The position numbers and the translations under genes were made by a program. From a virus: a stretch of DNA of 64,000 bases. Of this stretch, positions 1-64,000 are shown in pieces. Below the pieces are notes generated by a model, which worked only from the letters and a program-made list of their open reading frames with translations, did no database searches and was not told where the DNA came from. The stretch spans positions 1 through 64,000 of IMG/VR virus record IMGVR_UViG_3300044647_001247, one strand, 5' to 3'. The first letter of the stretch is position 1; each line of letters starts with the position of its first letter.

Positions 1-245
1 GTAATTTTCTATCAAAAATTAAACACACATAATTGTCTTTTCCAATAAACTTTGGTAAGTTGTGTGTAAATCTATCTTCTACATAAAAGAAATTACAAAC
101 AATCAAACTTATTGTTTGTAATTTTTCAACAGTTAAGTTGCTATTATCAAAATATATTTCTTCCCAATCGTAGTTCTTACCTGTTTTAATTATTTTTACA
201 CCATTTTTTTTTGAGTAAATCAATAAGTTCTTTTTTATTTTTCAT
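1..245 (-). pseudogene. Hypothetical protein, frameshifted at a poly-A run, runs off the window
   Basis: From ATG at 245 the frame opens with MKNKKELIDLLKK and then stops after 19 residues. Removing one A from the A9 run (T9 on the + strand, about 204-212) restores an open frame to the window edge, continuing NGVKIIKTG and later residues such as YDWEEIYF and LPKFIGKDNY. The restored protein is at least about 80 aa. Either the gene is decayed, the base is an assembly error, or slippage on the A9 run makes the product. Function not recognised. Confidence 0.55.
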
Positions 246-262
246 AACTTTCAATTTTTAAG

Positions 263-357
263 TAGTCAGGACAAGTTTCGAGCTTGCACGTTAGCTTTAC
301 ATTTCGTTGACTAACCGCACCTTAAAGCGAGCGTCTTACCAATTCCGCCACCTGACT
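263..357 (-). tRNA. tRNA-like gene, Leu-type class II, anticodon uncertain
   Basis: A 7-bp acceptor stem (AGTCAGG/CCTGACT), a Leu-type D arm (GGAATTGGTAAGAC), a long variable arm and a T arm with loop CTCGAAA are all present, with an A discriminator. CCA is not encoded. The anticodon arm is abnormal: the only good pairing is CGC/GCG around an 8-nt loop (TTTAAGGT), so TAA or AAG are both possible readings. It may be a diverged tRNA-Leu or a tRNA relic. Confidence 0.6.
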
Positions 358-368
358 ATTTGTTAGTG

Positions 369-626
369 TTAATTAACAGGATACAAAATTAATGTCCTTG
401 GTTTTGATTTTATTTCTTTCCATTTATCTTCTGACATACAAGCATCATCTGAAGTCCATCCCATTGAATAAACATTACCTGAATAAGTGTTATCAGGAAT
501 ATAAACAGAATCAGAGTCAACACCAGCAAGTGGACTATATCCGTTACCTTCACTATCTTTTTGTAAAACTACTTCCATTTCATTAGGAAGATTTGTTATT
601 AATTCTTTTAATTCTTTAATAGTCAT
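369..626 (-). CDS. Hypothetical phage protein (85 aa)
   Basis: The ATG at 626 opens an 85-aa acidic soluble protein beginning MTIKELKELITNLP. Its layout, a short helix then 'LPNEMEVVL' and a C-terminal beta-rich stretch ending TLILYPVN, resembles small phage proteins of unknown role. No catalytic motif or membrane segment is visible. It is followed by the tRNA-like gene and preceded by a structured gene-free segment, so it probably belongs to the leftward accessory transcript. Confidence 0.7.
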   Translation of the reverse strand: MTIKELKELITNLPNEMEVVLQKDSEGNGYSPLAGVDSDSVYIPDNTYSGNVYSMGWTSDDACMSEDKWKEIKSKPRTLILYPVN

Positions 627-653
627 AATTTTAAGTAGTTAAGAACAGATTAA

Positions 654-861
654 AAAACAACCAACTGCCTTCTAAGTAGGATATAATTAGCCATTAGGTG
701 TTCTGGAGTAAGGCAAATTCTAAAATCTTCCAGCCTTTTTAGTAATTATCATATACATTAACCTAAACCACTCACATCTTAGAACTGTGAGGTAACAGGA
801 CAGCTTTGCACTGCTTCCTACAAACCTTGTTACTGTCTAGTGTTTATCAGTTGGTTGTTTT
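654..861 (-). ncRNA. Candidate structured RNA element A, closed by a 14-bp perfect stem
   Basis: The arms AAAACAACCAACTG (654-667) and CAGTTGGTTGTTTT (848-861) are perfect complements enclosing about 180 nt with no ORF. Smaller internal hairpins are present, for example ACAG/CTGT-type pairing near 800-838. It lies between two leftward genes. The strand is inferred from its neighbours. The same architecture recurs at 2897-2997 and 13840-14716. Confidence 0.5.
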
Positions 862-868
862 ATAAGTT

Positions 869-1165
869 TTAGAACAATTCTGCTAACAAACCATTCAATC
901 TGTTAAGACCATCTTCCAATCCTTCAATTTGAAGCTGTGCATTTATAACAGCTTGAGAATCAAACGGTCTTGCAGATTTAGCAGCTTGTAACACTTGTTT
1001 ACTAGAGGCCAATGACCGTTTTGTAGCCAATACGTCTGCTTGCAATTGCTGTTGAGCTTCTTCTACCTGAAACTCCACTTGCTGTTCGTCTTTCTCCTTC
1101 TGTGATTGTTGCAACAGGTCTCTGTATTTTAATTGCTGTGCTACTAGTTGTGTTTCCTTTTTCAT
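869..1165 (-). CDS. Coiled-coil protein (98 aa)
   Basis: An ATG at 1165 opens a Gln/Glu/Lys-rich helical protein; almost the whole length is predicted coiled coil by eye (heptad-like Leu, Val and Ala spacing, 'QQSQKEKDEQQVEFQVEEA'). It overlaps the 3' end of the upstream gene (1002-1823) by 164 nt in another frame. Function not recognised. Confidence 0.65.
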   Translation of the reverse strand: MKKETQLVAQQLKYRDLLQQSQKEKDEQQVEFQVEEAQQQLQADVLATKRSLASSKQVLQAAKSARPFDSQAVINAQLQIEGLEDGLNRLNGLLAELF

Positions 1166-1823
1166 TTTGTTTTGTTTTTATATGTGAATTAAACTCTTTA
1201 GGATATTTTTGAAAGAATACGTCAAACTTTTTATCACTAATAACAACATCCCAGAAATAATGTTTTTCTGGTGTTGATCCCCAACTAAATCCACCATCAG
1301 AGAGACAAGCATCTCTTTCAGCTACAAACACAGATATATCACGCTCACCTGTTTGTTCAAACTGTCTTTGAAGCATCATTTCTACTATTTCAGGAGGAAA
1401 ATCAGCTATTTCTCCTTGATATGAAAGAGAAGGTTTAGCACCATATTTTTCATAATAAACTTTATATATACCATGATTTATATCGTACCAAAACTCACCC
1501 TTCTCTGGTGTGTTAGTCCATAGAAATCCTAGAATATAGCGTTTTGGCCATTCTTGTTCCACTCTTCTATCAAGAGCTAACATAATGATTTCTTCAGGCA
1601 TATCTTTTGGATAATTCACCTTTGGATATTTATCATAGAAAACATCAAACTCTTTTTTATGAATAACAACAGCCCAGAAATCATGTTCTTCAGGTGTATC
1701 AGACCATCTAAAACCAGCAGTTTTACATCCTTGAAATACGCTCCAATCTTTCTTACCATATTTCTGTTGCTGTCTATACATCATAAGATGTCTTATTTCT
1801 ATTGGAAATTCATCTACAGTCAT
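1002..1823 (-). CDS. Protein with three FW-type repeats (273 aa)
   Basis: Residues 1-215 hold three copies of a repeat of about 65-75 aa. Its recurring elements are 'FP.EI..MML.RQ', a Gly-Phe-x-Trp-x-x-Thr-Pro-E segment, 'FW' and a closing 'F..KYPK'. Such repeats occur in uncharacterised phage proteins and may mediate protein or nucleic-acid binding. The last 55 residues are low-complexity Ser/Thr/Arg and overlap the next gene out of frame. The functional part may therefore end near residue 215, with the tail being a by-product of an overlapping start. Confidence 0.7.
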   Translation of the reverse strand: MTVDEFPIEIRHLMMYRQQQKYGKKDWSVFQGCKTAGFRWSDTPEEHDFWAVVIHKKEFDVFYDKYPKVNYPKDMPEEIIMLALDRRVEQEWPKRYILGFLWTNTPEKGEFWYDINHGIYKVYYEKYGAKPSLSYQGEIADFPPEIVEMMLQRQFEQTGERDISVFVAERDACLSDGGFSWGSTPEKHYFWDVVISDKKFDVFFQKYPKEFNSHIKTKQNEKGNTTSSTAIKIQRPVATITEGERRTASGVSGRRSSTAIASRRIGYKTVIGL

Positions 1824-1834
1824 AATGTGTGTTT

Positions 1835-2047
1835 TTAAAAGTTAGGTACAGTAATTTTACTACTTACTTTTTCTATATCTTCAATAAATAATCCTGCAGA
1901 GGAAGAATCTCCCACACCCCCAGGTAAAAAATAACTACATTTAGGTTCTTGTTTATCATAAGAATAAAAACAAGGAGTAGGAGTTTTATAACCATAAATT
2001 AAAACCCAATACCAACCATTTTCTTTAGGTAAGTCTTCTAATTTCAT
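1835..2047 (-). CDS. Hypothetical protein (70 aa)
   Basis: The start at 2047 gives MKLEDLPKENGWYWVLIYG, a common phage-like opening. An upstream ATG at 2119 would overlap the neighbouring membrane protein and adds a Lys/Leu-rich stretch without conserved character, so 2047 is preferred. The protein is small and soluble, with 'NGWYWV' and a Cys-containing middle. Function not recognised. Confidence 0.6.
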   Translation of the reverse strand: MKLEDLPKENGWYWVLIYGYKTPTPCFYSYDKQEPKCSYFLPGGVGDSSSAGLFIEDIEKVSSKITVPNF

Positions 2048-2051
2048 AATT

Positions 2052-2294
2052 TTATCTCTTTTTAATGTTAAAGAATTTATTAGTAGTAAATGGTTTTTTA
2101 TTTTGACTATATAACTCAATAGATGTAAACATATACATCATTATAAAAGTAAATGTATTAAGTATAGGAAATATAACTAAAAATACATCTTTTTCATTTG
2201 GATTAATATTTGTCCATAATTTATTATATGTCCATCTAATTACAACATAAGACAACAAACAAGAAACAATGTAAATAATAATAAAATAAATCAT
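2052..2294 (-). CDS. Small membrane protein (80 aa)
   Basis: Two hydrophobic segments (about residues 2-20 and 36-58) are joined by a short loop containing 'NPNEKD', with a Lys-rich C-terminus. It sits in a tight leftward run with another small membrane protein at 2310-2501. It may act in the inner membrane during infection; the specific role is unknown. Confidence 0.6.
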   Translation of the reverse strand: MIYFIIIYIVSCLLSYVVIRWTYNKLWTNINPNEKDVFLVIFPILNTFTFIMMYMFTSIELYSQNKKPFTTNKFFNIKKR

Positions 2295-2309
2295 AATATG
2301 TGTTTTTAT

Positions 2310-2501
2310 TTAATAAGTAATTCTTACATGAGCAAATAGCCATATTATTCCCAAAATACAATAAAATATTACAGATAAAAAACAACATATACCAGTTAAC
2401 AGTCCAATTGGTCCCATTTCACCCTCTTCAATTACACTACTTAATATTCCAAGAAGAAGAGTGACTATTAGAGGTATTAAATATAAATGTATTGTTATCA
2501 T
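2310..2501 (-). CDS. Small membrane protein (63 aa)
   Basis: Two hydrophobic helices (about residues 5-24 and 34-56) flank a short 'EEGEMGP' loop. The start overlaps the stop of the upstream gene by 4 nt (ATGA-type), suggesting translational coupling. Function not recognised. Confidence 0.6.
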   Translation of the reverse strand: MITIHLYLIPLIVTLLLGILSSVIEEGEMGPIGLLTGICCFLSVIFYCILGIIWLFAHVRITY

Positions 2502-2875
2502 GGCTTTACGTATTTACCTTTAAACTCCACTGTTACACCAATAGTGGCAAAATGCTTTGTAATGGCTATTTCCCTTTCTTCTGATGTAATAACACTATCA
2601 TCATTTATTCTTACAGCTTTAGCTGTAAATGCTGAATTATAACCTGGAGAAGCAAGTAAATCTGGTATATCCCAATCAGCAGCTATACTACCAGGAGTTT
2701 GTTTGTTTAGTAAATCTTTCTTAGAAATACCCATTTGATGGCACCTAAATCCAAGACAGCACATAAAACCCTCAGAGTTTAAAAGAAACGTACCTCCAAT
2801 TCCTGTTTCGTTTTTACTATTGTAAATTCCTCCTGTTCTCCATTTTGCTCTGTTAATAATTAAATAGTCTTTCAT
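2498..2875 (-). CDS. Conserved phage hypothetical protein with MCCLGF motif (125 aa)
   Basis: An ATG at 2875 opens 125 aa containing 'GFMCCLGFRCHQMGI', a pattern I associate with uncharacterised phage proteins. The C-terminal half has 'INDDS...SEEREIAITKHFATIGV'. The Cys pair could bind metal, but this is not shown. The upstream gap holds structured element B. Confidence 0.7.
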   Translation of the reverse strand: MKDYLIINRAKWRTGGIYNSKNETGIGGTFLLNSEGFMCCLGFRCHQMGISKKDLLNKQTPGSIAADWDIPDLLASPGYNSAFTAKAVRINDDSVITSEEREIAITKHFATIGVTVEFKGKYVKP

Positions 2876-2896
2876 TGTAAAAATGTTTTAAAAATA

Positions 2897-2997
2897 CAGC
2901 GGGGGCTTTACCTTTTATCCAACACTAGCATATGAGGTGTTCCTAAAGCAAGGACTTTTTCATACCTAATACGTGATAATAGCATAAAGCCCCGCTG
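2897..2997 (-). ncRNA. Candidate structured RNA element B, closed by a 13-bp stem with one bulge
   Basis: The arms at 2897-2910 (CAGCGGGGGCTTTA) and 2985-2997 (TAAAGCCCCGCTG) pair over 13 bp with a single bulged G. Inside are AACAC/GTGTT and TCCT/AGGA hairpins, giving a branched fold. It is GC-rich against an AT-rich background and lacks an ORF. It lies between two leftward genes; the strand is inferred. Confidence 0.5.
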
Positions 2998-3006
2998 CAT
3001 TATAAA

Positions 3007-3525
3007 TTATTTAATCACTTTGACAAAAGGTAACCCACTACCTGACCATGTTCCAGGTAATACACCATTCCATTTATCAATGGCTTTTTGTTCTAAAATT
3101 TGTGGAGTTATACCTCTAGAGCGTATAATATCTTCTTGAGCTTGTAATTCAGCTAATTCATTCTTTTTTCTTTGTTCAGTAATTTGTTGATCAATTACAG
3201 AAATATTAGTATTAACTTCATTACGAGTGTCAATTTTAGTCTTTACCTTTTCAGAAAAGTCTAAATTAGAACTAAAAGATATAAGTTCCAAACCAGCAAG
3301 TTCAAAAGATTTTTTAACTATTTCTTGAACTCGTTGTTCAAATAGTAAAGAACCACCTTGAGCCATTAAAGTGTCTGTAGTGTATTTTCTGCTTTCTTTT
3401 TTAATAATATCATAAATACGAGGTTCTAATACATTGTCTTCTAATGCTCTCATAAAGCCATCACCGGATCCAAGTCTAGAATTTTGAAAAACAAGATCAA
3501 CAACTTTAGTTTCAATAGCTTTATA
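3007..3525 (-). pseudogene. C-terminal part of a split SPFH/Band-7-like protein
   Basis: Downstream of the in-frame TAA at 3526-3528, the same frame continues without interruption as YKAIETKVVDLVFQNSR, then through an internal ATG at 3453, to a stop at 3007. The text matches a Band-7/prohibitin-type domain: a 'V..VF.N' helix, then 'ALEDNVLEPRIYDIIKKE', then a Lys/Glu/Gln coiled coil ('QRKKNELAELQAQEDIIRSRGI'). Restart at 3453 could make a 148-aa fragment. Either a nonsense change inactivated the gene or the base is wrong. Confidence 0.6.
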
Positions 3526-3813
3526 TTAATATACAGGTTTAGAAGTAAATTCTGTGTTATCAGAAGCTTTAAGTTTTAACAGCTTGTCTGTGCCATCATC
3601 ATTTTGAAAAGCACCTCTTTGTTCCCATGCAGGAACTTGAAACAATTCTGTTCCTGGACTCCAGGTTGGAACTCTACCTTGTTGGCGTGAGTAATCACTC
3701 TTACCAGATTTACCATAATTCTCCATTAAAACACCATACCAATTAGGTGCTACTCTTTCACATGATGTAAAAGCAAAAGCTGCAATAGCTAAAACTAAAA
3801 TTAATTTTTTCAT
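3526..3813 (-). CDS. N-terminal part of a split SPFH/Band-7-like lipoprotein
   Basis: The ATG at 3813 encodes a lipoprotein signal peptide (MKKLILVLAIAAFAFTSC, lipobox-like FTSC). It is followed by 'NWYGVLMENYGKSGKSDY' and 'VPTWSPGTELFQVPAWEQ', the first strands of a Band-7-type domain. It ends after 'EFTSKPVY' at TAA 3526-3528, in the middle of the domain, and the remainder follows in the same frame. Intact relatives in phages are presumably anchored in the host envelope; their role is unproven. Confidence 0.6.
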   Translation of the reverse strand: MKKLILVLAIAAFAFTSCERVAPNWYGVLMENYGKSGKSDYSRQQGRVPTWSPGTELFQVPAWEQRGAFQNDDGTDKLLKLKASDNTEFTSKPVY

Positions 3814-3977
3814 TTATTTTGTTTTTTGTTGTTTTTAAAAATTTTTGTTGATGCATAATATGTCAATCCTATAAAAATAGCCCAAGCTAACCAAGGATTA
3901 ACATGATTAAATGTCCATACTGTAGTAAAGAATCCTACAGCAAAAAATAATACAGTAAAAAAGATTTTGTTTAACAT
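3810..3977 (-). CDS. Small membrane protein (55 aa)
   Basis: An ATG at 3977 opens MLNKIFFTVLFFAVGFF and a second hydrophobic stretch 'AWAIFIGLTYYA', followed by a Lys/Asn-rich tail. Its TGA overlaps the ATG of the lipoprotein gene (ATGA), implying coupled translation, so the pair may act together at the membrane. No function recognised. Confidence 0.55.
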   Translation of the reverse strand: MLNKIFFTVLFFAVGFFTTVWTFNHVNPWLAWAIFIGLTYYASTKIFKNNKKQNK

Positions 3978-3991
3978 AAAAGTGTAATAGA

Positions 3992-4027
3992 TTAAAAGTA
4001 ATGGGAGAATTAATATAATTCTCCCAT
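3992..4027 (-). terminator. Intrinsic terminator after the AAA+ gene
   Basis: ATGGGAGAATT (4001-4011) and AATTCTCCCAT (4017-4027) form a hairpin. On the minus strand it is followed by a T-rich stretch. It lies just after the stop at 4037. Confidence 0.7.
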
Positions 4028-4036
4028 TTTTGTAGT

Positions 4037-5482
4037 TTAATTGGTAGTAAATTCTTGTGTTCCATAGCCTTCTTTAAGACCAGGAAAAGCTCTACCTATT
4101 GATTTATACATGACATTACTAAGTAATGTATCCACTGTATTGTCTTTCACTTGATCTTCACGCATAAATTCTATATGATGCCTCATAGAAGCAATAGAAT
4201 CCAAGAATACATCAGTAGAAATAATTCCACCATGAAGCTTTTCTGCATATTTTCTTGCACGACGACCAATTTCAGCAACTACAGCACCTTGTAAATTTTT
4301 AGGAGCAGCAACTGCAGCTGCAGAAAAATCTACATTTTCAAAACCACGCATACCTTCAACATGTAATTGAAAGATTTTACTAATCATTACATCATCACAG
4401 TAGTCAAAGTGTACCACTTGATCAATACGTCCTGGACGACGCATAGCTGGATTGATCTTTTTATGATTATTAGTAGTGAAAATAAATGTACAGTTTACAT
4501 TTTTAAGTTCATTACCATCTAATTGATTTAAAAGATCATTCATACGGCTATCACGATCACCAGCTGATATTTGATCTACGTCTTCTACAAATACCATACA
4601 AGGTTGGTAATTCTTTAAGTAAGGAATAAGACTGTCAAATAAATCAGCATTATGAAGATAGAAGAAAGTACGGCCGTATAATTGTTTACCTGCTATACCA
4701 ATACGAATAGCTGTTTCTGTTTTTCCTGTGCCAAAATCACCAGTGAATAACAAAGATGTTTTAGTTTTATCAGCTAATGAAGGAATGATAAGATTACCAA
4801 TGATGCGTTCAACCTCATTACTTAAAACAATTTTCTTGTTTTCTTTAGGATTGATTGGATTAGCTAATAAACCACCTCTCACTTCACTAATTGTAACAGC
4901 ACAAGATTTAACAACTGAGTTTTGAATAATGTATTTTTCAACTTCTTCCAAGAAAGAATTGACTTCTTTCTCATACTTAAGTTTAACTTTTACATTAATA
5001 GTTCCATTTGGATAAATATCCAAAATAGCATCTTCCCAACATGGTGCTAATACAGAACCAACATATCCTTGTTGAGTTTGTAATTCACCATCTGCACCAT
5101 AACAAATAGGTATTTGTATATAATCATTTACTGCTGCATCACCACTTGTATCACGACGGCTTACGTGAATCATACCAAAATACTTTTTTATCATGGCATT
5201 CATTGCCACCATAAAATCATTCATGAAAAAATGCTTATAATGACGTTTATAAACACGAGTTGTTTCTTCTTCTTCAAACTGTTTTAACAAATTATAAGAA
5301 GCTTGCAATTTATTCATTGAAGTTGGAATAACCACTTTATGCAAGTTTTCCATTGAAATGGTTTCTGTACCATCTTTTCTGTCAGGAGAGAAATTATTTT
5401 TGTCCATCAAGTAAATTTGTTCGTCTTTAACTTCATCAATCATGAATTTATTTACACGATCTTGTAAGGTTTTGTTACTCAT
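4037..5482 (-). CDS. AAA+ ATPase (481 aa)
   Basis: A Walker A motif GDFGTGKT near residue 250, Walker B 'MVFVEDVD' near 295, sensor-1-like 'FTTNN', and an Arg-finger/second-region signature 'RRPGRID' identify an AAA+ domain of the Cdc48/FtsH-type clade. The N-terminal 220 residues are a separate, unrecognised region that probably binds substrate. Proteins like this act as unfoldases or remodelling factors; the substrate is unknown. It heads a leftward unit with a winged-helix gene and ends at a clear terminator. Confidence 0.85.
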   Translation of the reverse strand: MSNKTLQDRVNKFMIDEVKDEQIYLMDKNNFSPDRKDGTETISMENLHKVVIPTSMNKLQASYNLLKQFEEEETTRVYKRHYKHFFMNDFMVAMNAMIKKYFGMIHVSRRDTSGDAAVNDYIQIPICYGADGELQTQQGYVGSVLAPCWEDAILDIYPNGTINVKVKLKYEKEVNSFLEEVEKYIIQNSVVKSCAVTISEVRGGLLANPINPKENKKIVLSNEVERIIGNLIIPSLADKTKTSLLFTGDFGTGKTETAIRIGIAGKQLYGRTFFYLHNADLFDSLIPYLKNYQPCMVFVEDVDQISAGDRDSRMNDLLNQLDGNELKNVNCTFIFTTNNHKKINPAMRRPGRIDQVVHFDYCDDVMISKIFQLHVEGMRGFENVDFSAAAVAAPKNLQGAVVAEIGRRARKYAEKLHGGIISTDVFLDSIASMRHHIEFMREDQVKDNTVDTLLSNVMYKSIGRAFPGLKEGYGTQEFTTN

Positions 5483-5498
5483 TTTTTGGTAATTTAGA

Positions 5499-5783
5499 TT
5501 ATTTAATTATTATTGTCAACTTTGTTTTACGATTACCTCTGTTAATTCTAGAAATAATCATTTGTTTTTCCAATGATTTTAAAGATCTTGTTACTGTAAC
5601 AGGTGCAATACTCAATTCAGAAGCAATAGTGTTCACACTAACTACTAACTGATTATTCTCGCTATCTGCAAATGTACATAAGTAAGCATACATTGCTTTA
5701 TCTCGTATACATATGTTTGGATCTCTCATTACAATACATGTACAAAATCCAAAACCACCTTTTTTTAAACGTGGATTAGACAT
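5499..5783 (-). CDS. Winged-helix DNA-binding protein (94 aa)
   Basis: Residues 30-85 give a helix-turn-helix pattern: 'SVNTIASELSIAPVTVTRSLKSLEKQMIISRINRG' followed by a basic beta wing 'NRKTKLTIIIK'. The N-terminal 'RDPNICIRDKAMYAYLCTFAD' resembles the start of replication-initiator-like HTH_36 domains. It is a likely transcription or replication regulator in the AAA+ transcript. Confidence 0.75.
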   Translation of the reverse strand: MSNPRLKKGGFGFCTCIVMRDPNICIRDKAMYAYLCTFADSENNQLVVSVNTIASELSIAPVTVTRSLKSLEKQMIISRINRGNRKTKLTIIIK

Positions 5784-5796
5784 AATACTAGTTTAT

Positions 5797-6417
5797 TTAT
5801 TGTGAATCATCAGATTGATTCACAATATTGTTTAAAAGTTGCGTAATTTCTTTATCAGAACTGTCATCAAAAGGATGATTACTCCATTTATAGAGTAGTT
5901 TAAGATAACTATCTACATTATAGTTTGATTTCTTAACAAGCTCAATGCGTTTAAACATTGTTTCTTTACTCATTTTATCAATCATTTCAATGTCTTCTTC
6001 ATCATTTTCTTCTTTGTCTTCTTCTTTTTGTTTCAATTTTTGAACATGTTCAATCAACTCTAATATTTTAAGTTTAACAACATCTTCATCATTTTTTAAA
6101 TCTTTTTCCACTTTGTAATGAGCAAAAGACTTAATCGCTAATTCTTCATATTGTCTGAAAAAGATTAACATAGAATAGAGTTCTAATTCATTAGTAGCTA
6201 ATTTTACTACTCTTTCTAGATCACCTGTTAAGGTTTTTAGTTCTCTAGGACAAATTCCTTTTTCGTCATCTTCTCCATATAAGTCATATCTTTGAAGAGC
6301 ACTTGAAAAAGCACAAAAAAATATTTTTTCTCTTGCTTTAATTCTAGTATCATCATTAATACCAATAGCATCAGTGAAAGCTGTAATTTCATGATTGAAA
6401 ATAAATTTAGTTTCCAT
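5797..6417 (-). CDS. Acidic helical protein (206 aa)
   Basis: An ATG at 6417 opens a helical protein with a very acidic middle ('QKEEDKEENDEEDIEMIDKM', about residues 130-150) and a C-terminal segment ending 'NNIVNQSDDSQ'. It is the first gene of the run 6417 to 4037 and is preceded by 311 nt without a gene. Function not recognised. Confidence 0.65.
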   Translation of the reverse strand: METKFIFNHEITAFTDAIGINDDTRIKAREKIFFCAFSSALQRYDLYGEDDEKGICPRELKTLTGDLERVVKLATNELELYSMLIFFRQYEELAIKSFAHYKVEKDLKNDEDVVKLKILELIEHVQKLKQKEEDKEENDEEDIEMIDKMSKETMFKRIELVKKSNYNVDSYLKLLYKWSNHPFDDSSDKEITQLLNNIVNQSDDSQ

Positions 6418-6728
6418 TTTTAATTAATTTATTTGATTAGGAAATAAAAAAAAGCTGGCTTAACGTACCAGTTGTGTGTGGGTTTCTTACATCTAAACAG
6501 TTAAACTGGATAGGTTCAGTGTTATATAACTACTTATTTTGTACGTATATATATTTATAAATAAAAGTTTCGTCACCCCAATTACGGCAAGTGTTGCTTA
6601 ACATTTAAGTAAGATGAAATACATCATCAGCTTTTTCCTCCTGCAGCATCTCATTAGTTGATCAGACTTGATACCAAGGTTTGGAACATGAGCAGTGTCC
6701 ACGCTAGTTAATGCTAGCCTCACCGAGT
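6418..6728. other. Gene-free segment with small hairpins
   Basis: No ORF of note. Small inverted repeats include CTGG/CCAG (near 6456-6471), CAGTT/AACTG (6498-6508) and GCTA/TAGC (near 6704-6719). It probably holds the promoter and leader of the leftward gene starting at 6417 and the 3' end of the gene at 6729. No single strong closing stem was found. Confidence 0.4.
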
Positions 6729-7118
6729 TTAACTATTTAGATGTATGTTGTTATTTTGATCAATAACAAGCTTAGCCATTGACTTTTTGTGAATCTGAAT
6801 AGTAAAATCTTTAAAAAAGACAGTTCTGTATTCAACTTTTAATGGTTGACTACTTGATGTAGTTTCATTTTTAGTAGCCATGTTTTTTCTTCTTGTTACC
6901 CATGCTTTAAGTCTACTAGCAGATAGCTCATCTTTTGCTGGTGTTATTGTAACAAGACCATCAGCTTTAAGTCTTTTAATTCTTTGTTTTAACGCTTCTA
7001 CTGTTCTAAGATTATACTTAGACATTAATTCTTTTTGATTTAATTTTTCAGAATTAACATCAATTATAAAACTTTTTAATTCTTGATTAGTAAAACGTCT
7101 GTTTGCAATAGTTTTCAT
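6729..7118 (-). CDS. Helix-turn-helix-containing protein (129 aa)
   Basis: Residues 8-55 ('FTNQELKSFIIDVNSEKLNQKELMSKYNL' then 'VEALKQRIKRLKADGLV') read as a MarR/homeodomain-like DNA-binding region. A basic linker and a short beta-rich tail follow. It lies 10 nt downstream of the methyltransferase-like gene. Likely a regulator; target unknown. Confidence 0.6.
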   Translation of the reverse strand: MKTIANRRFTNQELKSFIIDVNSEKLNQKELMSKYNLRTVEALKQRIKRLKADGLVTITPAKDELSASRLKAWVTRRKNMATKNETTSSSQPLKVEYRTVFFKDFTIQIHKKSMAKLVIDQNNNIHLNS

Positions 7119-7127
7119 AATTAATTT

Positions 7128-7730
7128 TTATGAGTTAGTAAATAAATAAAGAGACATTGGAACTCGAGACCCTTTATTTCTGTATTTCAGAATTTTTTGA
7201 AGGGTGAAATTTGGATGAACAATTTTAGTCATTTTAGTAAGCATTTTAGGAAACACTTTATATCTAAAATTGTCCATGTTTGCACAATTGTACAATTCAG
7301 TAAAAACTTTACTTTTTTGCTCACGACTTGAAGATAGAGTGAATGCAAAAATAGATTTTTTCTTTATAGTAGTTTGTGCAGCGGATATAAGATTGTTTAA
7401 ATTTGATACAGATAGATTACCACAAAGATCTAACCAAACAACATCATATGTATTAGGATTAGCTTGTAGCTTATCAAAAATGTCACCAAATTCATAATTA
7501 ATCTTACAAGGAACATCATTTTTCACTTCTACAAAAAGTGATTGATTTATTTCCATACAATCAATAATAGCATCAGGATATTTTTCAAGCACCATTTTTT
7601 CAAAAATGAAATTATTTGCTGGTAGACTTAAAATACGTATTTTGCGTTTATTCAATGTTGAAATTTGATCGAAGACATACTGTCTAGTTTTATGTTTCTT
7701 TTCAGAATAATGTTGATTAAATCTAGCCAT
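7128..7730 (-). CDS. Methyltransferase-like Rossmann protein (200 aa)
   Basis: The pattern 'IRILSLPANNFIFEKMVLEKYPDAIIDCMEIN' (strand, glycine-poor loop, acidic end of strand 2), 'FGDIFDKL' and 'YDVVWLDLCG' fits a class I SAM-dependent methyltransferase fold. The first motif lacks the usual GxGxG, so binding of SAM is uncertain. It is cotranscribed with the HTH gene 6729-7118. Confidence 0.6.
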   Translation of the reverse strand: MARFNQHYSEKKHKTRQYVFDQISTLNKRKIRILSLPANNFIFEKMVLEKYPDAIIDCMEINQSLFVEVKNDVPCKINYEFGDIFDKLQANPNTYDVVWLDLCGNLSVSNLNNLISAAQTTIKKKSIFAFTLSSSREQKSKVFTELYNCANMDNFRYKVFPKMLTKMTKIVHPNFTLQKILKYRNKGSRVPMSLYLFTNS

Positions 7731-7745
7731 AGGTTTATCAATTTA

Positions 7746-8183
7746 TTATAATGATTGAATTAGAGGAAGTATTTTTAGAGCTTCTTCATAAGAAGTGGCC
7801 CAAATTTTATATCCGTCAATTTCATACTTGACTTTGACTGGTTGAACATTAATTTCTTTATTTCCCCATACAGATTCATCATTAAGAATACACACTGGTA
7901 TCCATACAAAACCTGATTCCACACTTTTTTCAGTGCGTTTAACAATGTTGTTCTTTACAAGAAAATCTAATACACCTTGATTTTCACTGCAATCTTTAAT
8001 AAGTATTTCATTTTCTTCCAAAAGAACATCAGGAAGATTTACAGAAGCAACAGCATAAGGAATACCATCTTCAACATCAATAAGTTCTAAACAAGTTCTA
8101 TCATTAGAATACTTACTTTTGTTAATTAACACTTCTGATACTTTTTTATCAAAAGGACTCGTAATGTAAAATGTTTTTTTCAT
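7746..8183 (-). CDS. Hypothetical protein (145 aa)
   Basis: An ATG at 8183 opens MKKTFYITSPFDKKVSEVL. The start overlaps the end of the PcfJ-like gene by 35 nt, implying coupling. The C-terminus 'VKVKYEIDGYKIWATSYEEALKILPLI' resembles short domains in uncharacterised phage proteins. No catalytic motif seen. Confidence 0.65.
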   Translation of the reverse strand: MKKTFYITSPFDKKVSEVLINKSKYSNDRTCLELIDVEDGIPYAVASVNLPDVLLEENEILIKDCSENQGVLDFLVKNNIVKRTEKSVESGFVWIPVCILNDESVWGNKEINVQPVKVKYEIDGYKIWATSYEEALKILPLIQSL

Positions 8184-9306
8184 TTTTAATAGTTAAAGAT
8201 TTTAAAATTTGGTTTACTTCTTCTATAAAATCATTCAAATAAGGAAATTCTTTTTCTGTATCAAATCTTTCATTTCTAATAGATAAAAATTGACCCGAAA
8301 CTGCTTTATTACCAATTATATTAACTGATAAAGTGGCTCCATGTTTAGAAACATATCTGTTTTCACTATTAGAATTACTAAAATGAAACAATAAACATTC
8401 ACCACTCATCATTTTTTTAACATAATTAGTGTATACACAATGTTTCATTTGTTTACCTTCTTTAAAAACATCTAATTCAGAAGCTAATAACTTAATATTA
8501 TCAGTTTCAAGTTGTTTAAACGGCAATGCATGTTCAACATCAGTAGTGTTAAGAGAATCTAATTCATAAGACATTAATTCATCAGTCATTCTCTTATGTT
8601 CTAAATTCATTCTAGAATCACTCCATCTGTAGTCAATTTTTTGATCTAATGTTATACATTGAGTATACATATCAGATATATGTAGGTCTTGTTTAGTCCA
8701 AGCTTTAGACAAAAAAAAATGATTTATATTTTTGGCTACACTACCAAATGATAAAAATTCATGTTTATATAAATTATTTTTAAGAGCTTCTTTAAAAAAC
8801 TTATGAGATGCATCTTTATATCCATACATACTCAATATTTTTTTTAATAACATTTCTTGGTTAGTAATTTTACCAACTATAACTTTACCCAAAATACTAG
8901 GCACTAAATAACTTATTAAAATTGAGTATGGTTTATTTTCATTAGTTAATTCATTATCTAATTGTTCTAACCAATCAATATTTAAAACTTTAATTATAGT
9001 TTTAATATCATGTGCAATTGAAGATATGTTATGATTAAACCACATTTTCATCCTACCTGATTTATCAACAGTAAAACCATTAACTCTATATTGTTTTTTA
9101 TAATACTTACCATGTTTACCACGATTAATATTATAAGAAATATCACGATAATGTATTGTTCCATCATCGTGTTTGATAATGTCCTTTACAAAAGCCATTT
9201 GACCTTTAATATCTTTATGATAATAAATATTTTTTTTGATATCATCAGGTCTTGATAAAAACTCATTAAAAGTGTTCATGTTATTTTCAGAAATAGTAGT
9301 TATCAT
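8149..9306 (-). CDS. PcfJ-like protein (385 aa)
   Basis: The C-terminal third carries the hallmark of PcfJ-like proteins: 'LDVFKEGKQMKHCVYTNYVKKMMSG' followed by a beta segment 'ATLSVNIIGNKAVSGQFLSIRNE'. The N-terminal part is helical. PcfJ-like proteins occur in conjugative elements and phages, and their biochemical activity is not established. An alternative start is Met10 (9279). A terminator-like hairpin lies just upstream. Confidence 0.7.
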   Translation of the reverse strand: MITTISENNMNTFNEFLSRPDDIKKNIYYHKDIKGQMAFVKDIIKHDDGTIHYRDISYNINRGKHGKYYKKQYRVNGFTVDKSGRMKMWFNHNISSIAHDIKTIIKVLNIDWLEQLDNELTNENKPYSILISYLVPSILGKVIVGKITNQEMLLKKILSMYGYKDASHKFFKEALKNNLYKHEFLSFGSVAKNINHFFLSKAWTKQDLHISDMYTQCITLDQKIDYRWSDSRMNLEHKRMTDELMSYELDSLNTTDVEHALPFKQLETDNIKLLASELDVFKEGKQMKHCVYTNYVKKMMSGECLLFHFSNSNSENRYVSKHGATLSVNIIGNKAVSGQFLSIRNERFDTEKEFPYLNDFIEEVNQILKSLTIKNEKNILHYESF

Positions 9307-9321
9307 AAAAAATGTTTATTT

Positions 9322-9362
9322 AAAATAAAAATAGCCCAGTGTATATAACACACACTGGGCAT
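9322..9362 (-). terminator. Intrinsic terminator upstream of the PcfJ-like gene
   Basis: GCCCAGTGT (9334-9342) and ACACTGGGC (9352-9360) form a 9-bp hairpin. On the minus strand it is followed by TATTTTTATTTT. It likely ends the transcript of the membrane protein at 9442-9993. Confidence 0.7.
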
Positions 9363-9441
9363 TAGGAAAAAAACAGAAAGCAGAAAACATAAAAATTTTT
9401 ATTAGTCACCATCCAAGTCATGCTCTGGTTGTACCAATTCT

Positions 9442-9993
9442 TTATTTGATTTTTCCGTAATTAGGAATTTTCCGTCTATACTTATAAGGAACTATGTATG
9501 CTTTTTGTGACCTATGTCCTTTGTACAAGGATTTTGATTTAGGTACACCACGCATAAAATAATTCTTATTAGTAGTGGGACATTGTCCACGACTACAAGA
9601 ACTGAATAGTATAATTATAACAAATAGAATTATTCCTATATGTATAAATCGTTTATAACCACCAGTAACTTGATAAGTGGGACGTGTGTCAAGAACAAAT
9701 GCAAAAGATAAAATCATTACAGATATAGTTGCTGAAATCATCAGTTTTAAATGATTATCAATAAAATAATAATATATTGCTACAATCATAAATATTGATG
9801 CAAAATATACAAACACTTCAGGCCAATAAATCTTTTTAACTATATGTCTCATTTGTTCTTTCCATTCAGTAATTGTCAAAGAAATAGATTCATAAACAGG
9901 ATGTTTCCATTTTACCACCTTAGTAAGTATTTCAAGGATAATAGCCAATATAAGAGCTAATACCAATACAACACTTTGTAAAAACTTTTTCAT
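9442..9993 (-). CDS. Membrane protein with four transmembrane segments (183 aa)
   Basis: Hydrophobic helices lie at about residues 5-24, 58-75, 80-100 and 115-132. The last ends in a lipobox-like 'FSSC', followed by a basic, Tyr/Lys-rich tail. Topology suggests the inner membrane. It stands as a single gene between gene-free segments with its own terminator. Function not recognised. Confidence 0.65.
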   Translation of the reverse strand: MKKFLQSVVLVLALILAIILEILTKVVKWKHPVYESISLTITEWKEQMRHIVKKIYWPEVFVYFASIFMIVAIYYYFIDNHLKLMISATISVMILSFAFVLDTRPTYQVTGGYKRFIHIGIILFVIIILFSSCSRGQCPTTNKNYFMRGVPKSKSLYKGHRSQKAYIVPYKYRRKIPNYGKIK

Positions 9994-10315
9994 AAATTAA
10001 TATGATTTTAGGTTAGGAAATAAAAAATTGAACGTTCTATTTTATCCAACTACAAACGTTCAGGCTGTCCTCACATGACGCTTTATTAGAGACATCATTG
10101 TCATAACGGTGAGTTAGGAATAAATCTTTTTCAGTTTGGTAGCTGCTAGTGATTAACTATACCCTTTAAAGCCACATTCAGGGTGAACAAGACTCATATA
10201 CATAACTAGTGTATTTCTCATCATCCAGAGTTGGACTATCCATTAGTGAAATGGAACGTAATTTTAGAAAGAGAACCCCTACATCTTTACAGATTTCAGG
10301 GTTCCCTAACCATAA
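9994..10315. other. Gene-free segment with hairpins
   Basis: No ORF of note. TGAACGTT/AACGTTCA (10029-10036 and 10055-10062) and TCCATT/AATGGA (near 10238-10254) form hairpins. A GAACCC/GGGTTC pair near 10272-10305 lies directly after the stop at 10316 and could act as a weak leftward terminator, although its T tract is poor. Confidence 0.4.
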
Positions 10316-11167
10316 TTATTTTTTCACTAGTTTTTCAAACAAAGTTTTTACAAGATCTACAGGACCCGGACCATTTGGGCCAATAACAGCAGCATAACCA
10401 TAGTTGTTATGTTTTTCTATTATTTCTGCACCTATTGGATAACCATATCCATCACTAATTCTATATGGTTGTTTAAACCAAGAAATAAAAAAACTATGTC
10501 TATAAGCACCACTAGTAAATACAGGAGCAAATGTTGTCCATGAAAATCTTTCTTCAGCACTTTTTATCTTTACTTGAAAAACTTCGTAATCAAAAGGAAC
10601 ATTTTCATACATTTCTTTTCCAAAAGTACAAAACCATATCTCTGTTGGTATACCCGCTGTTTCTAAAGCATATGTTGTAAGAATAGCTGTTTTAGCTATT
10701 TTTATAATATCCTCATCTGGTACATTACAACTAACACATATGTTAATTGCTAACTTTACAGTGGGTTTATTACCCTTACTTAAAACAACAAATGACTTAT
10801 CTTCACCAGAAATAGCTCTTGGAACACTCAATCTAACACCTGATTCAACAAAAACATTACGTTTTTTATACGTAAGAGCTTGTTTAAGAACACTTTGATA
10901 TTCTTTTGAAACCATGGTTTTAGAAATATCATTTTTACAAAGAGTTTTACCCTTGTTAGGATTCCATCTCTCTTCAAGAAACTTTTCACGAGTTTCTTCA
11001 TTACCATAGGTAAAATCACATTCACGTTTAGTAATTAGTTGTGTAAACTCACGGTCATTTCTTGTAAATCCTGTATCAATAGGTGTTTCATCTACACTTT
11101 GTGACATAAATTCTTTAAGATTGTCAAATGTCACTATGTATGTATCTTTTTCTATAACAGATTTCAT
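10316..11167 (-). CDS. Probable vWA-like partner of the MoxR-type ATPase (283 aa)
   Basis: The start at 11167 (MKSVIEKDTYIV) follows a terminator; the longer frame to 11242 runs through that hairpin and is rejected. The centre 'KLAINICVSCNVPDEDIIKIAKTAILTTYALETAGIPTEIWFCTFG' has the strand-helix-strand order of a vWA/CobT-like domain, but lacks the canonical DxSxS metal site ('NICVS' instead). The C-terminus contains 'SFFISWFK' and 'IGPNGPGP'. MoxR ATPases are usually paired with vWA proteins, which fits the adjacent gene. Confidence 0.55.
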   Translation of the reverse strand: MKSVIEKDTYIVTFDNLKEFMSQSVDETPIDTGFTRNDREFTQLITKRECDFTYGNEETREKFLEERWNPNKGKTLCKNDISKTMVSKEYQSVLKQALTYKKRNVFVESGVRLSVPRAISGEDKSFVVLSKGNKPTVKLAINICVSCNVPDEDIIKIAKTAILTTYALETAGIPTEIWFCTFGKEMYENVPFDYEVFQVKIKSAEERFSWTTFAPVFTSGAYRHSFFISWFKQPYRISDGYGYPIGAEIIEKHNNYGYAAVIGPNGPGPVDLVKTLFEKLVKK

Positions 11168-11186
11168 AGAAATTAGTTTTTTGGTT

Positions 11187-11234
11187 AGAAAAAAGAAAAG
11201 GTGTACTAATTTGAACATTTCAGTACACCTTTTC
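11187..11234 (-). terminator. Strong intrinsic terminator between the ATPase and its partner
   Basis: GAAAAGGTGTACT (11195-11207) and AGTACACCTTTTC (11222-11234) are perfect complements. On the minus strand the hairpin is followed by TTTTTTCT. It may attenuate rather than separate the two genes. Confidence 0.85.
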
Positions 11235-11241
11235 AATGACA

Positions 11242-12249
11242 TTATTTGAGATCTGCAATAATCTTGTCCTTCAAAGTTTCATCCCAATGCATAGAAACAA
11301 GGGATAAAACATCCTTCTTGGTAAAAGAATTAACTAAAAGAACAGTGGCATCATAGAAACTACGAGTAGAAAACTCTTCATTATCTACGTGCTTTTTCAT
11401 CCAACCTCTCACTCTGTTAAGCCAGTCATAGTGATTTCCAGCAATATGCTTTTCTAATTCCTCGTCATAGTTAATAACTATACGTGACATTTTAAATCTG
11501 TCTAGAAAAGCCTTATCCTGAATCTCACGTCCACTGTAATCTATAGAGCCACTACCAAATGTGTTACCTGCAAGGATGCAATAAAACTCAGGATGTTTAA
11601 CTGCTACAGGTTTTTCCACACGGTTGGGTACACCTAATTGTCCAGAACGATCAAATGCAGCATTTAAAACCACACTGATATTTGGACTCATTGCATCAAA
11701 CTCATCTACAAGAAACACACCACCATTCTCATAAAACTTGAGAAATGTAGATTCTATGTAGCCATTTATGTTAGCAAAGCCTAATAATTCAGACTTACTT
11801 GCTTCCATATTACAAGAAAAGCTTCCAAAAGGAAGATTCATAGCTTTAGCAGCTTGGCTAGCCATAGTGGACTTCCCAGAACCTGTTGGTCCTACAATAA
11901 GAGCTTGTTTGTACAGAGAAAGAAACTTAATCAGCTTGGTAAGCTCTTTATGAGCAGTGGGATCATCAACAGTGGCAATTTTTACGCTGTTTAAGTGAAT
12001 GTCTATACGTTTAGATTCAAGAAAGCTCTCAATGATAGAATCCCGAGTAACTGTGAGATCTGATGTAATCTGTTTTTCAAGAATATCTTTTAACTCTTTC
12101 TTGATTTCGGCAAAACTGTCAAGGCTGGTTTCTACAACAGATGTTTTAATCATCTGCTGGATTTTTTCGTGTCTTAGTTTATAAGACACAATTTCGTTGA
12201 TTTTAGCTGCTACCACTTCTTGTGGAATGCTAATTGAAAATTCACTCAT
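11242..12249 (-). CDS. MoxR/CobS-type AAA+ ATPase (335 aa)
   Basis: Walker A GPTGSGKST is near residue 120, Walker B 'GGVFLVDEFDA' near 172, and the sensor segment 'FYCILAGNTFGSGS' follows. The CobS/MoxR character is seen in 'ASKSELLGFANINGYIEST' (the insertion before helix 2) and 'DRFKMSRIVINYD'. Members remodel metal- or vWA-containing partners; the downstream gene is a candidate partner. The upstream leader holds a large hairpin (12319-12407). Confidence 0.85.
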   Translation of the reverse strand: MSEFSISIPQEVVAAKINEIVSYKLRHEKIQQMIKTSVVETSLDSFAEIKKELKDILEKQITSDLTVTRDSIIESFLESKRIDIHLNSVKIATVDDPTAHKELTKLIKFLSLYKQALIVGPTGSGKSTMASQAAKAMNLPFGSFSCNMEASKSELLGFANINGYIESTFLKFYENGGVFLVDEFDAMSPNISVVLNAAFDRSGQLGVPNRVEKPVAVKHPEFYCILAGNTFGSGSIDYSGREIQDKAFLDRFKMSRIVINYDEELEKHIAGNHYDWLNRVRGWMKKHVDNEEFSTRSFYDATVLLVNSFTKKDVLSLVSMHWDETLKDKIIADLK

Positions 12250-12318
12250 GGTTAGGAGGTTTTTTAATAGTCATTAAATATAAAAAAAGAATAATACAAA
12301 AGGGAAAAACACAACTTT

Positions 12319-12407
12319 CTGACCTGTCGCTAGAGACATGTATAACATAGTATATATAAGAGAGTATATAATATAGTATGTTATACCTATCTCTACAGAT
12401 AGATCAG
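12319..12407 (-). ncRNA. Very long imperfect hairpin in the leader of the ATPase gene
   Basis: GTATAACATA (12340-12349) and TATGTTATAC (12377-12386) pair perfectly. The helix extends outward through AGAGA/TCTCT, CTGT/ACAG and CTGA/TCAG with small internal loops, about 89 nt in all. It lies between the end of the gene at 12474 and the start at 12249, so on the minus strand it is either the 5' leader of the ATPase mRNA or a separate small RNA. Confidence 0.55.
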
Positions 12408-12473
12408 GAATATGGTATGAGAGCCCAGAAACGCTATTAAGCAATCTCCAGACTCTCTTCACCAAAAATGTGT

Positions 12474-12638
12474 TTATAAAATTTGAAATGATATAGGATT
12501 TATGTATTTTCGTAATTCTGAAAGACTGAGAGATTGAAGTAATTTAGGAAACTCTTTGGTGATTCTAGCTTTCCAATTACAATCTGCAGCATTATATGCT
12601 TCTTGAACAAATTTTCTTGATAATTGTAATTTTGACAC
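12474..12638 (-). CDS. Small basic protein, GTG start proposed (54 aa)
   Basis: The longer frame from 12713 would overlap the preceding gene by 47 nt. A GTG at 12638 gives MSKLQLSRKFVQEAYNAADC and then 'WKARITKEFPKLL', a pattern seen in short phage proteins ('F...A...A...WK.....FP'). Function unknown. Confidence 0.5.
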   Translation of the reverse strand: MSKLQLSRKFVQEAYNAADCNWKARITKEFPKLLQSLSLSELRKYINPISFQIL

Positions 12639-12666
12639 AATAGTTTGTTTTAATGTGTTTTTTATT

Positions 12667-13047
12667 TTAAACTTTATTGCAAATTGCTCTATGTAGATTG
12701 GAAATACTCTCAAAAGTGAACATTTGACATCCTACGTGCACTATTTTATTCACTCTATCTATTTTAGCAGTGTAATTAGAATTTAGTTTTACATCATCAT
12801 TATTAGCCCATTCATCACAAAGTGCTATAAATTTTTCTACACTTATATTGTTAACATAAAGTGAGCTAGCTCCAATAAACATACCATCATTAAACCAAAG
12901 ATGAATAAAACCCTTATTATATGAATCTCTACCTGTTTCTGCATATACAGGAACATCTTTACTTCTAGCATAATTAGCTAAAAACTCAAATAATTCTGCA
13001 TTACATGGTGTAACTGAAACGTCTTTAAAAATTGATAAATCTTTCAT
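12667..13047 (-). CDS. Hypothetical protein (126 aa)
   Basis: An ATG at 13047 opens a mixed alpha/beta protein of 126 aa with 'HLWFNDGMFIGASSLYVNN' in the middle. No motif recognised. It lies just downstream of the tmRNA gene and may share its leftward transcript. Confidence 0.65.
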   Translation of the reverse strand: MKDLSIFKDVSVTPCNAELFEFLANYARSKDVPVYAETGRDSYNKGFIHLWFNDGMFIGASSLYVNNISVEKFIALCDEWANNDDVKLNSNYTAKIDRVNKIVHVGCQMFTFESISNLHRAICNKV

Positions 13048-13086
13048 GGTTTGTGTGTTTTTATTGTTATTAATTAGTAAATACTG

Positions 13087-13513
13087 TGGAGCCGAGGGGA
13101 GTCGAACCCCTGTCCAAACAAGTCAATCATAATACCATTTTTACATGCTTAGCTATACTGTACACAGTAGCAAGAGTTTAATCTGTTTAAGCTGCCTCCC
13201 AGACATTAAACTGCTGTAGTCCACACAGTTCACTTATTCTGATTAGTATTGGGGTCATACTGGTGTATAACCTTCCACCACTCTGTTCTATTACGTGCAA
13301 ACAGAGAAGACACGTGTGCTTGTGACCGTTATGAACGCTGGTCAGGCGATGTATTATGCAGCAACTGCTACACGTACATTAGCGAAAGCCATATTGATAA
13401 TGGCTGCGCCTTCAGATTGACGGTTGTCAATTATTGTTTAGGAGTTGTTTGGCTCTCCCAAGCCTTGCATGTGATACTATCATTACCCTTGCTGTCAAAA
13501 CCAATACGGCCCC
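13087..13513 (-). ncRNA. ssrA: Transfer-messenger RNA (tmRNA)
   Basis: The 5' end GGGGCCGTATTGGTTTTGAC and the 3' end with T arm GTTCGACTCCCCTCGGCTCCA are diagnostic; the acceptor GGGGCCG/CGGCTCC pairs over 7 bp with one G-U. Inside is a tag frame ending TAA at 13354-13356. The codons at 13357-13383 read ANVRVAVAA, similar in plan to the ANDENYALAA-type degron. CCA is not encoded. tmRNA rescues stalled ribosomes with SmpB; no smpB is seen in the window, so host SmpB would be needed. Confidence 0.93.
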
Positions 13514-13536
13514 ATAATGTTAAAAATGTGTTAATG

Positions 13537-13770
13537 CTATATACGTCTATCATCTTTTTTTTGATGTTCTCTAGTGCACCATCTAAGGACTTGAATTGAT
13601 TCACCACAAAGTGTCATCTCCCTACCATCGTATACAATTTCTTTTTCATCCATCCCAAAGAATATCATATCTCTAATGGCACCTAGTTTACTGAAATCAT
13701 CCTCTGTTTCAGCTATAAGTTTATATCCTACACGCTTTTCATCATCGTTGTAAATGAATTCTATTTTCAT
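13537..13770 (-). CDS. Hypothetical protein (77 aa)
   Basis: The start at 13770 gives MKIEFIYNDDEKRVGYKLIA; the longer frame to 13839 adds a hydrophobic stretch in a gene-free leader and is not preferred. It is small, acidic and beta-rich with 'FFGMDEKEIVYDGRE'. It lies immediately upstream of the tmRNA gene on the same strand. Confidence 0.6.
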   Translation of the reverse strand: MKIEFIYNDDEKRVGYKLIAETEDDFSKLGAIRDMIFFGMDEKEIVYDGREMTLCGESIQVLRWCTREHQKKDDRRI

Positions 13771-13839
13771 AATTGATTGATTTTTAATTGTTTGTGTATA
13801 TTGTTTGAAGAAAATAATTAAATAAATTCCCCTTTGCAC

Positions 13840-13928
13840 AACAGATGTAATAGTAAATAATTATATCTTTCAGTATCTACCTCGTAAGGCGTTCAGATAA
13901 ATTATTATGATCAACTATTACATCTGTT
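13840..13928 (-). ncRNA. Candidate structured RNA element C, 15-bp perfect closing stem
   Basis: AACAGATGTAATAGT (13840-13854) and ACTATTACATCTGTT (13914-13928) are perfect complements. Inside, a second helix (AATAATT/AATTATT and TATCT/AGATA) and a CCT-TACG-AGG hairpin continue the fold. There is no ORF. It is the first of a closely spaced series reaching 14716. Confidence 0.6.
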
Positions 13929-14164
13929 TTCTCACCTCTTGAGAGCTGATTAATTAGTGGCTTTTTTACTAGGTAGTATCCACCAAGGTTGGTTACACAT
14001 TTAAGGCTAATGTTTCACCGTTACCTGTTGATTAATCAGGTCTGCTTACACACACATCTTATGAAGTAACCTCTCATCACCTTAAAGGCTCAAGGTACAA
14101 GTTAACTCCTGTTTAATACTTTCGCTAAGAAATGTGTCCACGTGAGAATGTGCATTGGAAAATA
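13929..14164. other. Gene-free spacer with weaker inverted repeats
   Basis: No ORF. CTGATTAAT/ATTAATCAG (about 13951 and 14030), ACCAA/TTGGT (near 13991) and ACCTG/CAGGT (near 14024-14042) give possible helices but no clear closing stem. Its placement between elements C and D suggests a further, less regular member. Confidence 0.35.
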
Positions 14165-14263
14165 ATGTATGCTCTCAACCTTCCCAACTTTCTTACCCTT
14201 TCAAGAAAATGACTCTTAAAAATTAGAGGTATGGTAATAGGATTTCTACCAGAGAGCATACAT
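14165..14263 (-). ncRNA. Candidate structured RNA element D, 12-bp perfect closing stem
   Basis: ATGTATGCTCTC (14165-14176) and GAGAGCATACAT (14252-14263) pair perfectly. Three internal hairpins are visible on the minus strand: GGTA/TACC, CTCT/AGAG and TTTCTT/AAGAAA, giving a cloverleaf-like multiloop. It lies 3 nt from the tRNA-like element 14267-14405. Confidence 0.6.
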
Positions 14264-14266
14264 ATT

Positions 14267-14405
14267 TGGTCCCATAAGCAGGAATCGAACCTACACACAT
14301 ACATATGTTCCAGAAGGAGAACATATAATGTAAAAACCCCTAAACCCGACTGTTTAGTGTTTTCTTAATAGAACTGTCGCTCTATTAGTGATGCCAATCT
14401 ACGGG
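14267..14405 (-). tRNA. tRNA-like element with encoded CCA (noncanonical, 139 nt)
   Basis: On the minus strand it begins CCCGTAG and ends TTATGGG-A-CCA, a 7-bp acceptor with two wobbles. A perfect T arm (GTAGG-TTCGATT-CCTGC) precedes it. Between these lie a TAATAGA/TCTATTA hairpin, a CTAAA/TTTAG hairpin with an 8-nt loop, and a long hairpin around TATGTTC/GAACATA. No normal D or anticodon arm can be assigned. It could be a diverged class II tRNA, a tRNA relic, or a tRNA-like RNA made for aminoacylation or processing. Confidence 0.5.
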
Positions 14406-14441
14406 AATTATATAACAAAAGAGCCCTGTTCCCTCTGCGTT

Positions 14442-14557
14442 CAGTTGTAATAGCAAGCCAATAACACAAAAATGTTATCTGTTTGCTGCAAGACTTTGTT
14501 CACGTATATAAAATACGTAGCTGTTTAGGCATTCTCTTTATCTCACTATTACAACTG
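14442..14557 (-). ncRNA. Candidate structured RNA element E, 12-bp perfect closing stem
   Basis: CAGTTGTAATAG (14442-14453) and CTATTACAACTG (14546-14557) pair perfectly. Internal perfect hairpins are ACGTAT/ATACGT and ATAACA/TGTTAT. The closing sequence resembles that of element C (shared TGTAATAG), hinting at common origin or a common ligand. There is no ORF. Confidence 0.6.
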
Positions 14558-14590
14558 CCTGTCCTTGGGAAACAGGAATGACGCATTAGA

Positions 14591-14716
14591 ATTGTATGTC
14601 CACCCTACATATTTGCATCACAAGAACATAAAAGCTCTATTTGGCCAAGCAAAACTGCCTGTTCTCTACAAATATGCATCACGGATGCATTAAGACACTA
14701 CACGGTCACATACAAT
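14591..14716 (-). ncRNA. Candidate structured RNA element F, 9-bp closing stem
   Basis: ATTGTATGT (14591-14599) and ACATACAAT (14708-14716) pair. Inside, on the minus strand, ATGCAT-CCGTG-ATGCAT forms a perfect hairpin, and CATATTTG/CAAATATG with AGAACA/TGTTCT form a longer helix. There is no ORF. Confidence 0.5.
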
Positions 14717-14751
14717 ATATTAAAAGAATGGTTTTGGTGAATTGGAAAGAA

Positions 14752-14789
14752 ATGGTGAACCAGACTCATTCAAGAGCCCAGTTCACCAT
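14752..14789 (-). terminator. Hairpin after the gene at 14801
   Basis: ATGGTGAAC (14752-14760) and GTTCACCAT (14781-14789) form a 9-bp stem directly after the stop of the leftward gene. The following T tract (TTTCTTTCC) is moderate. Confidence 0.5.
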
Positions 14790-14800
14790 AATGCGTTTAG

Positions 14801-15055
14801 TTAGACAGCTATAGTACGAACCCATAACTTATCATCAAACTCCTCAACATACTTGTCAAGAGATTGGGTCAGTATAGCACATCCTACTTCAAAATTGTCT
14901 TTGGCTTGCTTTCCATATATGATATAGAAAGCTTCATAAAGCCATTTCCAACCACGCTTTTGTTTAGCCTGGATAGGAAAATACCTACGTGTACCACGAG
15001 GACTGTCTTTAACTACTGATTGAGCCATTAAAGGCTGTAAGTAATCTAAATTCAT
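14801..15055 (-). CDS. Hypothetical protein (84 aa)
   Basis: An ATG at 15055 opens MNLDYLQPLMAQSVVKDS. The basic middle 'KQKRGWKWLYEAFYIIYGKQAKDNF' is amphipathic. No family recognised. It is separated from the gene upstream by a strong terminator, so it probably has its own promoter near 15060-15140. Confidence 0.6.
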   Translation of the reverse strand: MNLDYLQPLMAQSVVKDSPRGTRRYFPIQAKQKRGWKWLYEAFYIIYGKQAKDNFEVGCAILTQSLDKYVEEFDDKLWVRTIAV

Positions 15056-15146
15056 AACAATTTGTTTAGCTGTATACAGCCATTTTGGTGACCTTACTCC
15101 CAGAAAGTTCTGGTTTCAACGCACTAGCCTTAACACCTGCTAGTAA

Positions 15147-15175
15147 AAAAAGAAAAGAGCCCTGTTACAGGCTCT
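15147..15175 (-). terminator. Intrinsic terminator overlapping a stop codon
   Basis: AGAGCC (15156-15161) and GGCTCT (15170-15175) form the stem; on the minus strand TTTTCTTTTTTT follows. The TAA of the gene 15165-15665 lies inside the hairpin loop. Confidence 0.8.
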
Positions 15176-15665
15176 GTTCAATTAATAACTCACTCAATCT
15201 CTCTTTATAGAAAGATAAATCTATTTCTAATTGGTGAATTAATTCTTTCTGCTCAGTGTACCAAACACTATACTCTTTTGCATCAGAATCATTTTCTACA
15301 TTAAAAGGAGGAATACATAAATCATATTGAGCAGTAGTGAGTTCAGCAGATGTATCACTTATAAGCTTACGAACATCTTCTATTTTTGCTGAGATGTTAG
15401 TAATAAATGGTGTATCATCAGCAAGTAACAACTGAAATCCAGAATTACACACCATAAAGAAATCATCATCAGATTGAATAATATCTCCCACTGATGTACT
15501 TCTACAAGGAGTTATTGGATTCCAAGGCTCATCAAAATTCTGAGAAAGGTAGTAAGCTTCATCTAAAGAAATAGCTTCTACACAACCAACATACTTCCTA
15601 GGTTGTACATCAACTTCCTGAAATCCATTTGGTTCATAACAATGGTAAATTAAATACAGAGCCAT
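15165..15665 (-). CDS. Hypothetical protein (166 aa)
   Basis: The start at 15665 gives MALYLIYHCYEPNGFQEVDV. The longer frame (to 15746) adds 27 residues of no protein-like character and is rejected. The C-terminal third is a coiled coil ('KELIHQLEIDLSFYKERLSELL'). Function not recognised. The stop lies within the terminator. Confidence 0.65.
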   Translation of the reverse strand: MALYLIYHCYEPNGFQEVDVQPRKYVGCVEAISLDEAYYLSQNFDEPWNPITPCRSTSVGDIIQSDDDFFMVCNSGFQLLLADDTPFITNISAKIEDVRKLISDTSAELTTAQYDLCIPPFNVENDSDAKEYSVWYTEQKELIHQLEIDLSFYKERLSELLIEQSL

Positions 15666-15896
15666 ATAATTAGGGTTTTGGTGAATGAATGTAATATATA
15701 GCCATCTTATCCGCGACAAAAATTTCTTGATTGGTAATAGAAACAAATGAGAAAAAGTGTGGTTGTGTTACTACCATTCACACAACCACACATAAAACCT
15801 TGACAATCAACACATTACCATTGATTATCATTAGGGAATTCCGGCTTTTTGTTCTAGGGAACTTCAGGAAATCCGGATTACAACCTGATTGAGAGC
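15666..15896. other. Gene-free segment with a strong hairpin
   Basis: No ORF of note apart from the rejected extension of the downstream gene. It contains the terminator at 15749-15791 and GC-rich short repeats (CCGG near 15840 and 15873). Confidence 0.4.
15749..15791 (-). terminator. Intrinsic terminator, 12-bp perfect stem
   Basis: GTGTGGTTGTGT (15757-15768) and ACACAACCACAC (15780-15791) pair perfectly with an 11-nt loop. On the minus strand TTTTTCTC follows. It probably ends the transcript carrying the small ORF at 15897-15986. Confidence 0.8.
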
Positions 15897-15986
15897 CTAC
15901 GCACTACGTAGCTCTTCTGCTAATCTGATGGCAGCCATCATACTACCTACCAGAATCACAGTTCCGCTTGCTGTAATAGCAAACAT
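15897..15986 (-). CDS. Possible 29-aa membrane microprotein
   Basis: ATG at 15986 (minus) opens MFAITASGTVILVGSMMAAI, then RLAEELRS and a TAG stop. One hydrophobic helix followed by a short charged tail is typical of phage membrane microproteins. It is followed by a strong terminator. Support is coding logic only. Confidence 0.4.
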   Translation of the reverse strand: MFAITASGTVILVGSMMAAIRLAEELRSA

Positions 15987-16032
15987 GTATGTGTGAATGA
16001 ATAAATAAACAAATCATGTAACGTGTAGATGT

Positions 16033-16069
16033 AAAAGGAGAACCGTGGCTTTGTGCTCACGATCCTCCT
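16033..16069 (-). terminator. Hairpin downstream of the gene at 16097
   Basis: AGGAG/CTCCT (16036-16040, 16065-16069) and CGTG/CACG (16044-16047, 16058-16061) form a stem. On the minus strand TTTTAC follows. It lies behind another terminator, so it may be a backup. Confidence 0.5.
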
Positions 16070-16080
16070 TAGTAACGTCC

Positions 16081-16109
16081 TAAAGAAAAGCCACCCTTAA
16101 AGGGTAGCT
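16081..16109 (-). terminator. Terminator overlapping the stop codon of the gene at 16097
   Basis: On the minus strand AGCTACCCTT-TA-AGGGTGGCT is followed by TTTCTTTA. The TAA stop (16097-16099) forms the hairpin tip, as in the terminator at 15147-15175. Confidence 0.65.
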
Positions 16110-16333
16110 ACTTCTTTCACGTTCTGGTTGAATACCCAGTAACTGTCATAAGTACCTTTAGCCACGAATAATGGCTTTTGAAGATTAACCTTTTCTGCAA
16201 AGTATAGTCTGCCTGCAACTGTGTCTGCAAACATTCTACCTGTGCCTTGGTTTACTTTAATGTTTGCAATGCCATTTAGGTCTTTAAATGCTTGCAAACT
16301 GATACTGTCGAGTGTAGATTGAGTTGTGCTCAT
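16097..16333 (-). CDS. Hypothetical protein (78 aa), first gene of the left block
   Basis: An ATG at 16333 opens MSTTQSTLDSISLQAFKDLN. The beta-rich C-terminus has 'GRLYFAEKVNLQKPLFVAKGTYDSYWVFNQ'. It is the leftward gene nearest the strand switch, so it is likely expressed early from the divergent region. No family recognised. Confidence 0.65.
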   Translation of the reverse strand: MSTTQSTLDSISLQAFKDLNGIANIKVNQGTGRMFADTVAGRLYFAEKVNLQKPLFVAKGTYDSYWVFNQNVKEVATL

Positions 16334-16520
16334 TTTGATTTAAGTTTTAAGTTAACACTGAATTTAAGGGGGGTGCGGAGCTCAAAGAAGTCAGGAGGGG
16401 GACTTTAAATGGAGAGGTAACTACATCCTCTACTACACTATTTTCATAGGGGGGATGTAAATACAACCCCGGGGTTAGTTATACACATATAGAAGTATTT
16501 GTAAAATTTTTTATATAATT
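16334..16520. promoter_or_regulatory. Divergent, G-tract-rich strand-switch region
   Basis: Gene-free segment between divergent genes. It holds G runs on the + strand (G6 near 16369, AGGAGGGGGA near 16395, G6 near 16448) and CCCCGGGG near 16468, unlike the AT-rich surroundings. Divergent promoters are expected here; a replication origin or a G-quadruplex is possible but unproven. Confidence 0.5.
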
Positions 16521-16529
16521 TTGTTTTCT

Positions 16530-16733
16530 ATGGAAAAAGATATTATTGTATATACGGATTTAGAATCTCTTGTTTCTCTCTATGTAAATGGAGATCTTCC
16601 TTTAGAACAGATTGTATTTAAATACACTGTTCAGCCTGGAAGAGAAGCTTGGATACATATTGATGAATTAAAGAATCAAGTGAAGCTTGGGAGTGTCTAT
16701 CCACAGGCTAGTAATAAAAAAGGTAAAAAGTGA
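16530..16733 (+). CDS. Hypothetical protein (67 aa), first gene of the right block
   Basis: ATG at 16530 gives MEKDIIVYTDLESLVSLYVN; a TTG three codons earlier is less likely. A promoter-like AT stretch (GTAAAATTTTTTATATAATT, 16501-16520) ends just before the start, so the mRNA may have a very short leader. The protein is acidic with a Lys-rich tail. It ends in TGA. Function unknown. Confidence 0.6.
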   Translation: MEKDIIVYTDLESLVSLYVNGDLPLEQIVFKYTVQPGREAWIHIDELKNQVKLGSVYPQASNKKGKK

Positions 16734-16743
16734 TAAAAAATAT

Positions 16744-16762
16744 GTATATTGTATTATGAAGG
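16744..16762 (+). promoter_or_regulatory. Late-type promoter motif before the leader ORF and tRNAs
   Basis: GTATATTGTATTATGAAGG matches the repeated motif GTAWATTATTAATGNAGA seen before other rightward units (17200, 26402, 31681, 33275, 38770, 47051, 52758). Confidence 0.5.
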
Positions 16763-16830
16763 TGATGATTTCTATATGTAATGTTTTCTGTTTCTGGCAG
16801 CAGTCTGTCAGCCGGGAATATTATGTCTAG
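16756..16830 (+). CDS. Candidate leader peptide rich in Cys, Trp and Gln codons (24 aa)
   Basis: The ORF opens at ATG 16756 (or ATG 16765, preceded by GAAGGTG) and ends at TAG 16828-16830. Its middle reads CNVFCFWQQ, coded by TGT, TGT, TGG, CAG, CAG. The three tRNA genes directly downstream are exactly Trp, Cys and Gln. The Trp-Gln codons coincide with the first arm of a set of competing hairpins ending in a terminator. That points to a regulatory leader peptide. Seen: ORF, codons, hairpins, order. Inferred: function. Confidence 0.5.
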   Translation: MKVMISICNVFCFWQQSVSREYYV

Positions 16831-16883
16831 TTAATAATTATAATTAGTGTAGCCCGGTTAGAATAGCTCTAACCGGGTTTTTT
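16794..16883 (+). promoter_or_regulatory. Candidate ribosome-mediated attenuator upstream of tRNA-Trp/Cys/Gln
   Basis: Four arms can pair alternately. Arm 1 CTGGC (16794-16798, over the Trp-Gln codons) pairs with arm 2 GCCGG (16811-16815). Arm 2 AGCCGGG (16810-16816) can instead pair with arm 3 CCCGGTT (16853-16859), an antiterminator. Arm 3 otherwise pairs with arm 4, the terminator. A ribosome stalled on Cys/Trp/Gln codons would free arm 2 and allow read-through into the tRNA genes, as in trp-type attenuation. Free energies were not computed. Confidence 0.5.
16853..16883 (+). terminator. Intrinsic terminator just before the tRNA cluster
   Basis: CCCGGTTAGA (16853-16862) and TCTAACCGGG (16868-16877) form a 10-bp stem with a 5-nt loop, followed by six T (16878-16883). 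It stands 7 nt before tRNA-Trp. Confidence 0.9.
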
Positions 16884-16890
16884 GTTTTAT

Positions 16891-16963
16891 GTGGGTGTAA
16901 CTCAGTTGGTAGAGTGCTAGTCTCCAAAACTAGAAGTCCCAGGATCGTAGCCTGGCACCCATG
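16891..16963 (+). tRNA. tRNA-Trp (anticodon CCA)
   Basis: Acceptor GTGGGTG/CACCCAT, anticodon arm CTAGT-CTCCAAA-ACTAG and T arm CCAGG/CCTGG. The discriminator is G, as expected for tRNA-Trp. CCA is not encoded. Confidence 0.92.
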
Positions 16964-16970
16964 CATATAA

Positions 16971-17041
16971 GACACCATGGCCGAGTGATTAGGTGGCTGT
17001 TTGCAAAACAGTTAAGGACAGTTTGATTCTGTCTGGTGTCT
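16971..17041 (+). tRNA. tRNA-Cys (anticodon GCA)
   Basis: Acceptor GACACCA/TGGTGTC, anticodon loop TTGCAAA, T arm GACAG/CTGTC. The discriminator is U, the strong identity base for tRNA-Cys. CCA is not encoded. Confidence 0.9.
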
Positions 17042-17047
17042 CTATAG

Positions 17048-17118
17048 TTCTTCTTAGTATAACGGTAGTACAACAGATTTTGGCTCTGTTAGTTTTGGTT
17101 CAATTCCAAAAGGAGAAA
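17048..17118 (+). tRNA. tRNA-Gln (anticodon TTG)
   Basis: Acceptor TTCTTCT/AGGAGAA, anticodon arm ACAGA-TTTTGGC-TCTGT, T arm TTTGG/CCAAA. It is AU-rich but complete. CCA is not encoded. Confidence 0.88.
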
Positions 17119-17199
17119 CTAGCTTATACACATGTGTTAATAATTTACATATATACTTACAGAAGTTAAAACTAAATTTGGAGGGTTTAAACTTATTTA

Positions 17200-17218
17200 G
17201 TATATTATTAATGTAAAC
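17200..17218 (+). promoter_or_regulatory. Late-type promoter motif
   Basis: GTATATTATTAATGTAAAC lies 11 nt before the ATG at 17230 and is a near-consensus copy of the repeated motif. Confidence 0.6.
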
Positions 17219-17229
17219 AAACACTAATT

Positions 17230-17535
17230 ATGGTACATCATTGTAACATTCATTGCCGTAGTATAGATGCAGATAGTGCTAGACTGCTAGAACAAGAAGA
17301 CGGAGGTAAATGGATGCCCTATATGTTTTTATTAGAAATAGTCTTAGCATGTAAGCTGGCTTCAGATGATGAAGAAAGCTTCACTTACAACTGCACCACT
17401 ATTTTTATAGAAGGAGGAGATAGTTATATTATTGACACTCCCTTTGTAGAATTTTCTAAAATTTTTAAAGAATATTATCAAGCTTCCCCATCATCTGATT
17501 CTTCAGATTGTGGAAGTAATGATTTTGAATTATAA
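17230..17535 (+). CDS. Hypothetical protein (101 aa)
   Basis: ATG at 17230, directly behind a promoter motif, opens MVHHCNIHCRSIDADSARLL. The protein is acidic, with a middle 'FLLEIVLACKLASDDEES' and a Ser/Asp-rich C-terminus. It is the first gene of the packaging operon (17230-20917). Function not recognised. Confidence 0.65.
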   Translation: MVHHCNIHCRSIDADSARLLEQEDGGKWMPYMFLLEIVLACKLASDDEESFTYNCTTIFIEGGDSYIIDTPFVEFSKIFKEYYQASPSSDSSDCGSNDFEL

Positions 17536-17551
17536 ACCAAACATTTATTTT

Positions 17552-17812
17552 ATGAGCACAGAACAAGAAAAACAAAACATTCCTAGCAAGGAAGAAGTGA
17601 TTACATTTCTACAAGAACAAATTGAGGTGAAGAAGGTACAATTAGAACTTCAGAAGCTTAATACAGAACTGGCTGTTTCTAGAGCTGAAGAATTTAGAGC
17701 TATTGCCTTTATTGGACAAATGACTAATTCCCCGGAGGAAGAAGGTGATGAAAAAGAAGAGAATGAAAACCAAGAGCCATCTGCTCCACGTTCTTTAAAA
17801 AAAGTTAAATAG
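17552..17812 (+). CDS. Coiled-coil protein (86 aa)
   Basis: The start at 17552 gives MSTEQEKQNIPSKEEVITFL; an ATG at 17510 would overlap the previous gene and adds an unlikely leader. A helix rich in Gln, Lys and Leu ('LQEQIEVKKVQLELQKLNTEL') forms a coiled coil, followed by an acidic tail. It ends in TAG, 3 nt before the GNAT gene. Possibly a virion-assembly or scaffold accessory; function unknown. Confidence 0.65.
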   Translation: MSTEQEKQNIPSKEEVITFLQEQIEVKKVQLELQKLNTELAVSRAEEFRAIAFIGQMTNSPEEEGDEKEENENQEPSAPRSLKKVK

Positions 17813-17815
17813 CGT

Positions 17816-18253
17816 ATGAAAACAACTGTTCTTTATAAACTACGTGATTATAAGGAAGCGATGGTTTTTGAAAAAGAACATCCTTTGGAGCTTAGGTGGG
17901 ATTTTAAATACAAGTTTTATATGTTAACACAAAATGACAAATGTCAGGGAGTGTGGTTAAAACTAGGTAAGGAATTAGTAGCTGAAAGTGTATTAACTTG
18001 GCAAAGTGATAATGTTGTTAATATAGACAGTTTCACTGTTCTACCAGCTCATAGAGGAAAAGGACTTGGTTATGAAATGATCACCACCGTTTTAGATTGG
18101 TGTAAAGAAATGAAGTTTGAACATTTAATAGGGGAAGCTAGAAAAGGTGCTTCTTGGCACATTTTTGAAAACCTGGGAGCTTCCCCAGTTGTTCTGCATA
18201 AAAACTGGAACGGCACAGGAGAAGATTATATGAGTTTTAAATTGTCTGTATAA
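17816..18253 (+). CDS. GNAT-family N-acetyltransferase (145 aa)
   Basis: 'VVNIDSFTVLPAHRGKGLGYEMITTVLDWCKE' contains the acetyl-CoA pyrophosphate loop RGKGLG (about residues 82-87) after the typical beta-4 strand. 'LGASPV' near the C-terminus is the usual closing element. The first 60 residues are shorter than in many GNATs but complete in plan. The substrate is unknown; a host or virion protein is possible. It joins the next gene by TAATG overlap. Confidence 0.8.
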   Translation: MKTTVLYKLRDYKEAMVFEKEHPLELRWDFKYKFYMLTQNDKCQGVWLKLGKELVAESVLTWQSDNVVNIDSFTVLPAHRGKGLGYEMITTVLDWCKEMKFEHLIGEARKGASWHIFENLGASPVVLHKNWNGTGEDYMSFKLSV

Positions 18254-18624
18254 TGGCACTATTTAATCAAGTGGAAAAGAGAATGAAACTCACCACTTGG
18301 CAATCTGTAAAATACCAACTAATCACTTATTGCTATTTGTATAATATACAAGTGAGTGATGCTGATTTAGATTGTTTAACATTTCTGGCTCTTGAAGGAG
18401 AACAGGAGCTGACAAGTTTTTGCTTTAAAGCTTACGAAAAAAAGATTTTTTCTAGTACACAAAGTGTAAGAAACTGTCTTACAAAAGCAGAAAAGAAAAA
18501 CCTTATTAAGAAAGAAGGAAAGAATAAAAAGAAAATATACATTCATCCCGATCTAAAAATGATGGCCCAGGGTAATATATTATTAGATTTTAAATTCTTG
18601 TCTGTTGCGACCAAAGAAGGCTAA
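18253..18624 (+). CDS. Winged-helix-like protein (123 aa)
   Basis: The body has a helical region with 'FSSTQSVRNCLTKAEKKNLIKKEGKNKKKIYIHP', a helix-turn-helix followed by a basic wing. This fits a DNA-binding role next to the IHF-like and terminase genes, though the protein could also be a structural accessory. Starts by TAATG coupling and overlaps the next gene by 20 nt. Confidence 0.65.
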   Translation: MALFNQVEKRMKLTTWQSVKYQLITYCYLYNIQVSDADLDCLTFLALEGEQELTSFCFKAYEKKIFSSTQSVRNCLTKAEKKNLIKKEGKNKKKIYIHPDLKMMAQGNILLDFKFLSVATKEG

Positions 18625-19009
18625 AGAGTTTATACCAGATGTAGCAAATGAACTAAATCTACCTGTAAAAACTGTAGAAGATGTTATTTCCTACCACTGG
18701 GTAGAAGTTAGAAAAAACTTAAGTGCACTTACACATACAAGAGTGCACCTAACTAATTTAGGAGATTTTGTTATTAAGCATTGGAAGCTAGATGATAAGA
18801 TTCAAATGCTTGAGAGATTTGAAGAAAAGAATAGATTAAAAGGTATGCAACAAATAACAGCTCGTTATAAAACAGCAGAAAATTTATACGATCTTAAGAA
18901 CATGAAAACAATGTTAGATGTGGAACAACAAAGAGCAGATTTTGTAAAAATGCATAAACGTACAACATATGAGTCTACGAGAAAACATAATCAGAATTTG
19001 GAAAGCTAA
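18605..19009 (+). CDS. IHF/HU-like DNA-bending protein (134 aa), TTG start
   Basis: 'FIPDVANELNLPVKTVEDVISYHWVEVRKNLSALTHTRVHLTNLGDFVIKHWKLD' follows the HU/IHF fold: two helices, then the conserved 'V.L..LG.F' strand. The usual long DNA-binding arms are shortened, replaced by a helical C-terminus. An IHF-like gene in the packaging module is a known feature of crAss-like phages. It may bend DNA for packaging or regulation. No upstream ATG is available in frame; TTG at 18605 is the likely start. Confidence 0.75.
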   Translation: MRPKKAKEFIPDVANELNLPVKTVEDVISYHWVEVRKNLSALTHTRVHLTNLGDFVIKHWKLDDKIQMLERFEEKNRLKGMQQITARYKTAENLYDLKNMKTMLDVEQQRADFVKMHKRTTYESTRKHNQNLES

Positions 19010-19301
19010 AGGGCAGATACTTGAGGGAGTGACAAATAGCATATTTAAACGTGAAGATGTTGAACATATTGCTGAAGAAAGAATGAAGATTTGTCTTTTT
19101 TGTGATCTTTATACAGAAAATGATGATGGTTGTTTAGTTCCTGGAACCACTCCTTGCTGCAATGAAAAAATGGGAGGATGTGGATGTTCACTAAAGTTTA
19201 AAATAAGATCTCTTAGTTCTGAATGTCCAATGGGACATTGGAAATCTGAGATGACACAAGAAGAAGAGGATTTATTAAATCAAAAGCTAGGTCTTAATTA
19301 A
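18969..19301 (+). CDS. Cys-rich zinc-ribbon protein (110 aa)
   Basis: Two cysteine knuckles, 'CLFCDLY' and 'CCNEKMGGCGC', plus 'ECPMGHW' (about residues 43-92) form a likely zinc-binding domain. The pattern resembles the DUF6171-type small phage proteins. The first 40 residues are helical. It overlaps the IHF-like gene by 41 nt. Role unknown; nucleic-acid or protein contact is likely. Confidence 0.7.
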   Translation: MSLRENIIRIWKAKGQILEGVTNSIFKREDVEHIAEERMKICLFCDLYTENDDGCLVPGTTPCCNEKMGGCGCSLKFKIRSLSSECPMGHWKSEMTQEEEDLLNQKLGLN

Positions 19302-19306
19302 ATATT

Positions 19307-20137
19307 ATGGTAGTAAAATTTATTCCTGAAAACCACAAATATTATAGTTTAGAACCTGATGATATTTCTTGGTTAAGTGTCACTTCTTTTATTTCTAATT
19401 TTAAGCAACCTTTTGATGCAGATGCTATTGCTTTAAAATCTTCAAGGAGTAAAAAATCCAAATGGTATGGACTTACACCAGATCAAATTAAAGAAGCTTG
19501 GAAAAACGAAGCTAACAGAGCTACATCACTAGGTACATGGTATCATAATTGTAGAGAGAAAGATCTTTCTGAATTAAAAACAATAGAAGTTCACGGTGTA
19601 GAACTACCTGTTATAAACCCTATTGAAAAAGAAGGTGTCAAGTATTCTCCTAACCAAAAGCTTGCCAACGGTATTTATCCAGAACATTTTGTCTATTTAA
19701 AATCAGCTGGAATATGTGGTCAGTCAGATAAGGTTGAAGTGATTAATAATGAGGTGTATGTAACTGATTATAAAACAAACAAAGAAATTAAGCTAGAAGG
19801 TTATACTAATTGGGAAGGAGTTTCTCAAAAGATGTTTGCTCCTGTTTCACATTTAGATGACTGTCATTTAAATCATTATGCATTACAGCTTAGTATGTAC
19901 ATGTTTATGATTTTAAAACACAACCCCCGTCTTGTATTTGGTGGTATGACAATACACCACGTTTTATTTGAAGAAGTGGGTAAAGATAAATACGGAAATC
20001 CTATTACAGCTTTAGATTCTAATGGAGATCCTATTGTAAAAGATATAGTGCAATATGATATTCCCTATTTAAAAAAAGAAGTGATTTCTCTTATTCACTG
20101 GTTACAAGATAATAGACATAAACTAAAAAAAGTCTAA
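19307..20137 (+). CDS. PD-(D/E)XK nuclease (276 aa)
   Basis: The catalytic core is read as 'YHNCRE' (helix with His/Glu), 'EHFVYLKSAGICGQSDKVEVINNE' (Asp near residue 140) and 'VYVTDYKTNKEI' (D-x-K near residue 153), followed by the 'HLNHYALQLSMYMFML'-type Q/Y helix. This is the Cas4/RecB-like PD-(D/E)XK arrangement common near terminases of crAss-like phages. A role in recombination, replication or host-DNA degradation is likely. TAATG coupling to the next gene. Confidence 0.85.
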   Translation: MVVKFIPENHKYYSLEPDDISWLSVTSFISNFKQPFDADAIALKSSRSKKSKWYGLTPDQIKEAWKNEANRATSLGTWYHNCREKDLSELKTIEVHGVELPVINPIEKEGVKYSPNQKLANGIYPEHFVYLKSAGICGQSDKVEVINNEVYVTDYKTNKEIKLEGYTNWEGVSQKMFAPVSHLDDCHLNHYALQLSMYMFMILKHNPRLVFGGMTIHHVLFEEVGKDKYGNPITALDSNGDPIVKDIVQYDIPYLKKEVISLIHWLQDNRHKLKKV

Positions 20138-20391
20138 TGATAGTTCAGACAATACACGAAATAGTCAATCCATTTGATGTATATGAAAAAAAGCACGGAT
20201 ATGGTGTGGCATTATTTATGATTGCTGGAAGCATACATTCTAATCCACAGTTTATAGTGAAGTTTTATAAAACAGGCATACTTCGTACAGTGGACCAAAA
20301 TGATTTAGTAGTTTATGGTAATCCTACGGCCGGAGAGAAGCTTAACCCCGAAGGTATTCAGGTTACAAAACAAGACGTGGAGTGTCTCTAA
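20137..20391 (+). CDS. Hypothetical protein (84 aa)
   Basis: Coupled to the nuclease by TAATG. The text 'GVALFMIAGSIHSNPQFIVKFYKTGILRTVDQNDLVVYGNP' suggests a small beta-barrel-like domain, perhaps OB- or SH3-like. Function not recognised. Confidence 0.65.
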   Translation: MIVQTIHEIVNPFDVYEKKHGYGVALFMIAGSIHSNPQFIVKFYKTGILRTVDQNDLVVYGNPTAGEKLNPEGIQVTKQDVECL

Positions 20392-20401
20392 AGAAAAACA
20401 A

Positions 20402-20917
20402 ATGGTTAAATTATTTGACATACAGAATAGTAGGGTGATTCCAACAGAACACTGTTACACATTAAAGTTTTTAAAAAATATAATGGATGAATATCCAGAT
20501 GATTATTTAAAAATTTATTCCTATTTATTTTACATGACATGTCCTAGTCCGGACGTAAATCCATTTTTTGATGTACCAGAATCAGAAAAAGAAGAACTCA
20601 TTTTACAACAAGTTGAAGCTGACTTTTCGCCTGAAGAAGATCTTATTCTTAATGCTTTTGAAATGTGTAAAAAGCTCTACGAAACACCAACGTACAGAGC
20701 ATATGCTGGTATTAAAAGCATGCTTGATAGGTTTGCTAAATACATGGAGACCACAGAAATTGAACATGGTAGAGACGGTAACATTACAGCACTTGTTAAT
20801 GCCGCAGCAAAGTTTGAAGCAATACGTCAGAGCTTTAAAGGCACACTACGCGATCTGGAAGAGGAACAACAAAGCCAAGTGAGAGGTGGGCAACGTTTAA
20901 GTTATGATCAAGAATAA
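20402..20917 (+). CDS. Conserved protein before TerL, small-terminase candidate (171 aa)
   Basis: ATG at 20402 (MVKLFDIQNSRVIPTEHCYT) is chosen over a longer frame from 20315 that overlaps the previous gene. The sequence is helical and contains 'LYETPTYRAYAGIKSMLDRFAKYM' and 'EHGRDGNITALVNAAAKFEAI'. This is a pattern I associate with the gene upstream of the terminase in crAss-like phages. Position and helical content suit a small terminase subunit, but no HTH is obvious. The tRNA-Leu-like gene lies 3 nt downstream. Confidence 0.65.
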   Translation: MVKLFDIQNSRVIPTEHCYTLKFLKNIMDEYPDDYLKIYSYLFYMTCPSPDVNPFFDVPESEKEELILQQVEADFSPEEDLILNAFEMCKKLYETPTYRAYAGIKSMLDRFAKYMETTEIEHGRDGNITALVNAAAKFEAIRQSFKGTLRDLEEEQQSQVRGGQRLSYDQE

Positions 20918-20920
20918 CAA

Positions 20921-21013
20921 TGTAAGGTGGTGAAACTGGTAGACACGCCACCTTGTCTCGGTGGTGCTTTTACTAATAATAAAAGCTTGGACGTTCAAAT
21001 CGTCCCCTTACAG
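20921..21013 (+). tRNA. Leu-type class II tRNA carrying a GTC (Asp) anticodon
   Basis: Acceptor TGTAAGG/CCTTACA; Leu-type D arm (GTGAAACTGGTAGACAC); anticodon arm CCACC-TTGTCTC-GGTGG; variable arm GCTTTT/AAAAGC; T arm GGACG/CGTCC. The anticodon at 20955-20957 reads GTC. Class II shape with GTC is contradictory, since Asp tRNAs are class I. The discriminator is G (as in Ser and Asp), not the A usual for Leu. CCA is not encoded. Structure is intact, so it is probably functional; the amino acid it carries cannot be told from sequence. Confidence 0.85.
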
Positions 21014-21036
21014 CTTAAAAAACCCAATAGGGTTGG

Positions 21037-23238
21037 ATGAATAAAATGTTTATAGAAGTTCCTACATATGAAAATAATCAATGGACTACAACATCTTTTT
21101 TTACAAGAAAAGACTTTGCAGATTATATATTTTCTATATTTAAAGAACCTGGTGAATATAATTTTGATGAAAGTTCTTTAGTATTTAATTCAGAAGGACG
21201 TAAGTTTAGAAAACAAGGTTTTTATTGTGCTGCTCCATTTAAATCCAAAGACTTTAGAATTTACTGGGATGACCAGAAAATAAAGTGTAAATCAGGCATT
21301 ATTGTCAAAAATGATAATAGTGAATGGTATATCAGTCGTGACTACTATATGTGGCTTAACTTTCTTCCCATATATGATAAGGAAGAAAAAAAGTTTGATT
21401 TTGCAAAGGTGAGAGATGCTCAATATCACATGGCTCTTTATGAATTATTAGGAGAGCTTAATTACAAGCATGCTATTATTCTTAAAAAACGTCAAATTGC
21501 TTCTTCTTATTTTCACATGGCTAAGCTGATTAATCAATGGGTTTTTGAATCAGGTTCCATTTGTAAAATAGGATCTTCTCTAAAAGATTATATTAATGAA
21601 AAAGGTTCTTGGAAGTTTCTAAATGAATATAGAAACTTTATTAATGAACACACTGCTTGGTATAGACCAGCAGAACCTGACAAGGTATTTGCTTGGGAGC
21701 AAAAAATTAAAGTGAGGGTTAACGGCCGAGATACTTATAAAGGTCTTAAATCAACTATAAATGGTTATTCTTTTGAGAAAGATCCAACAAATGGTGTAGG
21801 TGGTCCCGTAACTTATTTCTTTCATGAAGAAGCAGGTATTGCTCCTAAAATGGATGATACATATGGATTTATTAAACCAGCTTTAAAATCTGGTGAAATA
21901 ATCACTGGTCAATTTATTGCTGCAGGATCTGTGGGTGATCTTGATCAATGTGAACCTTTAAAAGAATATGTTCTTCATCCTGAAGAGAATGGTTTTTATG
22001 GTGTAAAATCCAATCTAATAGATAAAGATGGTACAATAGGTATCACTGGTCTTTTTATTCCTGAACAGTGGAGCATGCCTCCGTACATAGATGAGTTTGG
22101 TAACTCTATGGTGAAAGAAGCTTTAGAAGCTTTAGAGAAAAGATTTGAAAAAGCTAAGAGTGAACTAAAGCCTGAAGCATATCAGCTGGAACTTTCTCAA
22201 AGTCCTCGTAATATAGAAGAGGCTTTTGCTACAAGAAAAATAAGTGTATTTCCCCCACATTTGGTTTCAAAACAAATGCAACGTATTCAAGATAGAGAGT
22301 ATTCAGTGGAATATCTGGAACTTTCTCGTGATGCTGAAGGAAAGATTGTAGATAAACCCTCTAGAAAGATTCCTATTATGGAATTTCCAATTTCTAAAAA
22401 ACTAGAAAACAAAGAGGGAGTGATATGTGTATATGAGCGTCCTATGAAAGATCCCCAGTTTGGAACATATTATGCTTCTGTAGATCCAGTGGGAGAGGGT
22501 AAGACAACAACCTCAGATTCTCTTTGTGCTATATATATTTATAAAAACCCTGTAGAAATAATTAGAGATGACGGAGATGGTAAGGTGAAGAACAGTATAG
22601 AAAGAGATGGTATAGTTGCTTCTTGGTGTGGAAGATTTGATGATATTAATAAAACACATGAACGTTTAGAACTTCTTATAGAATGGTATAATGCATGGAC
22701 TATAGTGGAAAATAACGTAGCTCTGTTCATACAATACATGATTTCTAAAAAGAAACAGCGTTATTTAGTTCCTAAAGACATGATTTTGTTCTTAAAAGAT
22801 ATAGGTGCCAACAGAAATGTCTTTCAAGAGTATGGTTGGAAAAACGTAGGTACACTTTTTAAGGGCACAATTCTATCTTATGGAATTGAATTTTTAAGAG
22901 AGGAACTAGATCATGAAACTAAGCCTGATGGAGAAATAGTTAAAACAATATATGGTGTTGAACGTATTCCAGACATCATGTTGTTAAAAGAAATGCAAGC
23001 ATACAGAGATGGTGTAAACGTGGATAGACTTGTTTCTTTTTGTGCACTTATAGCATTTGCAAAGGTGCAACAATCTAACAGAGGTCTTGCTAAGCGTTTA
23101 GAGTATGGGAATAAAAAATTGGATAACTCACAAAAATTTAGTAAATTAAATTGGGGACCTTTCAGACACATGGGTTCTTCTGGAAGAGCTTCTAATGGTA
23201 TGAAAATAGCTCGTTCACCCTTTAAAAACTTAAAATAA
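21037..23238 (+). CDS. terL: Terminase large subunit (733 aa)
   Basis: The ATPase domain has the K-R-Q-x-A-S-S Walker A variant near residues 150-157 and Walker B 'VTYFFHEEAG' (acidic pair E264-E265). The nuclease domain has 'YYASVDPVGEG' with D483 and later 'TIVENN' and 'MLLKEMQAY'. Length and motif order fit TerL of crAss-like phages. It packages DNA into the prohead together with the small subunit. A small AACCC/GGGTT hairpin sits between the tRNA and the ATG. TAATG coupling to the next gene. Confidence 0.93.
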   Translation: MNKMFIEVPTYENNQWTTTSFFTRKDFADYIFSIFKEPGEYNFDESSLVFNSEGRKFRKQGFYCAAPFKSKDFRIYWDDQKIKCKSGIIVKNDNSEWYISRDYYMWLNFLPIYDKEEKKFDFAKVRDAQYHMALYELLGELNYKHAIILKKRQIASSYFHMAKLINQWVFESGSICKIGSSLKDYINEKGSWKFLNEYRNFINEHTAWYRPAEPDKVFAWEQKIKVRVNGRDTYKGLKSTINGYSFEKDPTNGVGGPVTYFFHEEAGIAPKMDDTYGFIKPALKSGEIITGQFIAAGSVGDLDQCEPLKEYVLHPEENGFYGVKSNLIDKDGTIGITGLFIPEQWSMPPYIDEFGNSMVKEALEALEKRFEKAKSELKPEAYQLELSQSPRNIEEAFATRKISVFPPHLVSKQMQRIQDREYSVEYLELSRDAEGKIVDKPSRKIPIMEFPISKKLENKEGVICVYERPMKDPQFGTYYASVDPVGEGKTTTSDSLCAIYIYKNPVEIIRDDGDGKVKNSIERDGIVASWCGRFDDINKTHERLELLIEWYNAWTIVENNVALFIQYMISKKKQRYLVPKDMILFLKDIGANRNVFQEYGWKNVGTLFKGTILSYGIEFLREELDHETKPDGEIVKTIYGVERIPDIMLLKEMQAYRDGVNVDRLVSFCALIAFAKVQQSNRGLAKRLEYGNKKLDNSQKFSKLNWGPFRHMGSSGRASNGMKIARSPFKNLK

Positions 23239-23573
23239 TGGAAAACTCACTGTATCAAGATAAAGTTGCTATTCTAAGTAGATTAATAAAAGATAGTTCT
23301 CTCACGTTAGAAGAGGCACTTTTGCTTTTAAAAGAAGAAGATCTAGAAGAAGAGAAAGAAGAAGAAGAAGCTGTTGCAGAATCTCCGGTTAAATACTATC
23401 CTGGTTGGAACAATCCAATAATTAACACTCCTAATCCATATACTAATATTGGTAGTGGTACAACACCAGTTATTTATACTTATGATAGTACAGGAACTTG
23501 CACTACTGTTAGTAATCCAAATCTAGGAACTTCTGTCACTAATACGTTTCTTACAGTTGATCTAAATAATTAA
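23238..23573 (+). CDS. Hypothetical head-module protein (111 aa)
   Basis: An acidic N-terminal half ('LKEEDLEEEKEEEEAVAES') is joined to an Asn/Thr/Gly-rich tail with 'NTPNPYTNIGSGTTPVIYTYD'. It lies between TerL and the portal, a place for head or packaging accessories. No known family. Confidence 0.6.
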   Translation: MENSLYQDKVAILSRLIKDSSLTLEEALLLLKEEDLEEEKEEEEAVAESPVKYYPGWNNPIINTPNPYTNIGSGTTPVIYTYDSTGTCTTVSNPNLGTSVTNTFLTVDLNN

Positions 23574-23578
23574 TAATC

Positions 23579-26332
23579 ATGCAGTTATATAATGCTCTAG
23601 ATCTAAAAGCTGGTAAAAAAGCTGAACATAAGAAGATGGGTACACTTACCCAGCCAATTCAGTTTTTGCCAGAAAAAGAGAAAGATGATGAATGGAGGTC
23701 TCACAATCTTGACTGGCTAGAGTTCCAAGGAATGAAGCAACTTAGACGTAATGCTCGTAGATTAATGAAAAACTACAAGCTTTCTAAAGGGCTAATTGAC
23801 AAAACAGACTATATTATAGAAGAAGATAATGAGATGGCTGATCTAATAGACACTCTAACTAAAGAGGATGAATCAGCTTTAGAACTCAAATTCTATCCTA
23901 TTATTCCCAACGTAGTAAATGTTCTATGTAACGAGTTTTCTAAGCGTTCTTCTCGTATTATGTTTAAAGCCGTAGATGATATTTCTTATAACGAGATGTT
24001 AGAAGAAAAAAGAGCTATGCTTGAAAACGTCCTTTTACAGGATGCTGAACGTAAGATGATGATGCAAATGCTCAATATGGGAGTGGAGTTAGATAGTGAA
24101 GAAATGCAAAAAGCAACAGCTCCTGATAATTTAAAACAACTTCCTGAGATAGAATCATTCTTTCGTAAAGACTATAGATCAATGATTGAGGAGTGGGCTT
24201 CTCATCAAATGAGTGTAGACGAAGAAAGGTTTAAAATGCAAGAACTTGAAGAACGTGCATTCCGTGACATGCTTATTACAGATCGTGAGTTTTGGCATTT
24301 TAGAATGATGGAAGATGACTATGAGCTAGAACTTTGGAATCCGTTATTAACATTCTATCATAAATCTCCTGATGTACGTTACATTTCCCAGGGAAACTGG
24401 GTAGGTAAGATGGATCTCCTATCTTTACCAGACGTTATTGATAAGTATGGTTGGATGATGACTCAAGAACAATTAGAGTCTTTAGAATCAGTTTATCCTG
24501 TCCGTTCTTCAGGTTATATGATACCAGGTTATCAAAATGATGGAAGTTATTATGACGCTACAAAATCTCATGACTGGAATACACAAATGCCTTCTCTTGC
24601 TTATAGACAACATATGTCTATACATGATAATCAATTTGGTACAGGTGATATTGTAGAATGGATTCTTTCAGATTCTGAAGATGTAGTGGATTTTGGTAAA
24701 TCTCATATGCTTAGAGTTTCCACTATTTATTGGAAGTCTCAACGTAAACTAGGTCATCTTACTAAAATCACAGAAGAAGGTGAAATTATACAAGAAATAA
24801 TTAGTGAAAAATACAAGGTTACAGATAAACCATTGTATAACACAGCTTTATATAAACAAAAGTCTAAAGATAACTTAATATTTGGTGAGCATATAGATTG
24901 GATTTGGATTAATGAAACATGGGGAGGCATTAAGATTGGACCCAATAGACCAGCTTTCTGGGGTCAAAATAATCCAGGAGGTATAAATCCTATCTATTTA
25001 GGACTTAATGGAGGTAAACCAGGACGTATTCCATTTCAGTTTAAAGGTGATAATACATTATATGGTTGTAAGCTTCCTGTAGAAGGAGCAGTATTTGGAG
25101 ACAGAAACTCCCGTAGTACATCTATGGTAGATCTTATGAAACCCTACCAAATTAGCTTTAATATTGTAAACAACCAAATAGCTGATATATTAGTAGATGA
25201 GCTTGGAACAGTTATTCTATTGGATCAAAATTCTCTACCACGTCATTCTATGGGTGAAGATTGGGGAAAGAACAATTTAGCTAAGGCTTATGTAGCTATG
25301 AAGAATTTTCAGATGTTGCCCTTAGACACTTCCATCACTAACACTGAGAATGCATTAAATTTTCAGCATTATCAAGTGTTAAATCTTGAGCAAACAAATC
25401 GTTTACTATCTCGTATTCAACTTGCTACATATTTTAAAAATCAAGCATTTGAAGTGATTGGTTTGAATCCTCAACGTATGGGAGCTCAAATAGCTCAACA
25501 ACAAACAGCTACGGCCGTAGAACAAGCTATGAATGCTAGCTATGCTCAAACAGAACAATACTTTATACAGCATAGTGATAATCTAATGCCTAGAGTTCAT
25601 CAGATGAGAACTGACCTGGCTCAGTATTATCATTCCACTAAACCTAGTGTAAGACTAACATACATCACGTCTAAGGATGAGAAAATGAACTTTGAGATGA
25701 ACGGTACAGACCTTCTTCTTAGAGATCTTAATATATTCTGCACTACTAAAACTAATTCCCGTGCTGTAATGGAGCAGCTTAAACAACTAGCTATTAATAA
25801 TAATACCACCGGAGCTTCTATATACGATCTTGGAAATGTTATTAAATCTGAATCTATAGCTGAACTCACAGGTGTTCTTAAAGCTGCTGAAGAAAAAATG
25901 CTTGCTCAAAAACAACAAGAGCAGCAAATTCAGCAGCAAATGCAGCAAGAACTTATGGCTAGTCAGGAAAAACAAAAACAAATGGATCTTCAAGCTCAGG
26001 CCGATCGTGATGACAAAATGATACAGAAAGACATCACAGTGGCTGAAATACGGGCTGCAGGATATGGTTCAGCTGTAGATATAAATGAAAATAAGCAGTC
26101 TGACTATCAAGATGCTTTAGAAGGGATTAGAAAGCAGGAGAATTATCAAGAGCAAATGAACTTTAAACGTGAGCAAGAAGTAAATAAAACAAGCACTAAT
26201 CAACAAAAACTACAATTAGATAGAGAAAAGTTGCAGGCTCAAAAAGAAATAGCTGACAAGCAATTACAAATTGCTAGAGAAAACAAGAACAAATATGATG
26301 TAAAATCATCTAGTAAAAAGACAGGTAAATAA
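23579..26332 (+). CDS. Portal protein (917 aa)
   Basis: The position directly after TerL, the length and the body text ('IDKTDYIIEEDNEMADLIDTL', 'KPYQISFNIVNNQIADILVDELGTVILLDQNSL', then 'LLSRIQLATYFKNQAFEVIGLNPQRMG') fit crAss-like portals. The last 180 residues are a Gln/Glu/Lys coiled coil ('QQEQQIQQQMQQEL'), typical of the C-terminal barrel of such portals. It forms the dodecameric DNA channel at one vertex. Confidence 0.88.
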   Translation: MQLYNALDLKAGKKAEHKKMGTLTQPIQFLPEKEKDDEWRSHNLDWLEFQGMKQLRRNARRLMKNYKLSKGLIDKTDYIIEEDNEMADLIDTLTKEDESALELKFYPIIPNVVNVLCNEFSKRSSRIMFKAVDDISYNEMLEEKRAMLENVLLQDAERKMMMQMLNMGVELDSEEMQKATAPDNLKQLPEIESFFRKDYRSMIEEWASHQMSVDEERFKMQELEERAFRDMLITDREFWHFRMMEDDYELELWNPLLTFYHKSPDVRYISQGNWVGKMDLLSLPDVIDKYGWMMTQEQLESLESVYPVRSSGYMIPGYQNDGSYYDATKSHDWNTQMPSLAYRQHMSIHDNQFGTGDIVEWILSDSEDVVDFGKSHMLRVSTIYWKSQRKLGHLTKITEEGEIIQEIISEKYKVTDKPLYNTALYKQKSKDNLIFGEHIDWIWINETWGGIKIGPNRPAFWGQNNPGGINPIYLGLNGGKPGRIPFQFKGDNTLYGCKLPVEGAVFGDRNSRSTSMVDLMKPYQISFNIVNNQIADILVDELGTVILLDQNSLPRHSMGEDWGKNNLAKAYVAMKNFQMLPLDTSITNTENALNFQHYQVLNLEQTNRLLSRIQLATYFKNQAFEVIGLNPQRMGAQIAQQQTATAVEQAMNASYAQTEQYFIQHSDNLMPRVHQMRTDLAQYYHSTKPSVRLTYITSKDEKMNFEMNGTDLLLRDLNIFCTTKTNSRAVMEQLKQLAINNNTTGASIYDLGNVIKSESIAELTGVLKAAEEKMLAQKQQEQQIQQQMQQELMASQEKQKQMDLQAQADRDDKMIQKDITVAEIRAAGYGSAVDINENKQSDYQDALEGIRKQENYQEQMNFKREQEVNKTSTNQQKLQLDREKLQAQKEIADKQLQIARENKNKYDVKSSSKKTGK

Positions 26333-26401
26333 TTATAGCTCTATTATCCTTACTTCAGCTATTTTTTTATAATACATTTTAAATTTTAAGAGTTTAAAAT
26401 C

Positions 26402-26420
26402 GTATATTTTTAATGTAGAA
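26402..26420 (+). promoter_or_regulatory. Late-type promoter motif before the scaffold/capsid genes
   Basis: GTATATTTTTAATGTAGAA lies 28 nt before the ATG at 26449 and is a near-consensus copy of the repeated motif. Confidence 0.6.
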
Positions 26421-26448
26421 GAACTCCCCATAAAAAACCAAATAAGTT

Positions 26449-27723
26449 ATGGATACCCAATCAAATGTACAGACTAATGTGCAACAAGTAGATGTTGATA
26501 TTGATAGCTGGTTAGGTGCTCCTGGTGCAGAAAGCATTGTGACAGCTACATCAACCGATGCAAAAAAACCAGAAGCAAAACCAAGTATTTTTAGTAAAAA
26601 AGATGTAGATCTTAGTTTTATTGATGATGAACCAGCTGATGATTTAGAAGGTGGTGACACTCCTGATAAATCTAAAGACACTGTTCCACGTGGAACATCC
26701 ACTGAAAACATCTTTGATGAGTTAAATAAAGATGATGAAGATTTTGATGATAAGAAATCAAAACCAGGTCGTCCTAAAACTGAAAAATCAGGACTTGTTG
26801 AGTTTCTAAAGAAACGTATAGAGTCTAAAGAGATGTTTGCCTTTGATGATTATGATGAAAGTAAGCAAAGTCTTGATGATTATTTAGTTGGTCTTGGAGA
26901 AAAAGACGTAGAAGAACTCTGGCAAGCTAATGTAGAAAACCTTAAGCAAGAAGTTGCTGCTAAAACTCCAAAAGAGTTTTTTGAGTCTTTACCAGATGAA
27001 CTTCAATATGCTGCTAAATATGTGATGGATGGAGGACAAGATCTTAAAGGATTGTTCCAAGCTCTAGCTCAAGTTGAACAAGTGAGATCTTTAAATCCCA
27101 CTGACGAGAATGACCAAGAAGGTATTGTTAAATCATATTTACAAGCCACTGGTTTTGGTAATGAGGAAGAAATTGAAGAAGAAATTACCACTTGGAAAGA
27201 TCTTGGTGTATTAGAAAAGAAAGCTAAACAGTTTAAACCTAAACTGGATCAAATGCAAGAACAGATTGTTCAATCTCAACTTGCAGAACAGGAAGGTAAA
27301 AAACAACAACAAGAGCAAGCTGCTCAAGCTTACATGCAGAATGTATTTGAAGCTTTGAGACCAGCTGAAATCAACGGACTGAAGCTAGACAAAAAGACAC
27401 AAGCTCAATTATACAGTGGTCTTGTTCAGCCTCAATATCCTTCTATAAGTGGACGTCCTACTAACTTATTAGGACATCTTTTAGAGAAATATCAGTTTGT
27501 AGAACCAAACTACTCATTGATTGCAGAAGCTCTTTGGTTACTATCTAGCCCTGATGACTATCGTTCTGAATTAAAAAAACAGGGTAAGAATCAACAAGTT
27601 GAACAAACAGTGCGTCAGCTAAAAACAGAACAAAGTCGTAAAAATGCTTCATCCTACCAAGAAGAAGAACCAGAAGCAAGAACACGAAAAATAGCTAGAC
27701 CTACAAATATATTTAAACGTTAA
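26449..27723 (+). CDS. Scaffolding-like capsid assembly protein (424 aa)
   Basis: Acidic and disordered at the N-terminus, it is helical from about residue 120 on ('ANVENLKQEVAAKTPKEFF' and a Gln-rich coiled coil near residues 275-300), ending in a basic 'RKIARPTNIFKR'. Position between portal and major capsid gene, charge pattern and coiled coils fit a scaffolding protein. No protease is visible nearby. Confidence 0.75.
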   Translation: MDTQSNVQTNVQQVDVDIDSWLGAPGAESIVTATSTDAKKPEAKPSIFSKKDVDLSFIDDEPADDLEGGDTPDKSKDTVPRGTSTENIFDELNKDDEDFDDKKSKPGRPKTEKSGLVEFLKKRIESKEMFAFDDYDESKQSLDDYLVGLGEKDVEELWQANVENLKQEVAAKTPKEFFESLPDELQYAAKYVMDGGQDLKGLFQALAQVEQVRSLNPTDENDQEGIVKSYLQATGFGNEEEIEEEITTWKDLGVLEKKAKQFKPKLDQMQEQIVQSQLAEQEGKKQQQEQAAQAYMQNVFEALRPAEINGLKLDKKTQAQLYSGLVQPQYPSISGRPTNLLGHLLEKYQFVEPNYSLIAEALWLLSSPDDYRSELKKQGKNQQVEQTVRQLKTEQSRKNASSYQEEEPEARTRKIARPTNIFKR

Positions 27724-27755
27724 AATATTTTATTTAATCTAAAATCCGATTTACT

Positions 27756-29375
27756 ATGCCTACCCCAAGTTTAAACAATGGTATTTTCCTACGGGATACC
27801 AGCTACCAAACTAGCTCTCACGTAGATTCTTATCACCTTTCAAATCTGCTTAAGAGTGCAGAACCAACTGACTTAGGTCCTGTTGATCTGTGGGCTATGG
27901 CACAGAAGGTAGAAATGCCTTTATATCAAATGTCCAGTTTTGGTGGAAAGAACGTCATTATGGTTGATAACAACCGTGGTGAATACAAGTGGCAAGTTCC
28001 TGTTGCTCAAGATCTTCCTTATATTTTAGAAGATGTTGAATCTGCAAACACCACTAAAGGTCTTGATGGTCAATCTTTCAAGATTAAAATTAACAAACGT
28101 TCTTTTGGTAATGGTGACATTATCACTTATGACAAGTATAATGGAGTTGAAATGTATGTCACTGCAGATGATATCATACCTGCTGGTGATGGTTTCATTT
28201 ACACTGTACAACTTGTAAATAGTGATAGCACTCGTTTCTTAGAGAACCGTTACTTAAAAGTGGGAACTAAATTCTTCCGTAAGAGTTCTGCTCGTGGTGA
28301 ATATGGTGAGCGTTTTTCTGATCTTGGTAGTGTGAATGGTGGTTTCCGTGAATTTTATAACTACGTTGGTGGTGCTGAAGCTCACGTACACTATTCTATT
28401 AGCTCTCGTGCAGACTTGATGTTAAAAGGTGGTCTTCGTGCTGATGGTACTGTACCTGTTATTGAATTGTGGAGAAACTTTGACAAAAATGTTGATCCTT
28501 CTTTAAATAGTTTAGAAGATATTGCTTCTAAAATGGGTAAAGACTATGTTAAGAAAGCTTATGCTTCTGGACAACTCACTCGTTCTTTCCTCACTGCTCT
28601 TGAGTCTGCACATCTGACCAAGATTGCTAATGACATTGAGAACTACTTAATGTGGGGACAGGGTGGAAAGGTGAAGCAAGATGGTCCAGATGATATCAGA
28701 TTATCTGTAGGTCTTTGGAAACAACTTGATAACTCTTTCAAACGTGTTTATAACAAAGCTTCTTTTAACTTAGATCTTTTCAAATCTGAAATCTTCAACT
28801 TCTTTAATGGTAAGGTTGAATTTAAAGGACCAGATCCTAAACGTTCACTGGTTGTACAAACTGGTATGGGTGGTATGCGTCTTGTAAATGAAGCCATTAA
28901 GCGTGAAGCTATCAACTCAGGTCTTGTTATTAATGCTTCTGAGGTGGGTGCCATCACAGGTAAAGGTATGGATCTGAACTTTGGTTTTGCTTACACTCAA
29001 TACGTTATTCCGTTCTTGGCTAATGTTAAGTTTGTATTGAACCCAGCGTTTGATAATATTCATACTAATGATATTGAGAATCCTATTATAGATGGTTTCC
29101 CTCTGTCTAGCTACAACTTCATCATATTTGATATCACTGAGAATACTAATGACAACATCTTCTTGTTGAAATTATCTTGGGATAATCAATTGAAATGGTT
29201 CTATCAAAATGGTACTATGGATTACATGGGACGTAGTCAAGGATTCCAGTCTTCTGGAAACTTCAACGGATATCGTGTATTCATGACACAAACAATGCCA
29301 GCTATTTGGGTTAAAGATCCAACCAAGGTGTTAAAGATTGTTATGAGAAATCCTGTAACTGGTGGTTCATTCTAA
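27756..29375 (+). CDS. Major capsid protein (539 aa)
   Basis: The sequence opens 'MPTPSLNNGIFLRDTSYQTS' and has a central axial-domain-like region ('FFNGKVEFKGPDPKRSLVVQTGMGGMRLVNEAI', then 'FAYTQYVIPFLANVKFVLNPAFD') ending 'PTKVLKIVMRNPV'. Position, length and this C-terminal pattern fit HK97-fold capsid proteins of crAss-like phages. Codons here are the most biased towards T/A-ending, C-containing triplets, consistent with high expression. A structured RNA follows. Confidence 0.88.
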   Translation: MPTPSLNNGIFLRDTSYQTSSHVDSYHLSNLLKSAEPTDLGPVDLWAMAQKVEMPLYQMSSFGGKNVIMVDNNRGEYKWQVPVAQDLPYILEDVESANTTKGLDGQSFKIKINKRSFGNGDIITYDKYNGVEMYVTADDIIPAGDGFIYTVQLVNSDSTRFLENRYLKVGTKFFRKSSARGEYGERFSDLGSVNGGFREFYNYVGGAEAHVHYSISSRADLMLKGGLRADGTVPVIELWRNFDKNVDPSLNSLEDIASKMGKDYVKKAYASGQLTRSFLTALESAHLTKIANDIENYLMWGQGGKVKQDGPDDIRLSVGLWKQLDNSFKRVYNKASFNLDLFKSEIFNFFNGKVEFKGPDPKRSLVVQTGMGGMRLVNEAIKREAINSGLVINASEVGAITGKGMDLNFGFAYTQYVIPFLANVKFVLNPAFDNIHTNDIENPIIDGFPLSSYNFIIFDITENTNDNIFLLKLSWDNQLKWFYQNGTMDYMGRSQGFQSSGNFNGYRVFMTQTMPAIWVKDPTKVLKIVMRNPVTGGSF

Positions 29376-29380
29376 TCTCC

Positions 29381-29494
29381 TGTAAATTATAAGAAGCCGT
29401 AACTTCTTCTAATTTACAAAATTATAACCTGGTGGATACGTCCACGAAGAGCTCGTAACTCTTCACCAGGTCAATTGTCCGCAAATTACGGACA
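29381..29494 (+). promoter_or_regulatory. Three tandem hairpins after the capsid gene
   Basis: Hairpin 1 pairs TGTAAATTA and AAGAAG (29381-29396) with CTTCTT and TAATTTACA (29403-29418). Element 2 (29427-29471) is an ACCTG/CAGGT-closed three-way junction with GTGGA-TACG-TCCAC and GAAGAG/CTCTTC arms. Hairpin 3 is TGTCCG/CGGACA (29476-29494). Loops 1 and 2 share CGTAA. No T tract follows, so these are not ordinary terminators; they may stabilise or process the capsid mRNA. Confidence 0.65.
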
Positions 29495-29517
29495 GTTTAA
29501 AATAAAAAAAACCAAAC

Positions 29518-30534
29518 ATGAGTAGTGTGACTATTGTGGAAAAGTATCCACAGAACAAGAAATCTAGTATTGCTATTCGTCCTTATTTTAATCCTGTTAT
29601 TGAAAATATGGGATTACAAAAATATGGACTTAGTCTTTTTGATGGTGCTTTTCATGAGGAACAATTAGCTTGTTTAGAAATTAACGGTATTAAACGTTAT
29701 GTAACAGGTCTTAATGAGTTTTCTCCTGATATAAGAGAACTTCCTTTAGATGAACAAGAAGCAAAGATTAAACAGATTAAAGTTGTTGTGTCTCAACTTG
29801 AAAAAGAACTTGCTTCTAATGTAGTTGATCCTAGTGATGAACAATTTTGGAATAAGGTTAAACTGCTTAAACCAGATAATTTTGAGTTTTGGGATAAGAT
29901 TAAAATTAGATGTGGTAATGAACCTGTGTATTTAGAACCTGATACTGATCCTTATGATCTGATTAGATTATATGCTATAGAAGCAGGTGGTTTCTCAATA
30001 GTATCAAAAAGTTTAGAAGAAGCTAGAAAAATGGCTGTTTCTCCTAAATTCTATCTTGATAAACTTGAACAAACAGCTTCTATACAAACTGAAGTGAAGA
30101 AATTGCGTAACAAAGCTTTATCTGAACTTCAAAAGTTGTTTGACAAAAATCAAAATAAACTTTTATATGTAGCAAAATTGTTAGATCCTAACAGTGCTCA
30201 ATATAAGAAGTCTACACCAAATGATATCATCTATGATAATATGGATAAGTATATCAATGGTGAACTTATAGAAAAGGATAAACGTAAAACTGCTCAAAGA
30301 TTTTTAGACGCTGCAGGTTTAGATATGGAGTCTTTAAAAATCAAAGCAATAGTTAAAGATAGTTCTTATTATAAGTTTATTGCTACAAAAGGAGATGGTT
30401 TTATCTATCATATGCAAACATCAACAATGCTCGGAAGAAATCTTTCTGATGTTGCTGAATATCTTAAAAACCCTCTTAATGAAGAAATTTTAATAGATCT
30501 CACTAAGAAGGTTGAGAAATACTGGAATGCTTAA
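29518..30534 (+). CDS. Structural or head-completion protein (338 aa)
   Basis: Mixed alpha/beta, with a coiled coil in 'KQIKVVVSQLEKEL' and 'QTEVKKLRNKALSELQKLF'. The N-terminus reads 'VTIVEKYPQNKKSSIAIRPYFNPV'. It follows the capsid gene, as a conserved virion gene does in crAss-like phages. Its exact role in the capsid is unknown. Confidence 0.65.
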   Translation: MSSVTIVEKYPQNKKSSIAIRPYFNPVIENMGLQKYGLSLFDGAFHEEQLACLEINGIKRYVTGLNEFSPDIRELPLDEQEAKIKQIKVVVSQLEKELASNVVDPSDEQFWNKVKLLKPDNFEFWDKIKIRCGNEPVYLEPDTDPYDLIRLYAIEAGGFSIVSKSLEEARKMAVSPKFYLDKLEQTASIQTEVKKLRNKALSELQKLFDKNQNKLLYVAKLLDPNSAQYKKSTPNDIIYDNMDKYINGELIEKDKRKTAQRFLDAAGLDMESLKIKAIVKDSSYYKFIATKGDGFIYHMQTSTMLGRNLSDVAEYLKNPLNEEILIDLTKKVEKYWNA

Positions 30535-30539
30535 GACCT

Positions 30540-31241
30540 ATGAATAATAACCTGTTACAAATTAAAATTAAACAACGTTTAAATAAACTTGCTAGTCTTG
30601 ATTATGATAACATTGAATGTTGGCAAATTCAAGAAGCTTTTAATAAAGCACAAATTGAATGGACTCGCAGACAACTTCATGGGTTAAATTCTAAAAAAGA
30701 AGCAGCTGAACAGAGTATTAACACAATAGATGATTTACAAGTTCTTTTAAATACTGTTACATTAAAATCAACAGAGAATAATAACTATTACGAAACAGAA
30801 GTTATTCCTTCTAACTACTTGCATTTTGTAAGAGTGAGTGGTTTTGCAAAGACAAGTTGTTGTCCAAGTGTGAGTCTTTCTATATATCAGGTGGAAGAAG
30901 CTAACGTAGATATTCTTTTATCAGATGATTTTAAAGGTCCTTCATTTGAATGGGCTGAAACCTTTTGTACAGTGGGTGCAGATAAAATAAAAATCTATAC
31001 AAATAATTTATTTGATGTAGAAAATGTAAGTCTTGTCTACTATAGAAAACCAAAAGATATTCAGTTTATAAATTGTGTAAATCCTAGTACGGGATCTGTT
31101 TACACTACAAATGTGGATTGTGAACTTAAAGAGGACATCTGTGAAATACTTGTTGATGAAGCAGCTTCAATACTTGCTGGTGACATAGAAAGTATGAATC
31201 AATATCAAAGAAACTTACAAAATAGTGTAAAAAATAGTTAA
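30540..31241 (+). CDS. Head-tail connector or ring protein candidate (233 aa)
   Basis: N-terminal helices ('DNIECWQIQEAFNKAQIEWTRRQ') and a beta-rich core with 'YYETEVIPSNYLHFVRVSG' and 'SLVYYRKPKDIQFINCVNP' end in a helix 'CEILVDEAASILAGDIESMNQYQR'. This layout is that of the small head-tail connector/ring proteins of podo-like phages; the related 224-aa and 288-aa genes at 53-55 kb show the same plan. TAATG coupling to the next gene. Confidence 0.65.
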   Translation: MNNNLLQIKIKQRLNKLASLDYDNIECWQIQEAFNKAQIEWTRRQLHGLNSKKEAAEQSINTIDDLQVLLNTVTLKSTENNNYYETEVIPSNYLHFVRVSGFAKTSCCPSVSLSIYQVEEANVDILLSDDFKGPSFEWAETFCTVGADKIKIYTNNLFDVENVSLVYYRKPKDIQFINCVNPSTGSVYTTNVDCELKEDICEILVDEAASILAGDIESMNQYQRNLQNSVKNS

Positions 31242-31669
31242 TGCAAAAGTTACAAAGACCTGGTACATCAAATGCAGCAGGAACATCTGTAGAAGCTAAA
31301 ACTGCAGCTTGTGTAACTGAACTTATGAATGCTTCTGCAAGTTTTCATAAGCTTCATTTAAAAGTGACAGGTGTAGGTTCTTTTTCTAGTCATAAAGCTC
31401 TTAATGAACTATATGACGCTCTTCCAGGACATGCTGATACACTTGCTGAGGGTTTTCAAGGAGCTTCTGAAAAACTTTTGGAATATAGCGGTGATGTAGC
31501 TCCTACTAATTTAAACTCAGTTCAAGAAGCATTAGCTTATTTAAGAACTATGACAAGTATGATAAACTCTTTACAGTCTATTATGCCTTACAGTGAAATA
31601 AGTAATGATCTTGATAATGTAAAAAGCACAATTAACAGTATTAAATATAAACTACTTTTTCTTAAATAA
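31241..31669 (+). CDS. Helical protein (142 aa), ferritin-like or Dps-like pattern
   Basis: The text 'CVTELMNASASFHKLHLKVTGVGSFSSHKALNELYDALPGHADTLAEGFQGASEK' resembles the DNA-binding Dps/ferritin-like helix bundle ('H...H' and 'D...E' spacing). Only some metal ligands are visible, so enzymatic function is uncertain. It lies in the head module and could be a virion or DNA-protecting protein. Confidence 0.55.
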   Translation: MQKLQRPGTSNAAGTSVEAKTAACVTELMNASASFHKLHLKVTGVGSFSSHKALNELYDALPGHADTLAEGFQGASEKLLEYSGDVAPTNLNSVQEALAYLRTMTSMINSLQSIMPYSEISNDLDNVKSTINSIKYKLLFLK

Positions 31670-31680
31670 TTTTTTTTATT

Positions 31681-31699
31681 GTATATTTTATAACCCAAA
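31681..31699 (+). promoter_or_regulatory. Late-type promoter motif (variant)
   Basis: GTATATTTTATAACCCAAA begins 31 nt before the ATG at 31712 and keeps the GTATATT core. Confidence 0.45.
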
Positions 31700-31711
31700 A
31701 ATTCAAATCCT

Positions 31712-33193
31712 ATGTATTTTCCACACGCGTTTAGGAAATCTTTCTTGGTTTCCTCTGGTACTCTAGCATCAGGCGTAGCTACTAATGCCCTCACTGCAGG
31801 ACAACTTGGTATGTATGCTCCCACTAGTGCTACTAACTCTACACTTGCAACTGTTGCTGCTGGTGTAACTCCTTTTTTTGTTATTCAAGGATCTTATTTC
31901 ACGAATGACAAAATTGGTGTTCATGGCGGATATAAAGAATCCGTTAAATCTAAGCTGGTAAACCCTAAGTTTATTAGTCGTGTAATTAGAATTCCATCAA
32001 AAAGTGCTATTAACCAAGTTGTACGTGTAAGTGCAAATGGTGTAGGTCTTACAGCTGATGAAACTTACAGACTTCGTATAGATCTTAAAGGTTCTCCTGC
32101 ATTACGGTATTTAAGTCATCAATTGTATAGAGTTGTTGATTATTGGTCTGGTTGTGTAAATACAACTACTGCTACACATAAAAAAGATCCAGTGATGGCT
32201 TTGTTAGCATGGAAAGATCAAATTAACACCTATCCTTTGTTTGATCAAATGGTTAAGGCTCGTGTGTATAAGTATGTAACTGTACTTTCTGCTACAGGTG
32301 CTGCTACTGGTGTAACTACTCTTCAGGCTACTATTCCTATGACTAGTACCACTGGTGTTGTAGTGGGTCAAAAAGTTATCGGTACTGGTATTCCTGCTAA
32401 TAGCTTTGTAACCACTGTAACTGCTAATACAAGTATTGTTGTTAAATTTCCTGCACAAGCTGTAGCTCCTACTATTGGTGCGGCTGTATCTATGCAGTTT
32501 TTTAGTGATGTATACACTGAAGCTGGTACAGTAGCTCTTATTCCTGGTACAAGTGTAGCAACTGGTTTAACTTCTACTGCTTACTCAGCAGATGCTGATG
32601 CAGCTAGTTTCACCTACACTCAGCAGCCTCATATTGAATTAACACTTGGTTTTGTAGAAACTACTTTTGGTGCATGTACTTTCACTCCTACTGATAAGTA
32701 TGAACTGGAACCTTTGGTAGCATATCTTTCTGTAATTGACGAGAGTGGTGACGTATGTATTTCTGCTCCTTTTGTAGCAAATACTGCTGCTATCACTGCT
32801 GCCAATCCTTATTTATCTAGCCATGGTATTGAGATTCAAGCTGTTCAGCAAGTTTCTGGACTGGGTGAAACCTTATTACGTGAATTGATTTTGGACGGAC
32901 GTTATCTTCAGAATGCCTATCCTGATAGTTCTAGAGTGGAACATCTGCGTATGCGTGAGATTGAAGCAGATCCTATGTTAGCTCAAGTTACACGTAGTGC
33001 TTTATATGATAAAGTAATTGTTCTTCATAACGTTCCTCGTTGGAACAATCCTAACGGAACTTATGATAATGATCAATATGCTTTAGTATTTAATGTAACG
33101 GCCGGTACAGCTACCACTGCTATTACTAACTATTTCGTTACTGCCGCAAACGCTGCTCAGGGTGCTAACACCATTGCTTTAGAAACTTATTAA
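31712..33193 (+). CDS. Virion protein with inserted beta-domain (493 aa)
   Basis: The opening 'MYFPHAFRKSFLVSSGTLAS' and the pattern 'RLRIDLKGSPALRYLSHQLYRVVDYWSGC' suggest a large structural protein. Residues about 195-260 form a Thr/Val/Gly-rich beta domain ('GVVVGQKVIGTGIPANSFVTTV') like those in surface adhesins at 40-49 kb, so it appears inserted. It has its own promoter and ends at a terminator, which suggests high expression. Its place in the virion is unknown. Confidence 0.6.
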   Translation: MYFPHAFRKSFLVSSGTLASGVATNALTAGQLGMYAPTSATNSTLATVAAGVTPFFVIQGSYFTNDKIGVHGGYKESVKSKLVNPKFISRVIRIPSKSAINQVVRVSANGVGLTADETYRLRIDLKGSPALRYLSHQLYRVVDYWSGCVNTTTATHKKDPVMALLAWKDQINTYPLFDQMVKARVYKYVTVLSATGAATGVTTLQATIPMTSTTGVVVGQKVIGTGIPANSFVTTVTANTSIVVKFPAQAVAPTIGAAVSMQFFSDVYTEAGTVALIPGTSVATGLTSTAYSADADAASFTYTQQPHIELTLGFVETTFGACTFTPTDKYELEPLVAYLSVIDESGDVCISAPFVANTAAITAANPYLSSHGIEIQAVQQVSGLGETLLRELILDGRYLQNAYPDSSRVEHLRMREIEADPMLAQVTRSALYDKVIVLHNVPRWNNPNGTYDNDQYALVFNVTAGTATTAITNYFVTAANAAQGANTIALETY

Positions 33194-33215
33194 GCAATTT
33201 AATCCTATAACAATC

Positions 33216-33249
33216 AGGGAGAGTGTACAGTTGTGCACCTCCCTTTTTG
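33216..33249 (+). terminator. Intrinsic terminator after the structural gene
   Basis: AGGGAG (33216-33221) and CTCCCT (33239-33244) with inner GTGTAC/GTGCAC pairs form the stem, followed by TTTTGTTTTT. Confidence 0.85.
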
Positions 33250-33274
33250 TTTTTGGAAAAGTGGTAAAAATTCA

Positions 33275-33293
33275 GTAAATTAATATTGAGGAG
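33275..33293 (+). promoter_or_regulatory. Late-type promoter motif
   Basis: GTAAATTAATATTGAGGAG lies directly behind the terminator and 40 nt before the ATG at 33334. Confidence 0.55.
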
Positions 33294-33333
33294 TTGTATT
33301 TAAAATTATAATAAATTATAAAAGTTTATATCA

Positions 33334-33876
33334 ATGGCTAGTAAACATCAGTTAAGTTTAGAAATACTAGAGACTAATAATACAAAGGTGTTTAGAGTGG
33401 CTGATACTAGCACCTACAGTGATAATATTCCTGTAGATTGTGGTCTTTTACAAATTACTTCTCCCGGGTTTAGTCAACCTGTAAATATAGATGTGCAAAG
33501 TGGCTTTAATTTAATATTAAATGCATGTACATTAGGTATACAAAGTTCTGGTTGTGAGAATGCTCAAGTTTTACCAGATGGTGTGTATACAATTCGTTTT
33601 TCTGTTTCTCCTAATTCTGTAGTTTATGTTGAGTATGATCATTTGAGAATAACTCAAACTAACAATCTTTATTATAAAGAATTGTGTAAACTTGAAATGT
33701 CTGCTTGTGAACCAGATGCTGATGTAAAAGAACAATTAAAAGAACTTTCTTTAATTAAGAATTTTATTGATGGTGCCAAAGCAAAGGTGGAATATTGTGC
33801 TGATTTAGAAACAGGAATGGATATGTTAATATATGCTCAAAAAAGACTTCTTAAATTAGTTGATTCTTGTAATTAA
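33334..33876 (+). CDS. Hypothetical protein with FN3-like segment (180 aa)
   Basis: A beta-rich N-terminal half ('TKVFRVADTSTYSDNIPVDCGLLQITSPGF', later 'DGVYTIRFSVSPNSVVYVEYDHLRITQT') reads as an Ig/FN3-like domain, followed by a helical C-terminus. Possibly a capsid decoration or fibre-attachment protein. First gene of the fibre cassette. Confidence 0.6.
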   Translation: MASKHQLSLEILETNNTKVFRVADTSTYSDNIPVDCGLLQITSPGFSQPVNIDVQSGFNLILNACTLGIQSSGCENAQVLPDGVYTIRFSVSPNSVVYVEYDHLRITQTNNLYYKELCKLEMSACEPDADVKEQLKELSLIKNFIDGAKAKVEYCADLETGMDMLIYAQKRLLKLVDSCN

Positions 33877-33892
33877 TAAAAAAACCAATTTT

Positions 33893-34030
33893 ATGGGACA
33901 GTGTTCATATTGCAAATCTCCTTTCACTTGTTCATGTCAAATAAGAGTTGCCTCAGATGGTACAAAACTTTGTGCTAGTTGCGTTCCTATTTATGAACAA
34001 TTATTACAAAATAATATAAATACTCAATAA
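33893..34030 (+). CDS. Small Cys-rich zinc-finger-like protein (45 aa)
   Basis: ATG at 33893 opens a 45-aa protein with CSYC, CSC and CASC clusters (Cys at 4, 7, 13, 15, 27, 30), enough for one zinc site or more. It lies 16 nt after the previous gene and 5 nt before the next, as part of the same operon. Function unknown. Confidence 0.55.
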   Translation: MGQCSYCKSPFTCSCQIRVASDGTKLCASCVPIYEQLLQNNINTQ

Positions 34031-34035
34031 TAATA

Positions 34036-34626
34036 ATGAGAAATTTACTTCCTAATGTAATAGGGCATAATAAGACATATGCTAATGCTGTGGAACAATT
34101 ATTTAAGTCCATAAGATATGGAATTAATAGTTGTAAAACAAAGTCTTCTTATGATCAAGCTGTTATAAGAAAGCAAATTGTTAGTTGGCAACTTAATGAA
34201 GATAATGATGCTTTAACAACTGCTTCTATACAATATAACACTTGGCTTCCAGTTACTTATGAAGTGAATACTTCCGGAGCTATTGAGTCTGGAGGTTCTT
34301 CTCAATGTTCTCCTGCAGCACTATCTTTAGGATATACCTATCCAGGTGGAACACAGAATATTATTGATGTTAATAGTGGTGGTTGTATAACTAGAATTAA
34401 TCTAAACCCCACTGTAAATATTGGTGGAGGAACTGCTGATTATATTCATACACAATCTGTTGCTGCAACCACTTGGAATATAACTCACAATTTAGGTTTT
34501 ATTCCAAATGTATTTGTATTAGACGGGTCTGGTGTAGAAATTATTGGTTCTGTAACCTCTGCTACAACAACAACATTGGTATTAACTTTTTCTCAATCTG
34601 TTTCTGGAACAGCATATTTAACTTAA
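34036..34626 (+). CDS. Tail-fibre-related protein (196 aa)
   Basis: An N-terminal helical attachment-like part is followed by a beta-rich C-terminus with 'WNITHNLGFIPNVFVLDGSGVEIIG', a pattern frequent at the C-terminus of phage receptor-binding or fibre proteins. It sits directly before the 886-aa fibre. Probably part of the same appendage. Confidence 0.6.
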   Translation: MRNLLPNVIGHNKTYANAVEQLFKSIRYGINSCKTKSSYDQAVIRKQIVSWQLNEDNDALTTASIQYNTWLPVTYEVNTSGAIESGGSSQCSPAALSLGYTYPGGTQNIIDVNSGGCITRINLNPTVNIGGGTADYIHTQSVAATTWNITHNLGFIPNVFVLDGSGVEIIGSVTSATTTTLVLTFSQSVSGTAYLT

Positions 34627-34627
34627 G

Positions 34628-37288
34628 ATGCCATCTAAAAAATATCTACATGATATTGACTTAGTTCAAAATCAGCTATTAAATGCTGTTTTAGATAGTA
34701 GATCATCTGCTCCTGCTTCTGGAGTGGATGGGCAGATTTATTATAATAATGCATCAAAGCAGTTTTTTTATTATAATGGAACAACCACTTTATGGCAAGC
34801 AATAGCTGGGGCTGGACTAACAAACCCAATGACTGCATTAGGTGACATTATATATGGTGGAGCTTCTGGTGCTGTTACAAGACTAGCTGGTAACATCACT
34901 ACAACTAAACAGTTTCTATCACAAACTGGTACAGGATCTGCTTCTGCTGCTCCAACTTGGGCAACATTAGCAGGATCTGATATAACAGGAGCTGCACTTA
35001 CTAGTAGTAATGACACTAACGTAACTATTACACTTGGTGGAACTCCAGCTACTTCTTTACTTAGAGCAGCTTCTTTGACATTAGGATGGACAGGTACACT
35101 TGCCGTGGCAAGAGGAGGTACAGGTCTTGGAACTCTAGGTACAGCAAATCAACTCATAAGAGTTAATGCAGGTGGTACAGCTTTAGAATATTTTACGTCA
35201 ACATTCCTCACAGCTAACCAAACAATCACTCTTACAGGAGTGGTGACAGGATCAGGAACAACATCTATTACAACAGCTATTGCTAACGGAGCCATTACAA
35301 ATGCTATGTTAGCTAATGGAGCTGTAGCTAACTTAAGTGGTACCAATAGTGGAGACAATGCTGTAAACTCTTTATATTCAGGATTGGTATCTAATGCTAC
35401 ACACACGGGTGATGCTACAGGTGCAACAACATTAACTGTTGTAGCATTAAGAGGTGTGGCTCTACCTGCATTAGGAGCATCTGCAGGATTTTTGAGATAT
35501 ACAGGAACAGGTACTAATACATGGGTGTTTGATACCAGTGTATACATCACTGCCAACCAAACTATAACATTAACAGGAAACGTAACAGGTTCAGGAACCA
35601 CTGCTATAACAACTACAATAGGAACTAACGTAGTTACAAACGCTATGCTTGCCCAAATAGCAACTGCAAGAATAAGAGGTAGGGTAACCGCAGGCACAGG
35701 TAATGTTGAGGACTTAACAGGCACACAAGCAACCACGCTATTAGATTCATTTGCAGGAAGTGTAAAAGGTTTAGTTCCTGTTAGTGTAGGTGGTACAACT
35801 AATTTCCTTCGTGCAGATGGAGTTTGGGCAGCACCAGCAGGTGGTGGAGGTGGAGGAAGCCCAGCAGGTTCTAATACACAAATACAATACAACAATAGTG
35901 GAGCATTTGGAGCAAGTGCAAGTTTAACTTGGGATGGAACAGCTATAACAGCACCATTATACAAGAGAGTAGCTGCAATTCCTGTTAACACCGTATCTGA
36001 TGCTATTTTACTAGAAAATACAACAGCAGCAACAGGTGTTTTCCCTAATGTTGGTTTTTCTCCTGCTATACACTTTAAGGGTACAGGATGGCCTAATCCC
36101 GGTTCATCTTCTGTTCCTATTGACATGAGAATGTACCTCACAAGTGAATCGTTTGGACAAGCATCAGGTAGGTTTGTGTTGGACTACTCAAGCAATGGTT
36201 CTGCGTACAAAGAAGCACTTGTTGTTGACGCTTCCACTTCTTTTAATACCACACTTCTTAGGTTGATAGCTCCCGGCGCAGGAGCGGTATTGGAAACGCA
36301 AGGAGCAAGTGTGTTGTTTACAAAATTAGGAGGTCAGCACGATATAGTATTTGGAGATGGGACTGTAGCTTATTTTTCTTTTAGAACAGATGCTTCTACA
36401 ACTAAAATGAGCATTAGAAATTACAGCGGAAGTGCTGATTTGTTAACAGTATTTAGAACATCAGGTAATGTAGTTATAGCAAATACATCAGACAACGGAG
36501 TAGATAAACTACAAGTTAACGGTTCTGCAATAGCAACTTCATTAAAAATAACAGGTGGAACAGCAGCACAAATACTTGCAGCAGATGGCTCTGTTATAAC
36601 AGCAGGAACGGGTATAACCATATCAGGTGGAACTATTAGCTCTACGGGTGGTGGTGGTGGAGGAACTACTACATTCGCAGTAACATTTAATAATAGTGGA
36701 ACAGGTGCAGCTTCTAGTACTACTTTTGATGGGTCGGCAGCAAGAACAATATCATACAACACTATAGGTGCCAATAAGGTTATTACATCAGGTGCTTCTG
36801 CTCCAACAGGTGGTGTAGATGGAGATATTTATTTACAAACAGATATTTCTTTTTTAACAGGAAGTGGTGCTGCAAATCAAATAGCATACTTTTCAAGTGC
36901 TACAGCAGTAGTAGGAAGTAACGACTATCAATGGGATAATACAAATAAAATACTTACAGTTAATGGATTATTTAGAGGAACTGTAACAGCTAATAGACAA
37001 ACTGCATCATATACACTTGTACTAGGAGACAATGGTAAGTTAATTGAAATGAATGTAGGTTCTGCTAATAACTTAACCGTTCCTTTAAATTCAAGTGTAG
37101 CTTTTCCAATAGGAACACAAATAGATGTAATTCAATATGGTGCAGGGCAAACAACAATAGTAGCAACAAGTGGTGTAACAATAAATAGTCAAAGTGGTTA
37201 TTTAAAAATAGGGGTGAGATATTCAGCAGTAACTCTTATTAAAATAGGAACAAACGAATGGTATTGTATTGGTAATCTAGTAGCTTAA
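34628..37288 (+). CDS. Tail fibre shaft protein (886 aa)
   Basis: Repeats of the 'LTANQTITLTG.VTGSGTT.ITT' type and 'GNVE.LTGTQATTLLD...GLVPVSVGGTTNFLRADGVWAAP' build a beta-helical shaft; the same blocks recur in the fibre at 42267. Short Gly stretches act as hinges. The C-terminal 90 residues ('LGDNGKLIEMNVGSANNLTVPLN') are a distinct tip domain. No S74 chaperone is present. It likely contacts host surface glycans. Confidence 0.8.
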   Translation: MPSKKYLHDIDLVQNQLLNAVLDSRSSAPASGVDGQIYYNNASKQFFYYNGTTTLWQAIAGAGLTNPMTALGDIIYGGASGAVTRLAGNITTTKQFLSQTGTGSASAAPTWATLAGSDITGAALTSSNDTNVTITLGGTPATSLLRAASLTLGWTGTLAVARGGTGLGTLGTANQLIRVNAGGTALEYFTSTFLTANQTITLTGVVTGSGTTSITTAIANGAITNAMLANGAVANLSGTNSGDNAVNSLYSGLVSNATHTGDATGATTLTVVALRGVALPALGASAGFLRYTGTGTNTWVFDTSVYITANQTITLTGNVTGSGTTAITTTIGTNVVTNAMLAQIATARIRGRVTAGTGNVEDLTGTQATTLLDSFAGSVKGLVPVSVGGTTNFLRADGVWAAPAGGGGGGSPAGSNTQIQYNNSGAFGASASLTWDGTAITAPLYKRVAAIPVNTVSDAILLENTTAATGVFPNVGFSPAIHFKGTGWPNPGSSSVPIDMRMYLTSESFGQASGRFVLDYSSNGSAYKEALVVDASTSFNTTLLRLIAPGAGAVLETQGASVLFTKLGGQHDIVFGDGTVAYFSFRTDASTTKMSIRNYSGSADLLTVFRTSGNVVIANTSDNGVDKLQVNGSAIATSLKITGGTAAQILAADGSVITAGTGITISGGTISSTGGGGGGTTTFAVTFNNSGTGAASSTTFDGSAARTISYNTIGANKVITSGASAPTGGVDGDIYLQTDISFLTGSGAANQIAYFSSATAVVGSNDYQWDNTNKILTVNGLFRGTVTANRQTASYTLVLGDNGKLIEMNVGSANNLTVPLNSSVAFPIGTQIDVIQYGAGQTTIVATSGVTINSQSGYLKIGVRYSAVTLIKIGTNEWYCIGNLVA

Positions 37289-37290
37289 AA

Positions 37291-38037
37291 ATGAAAGCAG
37301 GGATAGTAGATAATGTTCAAAGAATAGTTACAAGTGGACTTGTATTAAACCTAGATGCAGGAAACCCACTATCGTATCCTGGAACAGGAACAGTATGGAC
37401 TGATTTAAGTGGATATGGAAATAATGCCACGTTAACAAATGGGCCAACATATTCAACAGACGGAGGTGGAAGTATATACTTCGATGGCTCTGATGATTAT
37501 GCACCAATAGGAACTAATGGATTTCCATTTGGAGCTAGTCCTGGGACATTGTCTGCTTGGACTAAAAGACAAGGAGGACCTTCTAATGAGAATATGTACC
37601 AATGGTTTATAACTTATGGAACAGGTTCTCCAGGAAGAGCTAGATTTATAGGTGCTATTGATTATCAAGATAACTTTTATCCCCTACCTACTCTTGGTTC
37701 ATTAATTGCAGGAGGATATGCAGGAGGACCTTGTCCACCAGGGTCTATAGGATGTGATGCTAGTTATGAACTTATAAAAGTGCCAGAGTTAACTTGGTTT
37801 AATTTAACAGGAACTTATGATGGACAATACGCTAGAGTATATTACAACGGGATACTTTATTTAACATATAGAGTAGACTGGAATGCATTATCTGGTAATG
37901 CTCAGCTAGCAAGACAAGTAAATGGGGGTGAATATTATAATGGATATATAGCTACTGCGTATAATTACAATCGTGCATTATCTGATGCAGAAGTCTTGCA
38001 AAACTTTAACGCACTAAAATCAAGATATGGATTATAA
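37291..38037 (+). CDS. LamG/concanavalin-like lectin domain protein (248 aa)
   Basis: 'GLVLNLDAGNPLSYPGTGTVWTDLSGYGNNATLTN' followed by 'SIYFDGSDDYAPIG' and a closing 'GYIATAYNYNRALSDAEVLQNFNALKSRYG' is the signature of LamG-like jelly-roll domains. Such domains bind carbohydrates. It lies directly after the fibre gene and probably forms a glycan-binding tip. No signal peptide. Confidence 0.85.
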   Translation: MKAGIVDNVQRIVTSGLVLNLDAGNPLSYPGTGTVWTDLSGYGNNATLTNGPTYSTDGGGSIYFDGSDDYAPIGTNGFPFGASPGTLSAWTKRQGGPSNENMYQWFITYGTGSPGRARFIGAIDYQDNFYPLPTLGSLIAGGYAGGPCPPGSIGCDASYELIKVPELTWFNLTGTYDGQYARVYYNGILYLTYRVDWNALSGNAQLARQVNGGEYYNGYIATAYNYNRALSDAEVLQNFNALKSRYGL

Positions 38038-38049
38038 AAACAAAATAAT

Positions 38050-38322
38050 ATGTTAACACAACCACCATTAAACAGAATCTTTATGATTCTAAACGTAAGT
38101 GAAGTATCAAAAATAGACTTCAACCAAGTTGAAGAAACTGATGCTACCACTATTAGAAAATCAATAGACGGTACAAAAACTTTTATTAAATATGAAAGTG
38201 GGTCAAATCCATCATTTTTAGGTAGTTTGACTACTAAAGAGGGTCCCTATACATATCCTCAGATATTAAATGTTTTAACCGGTTCTGCATGGACTGCTCC
38301 TATAACTGGTTCTCTTAACTAA
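38050..38322 (+). CDS. Hypothetical fibre-cassette protein (90 aa)
   Basis: Small acidic protein with 'LNVSEVSKIDFNQVEETDATTIRKSIDGTKTFIKYE', likely an anchoring or assembly accessory. Followed by a frameshifted small gene. Function unknown. Confidence 0.6.
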   Translation: MLTQPPLNRIFMILNVSEVSKIDFNQVEETDATTIRKSIDGTKTFIKYESGSNPSFLGSLTTKEGPYTYPQILNVLTGSAWTAPITGSLN

Positions 38323-38332
38323 ATTTTAAAAT

Positions 38333-38448
38333 ATGGGATTTAGAATTAATAGTGGAGGATTCAGAGTTAGTAGTGGTGTGATGAATATTAAACCACCTAT
38401 GCAGTTGGAGACTCCGTGCTTGGAGATATTTATTTACAATATGTTTAA
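38333..38448 (+). pseudogene. Small structural-type gene with one missing base
   Basis: From ATG 38333 the frame reads MGFRINSGGFRVSSGV and NIKPP, then loses sense. Adding one T near 38398 restores YAVGDSVLGDIYLQYV and a stop at 38446-38448, close in style to the 'GDIYLQ' text of the neighbouring fibre. The uncorrected frame runs to 38482 into the next gene. Decayed gene or assembly error. Confidence 0.5.
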
Positions 38449-38459
38449 AACTATAAAAA

Positions 38460-38738
38460 ATGAAAAAGATACAACCATTTAACATTTGGGTAAACGGACA
38501 AAATAAATCAGCAAAGTATATGTTTCTTCGTTGTGGAACAGATAACCTAGAAGATTCAGCAATGTTTTACTATTCACTACACGAAGCAACTTTAAACAAA
38601 GATGGTGAAGAAATTTCTGGAAATATTTTAACAGAAGGAAACATTACAATGACAGGAACACCATATACTAACTGGGAGACAAATCCTCAAGCATGGACCT
38701 GGGCTACAGGACAACTTGGTATAACAGTGTTAGTTTAA
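38460..38738 (+). CDS. Hypothetical fibre-cassette protein (92 aa)
   Basis: Opens MKKIQPFNIWVNGQNKSAKY; beta-rich with 'WETNPQAWTWATGQLGITVLV' at the end. Proteins of this style are common among phage tail accessories, but the role is unknown. Confidence 0.65.
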   Translation: MKKIQPFNIWVNGQNKSAKYMFLRCGTDNLEDSAMFYYSLHEATLNKDGEEISGNILTEGNITMTGTPYTNWETNPQAWTWATGQLGITVLV

Positions 38739-38769
38739 TATGTTGATTTTTTACACTGCAAAAAATTCA

Positions 38770-38788
38770 GTATATTATTAGTGAGGAG
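38770..38788 (+). promoter_or_regulatory. Late-type promoter motif
   Basis: GTATATTATTAGTGAGGAG lies 56 nt before the ATG at 38845; preceded by AAAAATTCA, as is the copy at 33275. Confidence 0.6.
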
Positions 38789-38844
38789 TGTGTGTGTGTG
38801 TATGTTTTTCATATATTTATAAATAATAATATAACTATTCAATA

Positions 38845-39294
38845 ATGCCAGATAATGTAGGATATACCCCAGGTATAGGGGCAACAGTAGCAGCAGAGGA
38901 AATACTTGGTATTTTATTCCAAAGAATAAAGCTGACTCTTGGTGCAGATGGTGTAAATGATGGAGATGTAAGTTCTTCAAATCCTATGCCAACACAAGCC
39001 CAAAAAACAGATGAATTGCTGTCAACCATACAGATGCTTATGGGAATCCTTGTAGGTATGTGCGAAAGCCTTCAAGTGGTAGATGCAGCACAAAGACAAC
39101 GTATTGCTATTGATGCTATTGCAGCAGGATTAACACTTGCCACTGTAACTACTGTAGGCACTGTATCTACTGTATCTACTGTAACAAACGTAGCTGCCCA
39201 AACTTCAATGGCAGGTATGGATAGAGAAATGTATATTAATATAGCAGACCAAACGTATGCATTGTGCATTCGTCAACACTTAAAATTTGAATAA
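38845..39294 (+). CDS. Fibre-cassette protein with TV-rich segment (149 aa)
   Basis: A Gly/Ala/Met-rich helical body is followed by a 'TVTTVGTVSTVSTVTNVAA' repeat stretch (about residues 100-120) and a 'DREMYINIADQTYALCIRQHL' end. The TV repeats suggest a beta-helix or hinge. Possibly a collar linking fibre and virion. Overlaps none of its neighbours. Confidence 0.55.
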   Translation: MPDNVGYTPGIGATVAAEEILGILFQRIKLTLGADGVNDGDVSSSNPMPTQAQKTDELLSTIQMLMGILVGMCESLQVVDAAQRQRIAIDAIAAGLTLATVTTVGTVSTVSTVTNVAAQTSMAGMDREMYINIADQTYALCIRQHLKFE

Positions 39295-39295
39295 T

Positions 39296-41929
39296 ATGCC
39301 AGCTTTAGTATCAAATACATTAATGAGAGGAGTGGATAAACCTGTATGGCAATGGACACGTTTTGCCCCAGCAGTTAGTTCTGCAATATCAAGTTCTTGT
39401 GCCGCAGATAATGGTAACTTTTTGCCAGAAGAACATGGAAGATATATACCTTATTTAATTTCTGCAACATCTTTTGTAAAATATGATACTTGGACTGATA
39501 TGTATCAACCTTTATCAGCCCCACCTATTGCACCTGTTACATTTTCCTCAATGAAATATAGTGCAGCTTTTGGTATAGAGGGTAGTGTTATTGCAGCAGG
39601 AGCAAGCACACTAACTATACCATCTGTTACAATGCAATCATTACTTGGGTATGATGTAGAAATTATATCAGGAACAGGTGCAGGACAAATACGAACTATT
39701 ACGGGTGTAGCAGAACCTATTATTGCTGATAGTGGGATAGTAACTGCTGTAAATAACGTAGTAGGTGCTTTAAACATTACAGATACATTAAAGGCTTTTG
39801 CAATTAATCAATATACAGGATATACACTTCGTATAACAGGTAATGCTGGGGTTAGTCAGATTAGAAGAATATTATCAAACACTGCCACTCAAATAGTTTT
39901 GGGTGATGTAACCCAAGCAAATGAAATTTGGAACAACCCTGCTGTATTCAACCCTGCAATTAATGCAACAGCAGGTTCACAAGCTGCATATTCTATTGAA
40001 TCACAAGTTGTAACTGTTGATTCTGCGTGGACTGTTCAACCTGATGCCACTTCTGTGTTTAAGGTTAAAACAGGAATTGTTATTTTAGTTTCTAGTGCTG
40101 CTGCTGCTCCGTTTTTCACTATGCAAGCCTATGACATGATTTCAGACACATGGTATATTATACCATCTATGTCTGGTATTTTTGCAGCAGTAGGTACAGA
40201 TTGCAGTATTGAAAGTACTACTGAAAACTCATCCTTATGGTATCGTGGTATTGCTGCATCAACAAGCACTGTAACTACATTGGTAGATTCTTCACTTGGA
40301 GTTGATAGAAAAGCATGGGAAGTTAACCAGTGGAAAGATTATTGGGTGTATATTTATTCAGGTGCAGGAGCAGGACAAATTCGTAAGATTGATAGTAATA
40401 CTGCTAACACGTTAACATGGACTACTCATATTAGTCCACATCCTAATGCAACAAGTAGATATTTTATTCTTGGATTTGATGCAGGAATAGCAACAGCAGG
40501 AGCTGCTTCTAGCATCACTGATTCAACTAAATCTTGGGTAGTAGACCGTTGGAAAAACTATGCAGTTAGAATCATGGCAGGTACGGGAGCAGGACAAGTA
40601 AAACCAATTGCATCTAATACAGCCACTGCACTAACTATTGTGGGCACTTGGGCAACTACACCTGATAACACATCTGTGTTTGTTATACAAGCTGACCCTA
40701 ATAAAGTATATCTTCAATTAGGAAGTGTTGCAGGATTGCCTATTCATAATATTGATTCACAAACTCCTACTTTTGGTAGACAGCAAGATTTTGGTATAGC
40801 AAGAAGTGGTTCTGCAACAGTTGCAGGTAACAGACCTGTAGCAATCACTACATTTGCAAATGCTACAACAACTGCAACTGTTACAACTGCACATAACCAT
40901 CAATTTAAGGTGGGTCAGTTGGTAACTGTTAGGGGTGCTACAGACGCAAATTTTAATGTGACGAATGTGGCTATTGCCACTGTACCATCAGCTACAACTT
41001 TTACCTACACAATGGCAGGAACACCTGCTGCTACTACTATTGCAAGCAACCAATCAACAACTGTACTTGTTGATGCTTCAAAGTCATGGACAGTAAACCA
41101 ATGGGCAGGACAAACAGTGTATATGTACACAACAGCAGTTACAGGGGCTACGGGAGCTGTAACAGGACAATCTTTTAGAATTGCAAGTAATACAGCAACC
41201 ACGTTAACACTTGTAGCTACTGCCACTGCTCCAACTAATGGTGTGAGTAGATATAGCATATCAACATCATCTGCTATTGGTGCTGCTGATTTTGGTGTAG
41301 CTACAGGTACTCAATCTACCACCACACTTCAAGACACTACAAAATCTTGGGCAGTTAATATTTGGGCAGGTAAAAGAGTAAGATATATAACCACAACGGG
41401 GGGACCAATAGAGGTTACAATTACCTCTAATACAGCAAATACACTTACTTTACCAACAACTAGTGCTGCAACTACTCTCGTTACAGGATATGTAATATTG
41501 GAGCAAACAGTAAAAGGGCTTGGTGTTAGTATGAACTGGACATTTGGAACAAGTGATTTGCTGACAAGAGGTAGGTATATGTTTTCAACACGTGGTGGTG
41601 CTGCTATTGGATTTGATAGATTTGATTTAACTACCGATAGGTGTAATCTTATATTTACAACTCCATTAACAGAAACCCTAACCACAGGTACAATGACTGC
41701 GTATGATGGTATGGACAATATATTCTTTCAGAAGGATGCTACACAAAGAGTGATGTCCTTGAACGTGGTAACGGGGAAGGTGAATGGTGGTTCTATGTAT
41801 CCTTACGCAGCACCAACAGCAATTATTGGCAATAGGATGGAAATCTTTACAACCAAAGATGGACTAAAATACATTTGGTTAAACCGGGCTTCTTTTGCAG
41901 AATGTTTCAAATGCTTAATCTTTTGGTAA
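39296..41929 (+). CDS. Large repeat protein with SNTAT-type beta repeats (877 aa)
   Basis: The start at 39296 (MPALVSNTLMRG) is preferred to a TTG at 39287. At least six copies of a repeat of about 65 aa occur, with a core 'W.V..W..Y.VRI..GTGAGQIR.I.SNTATTLT' and a following 'TS.Y.I'. Copies are spaced through residues about 125-760. The first 100 residues and the C-terminal 'TFGTSDLLTRGRYMFSTRGG' frame them. Likely a large tail or adhesion protein with repeated glycan-binding units. Confidence 0.65.
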   Translation: MPALVSNTLMRGVDKPVWQWTRFAPAVSSAISSSCAADNGNFLPEEHGRYIPYLISATSFVKYDTWTDMYQPLSAPPIAPVTFSSMKYSAAFGIEGSVIAAGASTLTIPSVTMQSLLGYDVEIISGTGAGQIRTITGVAEPIIADSGIVTAVNNVVGALNITDTLKAFAINQYTGYTLRITGNAGVSQIRRILSNTATQIVLGDVTQANEIWNNPAVFNPAINATAGSQAAYSIESQVVTVDSAWTVQPDATSVFKVKTGIVILVSSAAAAPFFTMQAYDMISDTWYIIPSMSGIFAAVGTDCSIESTTENSSLWYRGIAASTSTVTTLVDSSLGVDRKAWEVNQWKDYWVYIYSGAGAGQIRKIDSNTANTLTWTTHISPHPNATSRYFILGFDAGIATAGAASSITDSTKSWVVDRWKNYAVRIMAGTGAGQVKPIASNTATALTIVGTWATTPDNTSVFVIQADPNKVYLQLGSVAGLPIHNIDSQTPTFGRQQDFGIARSGSATVAGNRPVAITTFANATTTATVTTAHNHQFKVGQLVTVRGATDANFNVTNVAIATVPSATTFTYTMAGTPAATTIASNQSTTVLVDASKSWTVNQWAGQTVYMYTTAVTGATGAVTGQSFRIASNTATTLTLVATATAPTNGVSRYSISTSSAIGAADFGVATGTQSTTTLQDTTKSWAVNIWAGKRVRYITTTGGPIEVTITSNTANTLTLPTTSAATTLVTGYVILEQTVKGLGVSMNWTFGTSDLLTRGRYMFSTRGGAAIGFDRFDLTTDRCNLIFTTPLTETLTTGTMTAYDGMDNIFFQKDATQRVMSLNVVTGKVNGGSMYPYAAPTAIIGNRMEIFTTKDGLKYIWLNRASFAECFKCLIFW

Positions 41930-42090
41930 TGAATATAGCTAAATTAATAAATCAATGCGAGATACGCTTGGATTATCTTAGAATTCAATTGTTGACTTAC
42001 ACTCAATTGGGTAATATTGAAATGATATTAAAGCTTGAAACGGAGATAGCTGAAACAGAGCAAACAATAGCCATGCTAAAAAATAGTTAA
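41929..42090 (+). CDS. Small coiled-coil protein (53 aa)
   Basis: The start at 41929 is coupled to the preceding stop (TAATG). The protein reads MNIAKLINQCEIRLDYLRIQ and a heptad-rich end 'KLETEIAETEQTIAMLK'. It may trimerise or anchor a fibre. An upstream frame from 41875 is only overlap with the preceding gene. Confidence 0.6.
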   Translation: MNIAKLINQCEIRLDYLRIQLLTYTQLGNIEMILKLETEIAETEQTIAMLKNS

Positions 42091-42092
42091 CA

Positions 42093-42261
42093 ATGCTTCT
42101 TACGTTATTACAGTCACAGGGTGCTCCACCATCACCAAGTGGTGTTACTGTGTGGTTGAAAGTGGGAAGTGTTTGGAAACAAGCTACTATGTATATTAAG
42201 GTGGCTGGTACATGGAAGACTGCCACTACTTTTACAAAAATATCAGGAACTTGGAAATAAT
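42093..42261 (+). pseudogene. Small WK-repeat protein with one extra A
   Basis: ATG at 42093 opens a protein with three 'G(S/T)WK'-type units: 'VWLKVGSVWKQATMYIKVAG', 'TWKTATTFTK' and then a break. Removing one A from the A6 run at 42236-42241 restores 'ISGTWK' and a stop at 42259-42261, six nt before the next gene. Decayed gene or assembly error. Confidence 0.55.
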
Positions 42262-42266
42262 AAGAT

Positions 42267-45200
42267 GTGCCAATATATTCTACAACAAGACAGCCCGTAC
42301 AACCAGAACAAGGAATACTTAGACAAGACTTAAATGTAATTAGTCCTGGTCATGCTGTTATTAGAAAAATCATTGCTGGTTCCAATATAGAATTAACATA
42401 CACTGGAATAGATCCTGGTACAGGTGATGTTACAATAAGTTATGTTCCATCTTCTTCAAGTCCTAATCCAAATGTAGTTTTATTTAATAATACAGGGTCA
42501 GGTAATAGTTCTGGTTCTAGTTATAATGGATCTCAATCTATTACAATTAGTTATAACAGCATTGGTGCACAAGGAGAATCCCCAAGTCTTACCTCTCTTA
42601 CTAATTTAGTTTATTCAGGCACTACAGCATTTGTAAAAATGACTGGTGCTAATCTATTTACATTAGACACAAATGTCTATCTCACTGCTAATCAGACTAT
42701 TACACTCTCAGGTGATATCACTGGCTCTGGTAATACAGCCATATCTACCCTTATTTCTAATAATGTTGTAACATTAGCAAAGCTTGCTCAAGTATCTACG
42801 TCCACTATATTAGGTAGAGTGACAGGTGGCACTGGTAATGTAGAAGCACTAACTAGTGCACAAGCTACAACTGTTTTAAATGTTTTCACTGATCTTTTAA
42901 AAGGACTAGTTCCAGCTTCAGGTGGAGGTAGTACTAACTTCTTGAGATCTGATGGTGTATGGGCTGCTCCTCCTGGAGGTGGGGGAGGTAGTGCTGGAAC
43001 CACTACTAACTCACTCACTATTAACAATTCAGGAAGTGGTAATTCATCAGGTATCACTTTTAATGGTAGTGCTGCTGTCACTATAAGTTATAACACTGTT
43101 GGGGCACAACAAGCTAGTTCAGTGCTATCTGGATTGGCTGCTCTTTCTTGGACTTCAGGTACACCGTTTGTTAAGATGACAGCAGCTGGAACATTTTCTC
43201 TTGACACTGCCACTTACTATTTAGCTTCCAATCCATCAGGTTATACAAATAATACAGGCACAGTTACATCTGTAGCCATTACTCTACCTGGAATATTTGG
43301 TTTAACAGGTTCTCCCATCACTACATCAGGCACTCTATCTGTCACCTTAGCTAGCCAAACTGCTAATACAGTGTTTATTGCTCCTAATGGATCAGCAGGT
43401 GCTCCTACATTTAGAGCTTTACTTTTAGCAGATCTTCCTTCTCTATCTACAACAAATGTAAGTGAGGGTACAAATCTTTATTATACGGATGTACGTGTTC
43501 GTGCTGCAGTGAGTTTTGTAGCAGGTACTGGTGCATACAACTCTTCTACAGGTGTATTTACAATACCCACTAATACTAATCAACTTGTTAATGGTGCAGG
43601 TTATATAACAGGATATACGGAAACTGATACACTAGCTTCTGTAACAGGAAGAGGTGCTACTACAACAATTGCTATTAGTGCTCCTAACTTTTATGATGCT
43701 ATAGGATCTTATAATGTGAATTTAGGTTCAGGAGGTACTGAAGGCAGAGCACTAGTAGTAGGATATTCCGGAGGTAGTTATGGTGGTATAGGTTATAATG
43801 TTCGGCATACAACTACAGGTGGGTCTTATATAGCTCCAGGAACAGATACTTCTTCTTACATTTTATTTTCAGCTGGAGGAATTAATTTTTATGGTGCACC
43901 ATCAGGAGCAGCAGGTCGTACTTTAAGTTATACAACTCTTGGAACTTTTAGTAGTTCAGGACTTTTTAATGCTGTAAATATTAATGTTAATGGAAACCAA
44001 GTTCTTCACGCAGCTAACTATAACTCATACTCTCCAACATTAACAGGAACTGGTGCAAGTGGTACTTGGGGAATAAGCATATCAGGAACAGCTGCTAACA
44101 GTACACAATTTGCAGGAATAGGTTATGGTGGTGGGTATAGTTCTGGAACAGTGTCTTATTTCATGATATATAATGGTACTAACTCAAGATGGGAAGCATA
44201 TACAGCATCATCTTTAGGTCCAACATTCTTAGGACTTGGTTCTAATGCATACACTTCCACTGCTTATTTACCACTTTCTGGTGGCACTATGGGAGGTCAT
44301 ATAAACATGGGTGCATGGAATATTACAAATATCACTACATTAGGAGCAGTCACTTTAAACCTAAGTGGAACAGCTACTGTAGGTGCTATTTCTACTCCTA
44401 TTATACAAGGAAGTGGAGGTTCATATATACAATCCACATCAACAGGAGTTGCTTACACACAAAACTGGCAAATAAGAGAAAAGTCAGGAGGTAGTGGCAA
44501 TACAAATGTGATTTATGCACCACAATTAGCATTCCACTGGGGAGGTGTAGTAGCTTCAAGTATTTTATTGGAGTCATCAGGTAGAGTTTCTGTAAGAGAT
44601 AACCCAGGAACAAGCTATGAAAAATTCATAGCTGGTGCTACAACTATTGTTGGATATAGTGATTCTATATATTTATATGTTAACTATAATAATACATTAA
44701 ATGTTTGTACAGTTTCAGCTACTAGTACAGGTGTATCAGCACATGGTATTTTGGATCTATACAAAGGAGGTACAAGTAATATACAATTAAATGCCAATAA
44801 TACTTCTAATAGTTATATAAATGCCGGTAATTTTGGAATAGGTACTACAAGTCCATCTCAACTTTTACATGTAAATGGTAATGCTTTAGTTGCATCTTTT
44901 TTATATATTAATACTATAAGTGATAATGTAGTAAGTAACGCTAACCAAATAACAGGAAATAATACTGGTAGCAGTTATACTCAGTGGAGAATTAAAGGAT
45001 CTAAAAACAGTTATGCGGGTTTTTTTGATGAATATAGTAGTGTTAACGGAATGATGTACGATAGTGGTGGTAATGGTGGTATATATAGAGAAACTAATGG
45101 TCGTTGGTATTTATATCATAATGTAGGTAATAACTGTTTAGGAGTTGCTGCTTCTACTACATCATCTTCATACAGATTGTATGTAAGTGGTGCAATATAT

Positions 45201-45518
45201 TCTACAGATGATATAGTGGCTTATTCTGATAGAAGAAAGAAGACAAACATTACAACTATTGACAATGCATTAGATAAGGTGAATAGAATGCGGGGTGTAT
45301 TTTATGATAAGATTGATGATATAAAAAAAGGTAGACAAACAGGAGTGATAGCTCAAGAAATAAATGAGGTGTTACCTGAAGTGGTTACTTATGCTAAAGA
45401 TGTAGATGAGTATGGTGTATCTTATGGAAACGTAGTGGGTGTACTTATTGAAGCTATTAAAGAACAACAATTGCAAATTGAACAGCTTAAAACTAAATTA
45501 GATGGCATTTCCAGCTAG
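42267..45518 (+). CDS. Tail fibre with S74 intramolecular chaperone (1083 aa)
   Basis: GTG start at 42267 follows the previous gene closely. The shaft has the same blocks as the 886-aa fibre ('YLTANQTITLSGDITGSGNT', then a 'GLVPASGGGSTNFLRSDGVWAAP' unit and Gly hinge). Long Gly/Ser/Thr repeats follow. The C-terminal 100 residues are a peptidase S74 chaperone domain: 'YSDRRKKTNITTIDNALDKVNRMRGVFYD', with the cleavage Ser-Asp at 987-988, and a coiled-coil end. It trimerises the fibre and is then removed by self-cleavage. Confidence 0.9.
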   Translation: MPIYSTTRQPVQPEQGILRQDLNVISPGHAVIRKIIAGSNIELTYTGIDPGTGDVTISYVPSSSSPNPNVVLFNNTGSGNSSGSSYNGSQSITISYNSIGAQGESPSLTSLTNLVYSGTTAFVKMTGANLFTLDTNVYLTANQTITLSGDITGSGNTAISTLISNNVVTLAKLAQVSTSTILGRVTGGTGNVEALTSAQATTVLNVFTDLLKGLVPASGGGSTNFLRSDGVWAAPPGGGGGSAGTTTNSLTINNSGSGNSSGITFNGSAAVTISYNTVGAQQASSVLSGLAALSWTSGTPFVKMTAAGTFSLDTATYYLASNPSGYTNNTGTVTSVAITLPGIFGLTGSPITTSGTLSVTLASQTANTVFIAPNGSAGAPTFRALLLADLPSLSTTNVSEGTNLYYTDVRVRAAVSFVAGTGAYNSSTGVFTIPTNTNQLVNGAGYITGYTETDTLASVTGRGATTTIAISAPNFYDAIGSYNVNLGSGGTEGRALVVGYSGGSYGGIGYNVRHTTTGGSYIAPGTDTSSYILFSAGGINFYGAPSGAAGRTLSYTTLGTFSSSGLFNAVNINVNGNQVLHAANYNSYSPTLTGTGASGTWGISISGTAANSTQFAGIGYGGGYSSGTVSYFMIYNGTNSRWEAYTASSLGPTFLGLGSNAYTSTAYLPLSGGTMGGHINMGAWNITNITTLGAVTLNLSGTATVGAISTPIIQGSGGSYIQSTSTGVAYTQNWQIREKSGGSGNTNVIYAPQLAFHWGGVVASSILLESSGRVSVRDNPGTSYEKFIAGATTIVGYSDSIYLYVNYNNTLNVCTVSATSTGVSAHGILDLYKGGTSNIQLNANNTSNSYINAGNFGIGTTSPSQLLHVNGNALVASFLYINTISDNVVSNANQITGNNTGSSYTQWRIKGSKNSYAGFFDEYSSVNGMMYDSGGNGGIYRETNGRWYLYHNVGNNCLGVAASTTSSSYRLYVSGAIYSTDDIVAYSDRRKKTNITTIDNALDKVNRMRGVFYDKIDDIKKGRQTGVIAQEINEVLPEVVTYAKDVDEYGVSYGNVVGVLIEAIKEQQLQIEQLKTKLDGISS

Positions 45519-46083
45519 TGGTACAATATCATTCAATAATGCAAGGACAGAAATGGGTCAATCTGCAATGACTGATTATTCTTTTAGACGTTGGGCATCA
45601 GGTGCTGGTTGTGATAATGACACAACAAGTGGTCAAAGATATGCTCCTATAAATGTACATTCTTCTAATTCTGGAAAATATTCTACATCTTGTACAAATT
45701 ATCAAATGTCAAACTGGTATAATTATGATCATAGTCTTAATTATGCTAGTGATGGAACATTTAGAAATCTTTTTCTATCCTATTTAGCAAGTTGTGTATG
45801 TTGTCAAGGATCAATGATTATATTTGATTTAGGTACAACTAATAAAACATTTGATATTACAATTGATGGTACATCTACTGATTTTGCAAATATTTATAAA
45901 ATTGCAGTTTTTTATGGAAAACCATGGTCTTCAAATGGTGTAGGTGCAGGTAGTAGTAGTCTTGTTTATGATTATACTTATCCTTCTACTTCAGGTTTAA
46001 CTGTAACAATTAATTATAATTACACTTATAATAGCAGTGTTGGTCAATATTTATATGTTGTTGTTTATACAACTTGTACTTAA
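45502..46083 (+). CDS. Fibre-tip or receptor-binding-type protein (193 aa)
   Basis: Overlaps the end of the S74 fibre by 17 nt. The N-terminus 'AFPASGTISFNNARTEMGQSAMTDYSF' resembles conserved starts of phage fibre tips; the rest is Ser/Asn/Tyr-rich beta structure with two CC pairs. Probably a tip or accessory fibre; specificity unknown. Confidence 0.65.
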   Translation: MAFPASGTISFNNARTEMGQSAMTDYSFRRWASGAGCDNDTTSGQRYAPINVHSSNSGKYSTSCTNYQMSNWYNYDHSLNYASDGTFRNLFLSYLASCVCCQGSMIIFDLGTTNKTFDITIDGTSTDFANIYKIAVFYGKPWSSNGVGAGSSSLVYDYTYPSTSGLTVTINYNYTYNSSVGQYLYVVVYTTCT

Positions 46084-46097
46084 TTAAAATACTATTT

Positions 46098-46391
46098 ATG
46101 GCAATACAGGTAAAAGTTACACCAGGTGCGTCAAGTTATGAATATGATTTTGATGATTCTGGTTATAGCACTGGTTCTCAAGCATGTACTAATTATGCAG
46201 CATTAACAAGTGTATATGCTGCTGAGGCAACAGGTGACCTTGTCACTCAATTTTATACAAATTCTGGATTAACTACCACATTTTCTGGTACATCTTCAAC
46301 TTTCTATGCTTGGACAAGAGTAGGAGCAGGTACTACTTATCGTGGACAAGTGAATTCATCAGGAGTTACAAGTTTAATTAGCAATTGTTAA
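46098..46391 (+). CDS. Small beta-rich tail-module protein (97 aa)
   Basis: The start at 46098 gives MAIQVKVTPGASSYEYDFD; an earlier ATG at 46074 overlaps the previous gene and adds a weak leader. Gly/Ser/Thr-rich beta protein with an end resembling adhesins. Function unknown. Confidence 0.6.
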   Translation: MAIQVKVTPGASSYEYDFDDSGYSTGSQACTNYAALTSVYAAEATGDLVTQFYTNSGLTTTFSGTSSTFYAWTRVGAGTTYRGQVNSSGVTSLISNC

Positions 46392-46476
46392 ATTCGTATT
46401 ATTTTTAACATATGTTAATAACTTTTACAACATTACATTACATCTATTAATATCTTTGAGTTACAAAACCACATTT

Positions 46477-46971
46477 ATGAAAAAAATTACATTAAAACTA
46501 GTTGAGTTCTACAATCTTGACGCAGAGCTGAATGGTATAGTTGATCAAACAACAGGTGCTAAAAAGTCTTTTGGTCTTCTAGGAGAGAAGCTTTCTCTTG
46601 TTACTAAGTATTGGCTTACTGATCTTGCTAAAAAAGTAGCTGCTGAAAAAGTTGCAATAGAAGAACTTAGAAACGAACTTATTAAAAAATATGGTAAAGA
46701 AGAAAATGGGAATATTACAATCCCCATGTTAATAGATGATGATTCTAATGATGAAGAAACAGCAAGTAAAAAATTAAATCCTGATTTTCAACAGTTTGAA
46801 AAAGAATTTAATGAGCTTTTACAAACAGAAAAAGAAGTTGAATATAAACCAATTAAGCTTTCTGAATTAGAAAAGGTTGAAACATCAGAAAACTATGCTA
46901 CATTTTTCAAACTCTTAAATGAAGGAATCTCAGAAAATCCTGATAATGTTGTACCAATGACGCCTAGATAA
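46477..46971 (+). CDS. Helical assembly-type protein (164 aa)
   Basis: ATG at 46477 opens MKKITLKLVEFYNLDAELNG, a start common in phage tail-assembly genes; the frame could extend to a TTG at 46456 but less plausibly. The body is helical with Glu/Lys-rich stretches. It is followed by a terminator, closing the fibre cassette. Confidence 0.65.
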   Translation: MKKITLKLVEFYNLDAELNGIVDQTTGAKKSFGLLGEKLSLVTKYWLTDLAKKVAAEKVAIEELRNELIKKYGKEENGNITIPMLIDDDSNDEETASKKLNPDFQQFEKEFNELLQTEKEVEYKPIKLSELEKVETSENYATFFKLLNEGISENPDNVVPMTPR

Positions 46972-46994
46972 TGTGTGGGTTTTAGTATTTATTA

Positions 46995-47030
46995 AAGCAC
47001 TCTCTTAAAATGAGGGTGCTTTTTTATTTT
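46995..47030 (+). terminator. Intrinsic terminator closing the fibre cassette
   Basis: AAGCAC (46995-47000) and GTGCTT (47016-47021) form the stem, extended by inner pairs, followed by TTTTTATTTT. Confidence 0.8.
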
Positions 47031-47050
47031 GGTACTATCTGTAAAATTTT

Positions 47051-47069
47051 GTATATTATAGTGTAGAGT
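47051..47069 (+). promoter_or_regulatory. Late-type promoter motif
   Basis: GTATATTATAGTGTAGAGT lies directly behind the terminator, 23 nt before the ATG at 47093. Confidence 0.6.
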
Positions 47070-47092
47070 GATTCTAATTTAAACTATAATAT

Positions 47093-47395
47093 ATGATTTT
47101 ATTTTCATTTATTTCAGACAGGTATAAATATACATTTCCTCAAGCTATTGCTGAGGTTGTTTCTGTTACAAAATCAAAATATGTAATGGCAGTGCCTCCT
47201 GGCTCTCAGCAACCTATTGAAGGTCAAGTGAATTTATATGCAAATTTTAATATATATGCTAGCCTTAATTCAAAAAATCAAGGTGGACAACCTATAGAAT
47301 CTATTTCTAAAAACTATTTGTGTGATGAATTTGATGAAGCATTTACTAAAGCAGAAGAACTGTTTTTAGATGAAGTGGGTGGTACATCTGTTTAA
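47093..47395 (+). CDS. Hypothetical protein (100 aa)
   Basis: Opens MILFSFISDRYKYTFPQAIA. Acidic C-terminus 'CDEFDEAFTKAEELFLDEVGG'. First gene of the second adhesin unit (47093-51240). Function unknown. Confidence 0.6.
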   Translation: MILFSFISDRYKYTFPQAIAEVVSVTKSKYVMAVPPGSQQPIEGQVNLYANFNIYASLNSKNQGGQPIESISKNYLCDEFDEAFTKAEELFLDEVGGTSV

Positions 47396-47415
47396 TTTAA
47401 TATATCTGATATAAT

Positions 47416-48642
47416 ATGTTACCTAAATCTAATGCTGCTAGTCAGGGTTGTATTCCTGTTTCTTCAAATTGTGTCGTATGGCAGGGACCTGATCTTTCCT
47501 GTCTTAACCTCTGCAACGGTGACACTGTTTCTGATGTAGTTTACAAGGTAGCTACAGACTTATGCACTATTAAGTCCACTCTGGATTTGACAAGCTTAGA
47601 CCTCACTTGTTTGGTCTCTTTTTGCTCTTCTGTAAATCCGGCACCCACTACAAAAACCCTGTCAGCAGTATTAGATTTTATTATAGATAAGGTTTGCTGT
47701 TTACAAGCTACTATTCCTGGAAGTCCAGGATCTACTTATACAGAACCCACTCTCACTCTTCCTACATGTTTACAATATGTAGATGGTGGTACAGGACTTA
47801 CAGTAACACAACTTGTTCATAATCAATACACTCTGCGAATAGCTAATCAGTATTGCTCTTTAAAAGCCACTGTTGATTCTCAAACAACTACACTTACTAG
47901 TCACAACGCACGAATTACAGCATTAGAAAATGCTCCTGCAATAACTCTTCCTACTGTTACACCTAATTGCATTCTTCCTAGTGTTCCTACACAAATGAAC
48001 GTTGTATTAGATAAGTTAGAAGAAGAATATTGTCTTCTTAGAACAGCTTTAGGATCTAACACTCAAATTACAGCAGCTGCTTCTCAGCAGTGTACCGCAT
48101 TAAGTGCTGCATCAGCACTTAGCCAAGCTGGTGCAATGTCATCTATAACTGGTTGGAATTCAACTGTTGCTAACATGTCACAAGCTATGCAGAATCTTTG
48201 GATCACTGTATGTGATATGAGAGCTGTTATAGCTGATCTTAAAAACTGCTGTGGTCAAACAGATTGTTCTGGATTTATTCTTGAATACAGTGCTACAGCT
48301 AATGGTGCCCGTCAGGAAGTATATCTTGACTTTAACCCAACCACTATTATTCCTTCAGGCTTTATTCAGGCTGTTCAAAACACTACAGTTGTTATTTCTG
48401 ATGGAACTAATAGTAAGTCTTTTGTAATTAACATTGTAACAGAAGCTGCTAATGTCAGTCCTTATACATTTATTGTAGCTGGTGGAAGTGTAGTGGGAAC
48501 TCCTCTTAATAGCTCAATGCCATACACTGTTGTTGTTAATGCATTCATATCTAAGAGTAATAATGTATGTAATAAATCTGTAACTAAAAATATCACTGTA
48601 CCTTGTCCAATTGTGACTAGTGTAAGTGCAACCTTAATATAA
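47416..48642 (+). CDS. Adhesin-like tail protein with Cys clusters (408 aa)
   Basis: Repeated Cys-containing segments ('CVVWQGPDLSCLNLCNGDTVSDVVYKV' and similar) and a C-terminal Ig-like block ('TKNITVPCPIVTSVSATL') mark a large surface protein. The motif 'YKGPNL' recurs in the gene at 49216. The gene lies in a Thr/Ser-rich adhesin unit. Binding target unknown. Confidence 0.6.
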   Translation: MLPKSNAASQGCIPVSSNCVVWQGPDLSCLNLCNGDTVSDVVYKVATDLCTIKSTLDLTSLDLTCLVSFCSSVNPAPTTKTLSAVLDFIIDKVCCLQATIPGSPGSTYTEPTLTLPTCLQYVDGGTGLTVTQLVHNQYTLRIANQYCSLKATVDSQTTTLTSHNARITALENAPAITLPTVTPNCILPSVPTQMNVVLDKLEEEYCLLRTALGSNTQITAAASQQCTALSAASALSQAGAMSSITGWNSTVANMSQAMQNLWITVCDMRAVIADLKNCCGQTDCSGFILEYSATANGARQEVYLDFNPTTIIPSGFIQAVQNTTVVISDGTNSKSFVINIVTEAANVSPYTFIVAGGSVVGTPLNSSMPYTVVVNAFISKSNNVCNKSVTKNITVPCPIVTSVSATLI

Positions 48643-48643
48643 T

Positions 48644-49189
48644 ATGAATATTACATTAACATGGACTCCAGGTGCTGGTGCATCAAATCAAGATGTTCAG
48701 TATAAGTTATCTACTGAGCCAACTATTTGGACTACACATTCTAGTGTAGCTGCTGGTGTTGCTACAGCAACTATAAATGGTTTGTTAGATAATAGAATAT
48801 ATGATTTTAGAGTGGTTACAAACTGTGCAGGAGGGATATCAACATCTGCTGCTACACAACAAATTAACATTATATGTCCAACTGTCACTACCAATCCATC
48901 AAGTACTACCATTGGTTTTAGCTTTCCTGAAATTGGTGGTTCTATAACAGGTTACACTGCTAAGATATTTGACACTACAGGAACTACATTAATATCTTCT
49001 CAAACACCAGCTGGTACCACTACAAGAACAGGATCATTCACTAGTTTAACCGCTAGTACAAATTATAAGATACGTATAGAAATAGCTGCAGGGTCTTTTT
49101 CTAAAACAAACTGTTCTTTTATAAGTGTTACGACCACTGCAAGTCCCACTTGTAATCCACCCACTGGTGTTACAGCTACCCTAGTATAA
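48644..49189 (+). CDS. Fibronectin type III domain protein (181 aa)
   Basis: Two consecutive FN3-like domains: 'NITLTWTPGAGASNQDVQYKLSTEPTIWT' with 'LLDNRIYDFRVVTNC', then 'GFSFPEIGGSITGYTAKIFD' with 'TSLTASTNYKIRIEIAAG'. Such domains decorate phage capsids and tails. It follows the previous gene by 2 nt. Host-surface or mucin-type binding is possible. Confidence 0.75.
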   Translation: MNITLTWTPGAGASNQDVQYKLSTEPTIWTTHSSVAAGVATATINGLLDNRIYDFRVVTNCAGGISTSAATQQINIICPTVTTNPSSTTIGFSFPEIGGSITGYTAKIFDTTGTTLISSQTPAGTTTRTGSFTSLTASTNYKIRIEIAAGSFSKTNCSFISVTTTASPTCNPPTGVTATLV

Positions 49190-49215
49190 TTAAAAAACAT
49201 TAAATAATACACACT

Positions 49216-49869
49216 ATGTCTTGCGGATGCACACATACACCTTGTGAACCTTGTTGCTCTAGTTACGGATCATCTGTAAGCTATGTTCTTCCAGATTGTC
49301 CTGGTGGAGAACCTTGTGATGAAATAAGTGAAGCACCTTGTGTTTTATATAAGGGACCTAATCTTCCTGCTCTTGGTATAAGTAATAATGATAGACTCAT
49401 CACTATATTAACAAAACTTCATAAAGTGCTGAATGGTGTCATAACACCAACTATTCCATTAACTACTTATACAGCAACAAACACTACAACGCTACCTTCT
49501 ATTCCTACATTTAATATTAGTTATTTAGGACTTGGTCCTGTTTATACATCAACAGCAGGAGCAACAAGTTCTTCAACCACAATAACAGTGGGTTCTACAA
49601 CTAACCTTGTAATAGGTATGGTGGTAGAAGTTACTGCTGGTGTAGGTGCGTTTGCTACAAACACACTTGTTGTAACTATTCCTAGTGCAACTACATTTAC
49701 AGTTTCTCAAGTTCCTAGTACCCCTCTTTCTGGAGGAGCTACTGTTGTTACAGGAACGGGTTCTACACACACTATATTTAGTTTAAAAGTGGTAAAAAAT
49801 ATTCCTCAATCTTTTAAAGCGTTTACAGGTTCTGTAGTAACAGACTCTGGAACAGGAACAGTTGTATAA
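49216..49869 (+). CDS. Cys-rich N-terminus with beta adhesin domain (217 aa)
   Basis: The first 45 residues hold ten or more Cys ('SCGCTHTPCEPCCSSYG', 'CPGGEPCDEISEAPC'), likely metal-binding or disulphide-rich. A 'GATSSSTTITVGSTTNLVIGMVVEVTAG' beta domain follows, like the one in the 493-aa virion protein. It belongs to the adhesin unit. Function inferred only. Confidence 0.6.
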   Translation: MSCGCTHTPCEPCCSSYGSSVSYVLPDCPGGEPCDEISEAPCVLYKGPNLPALGISNNDRLITILTKLHKVLNGVITPTIPLTTYTATNTTTLPSIPTFNISYLGLGPVYTSTAGATSSSTTITVGSTTNLVIGMVVEVTAGVGAFATNTLVVTIPSATTFTVSQVPSTPLSGGATVVTGTGSTHTIFSLKVVKNIPQSFKAFTGSVVTDSGTGTVV

Positions 49870-49880
49870 AATTATAATAT

Positions 49881-50309
49881 ATGGCTTCTTTGTGCAATAC
49901 ATATAAAACCTTACAAGTTGCTTTTACAGCACCGGCAGTATCTCCTGCTAATGGATATTTAGTTAAATGGAGAATAGTTGGTGATACAAACTGGAATACA
50001 GTTACTCAAAATCAAAATCCCATCACTATAGCAGGTGTTCCTTCTTGTTATAATATTGAAGGTAGTATACAAGCTGATTGCGGTGGAGGAAACTTTGGTT
50101 CTCCTATAGTGTTTGCAATATCTTCAAGTTCTAATATTTGCAGACAAGTCACTCTATTACAGACAGCAGTTTATTATTATGTTGCTTGTAATAGTTCTGA
50201 ACAAGTGCAAATTATAAATAATGCTGCCACTCCACAAACAATCTGTATAAAAGATGGTACATTAAGTGGTGGAACATTCACTGATTTAAATACAAGTTGT
50301 AATATATAA
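49881..50309 (+). CDS. FN3-like small adhesin (142 aa)
   Basis: 'LCNTYKTLQVAFTAPAVSPANGYLVKWRIVGDTNWNTVTQ' and 'SCYNIEGSIQADCGGGNFG' parallel the start of the next gene, indicating a shared FN3-like domain and recent duplication. Role probably surface binding. Confidence 0.7.
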   Translation: MASLCNTYKTLQVAFTAPAVSPANGYLVKWRIVGDTNWNTVTQNQNPITIAGVPSCYNIEGSIQADCGGGNFGSPIVFAISSSSNICRQVTLLQTAVYYYVACNSSEQVQIINNAATPQTICIKDGTLSGGTFTDLNTSCNI

Positions 50310-50316
50310 TTAAGTT

Positions 50317-51240
50317 ATGGCCACATTAAGTGTATCGTTTACTCCTCCTGGAACACCCCCTGCAAATGGTTATAGGGTGCAATACTGGCTTGCATCAGAT
50401 CCTTCTACTATATTTACAGTGTCACCCAATCCTACATCATCTCCTGTTACTATTACAGGTCTTACTGGAACTTTTTATCAAGGTACTATAGAAGCTGATT
50501 GTGGTGGGGGGTTATATTCTTCTTTAAATACTTTTTCAGCCAATACAATAACAGGAGATCCTTGTTTATCAGGAAATACACTTGCTAATGCAAACTGTTC
50601 TCTTACTGAAACTAAAACATTTACACTATCTACAGGTTTTTCAACAACTGTAAATTTATATGGTTTTTATTATTCAGGAACAGGAATAAGAACTATATCA
50701 GGAAGACTGTTAAATAACAGTAATGCTTTAATCCAAGAGTTTACTTATACGCAAACAGGGGCTAGTGTAGGAACGACTAGTCCTAGTTTTTATACACTTA
50801 CTAATATATCAGGATCTGCTGTAAGTTATAAACTTCAAATTGACACTGTAATTTGCACCAACGGTACAGGTGTTGGAGCCATGACTGCTAGTGGTTGCAC
50901 ATCTACAAGTCCTTCTGTAGTAGTTAATAACGCTACATTCTCTGGTTTAACTATATCAGCAGTAACTGTTAATAGTGTTGCTGTAACATATGAAACAGGT
51001 GTTAACTTACCTATTGCATATTCAGGTTTAGGTTATTTTAGAACTACACAAGTGGGAACATTTAATATAGCTGTTTCATATAGCAATCCTGCTGTTTCTA
51101 GTCCAAGAGCTATACGTGTAACAGGTAGTAATGGTGTTTCTCAAACACAAACTTCTCAAGCAACAAGTGCAACACTTACATTTAGTAACGTAGTGGTAAA
51201 CACTTCACAATCTGTACAGATAGCTATTGTGCAGAGTTAA
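50317..51240 (+). CDS. FN3-like adhesin (307 aa)
   Basis: The N-terminal domain 'LSVSFTPPGTPPANGYRVQYW' with 'FYQGTIEADCGGGLYSS' is related to the preceding gene. Two further beta domains follow, ending in 'SATLTFSNVVVNTSQSVQIAIVQS', Ig-like. It is the last gene before a terminator. Role probably host-surface or glycan binding. Confidence 0.7.
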   Translation: MATLSVSFTPPGTPPANGYRVQYWLASDPSTIFTVSPNPTSSPVTITGLTGTFYQGTIEADCGGGLYSSLNTFSANTITGDPCLSGNTLANANCSLTETKTFTLSTGFSTTVNLYGFYYSGTGIRTISGRLLNNSNALIQEFTYTQTGASVGTTSPSFYTLTNISGSAVSYKLQIDTVICTNGTGVGAMTASGCTSTSPSVVVNNATFSGLTISAVTVNSVAVTYETGVNLPIAYSGLGYFRTTQVGTFNIAVSYSNPAVSSPRAIRVTGSNGVSQTQTSQATSATLTFSNVVVNTSQSVQIAIVQS

Positions 51241-51279
51241 AATATAAAGTCAGTGGTTTTGTTGGTTTACCCACACGAC

Positions 51280-51316
51280 AGGTCTCGGTGTTTCTACATT
51301 GAGACCTTAATTTTAT
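51280..51316 (+). terminator. Intrinsic terminator after the adhesin unit
   Basis: AGGTCTC (51280-51286) and GAGACCT (51301-51307) pair with a 14-nt loop; TAATTTTATT follows. Confidence 0.7.
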
Positions 51317-51375
51317 TAAACTGTTTATAAAATGTGCATAAAATATGTTAGAGTTATATAATATAATCTAACTTT

Positions 51376-52719
51376 ATGCACCATATACCAAATACTAAAA
51401 TTATGTCTTTAATTAATCAGGTGTATGGTTCTCTCAGATGGAAAAAAACTGATGAGTTCTGTGCGACAAAGTTAGGTGTTTCATTACAGAAATACCAAGA
51501 AATCAAAAAACAAATCTCAGAAACAAAACAACTGCTACAAGAAGAATTAGATTCTAGTCTTATAGAGTTTGTAGGTAAAAGAATGCTAGAACTTATTGAT
51601 GACGAAGGAATTAAGAATGAGTATGTTTTAGATATGAAATACAATCTACAAGATGCTATACTTTCTGAGAAAGAAAAGGTGATAGAATTTAGAGAAAATT
51701 TAGATGACTGCACTGCTGAAATTAAAGGAATAGCTTTTGTAGAACCAAAAAGTCCTGAAGAAATAATAAGGATTTTAAAAATTGACACTACAAAATGGAA
51801 GCTTAGCTCCTATTGGAATAAGCAACATAAAGACCATTGGCTTATTTCTGCCATGGTTACTCAAAAGACTTTAGAAGAAAAAGATTTTTTAAAGGAAGTG
51901 ATTGAAAACTTCCAGCCAAGTTATACACCAGTTGCAGAGGTGCATTTGAATGACACATTCGTTTTACCTACAGTGGGGGTTTTGAGTATTCAAGACCTTC
52001 ACTTTGGTAAAGAAGGTAATGATGGAGTGGCTGATGACTTTAGAGAAGCTATTAGTAATTTAGTATTAAAGGCTTATAAAAGTCATAAACTTGATAAAAT
52101 CATTTATGTATTTGGTGGTGATCTTTTAAACATGGATAGTTTTCATGGATCTACTACAAAGGGTACACCTGTAGATAATGATTTAAGAGCACAAGATGCT
52201 TATAAAATAGCATTTGATTCATTATACTGGAGTGTAAACTTTGTAAAACAATTTTGTAATAATCTCCATGTAGTGTATCTACCTGGTAATCATGATAGAC
52301 TTAGTAGCTATCATATGGCTCATGCTCTTTCCAAATGTTTTAATACAGCTTCTAATATCATATTTGATGTTGAATATGCTGAAAGAAAAGTTATTACTTA
52401 CGGTGATAACTTTTTTGCTTTTGAGCATGGTGATATTAGCTCAAAAAATACTCCTTTAGTATATGCAACAGAATTTCCAAAACAGTGGGGTGCAACAAAT
52501 TATAGAACTTGTTACACCGGTCACTGGCACCATAAGAAAACAACTCAGTATATATCTGAAAATGAAATACACGGATTTGCCATTAAACATCTTCCTTCTC
52601 TCTCTAAACCTGACTACTGGCATTACCATAACAAATATACAGGTGCTAAACGCCAAGCTATTATTGAAATCCATGATCAGAGGAAAGGTAAAATATCTGA
52701 GTTTGTATATACAGCGTAA
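51376..52719 (+). CDS. Calcineurin-like metallophosphoesterase (447 aa)
   Basis: All signature motifs are present: 'IQDLHFG' (DxH, about residue 208), 'FGGDLLNMD' (GD, about 247), 'LPGNHDR' (GNHD, about 304), 'FAFEHGD' and 'YTGHWHH' (GHxH, about 382). The N-terminal 200 residues are helical and unusual. Metal-dependent phosphomono- or diesterase; substrate unknown. Preceded by an AT-rich promoter-like stretch (about 51330-51365) weakly similar to the late motif. Confidence 0.9.
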   Translation: MHHIPNTKIMSLINQVYGSLRWKKTDEFCATKLGVSLQKYQEIKKQISETKQLLQEELDSSLIEFVGKRMLELIDDEGIKNEYVLDMKYNLQDAILSEKEKVIEFRENLDDCTAEIKGIAFVEPKSPEEIIRILKIDTTKWKLSSYWNKQHKDHWLISAMVTQKTLEEKDFLKEVIENFQPSYTPVAEVHLNDTFVLPTVGVLSIQDLHFGKEGNDGVADDFREAISNLVLKAYKSHKLDKIIYVFGGDLLNMDSFHGSTTKGTPVDNDLRAQDAYKIAFDSLYWSVNFVKQFCNNLHVVYLPGNHDRLSSYHMAHALSKCFNTASNIIFDVEYAERKVITYGDNFFAFEHGDISSKNTPLVYATEFPKQWGATNYRTCYTGHWHHKKTTQYISENEIHGFAIKHLPSLSKPDYWHYHNKYTGAKRQAIIEIHDQRKGKISEFVYTA

Positions 52720-52757
52720 ACCTGTAAGGTTTAGTTTTAAACTATAGAGATTTTTAC

Positions 52758-52776
52758 GTAAATTATTAATGTAGAC
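52758..52776 (+). promoter_or_regulatory. Late-type promoter motif before the tail module
   Basis: GTAAATTATTAATGTAGAC ends only 4 nt before the GTG at 52781, so the transcript may have almost no leader. Confidence 0.6.
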
Positions 52777-52780
52777 AACT

Positions 52781-53389
52781 GTGAGTAAACCATATAAAAA
52801 ACCAGATCTTAACGCTCCTAGGTATAGACCAAAGAAGTTAAATTTTACCAATGCTACTTTTTATGAGCAATTTGTAAAAGATAATCCTAAGTATTCAAGT
52901 CTCATCACTCTAGAAATGTTTAAGAATATAATTACCACGTTCAATGGTAAAATCTGGAAAACTGTGGTAGAAGACAGAGATGGTGTAGAACTTCCTGAGC
53001 AGCTTGGTTTTATTTTTATAGGTACATGTCCTCGTAAAAAAAGTAATATAGATTTTAATAAATCAGAGAAATATGGAGTAACACTCCAGAATCAAAACTG
53101 GGAGTCTGATCAGTATATAGCTAAGATATTCTATACAAATTTTGAAACTAAGTATAGGTTTAAACATCATGAGATGTGGGGATTTTCTGGTGTTAGAGAT
53201 TTCAAAAGAACAATAGGTCAAACCTATCCCAAAGAGTGGAAGAAGTATTTAATGGTTGATAACTTAGTGAGAATAAGTAGAATATTTAGAAAGCAAAGAT
53301 TCAAACAACATAAACAAGAATTAACTAAAGACCTTCTTGAAACATATGATGAATTTAATTTAGAAAATCCATGGGCAGAACTACAATAG
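52781..53389 (+). CDS. Conserved tail-module protein (202 aa)
   Basis: GTG start directly behind a promoter motif (MSKPYKKPDLNAPRYRPKKL). Basic, with 'EMWGFSGVRDFKRTIGQTYPKEWKKYL' in the C-terminal half. It overlaps the next gene by 19 nt. It precedes the connector/ring candidates, as in crAss-like phages. Exact function unknown. Confidence 0.65.
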   Translation: MSKPYKKPDLNAPRYRPKKLNFTNATFYEQFVKDNPKYSSLITLEMFKNIITTFNGKIWKTVVEDRDGVELPEQLGFIFIGTCPRKKSNIDFNKSEKYGVTLQNQNWESDQYIAKIFYTNFETKYRFKHHEMWGFSGVRDFKRTIGQTYPKEWKKYLMVDNLVRISRIFRKQRFKQHKQELTKDLLETYDEFNLENPWAELQ

Positions 53390-54045
53390 GAAACGTTATT
53401 TCAAGAATACGTACACAGGTTAAGGCTGTTAGGCAAGATGCTTTCTTGACTGATCGGGCCATTTATGCTTTTATATTAAAGCATAGTAAGTGGCTCATGA
53501 AAAGAGAAGATAGTAAAAATAAACTTCTTGGTTATTCTGGTATTATACAAACCTTGGATTTTGTTGAATTAGAAGAAATTGATAAAGTGGAAGCTAAGTG
53601 TACAGGAGTATCTTCAGATTGTGTTATTAAAAGAACTAAATCTGTAATGCCTGTATTTATGCAGGGATATTATGGTCCACTAATTAGAAGTGTAACTTCT
53701 TTAGATGCATCTGAAGAACTTCAAATTACCAATCCTAGTACGTATTTGGTAATGAGTAGAAGCAAAAACTTCAAATATAATAAAACTAAATACTATTGGT
53801 ATTTAAATGATTATTTATATTTTCCTAATTTAGAATGGGATGCTATTCGTGTAGAAGGAATATTTGAAGATGATATTTCTAATTTTACTTGTGCACAAGA
53901 TAGTTGTGTTCAGAAAGTTGATCAACCTTTTAATGTACCTGATTATCTTTCTGGTGAGATAGAAAATAATGTATTTAAAGATCTTGTAGGAATGCTTCAA
54001 CTACCCTCAGATGTAAGTGCAGATAAGCAAAATATAAGTAGATGA
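53371..54045 (+). CDS. Tail connector or ring protein candidate (224 aa)
   Basis: N-terminal helices ('NVISRIRTQVKAVRQDAFLTDRAIYAFI') followed by a beta-rich body with 'YWYLNDYLYFPNLEWDAIRVEGIFED' and a C-terminal helix 'GEIENNVFKDLVGMLQLP' fit the head-tail ring/adaptor plan. It ends in an ATGA overlap with the next gene, indicating coupled, equimolar synthesis. Confidence 0.7.
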   Translation: MGRTTIGNVISRIRTQVKAVRQDAFLTDRAIYAFILKHSKWLMKREDSKNKLLGYSGIIQTLDFVELEEIDKVEAKCTGVSSDCVIKRTKSVMPVFMQGYYGPLIRSVTSLDASEELQITNPSTYLVMSRSKNFKYNKTKYYWYLNDYLYFPNLEWDAIRVEGIFEDDISNFTCAQDSCVQKVDQPFNVPDYLSGEIENNVFKDLVGMLQLPSDVSADKQNISR

Positions 54046-54908
54046 AAACAGAACTTTCATATAAAACATTTGATGAACTTCTTAGTGAGGTGGCAACAGA
54101 CTTTGCCACTTATAACAATGAGGGGATGATTGAACCAGGTCAACTTATCAAGGTGGCTCAAAGAGTTAGTTATGATTTGGGTCTTAGAATACATGGTACA
54201 AAAGAAAAAGTTTTAGAGGTAACAAATAAAAAAACAAAGCTTCCTGATGATTTTTATGTTTTAAACTATGCTTATTTATGTGGTAAGTATAGTGTTACAA
54301 ATGCTGTCCTATCAGGAAGACAAACAGAAGATGTTATTTTAAATAGTTCTTATTGTTCTAAATGTGGAGAGCCCGATCCTACATGCACTTGTGAAAAAAC
54401 ATACACTATTGAATGTAACACAGGAGAGAAGATATTTGTACAGGTGGTTGAAAAAAGAAAATATGAAACCAGGGTGTATGATAGTTTTACACCTATCAGC
54501 ATTGCAACATCTACTGGAAGAATAGATGCTCTAGATGATTCTAAACCAGCTGGTTATATTAAGAACAAGTTTATATACACTAATATAGAAGAGGGAAGTT
54601 TGTTTATATCTTATGAAGGTGCTCTAGAAGATGAACATGGAAACTTGTTAGTATTAGATCACCCTATGATTAATGAATATTATGAATATGCTTTTAAGCA
54701 AAGGATTCTTGAAAATCTATACATTAATGGAGAAGATGTAATGCAAAAAATGCAACTTATAGAACAGCGTCTTAGAGCTGCTCGTAATAATGCTTTAACA
54801 ATAGTGAACACTCCAAATTTTTCAGAAATGAAGAAATTATGGGAAACAAACCGTAAAGCTCAATATGGACGATATTATAATATGTTCAAATCAGGAGAAA
54901 GCTGGTAA
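54042..54908 (+). CDS. Tail connector or ring protein candidate with zinc knuckle (288 aa)
   Basis: The opening 'TELSYKTFDELLSEVATDFATYNNEGMIEPGQLIKVAQRVSYDLG' and closing 'YYEYAFKQRILENLYINGEDVMQKMQLIEQRL' resemble ring/adaptor proteins. A 'CSKCGEPDPTCTCE' cluster near residue 105 suggests a zinc-binding insertion. Coupled to the previous gene by ATGA; overlaps the next by 44 nt. Confidence 0.7.
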   Translation: MKTELSYKTFDELLSEVATDFATYNNEGMIEPGQLIKVAQRVSYDLGLRIHGTKEKVLEVTNKKTKLPDDFYVLNYAYLCGKYSVTNAVLSGRQTEDVILNSSYCSKCGEPDPTCTCEKTYTIECNTGEKIFVQVVEKRKYETRVYDSFTPISIATSTGRIDALDDSKPAGYIKNKFIYTNIEEGSLFISYEGALEDEHGNLLVLDHPMINEYYEYAFKQRILENLYINGEDVMQKMQLIEQRLRAARNNALTIVNTPNFSEMKKLWETNRKAQYGRYYNMFKSGESW

Positions 54909-55275
54909 CACCTTCAGACGTTGCAGCACAACTATACAGTTTACAACTTATGGATGTAAGCTTGTTATTGCTGTAGTGGATAGTGTTAAAAAAGAGGTGG
55001 AGAAATTATATAAAAAATACAAGATTGATGAGGAATTTGATGATGATGCAGAAGGGGCATTAGTAATGCCTGATATGAAAACTTATTATTTACTTCTAGG
55101 AAAGGCGTTCATCACTCATAACACTATAGCTCATGAAGTGTTTCATGCATCTGTAAGAATTACAGAACATCGTGGAATAACTGATGAAGAAACTCAAGCT
55201 TGGATGGCAGGGCACATTACAGAGATATTATATAAGTTTTTAGAAAAAAAGAAGTTAGAAGTAAAACATGGCTGA
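54865..55275 (+). CDS. HEXXH zinc-metallopeptidase-like protein (136 aa)
   Basis: 'FITHNTIAHEVFHASVRITEHRGITDEETQAWMAGHITEIL' contains HEVFH with a downstream Glu pair, the arrangement of zinc-dependent gluzincin-type proteases. The core begins near 'TYGCKLVIAVVD'. The ATG at 54865 overlaps the ring gene by 44 nt; another start is not obvious. It may trim a tail protein or act on the host envelope. Confidence 0.7.
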   Translation: MDDIIICSNQEKAGNTFRRCSTTIQFTTYGCKLVIAVVDSVKKEVEKLYKKYKIDEEFDDDAEGALVMPDMKTYYLLLGKAFITHNTIAHEVFHASVRITEHRGITDEETQAWMAGHITEILYKFLEKKKLEVKHG

Positions 55276-58200
55276 GCAACAACAAAATCCTGGAGTGATC
55301 ACTAACACCTTTAGTAATGGTATGGTGAAAGACTACAATGAAACATTTGTAGGAGAAGGATTATATACTCATGCTCGCAATGTTGTAAGTAATTCACATG
55401 ATGGTCAGCTTGGTGTAAAAGGTAATGAGCCAGCTAACTTAAGTTGCATCACTCTTCCTTATAGCTTAATAGGATGTATTCATCTTTCTGATGATCAATG
55501 GTCTGTATATACAACAGATGATACTAATTCTGAGATAGGAATATTTGATGAAAGTCAATGCACTTATACAAAGGTGGTAAATGATCCATGTTTAGGATTT
55601 AAAAGATCTAACTTAATTACAGGTGCTTCACGTAAACGTTATGATTGCGATAGACCTGTTTATTGGGTTGATGCACTGAATCCAGATAGATTTATGGATC
55701 TTAGTAATCCCCCTTTTAAATATATAGAAACTATAGTTGATGGTTGTAAAGTAAAAACTATAACACAACCTTTACAGCTTGATTGTGAAAAGATAAGACT
55801 TGCATCTTTAATACAACATCCTTGTTTAATCTTAAATAAAGGAAAAGTTGCAGGAACTTTACCTAATGGTTCTTATCAAGTTGCTATAGCTTACACTGAA
55901 GATGGTGTTAGATTAACCGGGTATATTGGAATATCAGAAGTACAATCATTATTTACACATGAAAATGTTAGTTCTTCTTTAGAACTATCAATTACTACTA
56001 TAGATACAACATTTGACGAATTTGAGTTAGTTGTAATTGGTCGTATTAATGGTACAACAGTAGTTAAAAAAATAGGAAACTACTCAACCTCACAAGGTAA
56101 AATATACATTGACAGGTGGGATCAAGAGTTTGAAACAGTGCCAATTAGTCAAGTGGTATTTAGAGGAGACTCTTCTGAAAAAAGTGATGCTATATACGAA
56201 GTGAATAATTATTTATTAAAAATTGGAGACTATTCAAAGTTTAAATTTAATTATCAAAAACAAGCTAATAATATAAATGTTAGTTGGACAGCTGTTCAAT
56301 ATCCTTCTAATTATTATTTTAAAGGTGGAAATAATACTGGTTATTTAAGAGATGAACAATATTCATTTTTTATAAGATGGGTATACAACACTGGTGAACG
56401 TTCTGAGTCCTATCATATACCTGGAAGAGATGCTCTAGCTAGTGATAGAACTTTAGTAATGGGAGATGATGCTTTTGAAACATCTGGTATAGATTCTATT
56501 ACAAGAGAAAGATGGCAGGTGTATAATACAGCCACTTTAGATAATCTAAATAGTTACACTCTTTCTGATGGAGGGCTTGTTATAGCATCAGGTAAAATGG
56601 GATTTTGGGAAAGCACTGAAAAATATCCAGATAACACTCCTGATATTTGGGGAACATTATGTGGAAAAAACATTAGACATCATAAGATGCCTGATGAAAC
56701 TACAGCTCCATCCTTAAATTTATTTTCAAATAATGGTAAATTTATTAATATTCTTGGAGTTAACTTTAGTAATATAACTCATCCTTTAGACAACCAAGGT
56801 AATCCTATACAGTCAATTGTAGGATATGAATTATTAAGAGGATCTAGAGAAGGTAATAAATCTATTATTGGAAAAGGACTGCTTAATAATATGAGGGAAT
56901 ATTCTATTCCTAATCAAACAACTAAAGGGCTTTTTCAAAATTATCCATACAATGATTTAAGACCAGATCCTTATTTAACAGATTCTCCTAATTTAGATGG
57001 TCAATCTGCATTAAAAGGACAAGCTAATGTTTCCACTTCAAAAATGAGTGGCTATAAAAAGAATATATTTTCATTTCATAGTCCTGATGTAACTTTTTCC
57101 AATCCTTTTTTAAATGCCAATGAACTAACTATTTATCAGGAAGTGTATGGTGAATCTAATGGTAGATTTGTTAATTCTTGGAAACATCCTAAATTTAAAG
57201 TTTTAAGTAATTTTAGTTCAGTTTTCGGAGATGTAGCTTCTATAATAAGCACAGTTCAAACAGCTCTTGGAGCACTTGGAGGAGGTCTTGATTTAAAAAT
57301 TGAAGCTGATAAAGATGCTCCTGTATCAACAGGACTAACTTTAAATCCAAACTATGCTGGAGATACAGTTACTGTTTTTGGTTCAGGTGCCTCACCTTTA
57401 ACTATTGCACAGTTTATTGCAGCAGGTGTTGCAAATGGACTTTTAATAGGTGCGTTGATAGGAACAGGTATTCTACCAGCAATGTATAAACAACAGTATT
57501 TAAGACTTTTTATATATTTAATTCCTAAAAAACAATACTCAGCTCAATATAATTCACATGGTGTTTATGATGGAGGAGCCATACCAAAAAAAATAGGTAA
57601 TAAAAGAAGAAAGATTAAAGAAGCATTATATATAGGAAGTGGAAATAGCCAGTTTAATTCTGACTATTTTGTTAATAACACAGCTAGAAGTAATGTAGTT
57701 GTTTTAGAAACTGAAAAAGATTTGGATGATCCAACCACTACAGACAATAGTAGAGTGACATTAGGTGAAGCAAATAGTAATTTATATCAAAATATTAAAA
57801 CAACTATATCAAGTCACTATGGTGCTTTAAAAATTAGCATACCTTCTCAATATGGTCAATTAGGTGGAATAAAACAATTTCCTATAAATGGAGGTTGTAT
57901 TTTTAACACTACACCTGATAAGACTAAAAAGTTTAATACATCTTCTCCACTTTTTAACGGAGACACTTATATAAATAAATTTACTGAAAAAAACACAATG
58001 TTCTTTTTCACTGATTGGATGATTGGTGAGCCTGATAGAACTGAATGGGATTACACTTTATATATGTATATTCCCTATCCAAGATTTTGGATAAATAATG
58101 TAGAAGAAAATGTAGCTTTTTTAGAAGCAGCTGATAATTATAGATCATTAGATAAAAGAACATCTGGTTTCTTACATGTAAGTTCTGGATATTTTTATTT

Positions 58201-59866
58201 ATTTAATTCTGGTGTTAGAGAGTTTTTTGTTGAAAGTGAGGTTAATTTAGCATATAGAGATTGGGAAGAAGATCCATCTAAGCGTCATTATGATTCTGAT
58301 AGATACACTGATCTTGATAGTATGTTTAGAAGTGACATTATAAAAAGTGGAAACTTTTATAAATATGATTATAACTTAAGTGTATCTAAATTATTTAATT
58401 CTCATATTACTTGGGGAAATATATTAGGTCTTGATTATGATCCTACCACTGCAGAAAAATGTTACGTATATAGACCTAGTAGAGTTAGATATTCTCTTCC
58501 TCAATTTCAAGAATCAAAAAAAGATAACTGGAGAATATATTTAACTAACAATTATAAAGATTTTGACTCTCCTGTAACATCTATAAAATCTGTAAATAAA
58601 ACAGGTGCTTTGTTTATGATGTCAAGACAGAGTCCTATGCAGTTTATGGGTGTAGAAGAACTGAAGCTAGATGGAACGGGTGCTAAAATTACAATAGGTG
58701 ATGGGGGGCTTTTTAATCAACCTTTACAACAAATTGTAAATACCGAAAGTTCTTTTGAGTATGGTTCTTGCCAAAGTAAGTATTGTTCTATTAATACAAT
58801 ACACGGTGTTTTTTGGGTGAGTCAAAATCAGGGAAAGATATTTCAGTATGCTGGACAAATAAAAGAGATATCTAAAAATGGTCTTAAGTGGTGGTTTGCT
58901 AGATATTTACCTAGTGAACTATTAGCAGCGTATCCCACCTATCCTTATTTTGATAACCCGGTAATTGGTGTAGGGGTACAAATAATGTATGACAATACTA
59001 ATGAGATTGTATATATTACTAAGAAAGACTATAAACCACTAAAAACCAATTTGTTATTTGACTCAAAAGGTTTTTATGAAATAAGTTCATCTAATGGTAA
59101 GGTGTACATTCCTTTAACTAACACTAGTTATTTTGAAGATGCTAGCTGGACTATATCATATGATCCAAACGGGAATGATGGTAAAGGTGCTTGGGTTAGT
59201 TTTCATGACTGGATACCTAGCTTTTTAATTCCTGGGAAAGCTCATTTTATGAGTGTCAATCAAAATTCTATATGGAAGCATAATGTAAGATGTGATAAGT
59301 TCTGTAATTTTTATGGTGTAGATTATCCTTTTGAAATTGAGTTTATATCATCTACGGGTCAGCAAGTTGTTTCTATGAGAAACGTAGAGTATATATTAGA
59401 AGCTTATAAAATTCACAATGAATGCAGAGATGAGTTCCATGTATTAGATGCAAACTTTGATCAGGCTATTATATATAATTCAGAACAAGTATCTGGACTT
59501 TTAGAACTAGAACTTAAGAATAAAACCAACCCGGTGGCAATGCTTAGTTATCCTCAGATAAGAGCACAATCTATAGGAATAAACTATTCTAAAGAAGAGC
59601 AAAAGATTAGATTTAATCAATTTTGGGATATAACAAAAGAAAGAGGAGAGTTTGCCCCAAATACAAACATTCCAATGTTTATTACAGAGGCTAATGGATA
59701 TAAGTTTAAAATCAATCCAGCTTATGTAAACTATCAAAAGTCACCATTAGAGCGTAAGAAGTTTCGTCACAATTTAAATAAAGTGTTCTTAAGAAAGTTT
59801 AAAAGTGATGATGTAAAGATGTTATTTAAAATATCTAATCAGAAAATACAACTTAGTCAAAGGTAA
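55268..59866 (+). CDS. Tail stabilization/muzzle-type protein (1532 aa)
   Basis: The opening 'NTFSNGMVKDYNETFVGEGLYTHARNVVSNSHDGQLGVKGNEPANL' is, to my knowledge, the signature start of the giant tail 'stabilization' proteins of crAss-like phages, which close the tail tube (muzzle). The body is a long beta-rich chain. A hydrophobic stretch near residue 705-740 ('GSGASPLTIAQFIAAGVANG', then 'LIGALIGTGILPAMY') may enter the host membrane or sit in the channel. The C-terminus has basic 'RHNLNKVFLRKFKSDD'. TAATG coupling to the next gene. Confidence 0.8.
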   Translation: MAEQQQNPGVITNTFSNGMVKDYNETFVGEGLYTHARNVVSNSHDGQLGVKGNEPANLSCITLPYSLIGCIHLSDDQWSVYTTDDTNSEIGIFDESQCTYTKVVNDPCLGFKRSNLITGASRKRYDCDRPVYWVDALNPDRFMDLSNPPFKYIETIVDGCKVKTITQPLQLDCEKIRLASLIQHPCLILNKGKVAGTLPNGSYQVAIAYTEDGVRLTGYIGISEVQSLFTHENVSSSLELSITTIDTTFDEFELVVIGRINGTTVVKKIGNYSTSQGKIYIDRWDQEFETVPISQVVFRGDSSEKSDAIYEVNNYLLKIGDYSKFKFNYQKQANNINVSWTAVQYPSNYYFKGGNNTGYLRDEQYSFFIRWVYNTGERSESYHIPGRDALASDRTLVMGDDAFETSGIDSITRERWQVYNTATLDNLNSYTLSDGGLVIASGKMGFWESTEKYPDNTPDIWGTLCGKNIRHHKMPDETTAPSLNLFSNNGKFINILGVNFSNITHPLDNQGNPIQSIVGYELLRGSREGNKSIIGKGLLNNMREYSIPNQTTKGLFQNYPYNDLRPDPYLTDSPNLDGQSALKGQANVSTSKMSGYKKNIFSFHSPDVTFSNPFLNANELTIYQEVYGESNGRFVNSWKHPKFKVLSNFSSVFGDVASIISTVQTALGALGGGLDLKIEADKDAPVSTGLTLNPNYAGDTVTVFGSGASPLTIAQFIAAGVANGLLIGALIGTGILPAMYKQQYLRLFIYLIPKKQYSAQYNSHGVYDGGAIPKKIGNKRRKIKEALYIGSGNSQFNSDYFVNNTARSNVVVLETEKDLDDPTTTDNSRVTLGEANSNLYQNIKTTISSHYGALKISIPSQYGQLGGIKQFPINGGCIFNTTPDKTKKFNTSSPLFNGDTYINKFTEKNTMFFFTDWMIGEPDRTEWDYTLYMYIPYPRFWINNVEENVAFLEAADNYRSLDKRTSGFLHVSSGYFYLFNSGVREFFVESEVNLAYRDWEEDPSKRHYDSDRYTDLDSMFRSDIIKSGNFYKYDYNLSVSKLFNSHITWGNILGLDYDPTTAEKCYVYRPSRVRYSLPQFQESKKDNWRIYLTNNYKDFDSPVTSIKSVNKTGALFMMSRQSPMQFMGVEELKLDGTGAKITIGDGGLFNQPLQQIVNTESSFEYGSCQSKYCSINTIHGVFWVSQNQGKIFQYAGQIKEISKNGLKWWFARYLPSELLAAYPTYPYFDNPVIGVGVQIMYDNTNEIVYITKKDYKPLKTNLLFDSKGFYEISSSNGKVYIPLTNTSYFEDASWTISYDPNGNDGKGAWVSFHDWIPSFLIPGKAHFMSVNQNSIWKHNVRCDKFCNFYGVDYPFEIEFISSTGQQVVSMRNVEYILEAYKIHNECRDEFHVLDANFDQAIIYNSEQVSGLLELELKNKTNPVAMLSYPQIRAQSIGINYSKEEQKIRFNQFWDITKERGEFAPNTNIPMFITEANGYKFKINPAYVNYQKSPLERKKFRHNLNKVFLRKFKSDDVKMLFKISNQKIQLSQR

Positions 59867-62811
59867 TGAAACGGACAGATTCTATATTACAGCAGTTTTA
59901 TATGTCTAGGCTTCCTAAAGCTCAGATGGGACTAGCCATATCTGATGGTACAAGGGTGGCACCAAGACCAAAAGCTTTAACTGAAGCTGAATATCAAGAA
60001 AATGAACGTGCTAGAAAAATAACAAAAGAAGGCACTGAAAGACGAAATAAGCAAATTTTAGAAGAAAGACAAAAAGCAAGAAATACAAAAGGTACATTTA
60101 AGGAAAAGAACTTTAACATAGGTGAGAAGTTTAGAATGTTTCCTGGTAGTGTAGGTGGTGCAGGAGAACTCTTTGATGACTATATCAATCCTTTAAAGTT
60201 TGTTGGAGACATGGCTTCAAATCTAGGTAATTCTAGAACACCCCAAGAAGCAGCTCTAAATGTAGCAATGACAGCAGGACTTGGTGCTCTTGGATTTGAC
60301 CCATTAGGTAGTGGATTAAAATCTTCAGCTTTTAAAGAAGCACGTGCATCTTTTCCAAAATTTATAGATGAAGTTTCATATTCTATAAATAAACCTAAGT
60401 CTGTAGAACAAATAACTAATAAGAATTTATATAAAGAATTAGGATCTCCTTTGAATATTTCAGAAGGATTAAATAATCAAGGTGTATTTAGTTTAAAAAG
60501 ATTTCCTGACCATGTTGTAAAATTTGAGCCTGTTGAAACAGTAGGTAGAGGTATTGGTTATCCTGAATATACAAATTTTGATTTTGTAAGTGCTATGAAA
60601 AATATAAAAGATAAACCTAACATAGCAAAGGTTAAAAATCAACTTAATGTAGAAAATAACAAGAGAGCTCTTATAATGAATAGGATTGATGATGGATACC
60701 GTCCTTTAGATCTTAATCCTATCAATTATAGAAAAATGCCAGATGACTCAGTTCGTAAAATGTACTATGACTTAAAAGATGTTATTAACAATGATTTAGG
60801 TTTTGATTTTATGGGTAACAACTACCTATACAATCCTAAAACAAAAGATTTTTCATTATTTGATTTTTCTCCACAATTTAAAGCAGGTAATGATGGTAAT
60901 TCACAATTCTGGATTAATGATGTTTTAGGTAATACTAATAGTAATTTACTTGGTAAAGCTCAAGCTAATAAAAACTTAAAAACAGCAATTATATCTAAGC
61001 TTGTTAATGATCATAGAGTGGCTGGACAAAATTTATTTAAAGAGATTGGTACAGGATATACATTACGAAGTCATGCTGATATTTCAAAACTTCTTGATAA
61101 AGGTGATAAGTTTGCTTTTCAAAAATTTAATAATGCACTTAAAGATGTTGATATATATCAGCAAGGTGGTGTAATAAAAGATGACAGAGGACAATGGGCA
61201 CATCCAGGTAAAGTAACTCGTATATCTAGTCCTAATATAACTATGAAGGGTGTACCCTATCCTGTACTAGGTGTAGGTTCTAATGGTGAAGAACAAATGA
61301 TGTATCCAGGACAAGAATATAATTTTGGTGGTGCATCTTATGTAGATGAATATCCTATGATGAAAAATGGTGGAGAAATGATTAAACGTAAAGATGGTAG
61401 TTATTCTAAAAGAGGACTCTGGGATAACATTAGAGCTAATAAAGGCTCAGGTAAAAAACCTAGTAAAGAAATGCTAGAACAAGAACGTAAAATAAAATCT
61501 AAAGAAATGAAATACGGAGGAACAAATAACTCAGGCTTTGAAGCTTTACCAGAATATGTACAAGCTAAAATATTAGCTAACATGGGATATGGTGGATATT
61601 ATAATCCAATGATGGAAGAAGGTGGTGAACCTAATGGTGGCATGGCACTAGGTCAGATAATGGCTGTTTCAGATAAGATGAATAAGCTTCGTCAGTTTAT
61701 ATCTCCTGATAAAAACTTAGATCCATGGATTGCTTCTAAGCTTGCAGTTATGGATGATAGTGCAGATGCTATTGCTAATTATATGATGTACAATCCTGAA
61801 GCTCAGGGTGATGAAGAAGAAATCTCACAAATGAGTAGAGGAGGATATGTTGTAAGTAGAAGTAGTGCACGTAAGGGTAAGACACATAAAGTGACAGGTC
61901 CTGATGGAACTGTTAAATACTTTGGTGATTCTAAGTTAGGACAGCATCCTGATGATCCTGAAAGAAAAAAAGCATTCTATGCTCGTCATAAAAAGAATTT
62001 AGATTCTAATCCATATTTTAGAGCCTTTGCTAAAGAAACATGGCAGCAGGGTGGACAACCTGGTTTATCATTTTGGAATGCTAGTAAAACTCCACAAGGT
62101 GCTGTTACACCTACAGGAATGTCAAATTATTTTAATGATAATAAACAAGGTTTTGATCAAGCAAATTTTACTAAAAAGATGCAGGAGTTAAATCTTGATA
62201 CATCAAGTAATGTATCATTACAACAAGATATGATGAAAAAATATCCTGATCTTGTAAATCAAGTGATGTCTGAATATGGTGATACAAATGCAGGTAGATT
62301 TGATGATGGTATTATAGGAGCTAGAGTTATTAATGCTGCTAGTAAAATTCCTACTCAAACTAAACAAGTTCCTCCTCAAATACAACAATCAATGGCACCT
62401 CCTCCTGCTACATATAAAAATCCAAATGCAGGATATGTAGTTAATGTAAGAGGAGATGATAATGACGGAGCTTATTATTTTCCTAGCTCTGAAAACTTTG
62501 ACAAACTTAGTTCAGCAATACCTGGTGGTAAAGAATACAGAGATGGTTATAAAGGAGCAACAGTTAATATGACTAATGCAAACTTTATGAAACAATACGG
62601 AAACAACTACAAAGAAGCACTAGGTCAAGCATACAAACGTAATCCACAAAATCCTGAGCAGTATATTCCAATGCAAAGAAATGGAGGATCTACTTGGTCT
62701 GGTAATAACTGGTATCAAAATGGAGGTTTAGTAAATGGTGCAGAAATGGAAGTGACACCTGAACAAGCTGAGATGTTACGTCAACAAGGTTATGAATTTG
62801 AAATAATTTAA
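59866..62811 (+). CDS. Virion cargo-like protein with kinase-like and YFGDS-type domains (981 aa)
   Basis: N-terminal 'SRLPKAQMGLA' (residues 14-24) is a motif shared with the next gene. Residues about 200-340 read as a protein-kinase-like fold: K219 in 'HVVKFEP', hinge 'ALIMNRIDDG', catalytic loop 'FDFMGNNYLYN' (D314, N319) and 'LFDFS' (D333). Residues about 660-725 hold a phage and giant-virus small domain ('GPDGTVKYFGDSKLGQHPDDPERKKAFYARHKKN'). The end 'MEVTPEQAEMLRQQGYEFEII' is typical of ejected crAss-like proteins. It probably rides in the capsid and enters the host. Confidence 0.7.
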   Translation: MKRTDSILQQFYMSRLPKAQMGLAISDGTRVAPRPKALTEAEYQENERARKITKEGTERRNKQILEERQKARNTKGTFKEKNFNIGEKFRMFPGSVGGAGELFDDYINPLKFVGDMASNLGNSRTPQEAALNVAMTAGLGALGFDPLGSGLKSSAFKEARASFPKFIDEVSYSINKPKSVEQITNKNLYKELGSPLNISEGLNNQGVFSLKRFPDHVVKFEPVETVGRGIGYPEYTNFDFVSAMKNIKDKPNIAKVKNQLNVENNKRALIMNRIDDGYRPLDLNPINYRKMPDDSVRKMYYDLKDVINNDLGFDFMGNNYLYNPKTKDFSLFDFSPQFKAGNDGNSQFWINDVLGNTNSNLLGKAQANKNLKTAIISKLVNDHRVAGQNLFKEIGTGYTLRSHADISKLLDKGDKFAFQKFNNALKDVDIYQQGGVIKDDRGQWAHPGKVTRISSPNITMKGVPYPVLGVGSNGEEQMMYPGQEYNFGGASYVDEYPMMKNGGEMIKRKDGSYSKRGLWDNIRANKGSGKKPSKEMLEQERKIKSKEMKYGGTNNSGFEALPEYVQAKILANMGYGGYYNPMMEEGGEPNGGMALGQIMAVSDKMNKLRQFISPDKNLDPWIASKLAVMDDSADAIANYMMYNPEAQGDEEEISQMSRGGYVVSRSSARKGKTHKVTGPDGTVKYFGDSKLGQHPDDPERKKAFYARHKKNLDSNPYFRAFAKETWQQGGQPGLSFWNASKTPQGAVTPTGMSNYFNDNKQGFDQANFTKKMQELNLDTSSNVSLQQDMMKKYPDLVNQVMSEYGDTNAGRFDDGIIGARVINAASKIPTQTKQVPPQIQQSMAPPPATYKNPNAGYVVNVRGDDNDGAYYFPSSENFDKLSSAIPGGKEYRDGYKGATVNMTNANFMKQYGNNYKEALGQAYKRNPQNPEQYIPMQRNGGSTWSGNNWYQNGGLVNGAEMEVTPEQAEMLRQQGYEFEII

Positions 62812-62815
62812 TATT

Positions 62816-64000
62816 ATGAAAATACGCATTACAAAAAAAGGATTGCCTAAAGCACAATGGCAAAATAGTCAAATACCAGGAGGTCAAGCTATTAATCCAA
62901 GAAAAGTAGCAGGAAAGGAAAACTTGACCTCTTGGAATGTTTTTGATAATGCACCACAGCAAGGTGTTCCTACACAATTTATTGATCCTCAATCAGTTGT
63001 AAACACAGAACGTAATGTTTGGAATTATAGTCCCTATCGTAATAGTCAAGGTGAAAGTATAACAGGTGATGAGTATTATAATCAATTTTGGACTCCTCCT
63101 AACACTCCTGCAAAAACTGCTCCTAATATAAATAAAAAATCTACTTATAAAAAAACAAATAACTTTAATGATTATTTTGCTGCAGGAGCAATGACATTAA
63201 ATGCTTTAGATAATAGACAAACTGATAAGGAGTTGGAAGCTTCTTGGCGGAATGGTCTTATTAGTCCTGGTATTATTGATTATTCTCAAAACAGAGGAGA
63301 TTATGAAATGAACACTGGTATGGTAGACCCTTATAATACAGGAGCAAAAAACAAAGGACAATTTACTAATTCTTTTTATACTTCACAGTTTCAAGAAGGT
63401 GGTATATTTACACTAAATGAGGTGCAACAAGCTATATTACCTAATATGTTATCGGTAGCTTATGAAAGAAACACACCTGCATCAACATATGTTAATCCAC
63501 CTAATAATTCATTAAAAATAGATTACACAGATGCTGCTGATTTTATTAAATCACAGGAAGGATTTATACCAAAAGCAAAATGGGACTATGCTCAATATAG
63601 TGTAGGATATGGCACAAAAGCTAAAAATAAGAATGAAGTTATTTCTAAAGAAGAAGCTGAAAATAGATTAAAATTAGAACTTGCTCCTGTAATGGAAAAA
63701 ATACAGAGCAAGCTTAAAGTTCCTATTAATTCAGGTCAACTTATAGCTCTTGCTTCTATAAATTATAATACAGGTTCTTTAGCAAATAAATTAATTGATA
63801 GAATTAATAAGGGTGAAAGTCCTGACATTATAGCAAATACTATTAAAAGCATGGCATTAACTGGTGTGGGTAGTAATAAAATATTACCGGGATTAGTTAA
63901 ACGTAGGAATGAAGAAGCTGGCTTATTTTTACGTGGTTATGAAAATGGTGGTGAAAATACAGAAATTATGAAAATACGTATTACAAATTCTCCTGAGAAA
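62816..64000 (+). CDS. Large virion protein with GH24 lysozyme domain, runs off the window
   Basis: ATG at 62816, 4 nt after the previous stop; the frame is open to 64000 (395 residues so far). 'KKGLPKAQWQ' at residues 7-16 repeats the LPKAQ motif. Residues about 240-375 form a lysozyme of the T4/GH24 type: 'DFIKSQEGFIPKAKWDYAQYSVGYGTK' with the Glu of 'SQEGF', then 'SGQLIALASINYNTGS'. It would open peptidoglycan during entry. At residue 385 the start text 'MKIRIT' recurs in frame, hinting at an internal duplication. Confidence 0.8.
   Translation, partial: MKIRITKKGLPKAQWQNSQIPGGQAINPRKVAGKENLTSWNVFDNAPQQGVPTQFIDPQSVVNTERNVWNYSPYRNSQGESITGDEYYNQFWTPPNTPAKTAPNINKKSTYKKTNNFNDYFAAGAMTLNALDNRQTDKELEASWRNGLISPGIIDYSQNRGDYEMNTGMVDPYNTGAKNKGQFTNSFYTSQFQEGGIFTLNEVQQAILPNMLSVAYERNTPASTYVNPPNNSLKIDYTDAADFIKSQEGFIPKAKWDYAQYSVGYGTKAKNKNEVISKEEAENRLKLELAPVMEKIQSKLKVPINSGQLIALASINYNTGSLANKLIDRINKGESPDIIANTIKSMALTGVGSNKILPGLVKRRNEEAGLFLRGYENGGENTEIMKIRITNSPEK

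Follow-up and report, generated by a model that had tools for sequence, protein, structure and literature searches.

The window analysed here, a 64-kb stretch of DNA, is the first part of a 109.8-kb IMG/VR virus record. Its terminase matches a phage terminase family and is approximately 25% identical to the terminases of crAss-like and Flavobacterium phages, and this phage is therefore distantly related to that group. Around 15.7-12.5 kb, genes and RNAs are carried on the minus strand, among them a tmRNA gene (13513-13084) identified by both ARAGORN and Rfam (RF00023, 88.9 bits), which confirms that a tmRNA lies beside the array of structured elements reported in a preliminary description of this region. 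The tag read by ARAGORN (VNLKAQPLSIWLSLMYV, 13354-13446, minus strand) is probably in the wrong frame; another frame ends in ..NMAFANVRVAVAA-stop, as tmRNA tags usually do. Between the tmRNA and the array, the ORF list contains a 77-aa reading frame (13537-13770, minus strand) that had no match in PHROG. On the other side of the array is an 84-aa gene, separated from it by a terminator-like hairpin (14752-14789, minus strand) that was found by consensus scan only. Just upstream of the 84-aa gene is a conserved hairpin whose loop, GGUG, has its pseudoknot partner, CACC, farther downstream; it is located at 15145-15085 on the minus strand of the window and, in related loci, at L001 6274-6335 and L005 7928-7994. 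This hairpin gave no Rfam match, and it lies near the place occupied by a hatchet ribozyme in locus L002.

An exhaustive search of positions 13830-14730 recovered the four perfect stems noted previously, 13840/13928 (15 bp), 14165/14263 (12 bp), 14442/14557 (12 bp), and 14591/14716 (9 bp), as well as a fifth perfect inverted repeat of 9 bp (13946/14039) that had been missed. Three stems of at least 11 bp were observed, against a mean of 0.045 and a maximum of 2 in 200 dinucleotide shuffles, and the single elements have fold z-scores of -2.5 to -4.7 relative to shuffled sequence; taken together, these values exclude chance. Because fold energy alone cannot pick the strand (z = -4.9 for the minus strand and -5.8 for the plus strand over the whole stretch), strand was assigned using homologues, and all elements of the array belong to the minus strand. 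Elsewhere in the window, further perfect inverted repeats of 11 bp spanning 60-135 nt occur at 31537-31669, 40816-40882, 46793-46913, 50439-50559, 50988-51081, and 57696-57806.

Relatives of the array were found starting from the 84-aa gene, giving loci L001 to L006. L001 is approximately 99% identical to the window over the 84-aa gene, and its array is rearranged. A recurring string is present in the window, L001, L002, and L004, consisting of a hairpin with loop UUCCCAAGG, then GCAGUUGUAAUA, a variable insert, UAUUACAACUGA, and NNGCAGAGGG. The RNA core represented by this string has the order P1-UAA-P2-P4 (loop UUCCCAAGG)-P5-P2'-GAGGG-P1', in which P2 is UGCAC/GUGCA, P4 is CUCAC/GUGAG, and the CCC of the P4 loop pairs with the GGG in a pseudoknot. 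All of these elements have a long P5 arm, and P3 is absent. This arrangement is that of the self-cleaving twister ribozyme, making RNA processing the likely activity in place of the decoys or unspecified small RNAs suggested previously. The element boundaries also had to be redrawn, as two of the closing stems lie within larger RNAs (14590-14431 and 14158-13828), of which they form just the P5 arms. The sequence common to stems 14557/14442 and 13928/13840, TGTAATAG, is meaningful, since both are P5 arms of twister-type ribozymes. What had been suggested to be one family of four elements is instead two twister-type RNAs, a separate recurrent module, and a hairpin domain.

In an alignment of 21 sequences, two-sided changes were found at 14 of 28 pairs, and the score collapsed once the partners were slid. 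A descriptor with no requirement for P1 or P5 retrieved 130 distinct elements, with 0 found in reversed sequence. P5 was 93% paired among these elements, with 101 two-sided changes (14 in shuffles), and P1 was 64% paired overall, with 178 two-sided changes (104 in shuffles). As pairing of P2, P4, and the pseudoknot between the P4 loop and L1 (T1) was required by the descriptor, it is the changes in these helices that count and not their percentages. T1 occurs as CCC/GGG, CAC/GTG, and CCA/TGG, while the second twister pseudoknot (T2, P4 loop/L2) is represented by possible C-G pairs whose partners are almost invariant. Covariation of P1, P2, P4, P5, and T1, which had been proposed as a check on the array, is thus present both in the 21 aligned sequences and in 125 descriptor-found elements, the rows being related sequences and the pattern scans fixing parts of the core. 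The search required only the AA of UAA; the U before the putative cut is nevertheless present in 124 of 130 elements, and a G after P2' in 127 of 130. The structured RNAs of this phage do form an array, and they have relatives.

Copy 1 of the twister-type core in the window is of the small form (14590-14431, minus strand), and was assigned using the covarying core in relatives with both model R1 and the descriptor. Its helices are P2 (14585-14581/14440-14436), P4 (14576-14572/14562-14558, with loop L4 at 14571-14563), and P5 (14557-14546/14453-14442), and its pseudoknot is formed by C14569-14567 and G14433-14431. This copy keeps every position of the core, among them all catalytic positions considered, including the conserved G (G14435) and the U-A site, and the predicted cut is between U14588 and A14587. 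P1 is weak in the window, as it is in L001 and L089, but this need not matter, since P1 of twister has been reported to be dispensable for cleavage (PMC6154101). Copy 2 (14158-13828, minus strand) has its helices in the same order as 25 intact large forms: P2 (14154-14150/13839-13835), P4 (14146-14142/13935-13931), beta (14039-14031/13954-13946), and P5 (13928-13914/13854-13840), and it has CATTCTCACGTGGACA in common with L002. It retains neither catalytic feature: C-A replaces the cleavage site and A13834 the conserved G, so that copy 2, a diverged large form, has possibly lost its activity. The end of copy 2 is 58 nt from the ATG of the 77-aa gene at 13770, placing this copy in the leader of that gene.

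Between the two copies are a tRNA-like RNA and a hairpin domain closed by 12 bp. The CCA-ending tRNA-like element noted previously is real and lies on the minus strand at 14406-14267 (fold z = -4.5), with a 7-bp acceptor stem (14406-14400/14276-14270), a T arm (14294-14278) with loop UUCGAUU, CCA at 14269-14267, and three other arms that are enlarged. It shares the acceptor stem, T arm, and CCA with tRNA and with the tRNA-like domain of tmRNA, but lacks D and anticodon arms shaped like those of tRNA. ARAGORN and Rfam were both negative at this element, in agreement with the earlier statement that no tRNA can be read here, and neither found a cloverleaf with a readable anticodon; the possibility of a tRNA array was rejected for lack of a cloverleaf. 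The acceptor stem and T arm are retained in L001 (6704-6853), and with these two parts this RNA could be a further RNase P processing site. The 12-bp hairpin domain (14263-14165, minus strand; fold z = -3.4) had no credible relative in the loci collected. Module A (14716-14591, minus strand), just upstream of copy 1, consists of a closing stem, a small hairpin, and a stem with a GUGAUG internal loop, and has ten relatives. In the window, L089, and L068 it occurs on its own, but in L028, L157, and L074 it makes up a twister's P5 arm. Another RNA is shared by L089 (10335-10268, minus strand) and L016 (4390-4318, minus strand), where it is found just upstream of a twister; it is made of two hairpins, and in the second of these a covarying stem bears the conserved loop AUAUAAUGCGAAGUGAA.

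Scanning viral contigs with the 5' half of the core gave at least 120 stretches, and a matching 3' half was present in 97 hits among the matches listed, duplicate loci included. A relaxed count found 210 elements in 177 of the 206 loci collected, a few contigs being near-duplicates, and 31 of the 206 carry two or three copies, on the same strand every time. As model R1 aligns members with long inserts poorly, its per-genome counts are lower bounds. The core is present in at least about 170 viral contigs and essentially never in bacterial genomes: the 5' pattern gave 31 hits in 257 Gb of bacterial and archaeal genomes, only one of which looks real (L226). This hit is on a 4.6-kb contig from Lake Lanier binned as Alphaproteobacteria, is the sole cellular-genome hit with a true 5' core (the 3' half being off the contig), and is probably a wrongly binned phage contig. 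BLAST searches against named phages gave no match for the array region, a 72-nt consensus, or a large-form locus, and chance-level hits only for one small-form locus. Rfam searches of the window at permissive thresholds, twister models included, gave no informative hit. L016 also has a sub-threshold match to the ribosomal S15 leader (3184-3286, minus strand; 29 bits, E 0.008), in a phage.

The interior of the P5 arm has a median length of 74 nt and reaches 243 nt, and its contents, here called cargo, fall into 103 sequence clusters in 128 elements. The copy 1 cargo (14545-14454, minus strand) was compared with the corresponding sequences of L016/L024 and L001: it shares 78% identity with the cargo that another core carries in L016/L024, and is missing from L001 despite the same core there. 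The same cargo in different cores was found for the pairs window/L016, L078/L046, L058/L193, and L153/L116, and the same core with different cargo for window/L001, indicating that arms are exchanged. The large subtype (25 distinct elements) keeps the whole core, including the conserved G in 25 of 25, and has two helices, alpha and beta, between P4 and its loop. Helix beta is CUGAUUA/UAAUCAG. In most large forms helix alpha encloses a strongly conserved internal loop, GUGGAYAURAAGACUUCU..AAGAUGUGAAACCAC, inserted in P4, while L018 has a minimal hairpin only. It is conceivable, if distinctly unlikely, that the large form is a natural switch in which a metabolite or protein bound by this loop controls whether the twister cuts phage leaders; the P4 insertion is a concrete candidate for a regulated twister, and such a switch would be one found in nature.

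The next downstream gene is co-directional with the element in 108 of 111 cases and the upstream neighbour is on the same strand in 94 of 119, while the distance from the element to the ATG of the next gene is most commonly 20-60 nt (median 138 nt). The downstream orientation and ATG distances fit leader elements that cut the transcript ahead of a gene, so that it begins with a structured 5'-OH end. We consider it probable that the array lies in the leader of a phage transcript and is made up of successive RNA-processing modules on the minus strand, with a shared core that is a new form of type-P1 twister. These RNAs are most likely self-cutting leader elements that set the 5' ends of phage transcripts. 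The core would fold by pairing of the CCC in the P4 loop with the GGG strand after P2', and the transcript would be cut between the U and A of UAA, at the 5' edge of the core, leaving a 5'-OH RNA with the folded ribozyme as a cap ahead of the next gene or RNA. We infer cleavage itself, and with it that these RNAs set or protect 5' ends. Counting for this reading are the covariation, the retention of the U and the G, the order and invariant bases held in common with RF03160, the strand agreement with the next gene, the exchange of cargo, the classic twister in L065, and the hatchet and hammerhead ribozymes that these phages also carry; the lack of an Rfam twister match, the reduction of T2 to C-G pairs, the weak P1, the relatedness of the sequences, and the parts of the core fixed by the pattern scans count against it.

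Twister descendants that no longer cut, serving on leaders as stable non-catalytic caps or protein-binding scaffolds with the cargo arm as the working part, are a rather unlikely explanation. They would account for the weak P1 in several copies, the absence of the conserved G from copy 2, and the long conserved P5 base, which is unusual for twister; a mere fold, however, needs neither the G nor the U-A site, and more than 95% of small forms and nearly all large forms retain them. The cargo could be a functional phage small RNA or decoy for which the core is only a carrier. The cargo is indeed very diverse and well folded, and a homologous cargo hairpin is compensated (ACGUAU/AUACGU in the window, ACCUAU/AUAGGU in L016), but P5 joins the cargo to the core on both sides, so that twister cleavage would not free it, and no target is suggested; we regard this as improbable.

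Least probable is that the elements are inverted repeats acting at the DNA level, for example as MITE-like elements or as sites of recombination, and play no part as RNA. Element and gene order is shuffled between the window and L001, cargo is exchanged, and elements in L073, L011, and L136 adjoin GIY-YIG endonuclease genes, as such repeats might lead one to expect. MITE-like elements should be oriented independently of genes, however, and strand agreement with the next gene was close to complete, while G-U pairs among the changes and the covarying pseudoknot point to RNA; a DNA repeat would be expected to show none of these. Endonuclease-driven mobility was rejected, as only 4 of 7 related GIY-YIG genes are near elements.

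If the twister-type elements are active, they would form a large group of self-cleaving phage RNAs that has not been listed before, whose fixed core and swappable arms make a natural scaffold for RNA cargo. Eckert et al. 2023 (PMC10085705) note an unexplained enrichment of bacterial twisters and hammerheads in the neighbourhood of Mu-like phage genes and of other ribozymes, and active elements would offer a testable answer to this open question of clustering near phage genes. No paper in the literature searched joins twister ribozymes with crAss-like phages, and it is possible that a few P5-bearing members have been sighted earlier.

Among known systems, the glmS ribozyme is a ligand-dependent leader ribozyme. 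It serves as a working analogy, being a self-cleaving RNA of a gene leader, although its fold differs and dependence on a ligand is a feature of glmS. Hatchet ribozymes (L002 7578-7710, L018 191-325) and a RAGATH-1/type-I hammerhead directly after a twister (L073 2710-2796) are self-cleaving RNAs in comparable places between small genes of these phages, but their folds differ from that of the new core. In L073 (1297-2796) two GIY-YIG endonuclease-like genes are interleaved with twister pieces, followed by this hammerhead. The window itself had no match to hatchet, pistol, or hammerhead, no group I intron core sequences were seen by eye, and no support was found for a CRISPR-repeat mimic. Twister-sister has a somewhat similar P4 loop but no P4-loop pseudoknot (PMC6154101), and was ruled out since the pseudoknot of the P4 loop with L1 is present and covarying in the new form. 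Published work on twister catalysis assigns the role of general base to a guanine near P2 and that of general acid to the adenine that follows the cut (PMC6154101, PMC6707401); in our own mapping, the conserved G after P2' may be this guanine.

The closest likeness is to twister type P1 (RF03160), which has the order P1-UAA-P2-P4-P2'-GAGGG-P1', the loop CCCAAG, the pseudoknot between the P4 loop and L1, U-A at the cut, the conserved G after P2', and the same invariant bases in its consensus. Unlike RF03160, the new form has no P3, a constant and long P5, exchange of cargo, and a large subtype with two helices inside P4; among annotated twisters, P5 is present in 1% and P3 in 78% (PMC6154101). 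Rfam twister models miss the new form entirely, even where classic twisters are detected: RF03160 was found in 2 of 40 phage records, elsewhere than the new-type elements, and in L065 a classic twister lies approximately 110 nt upstream of a new-type copy. As a model threshold is not a defining property of a ribozyme, the new form was filed as a variant of twister and not as RF03160.
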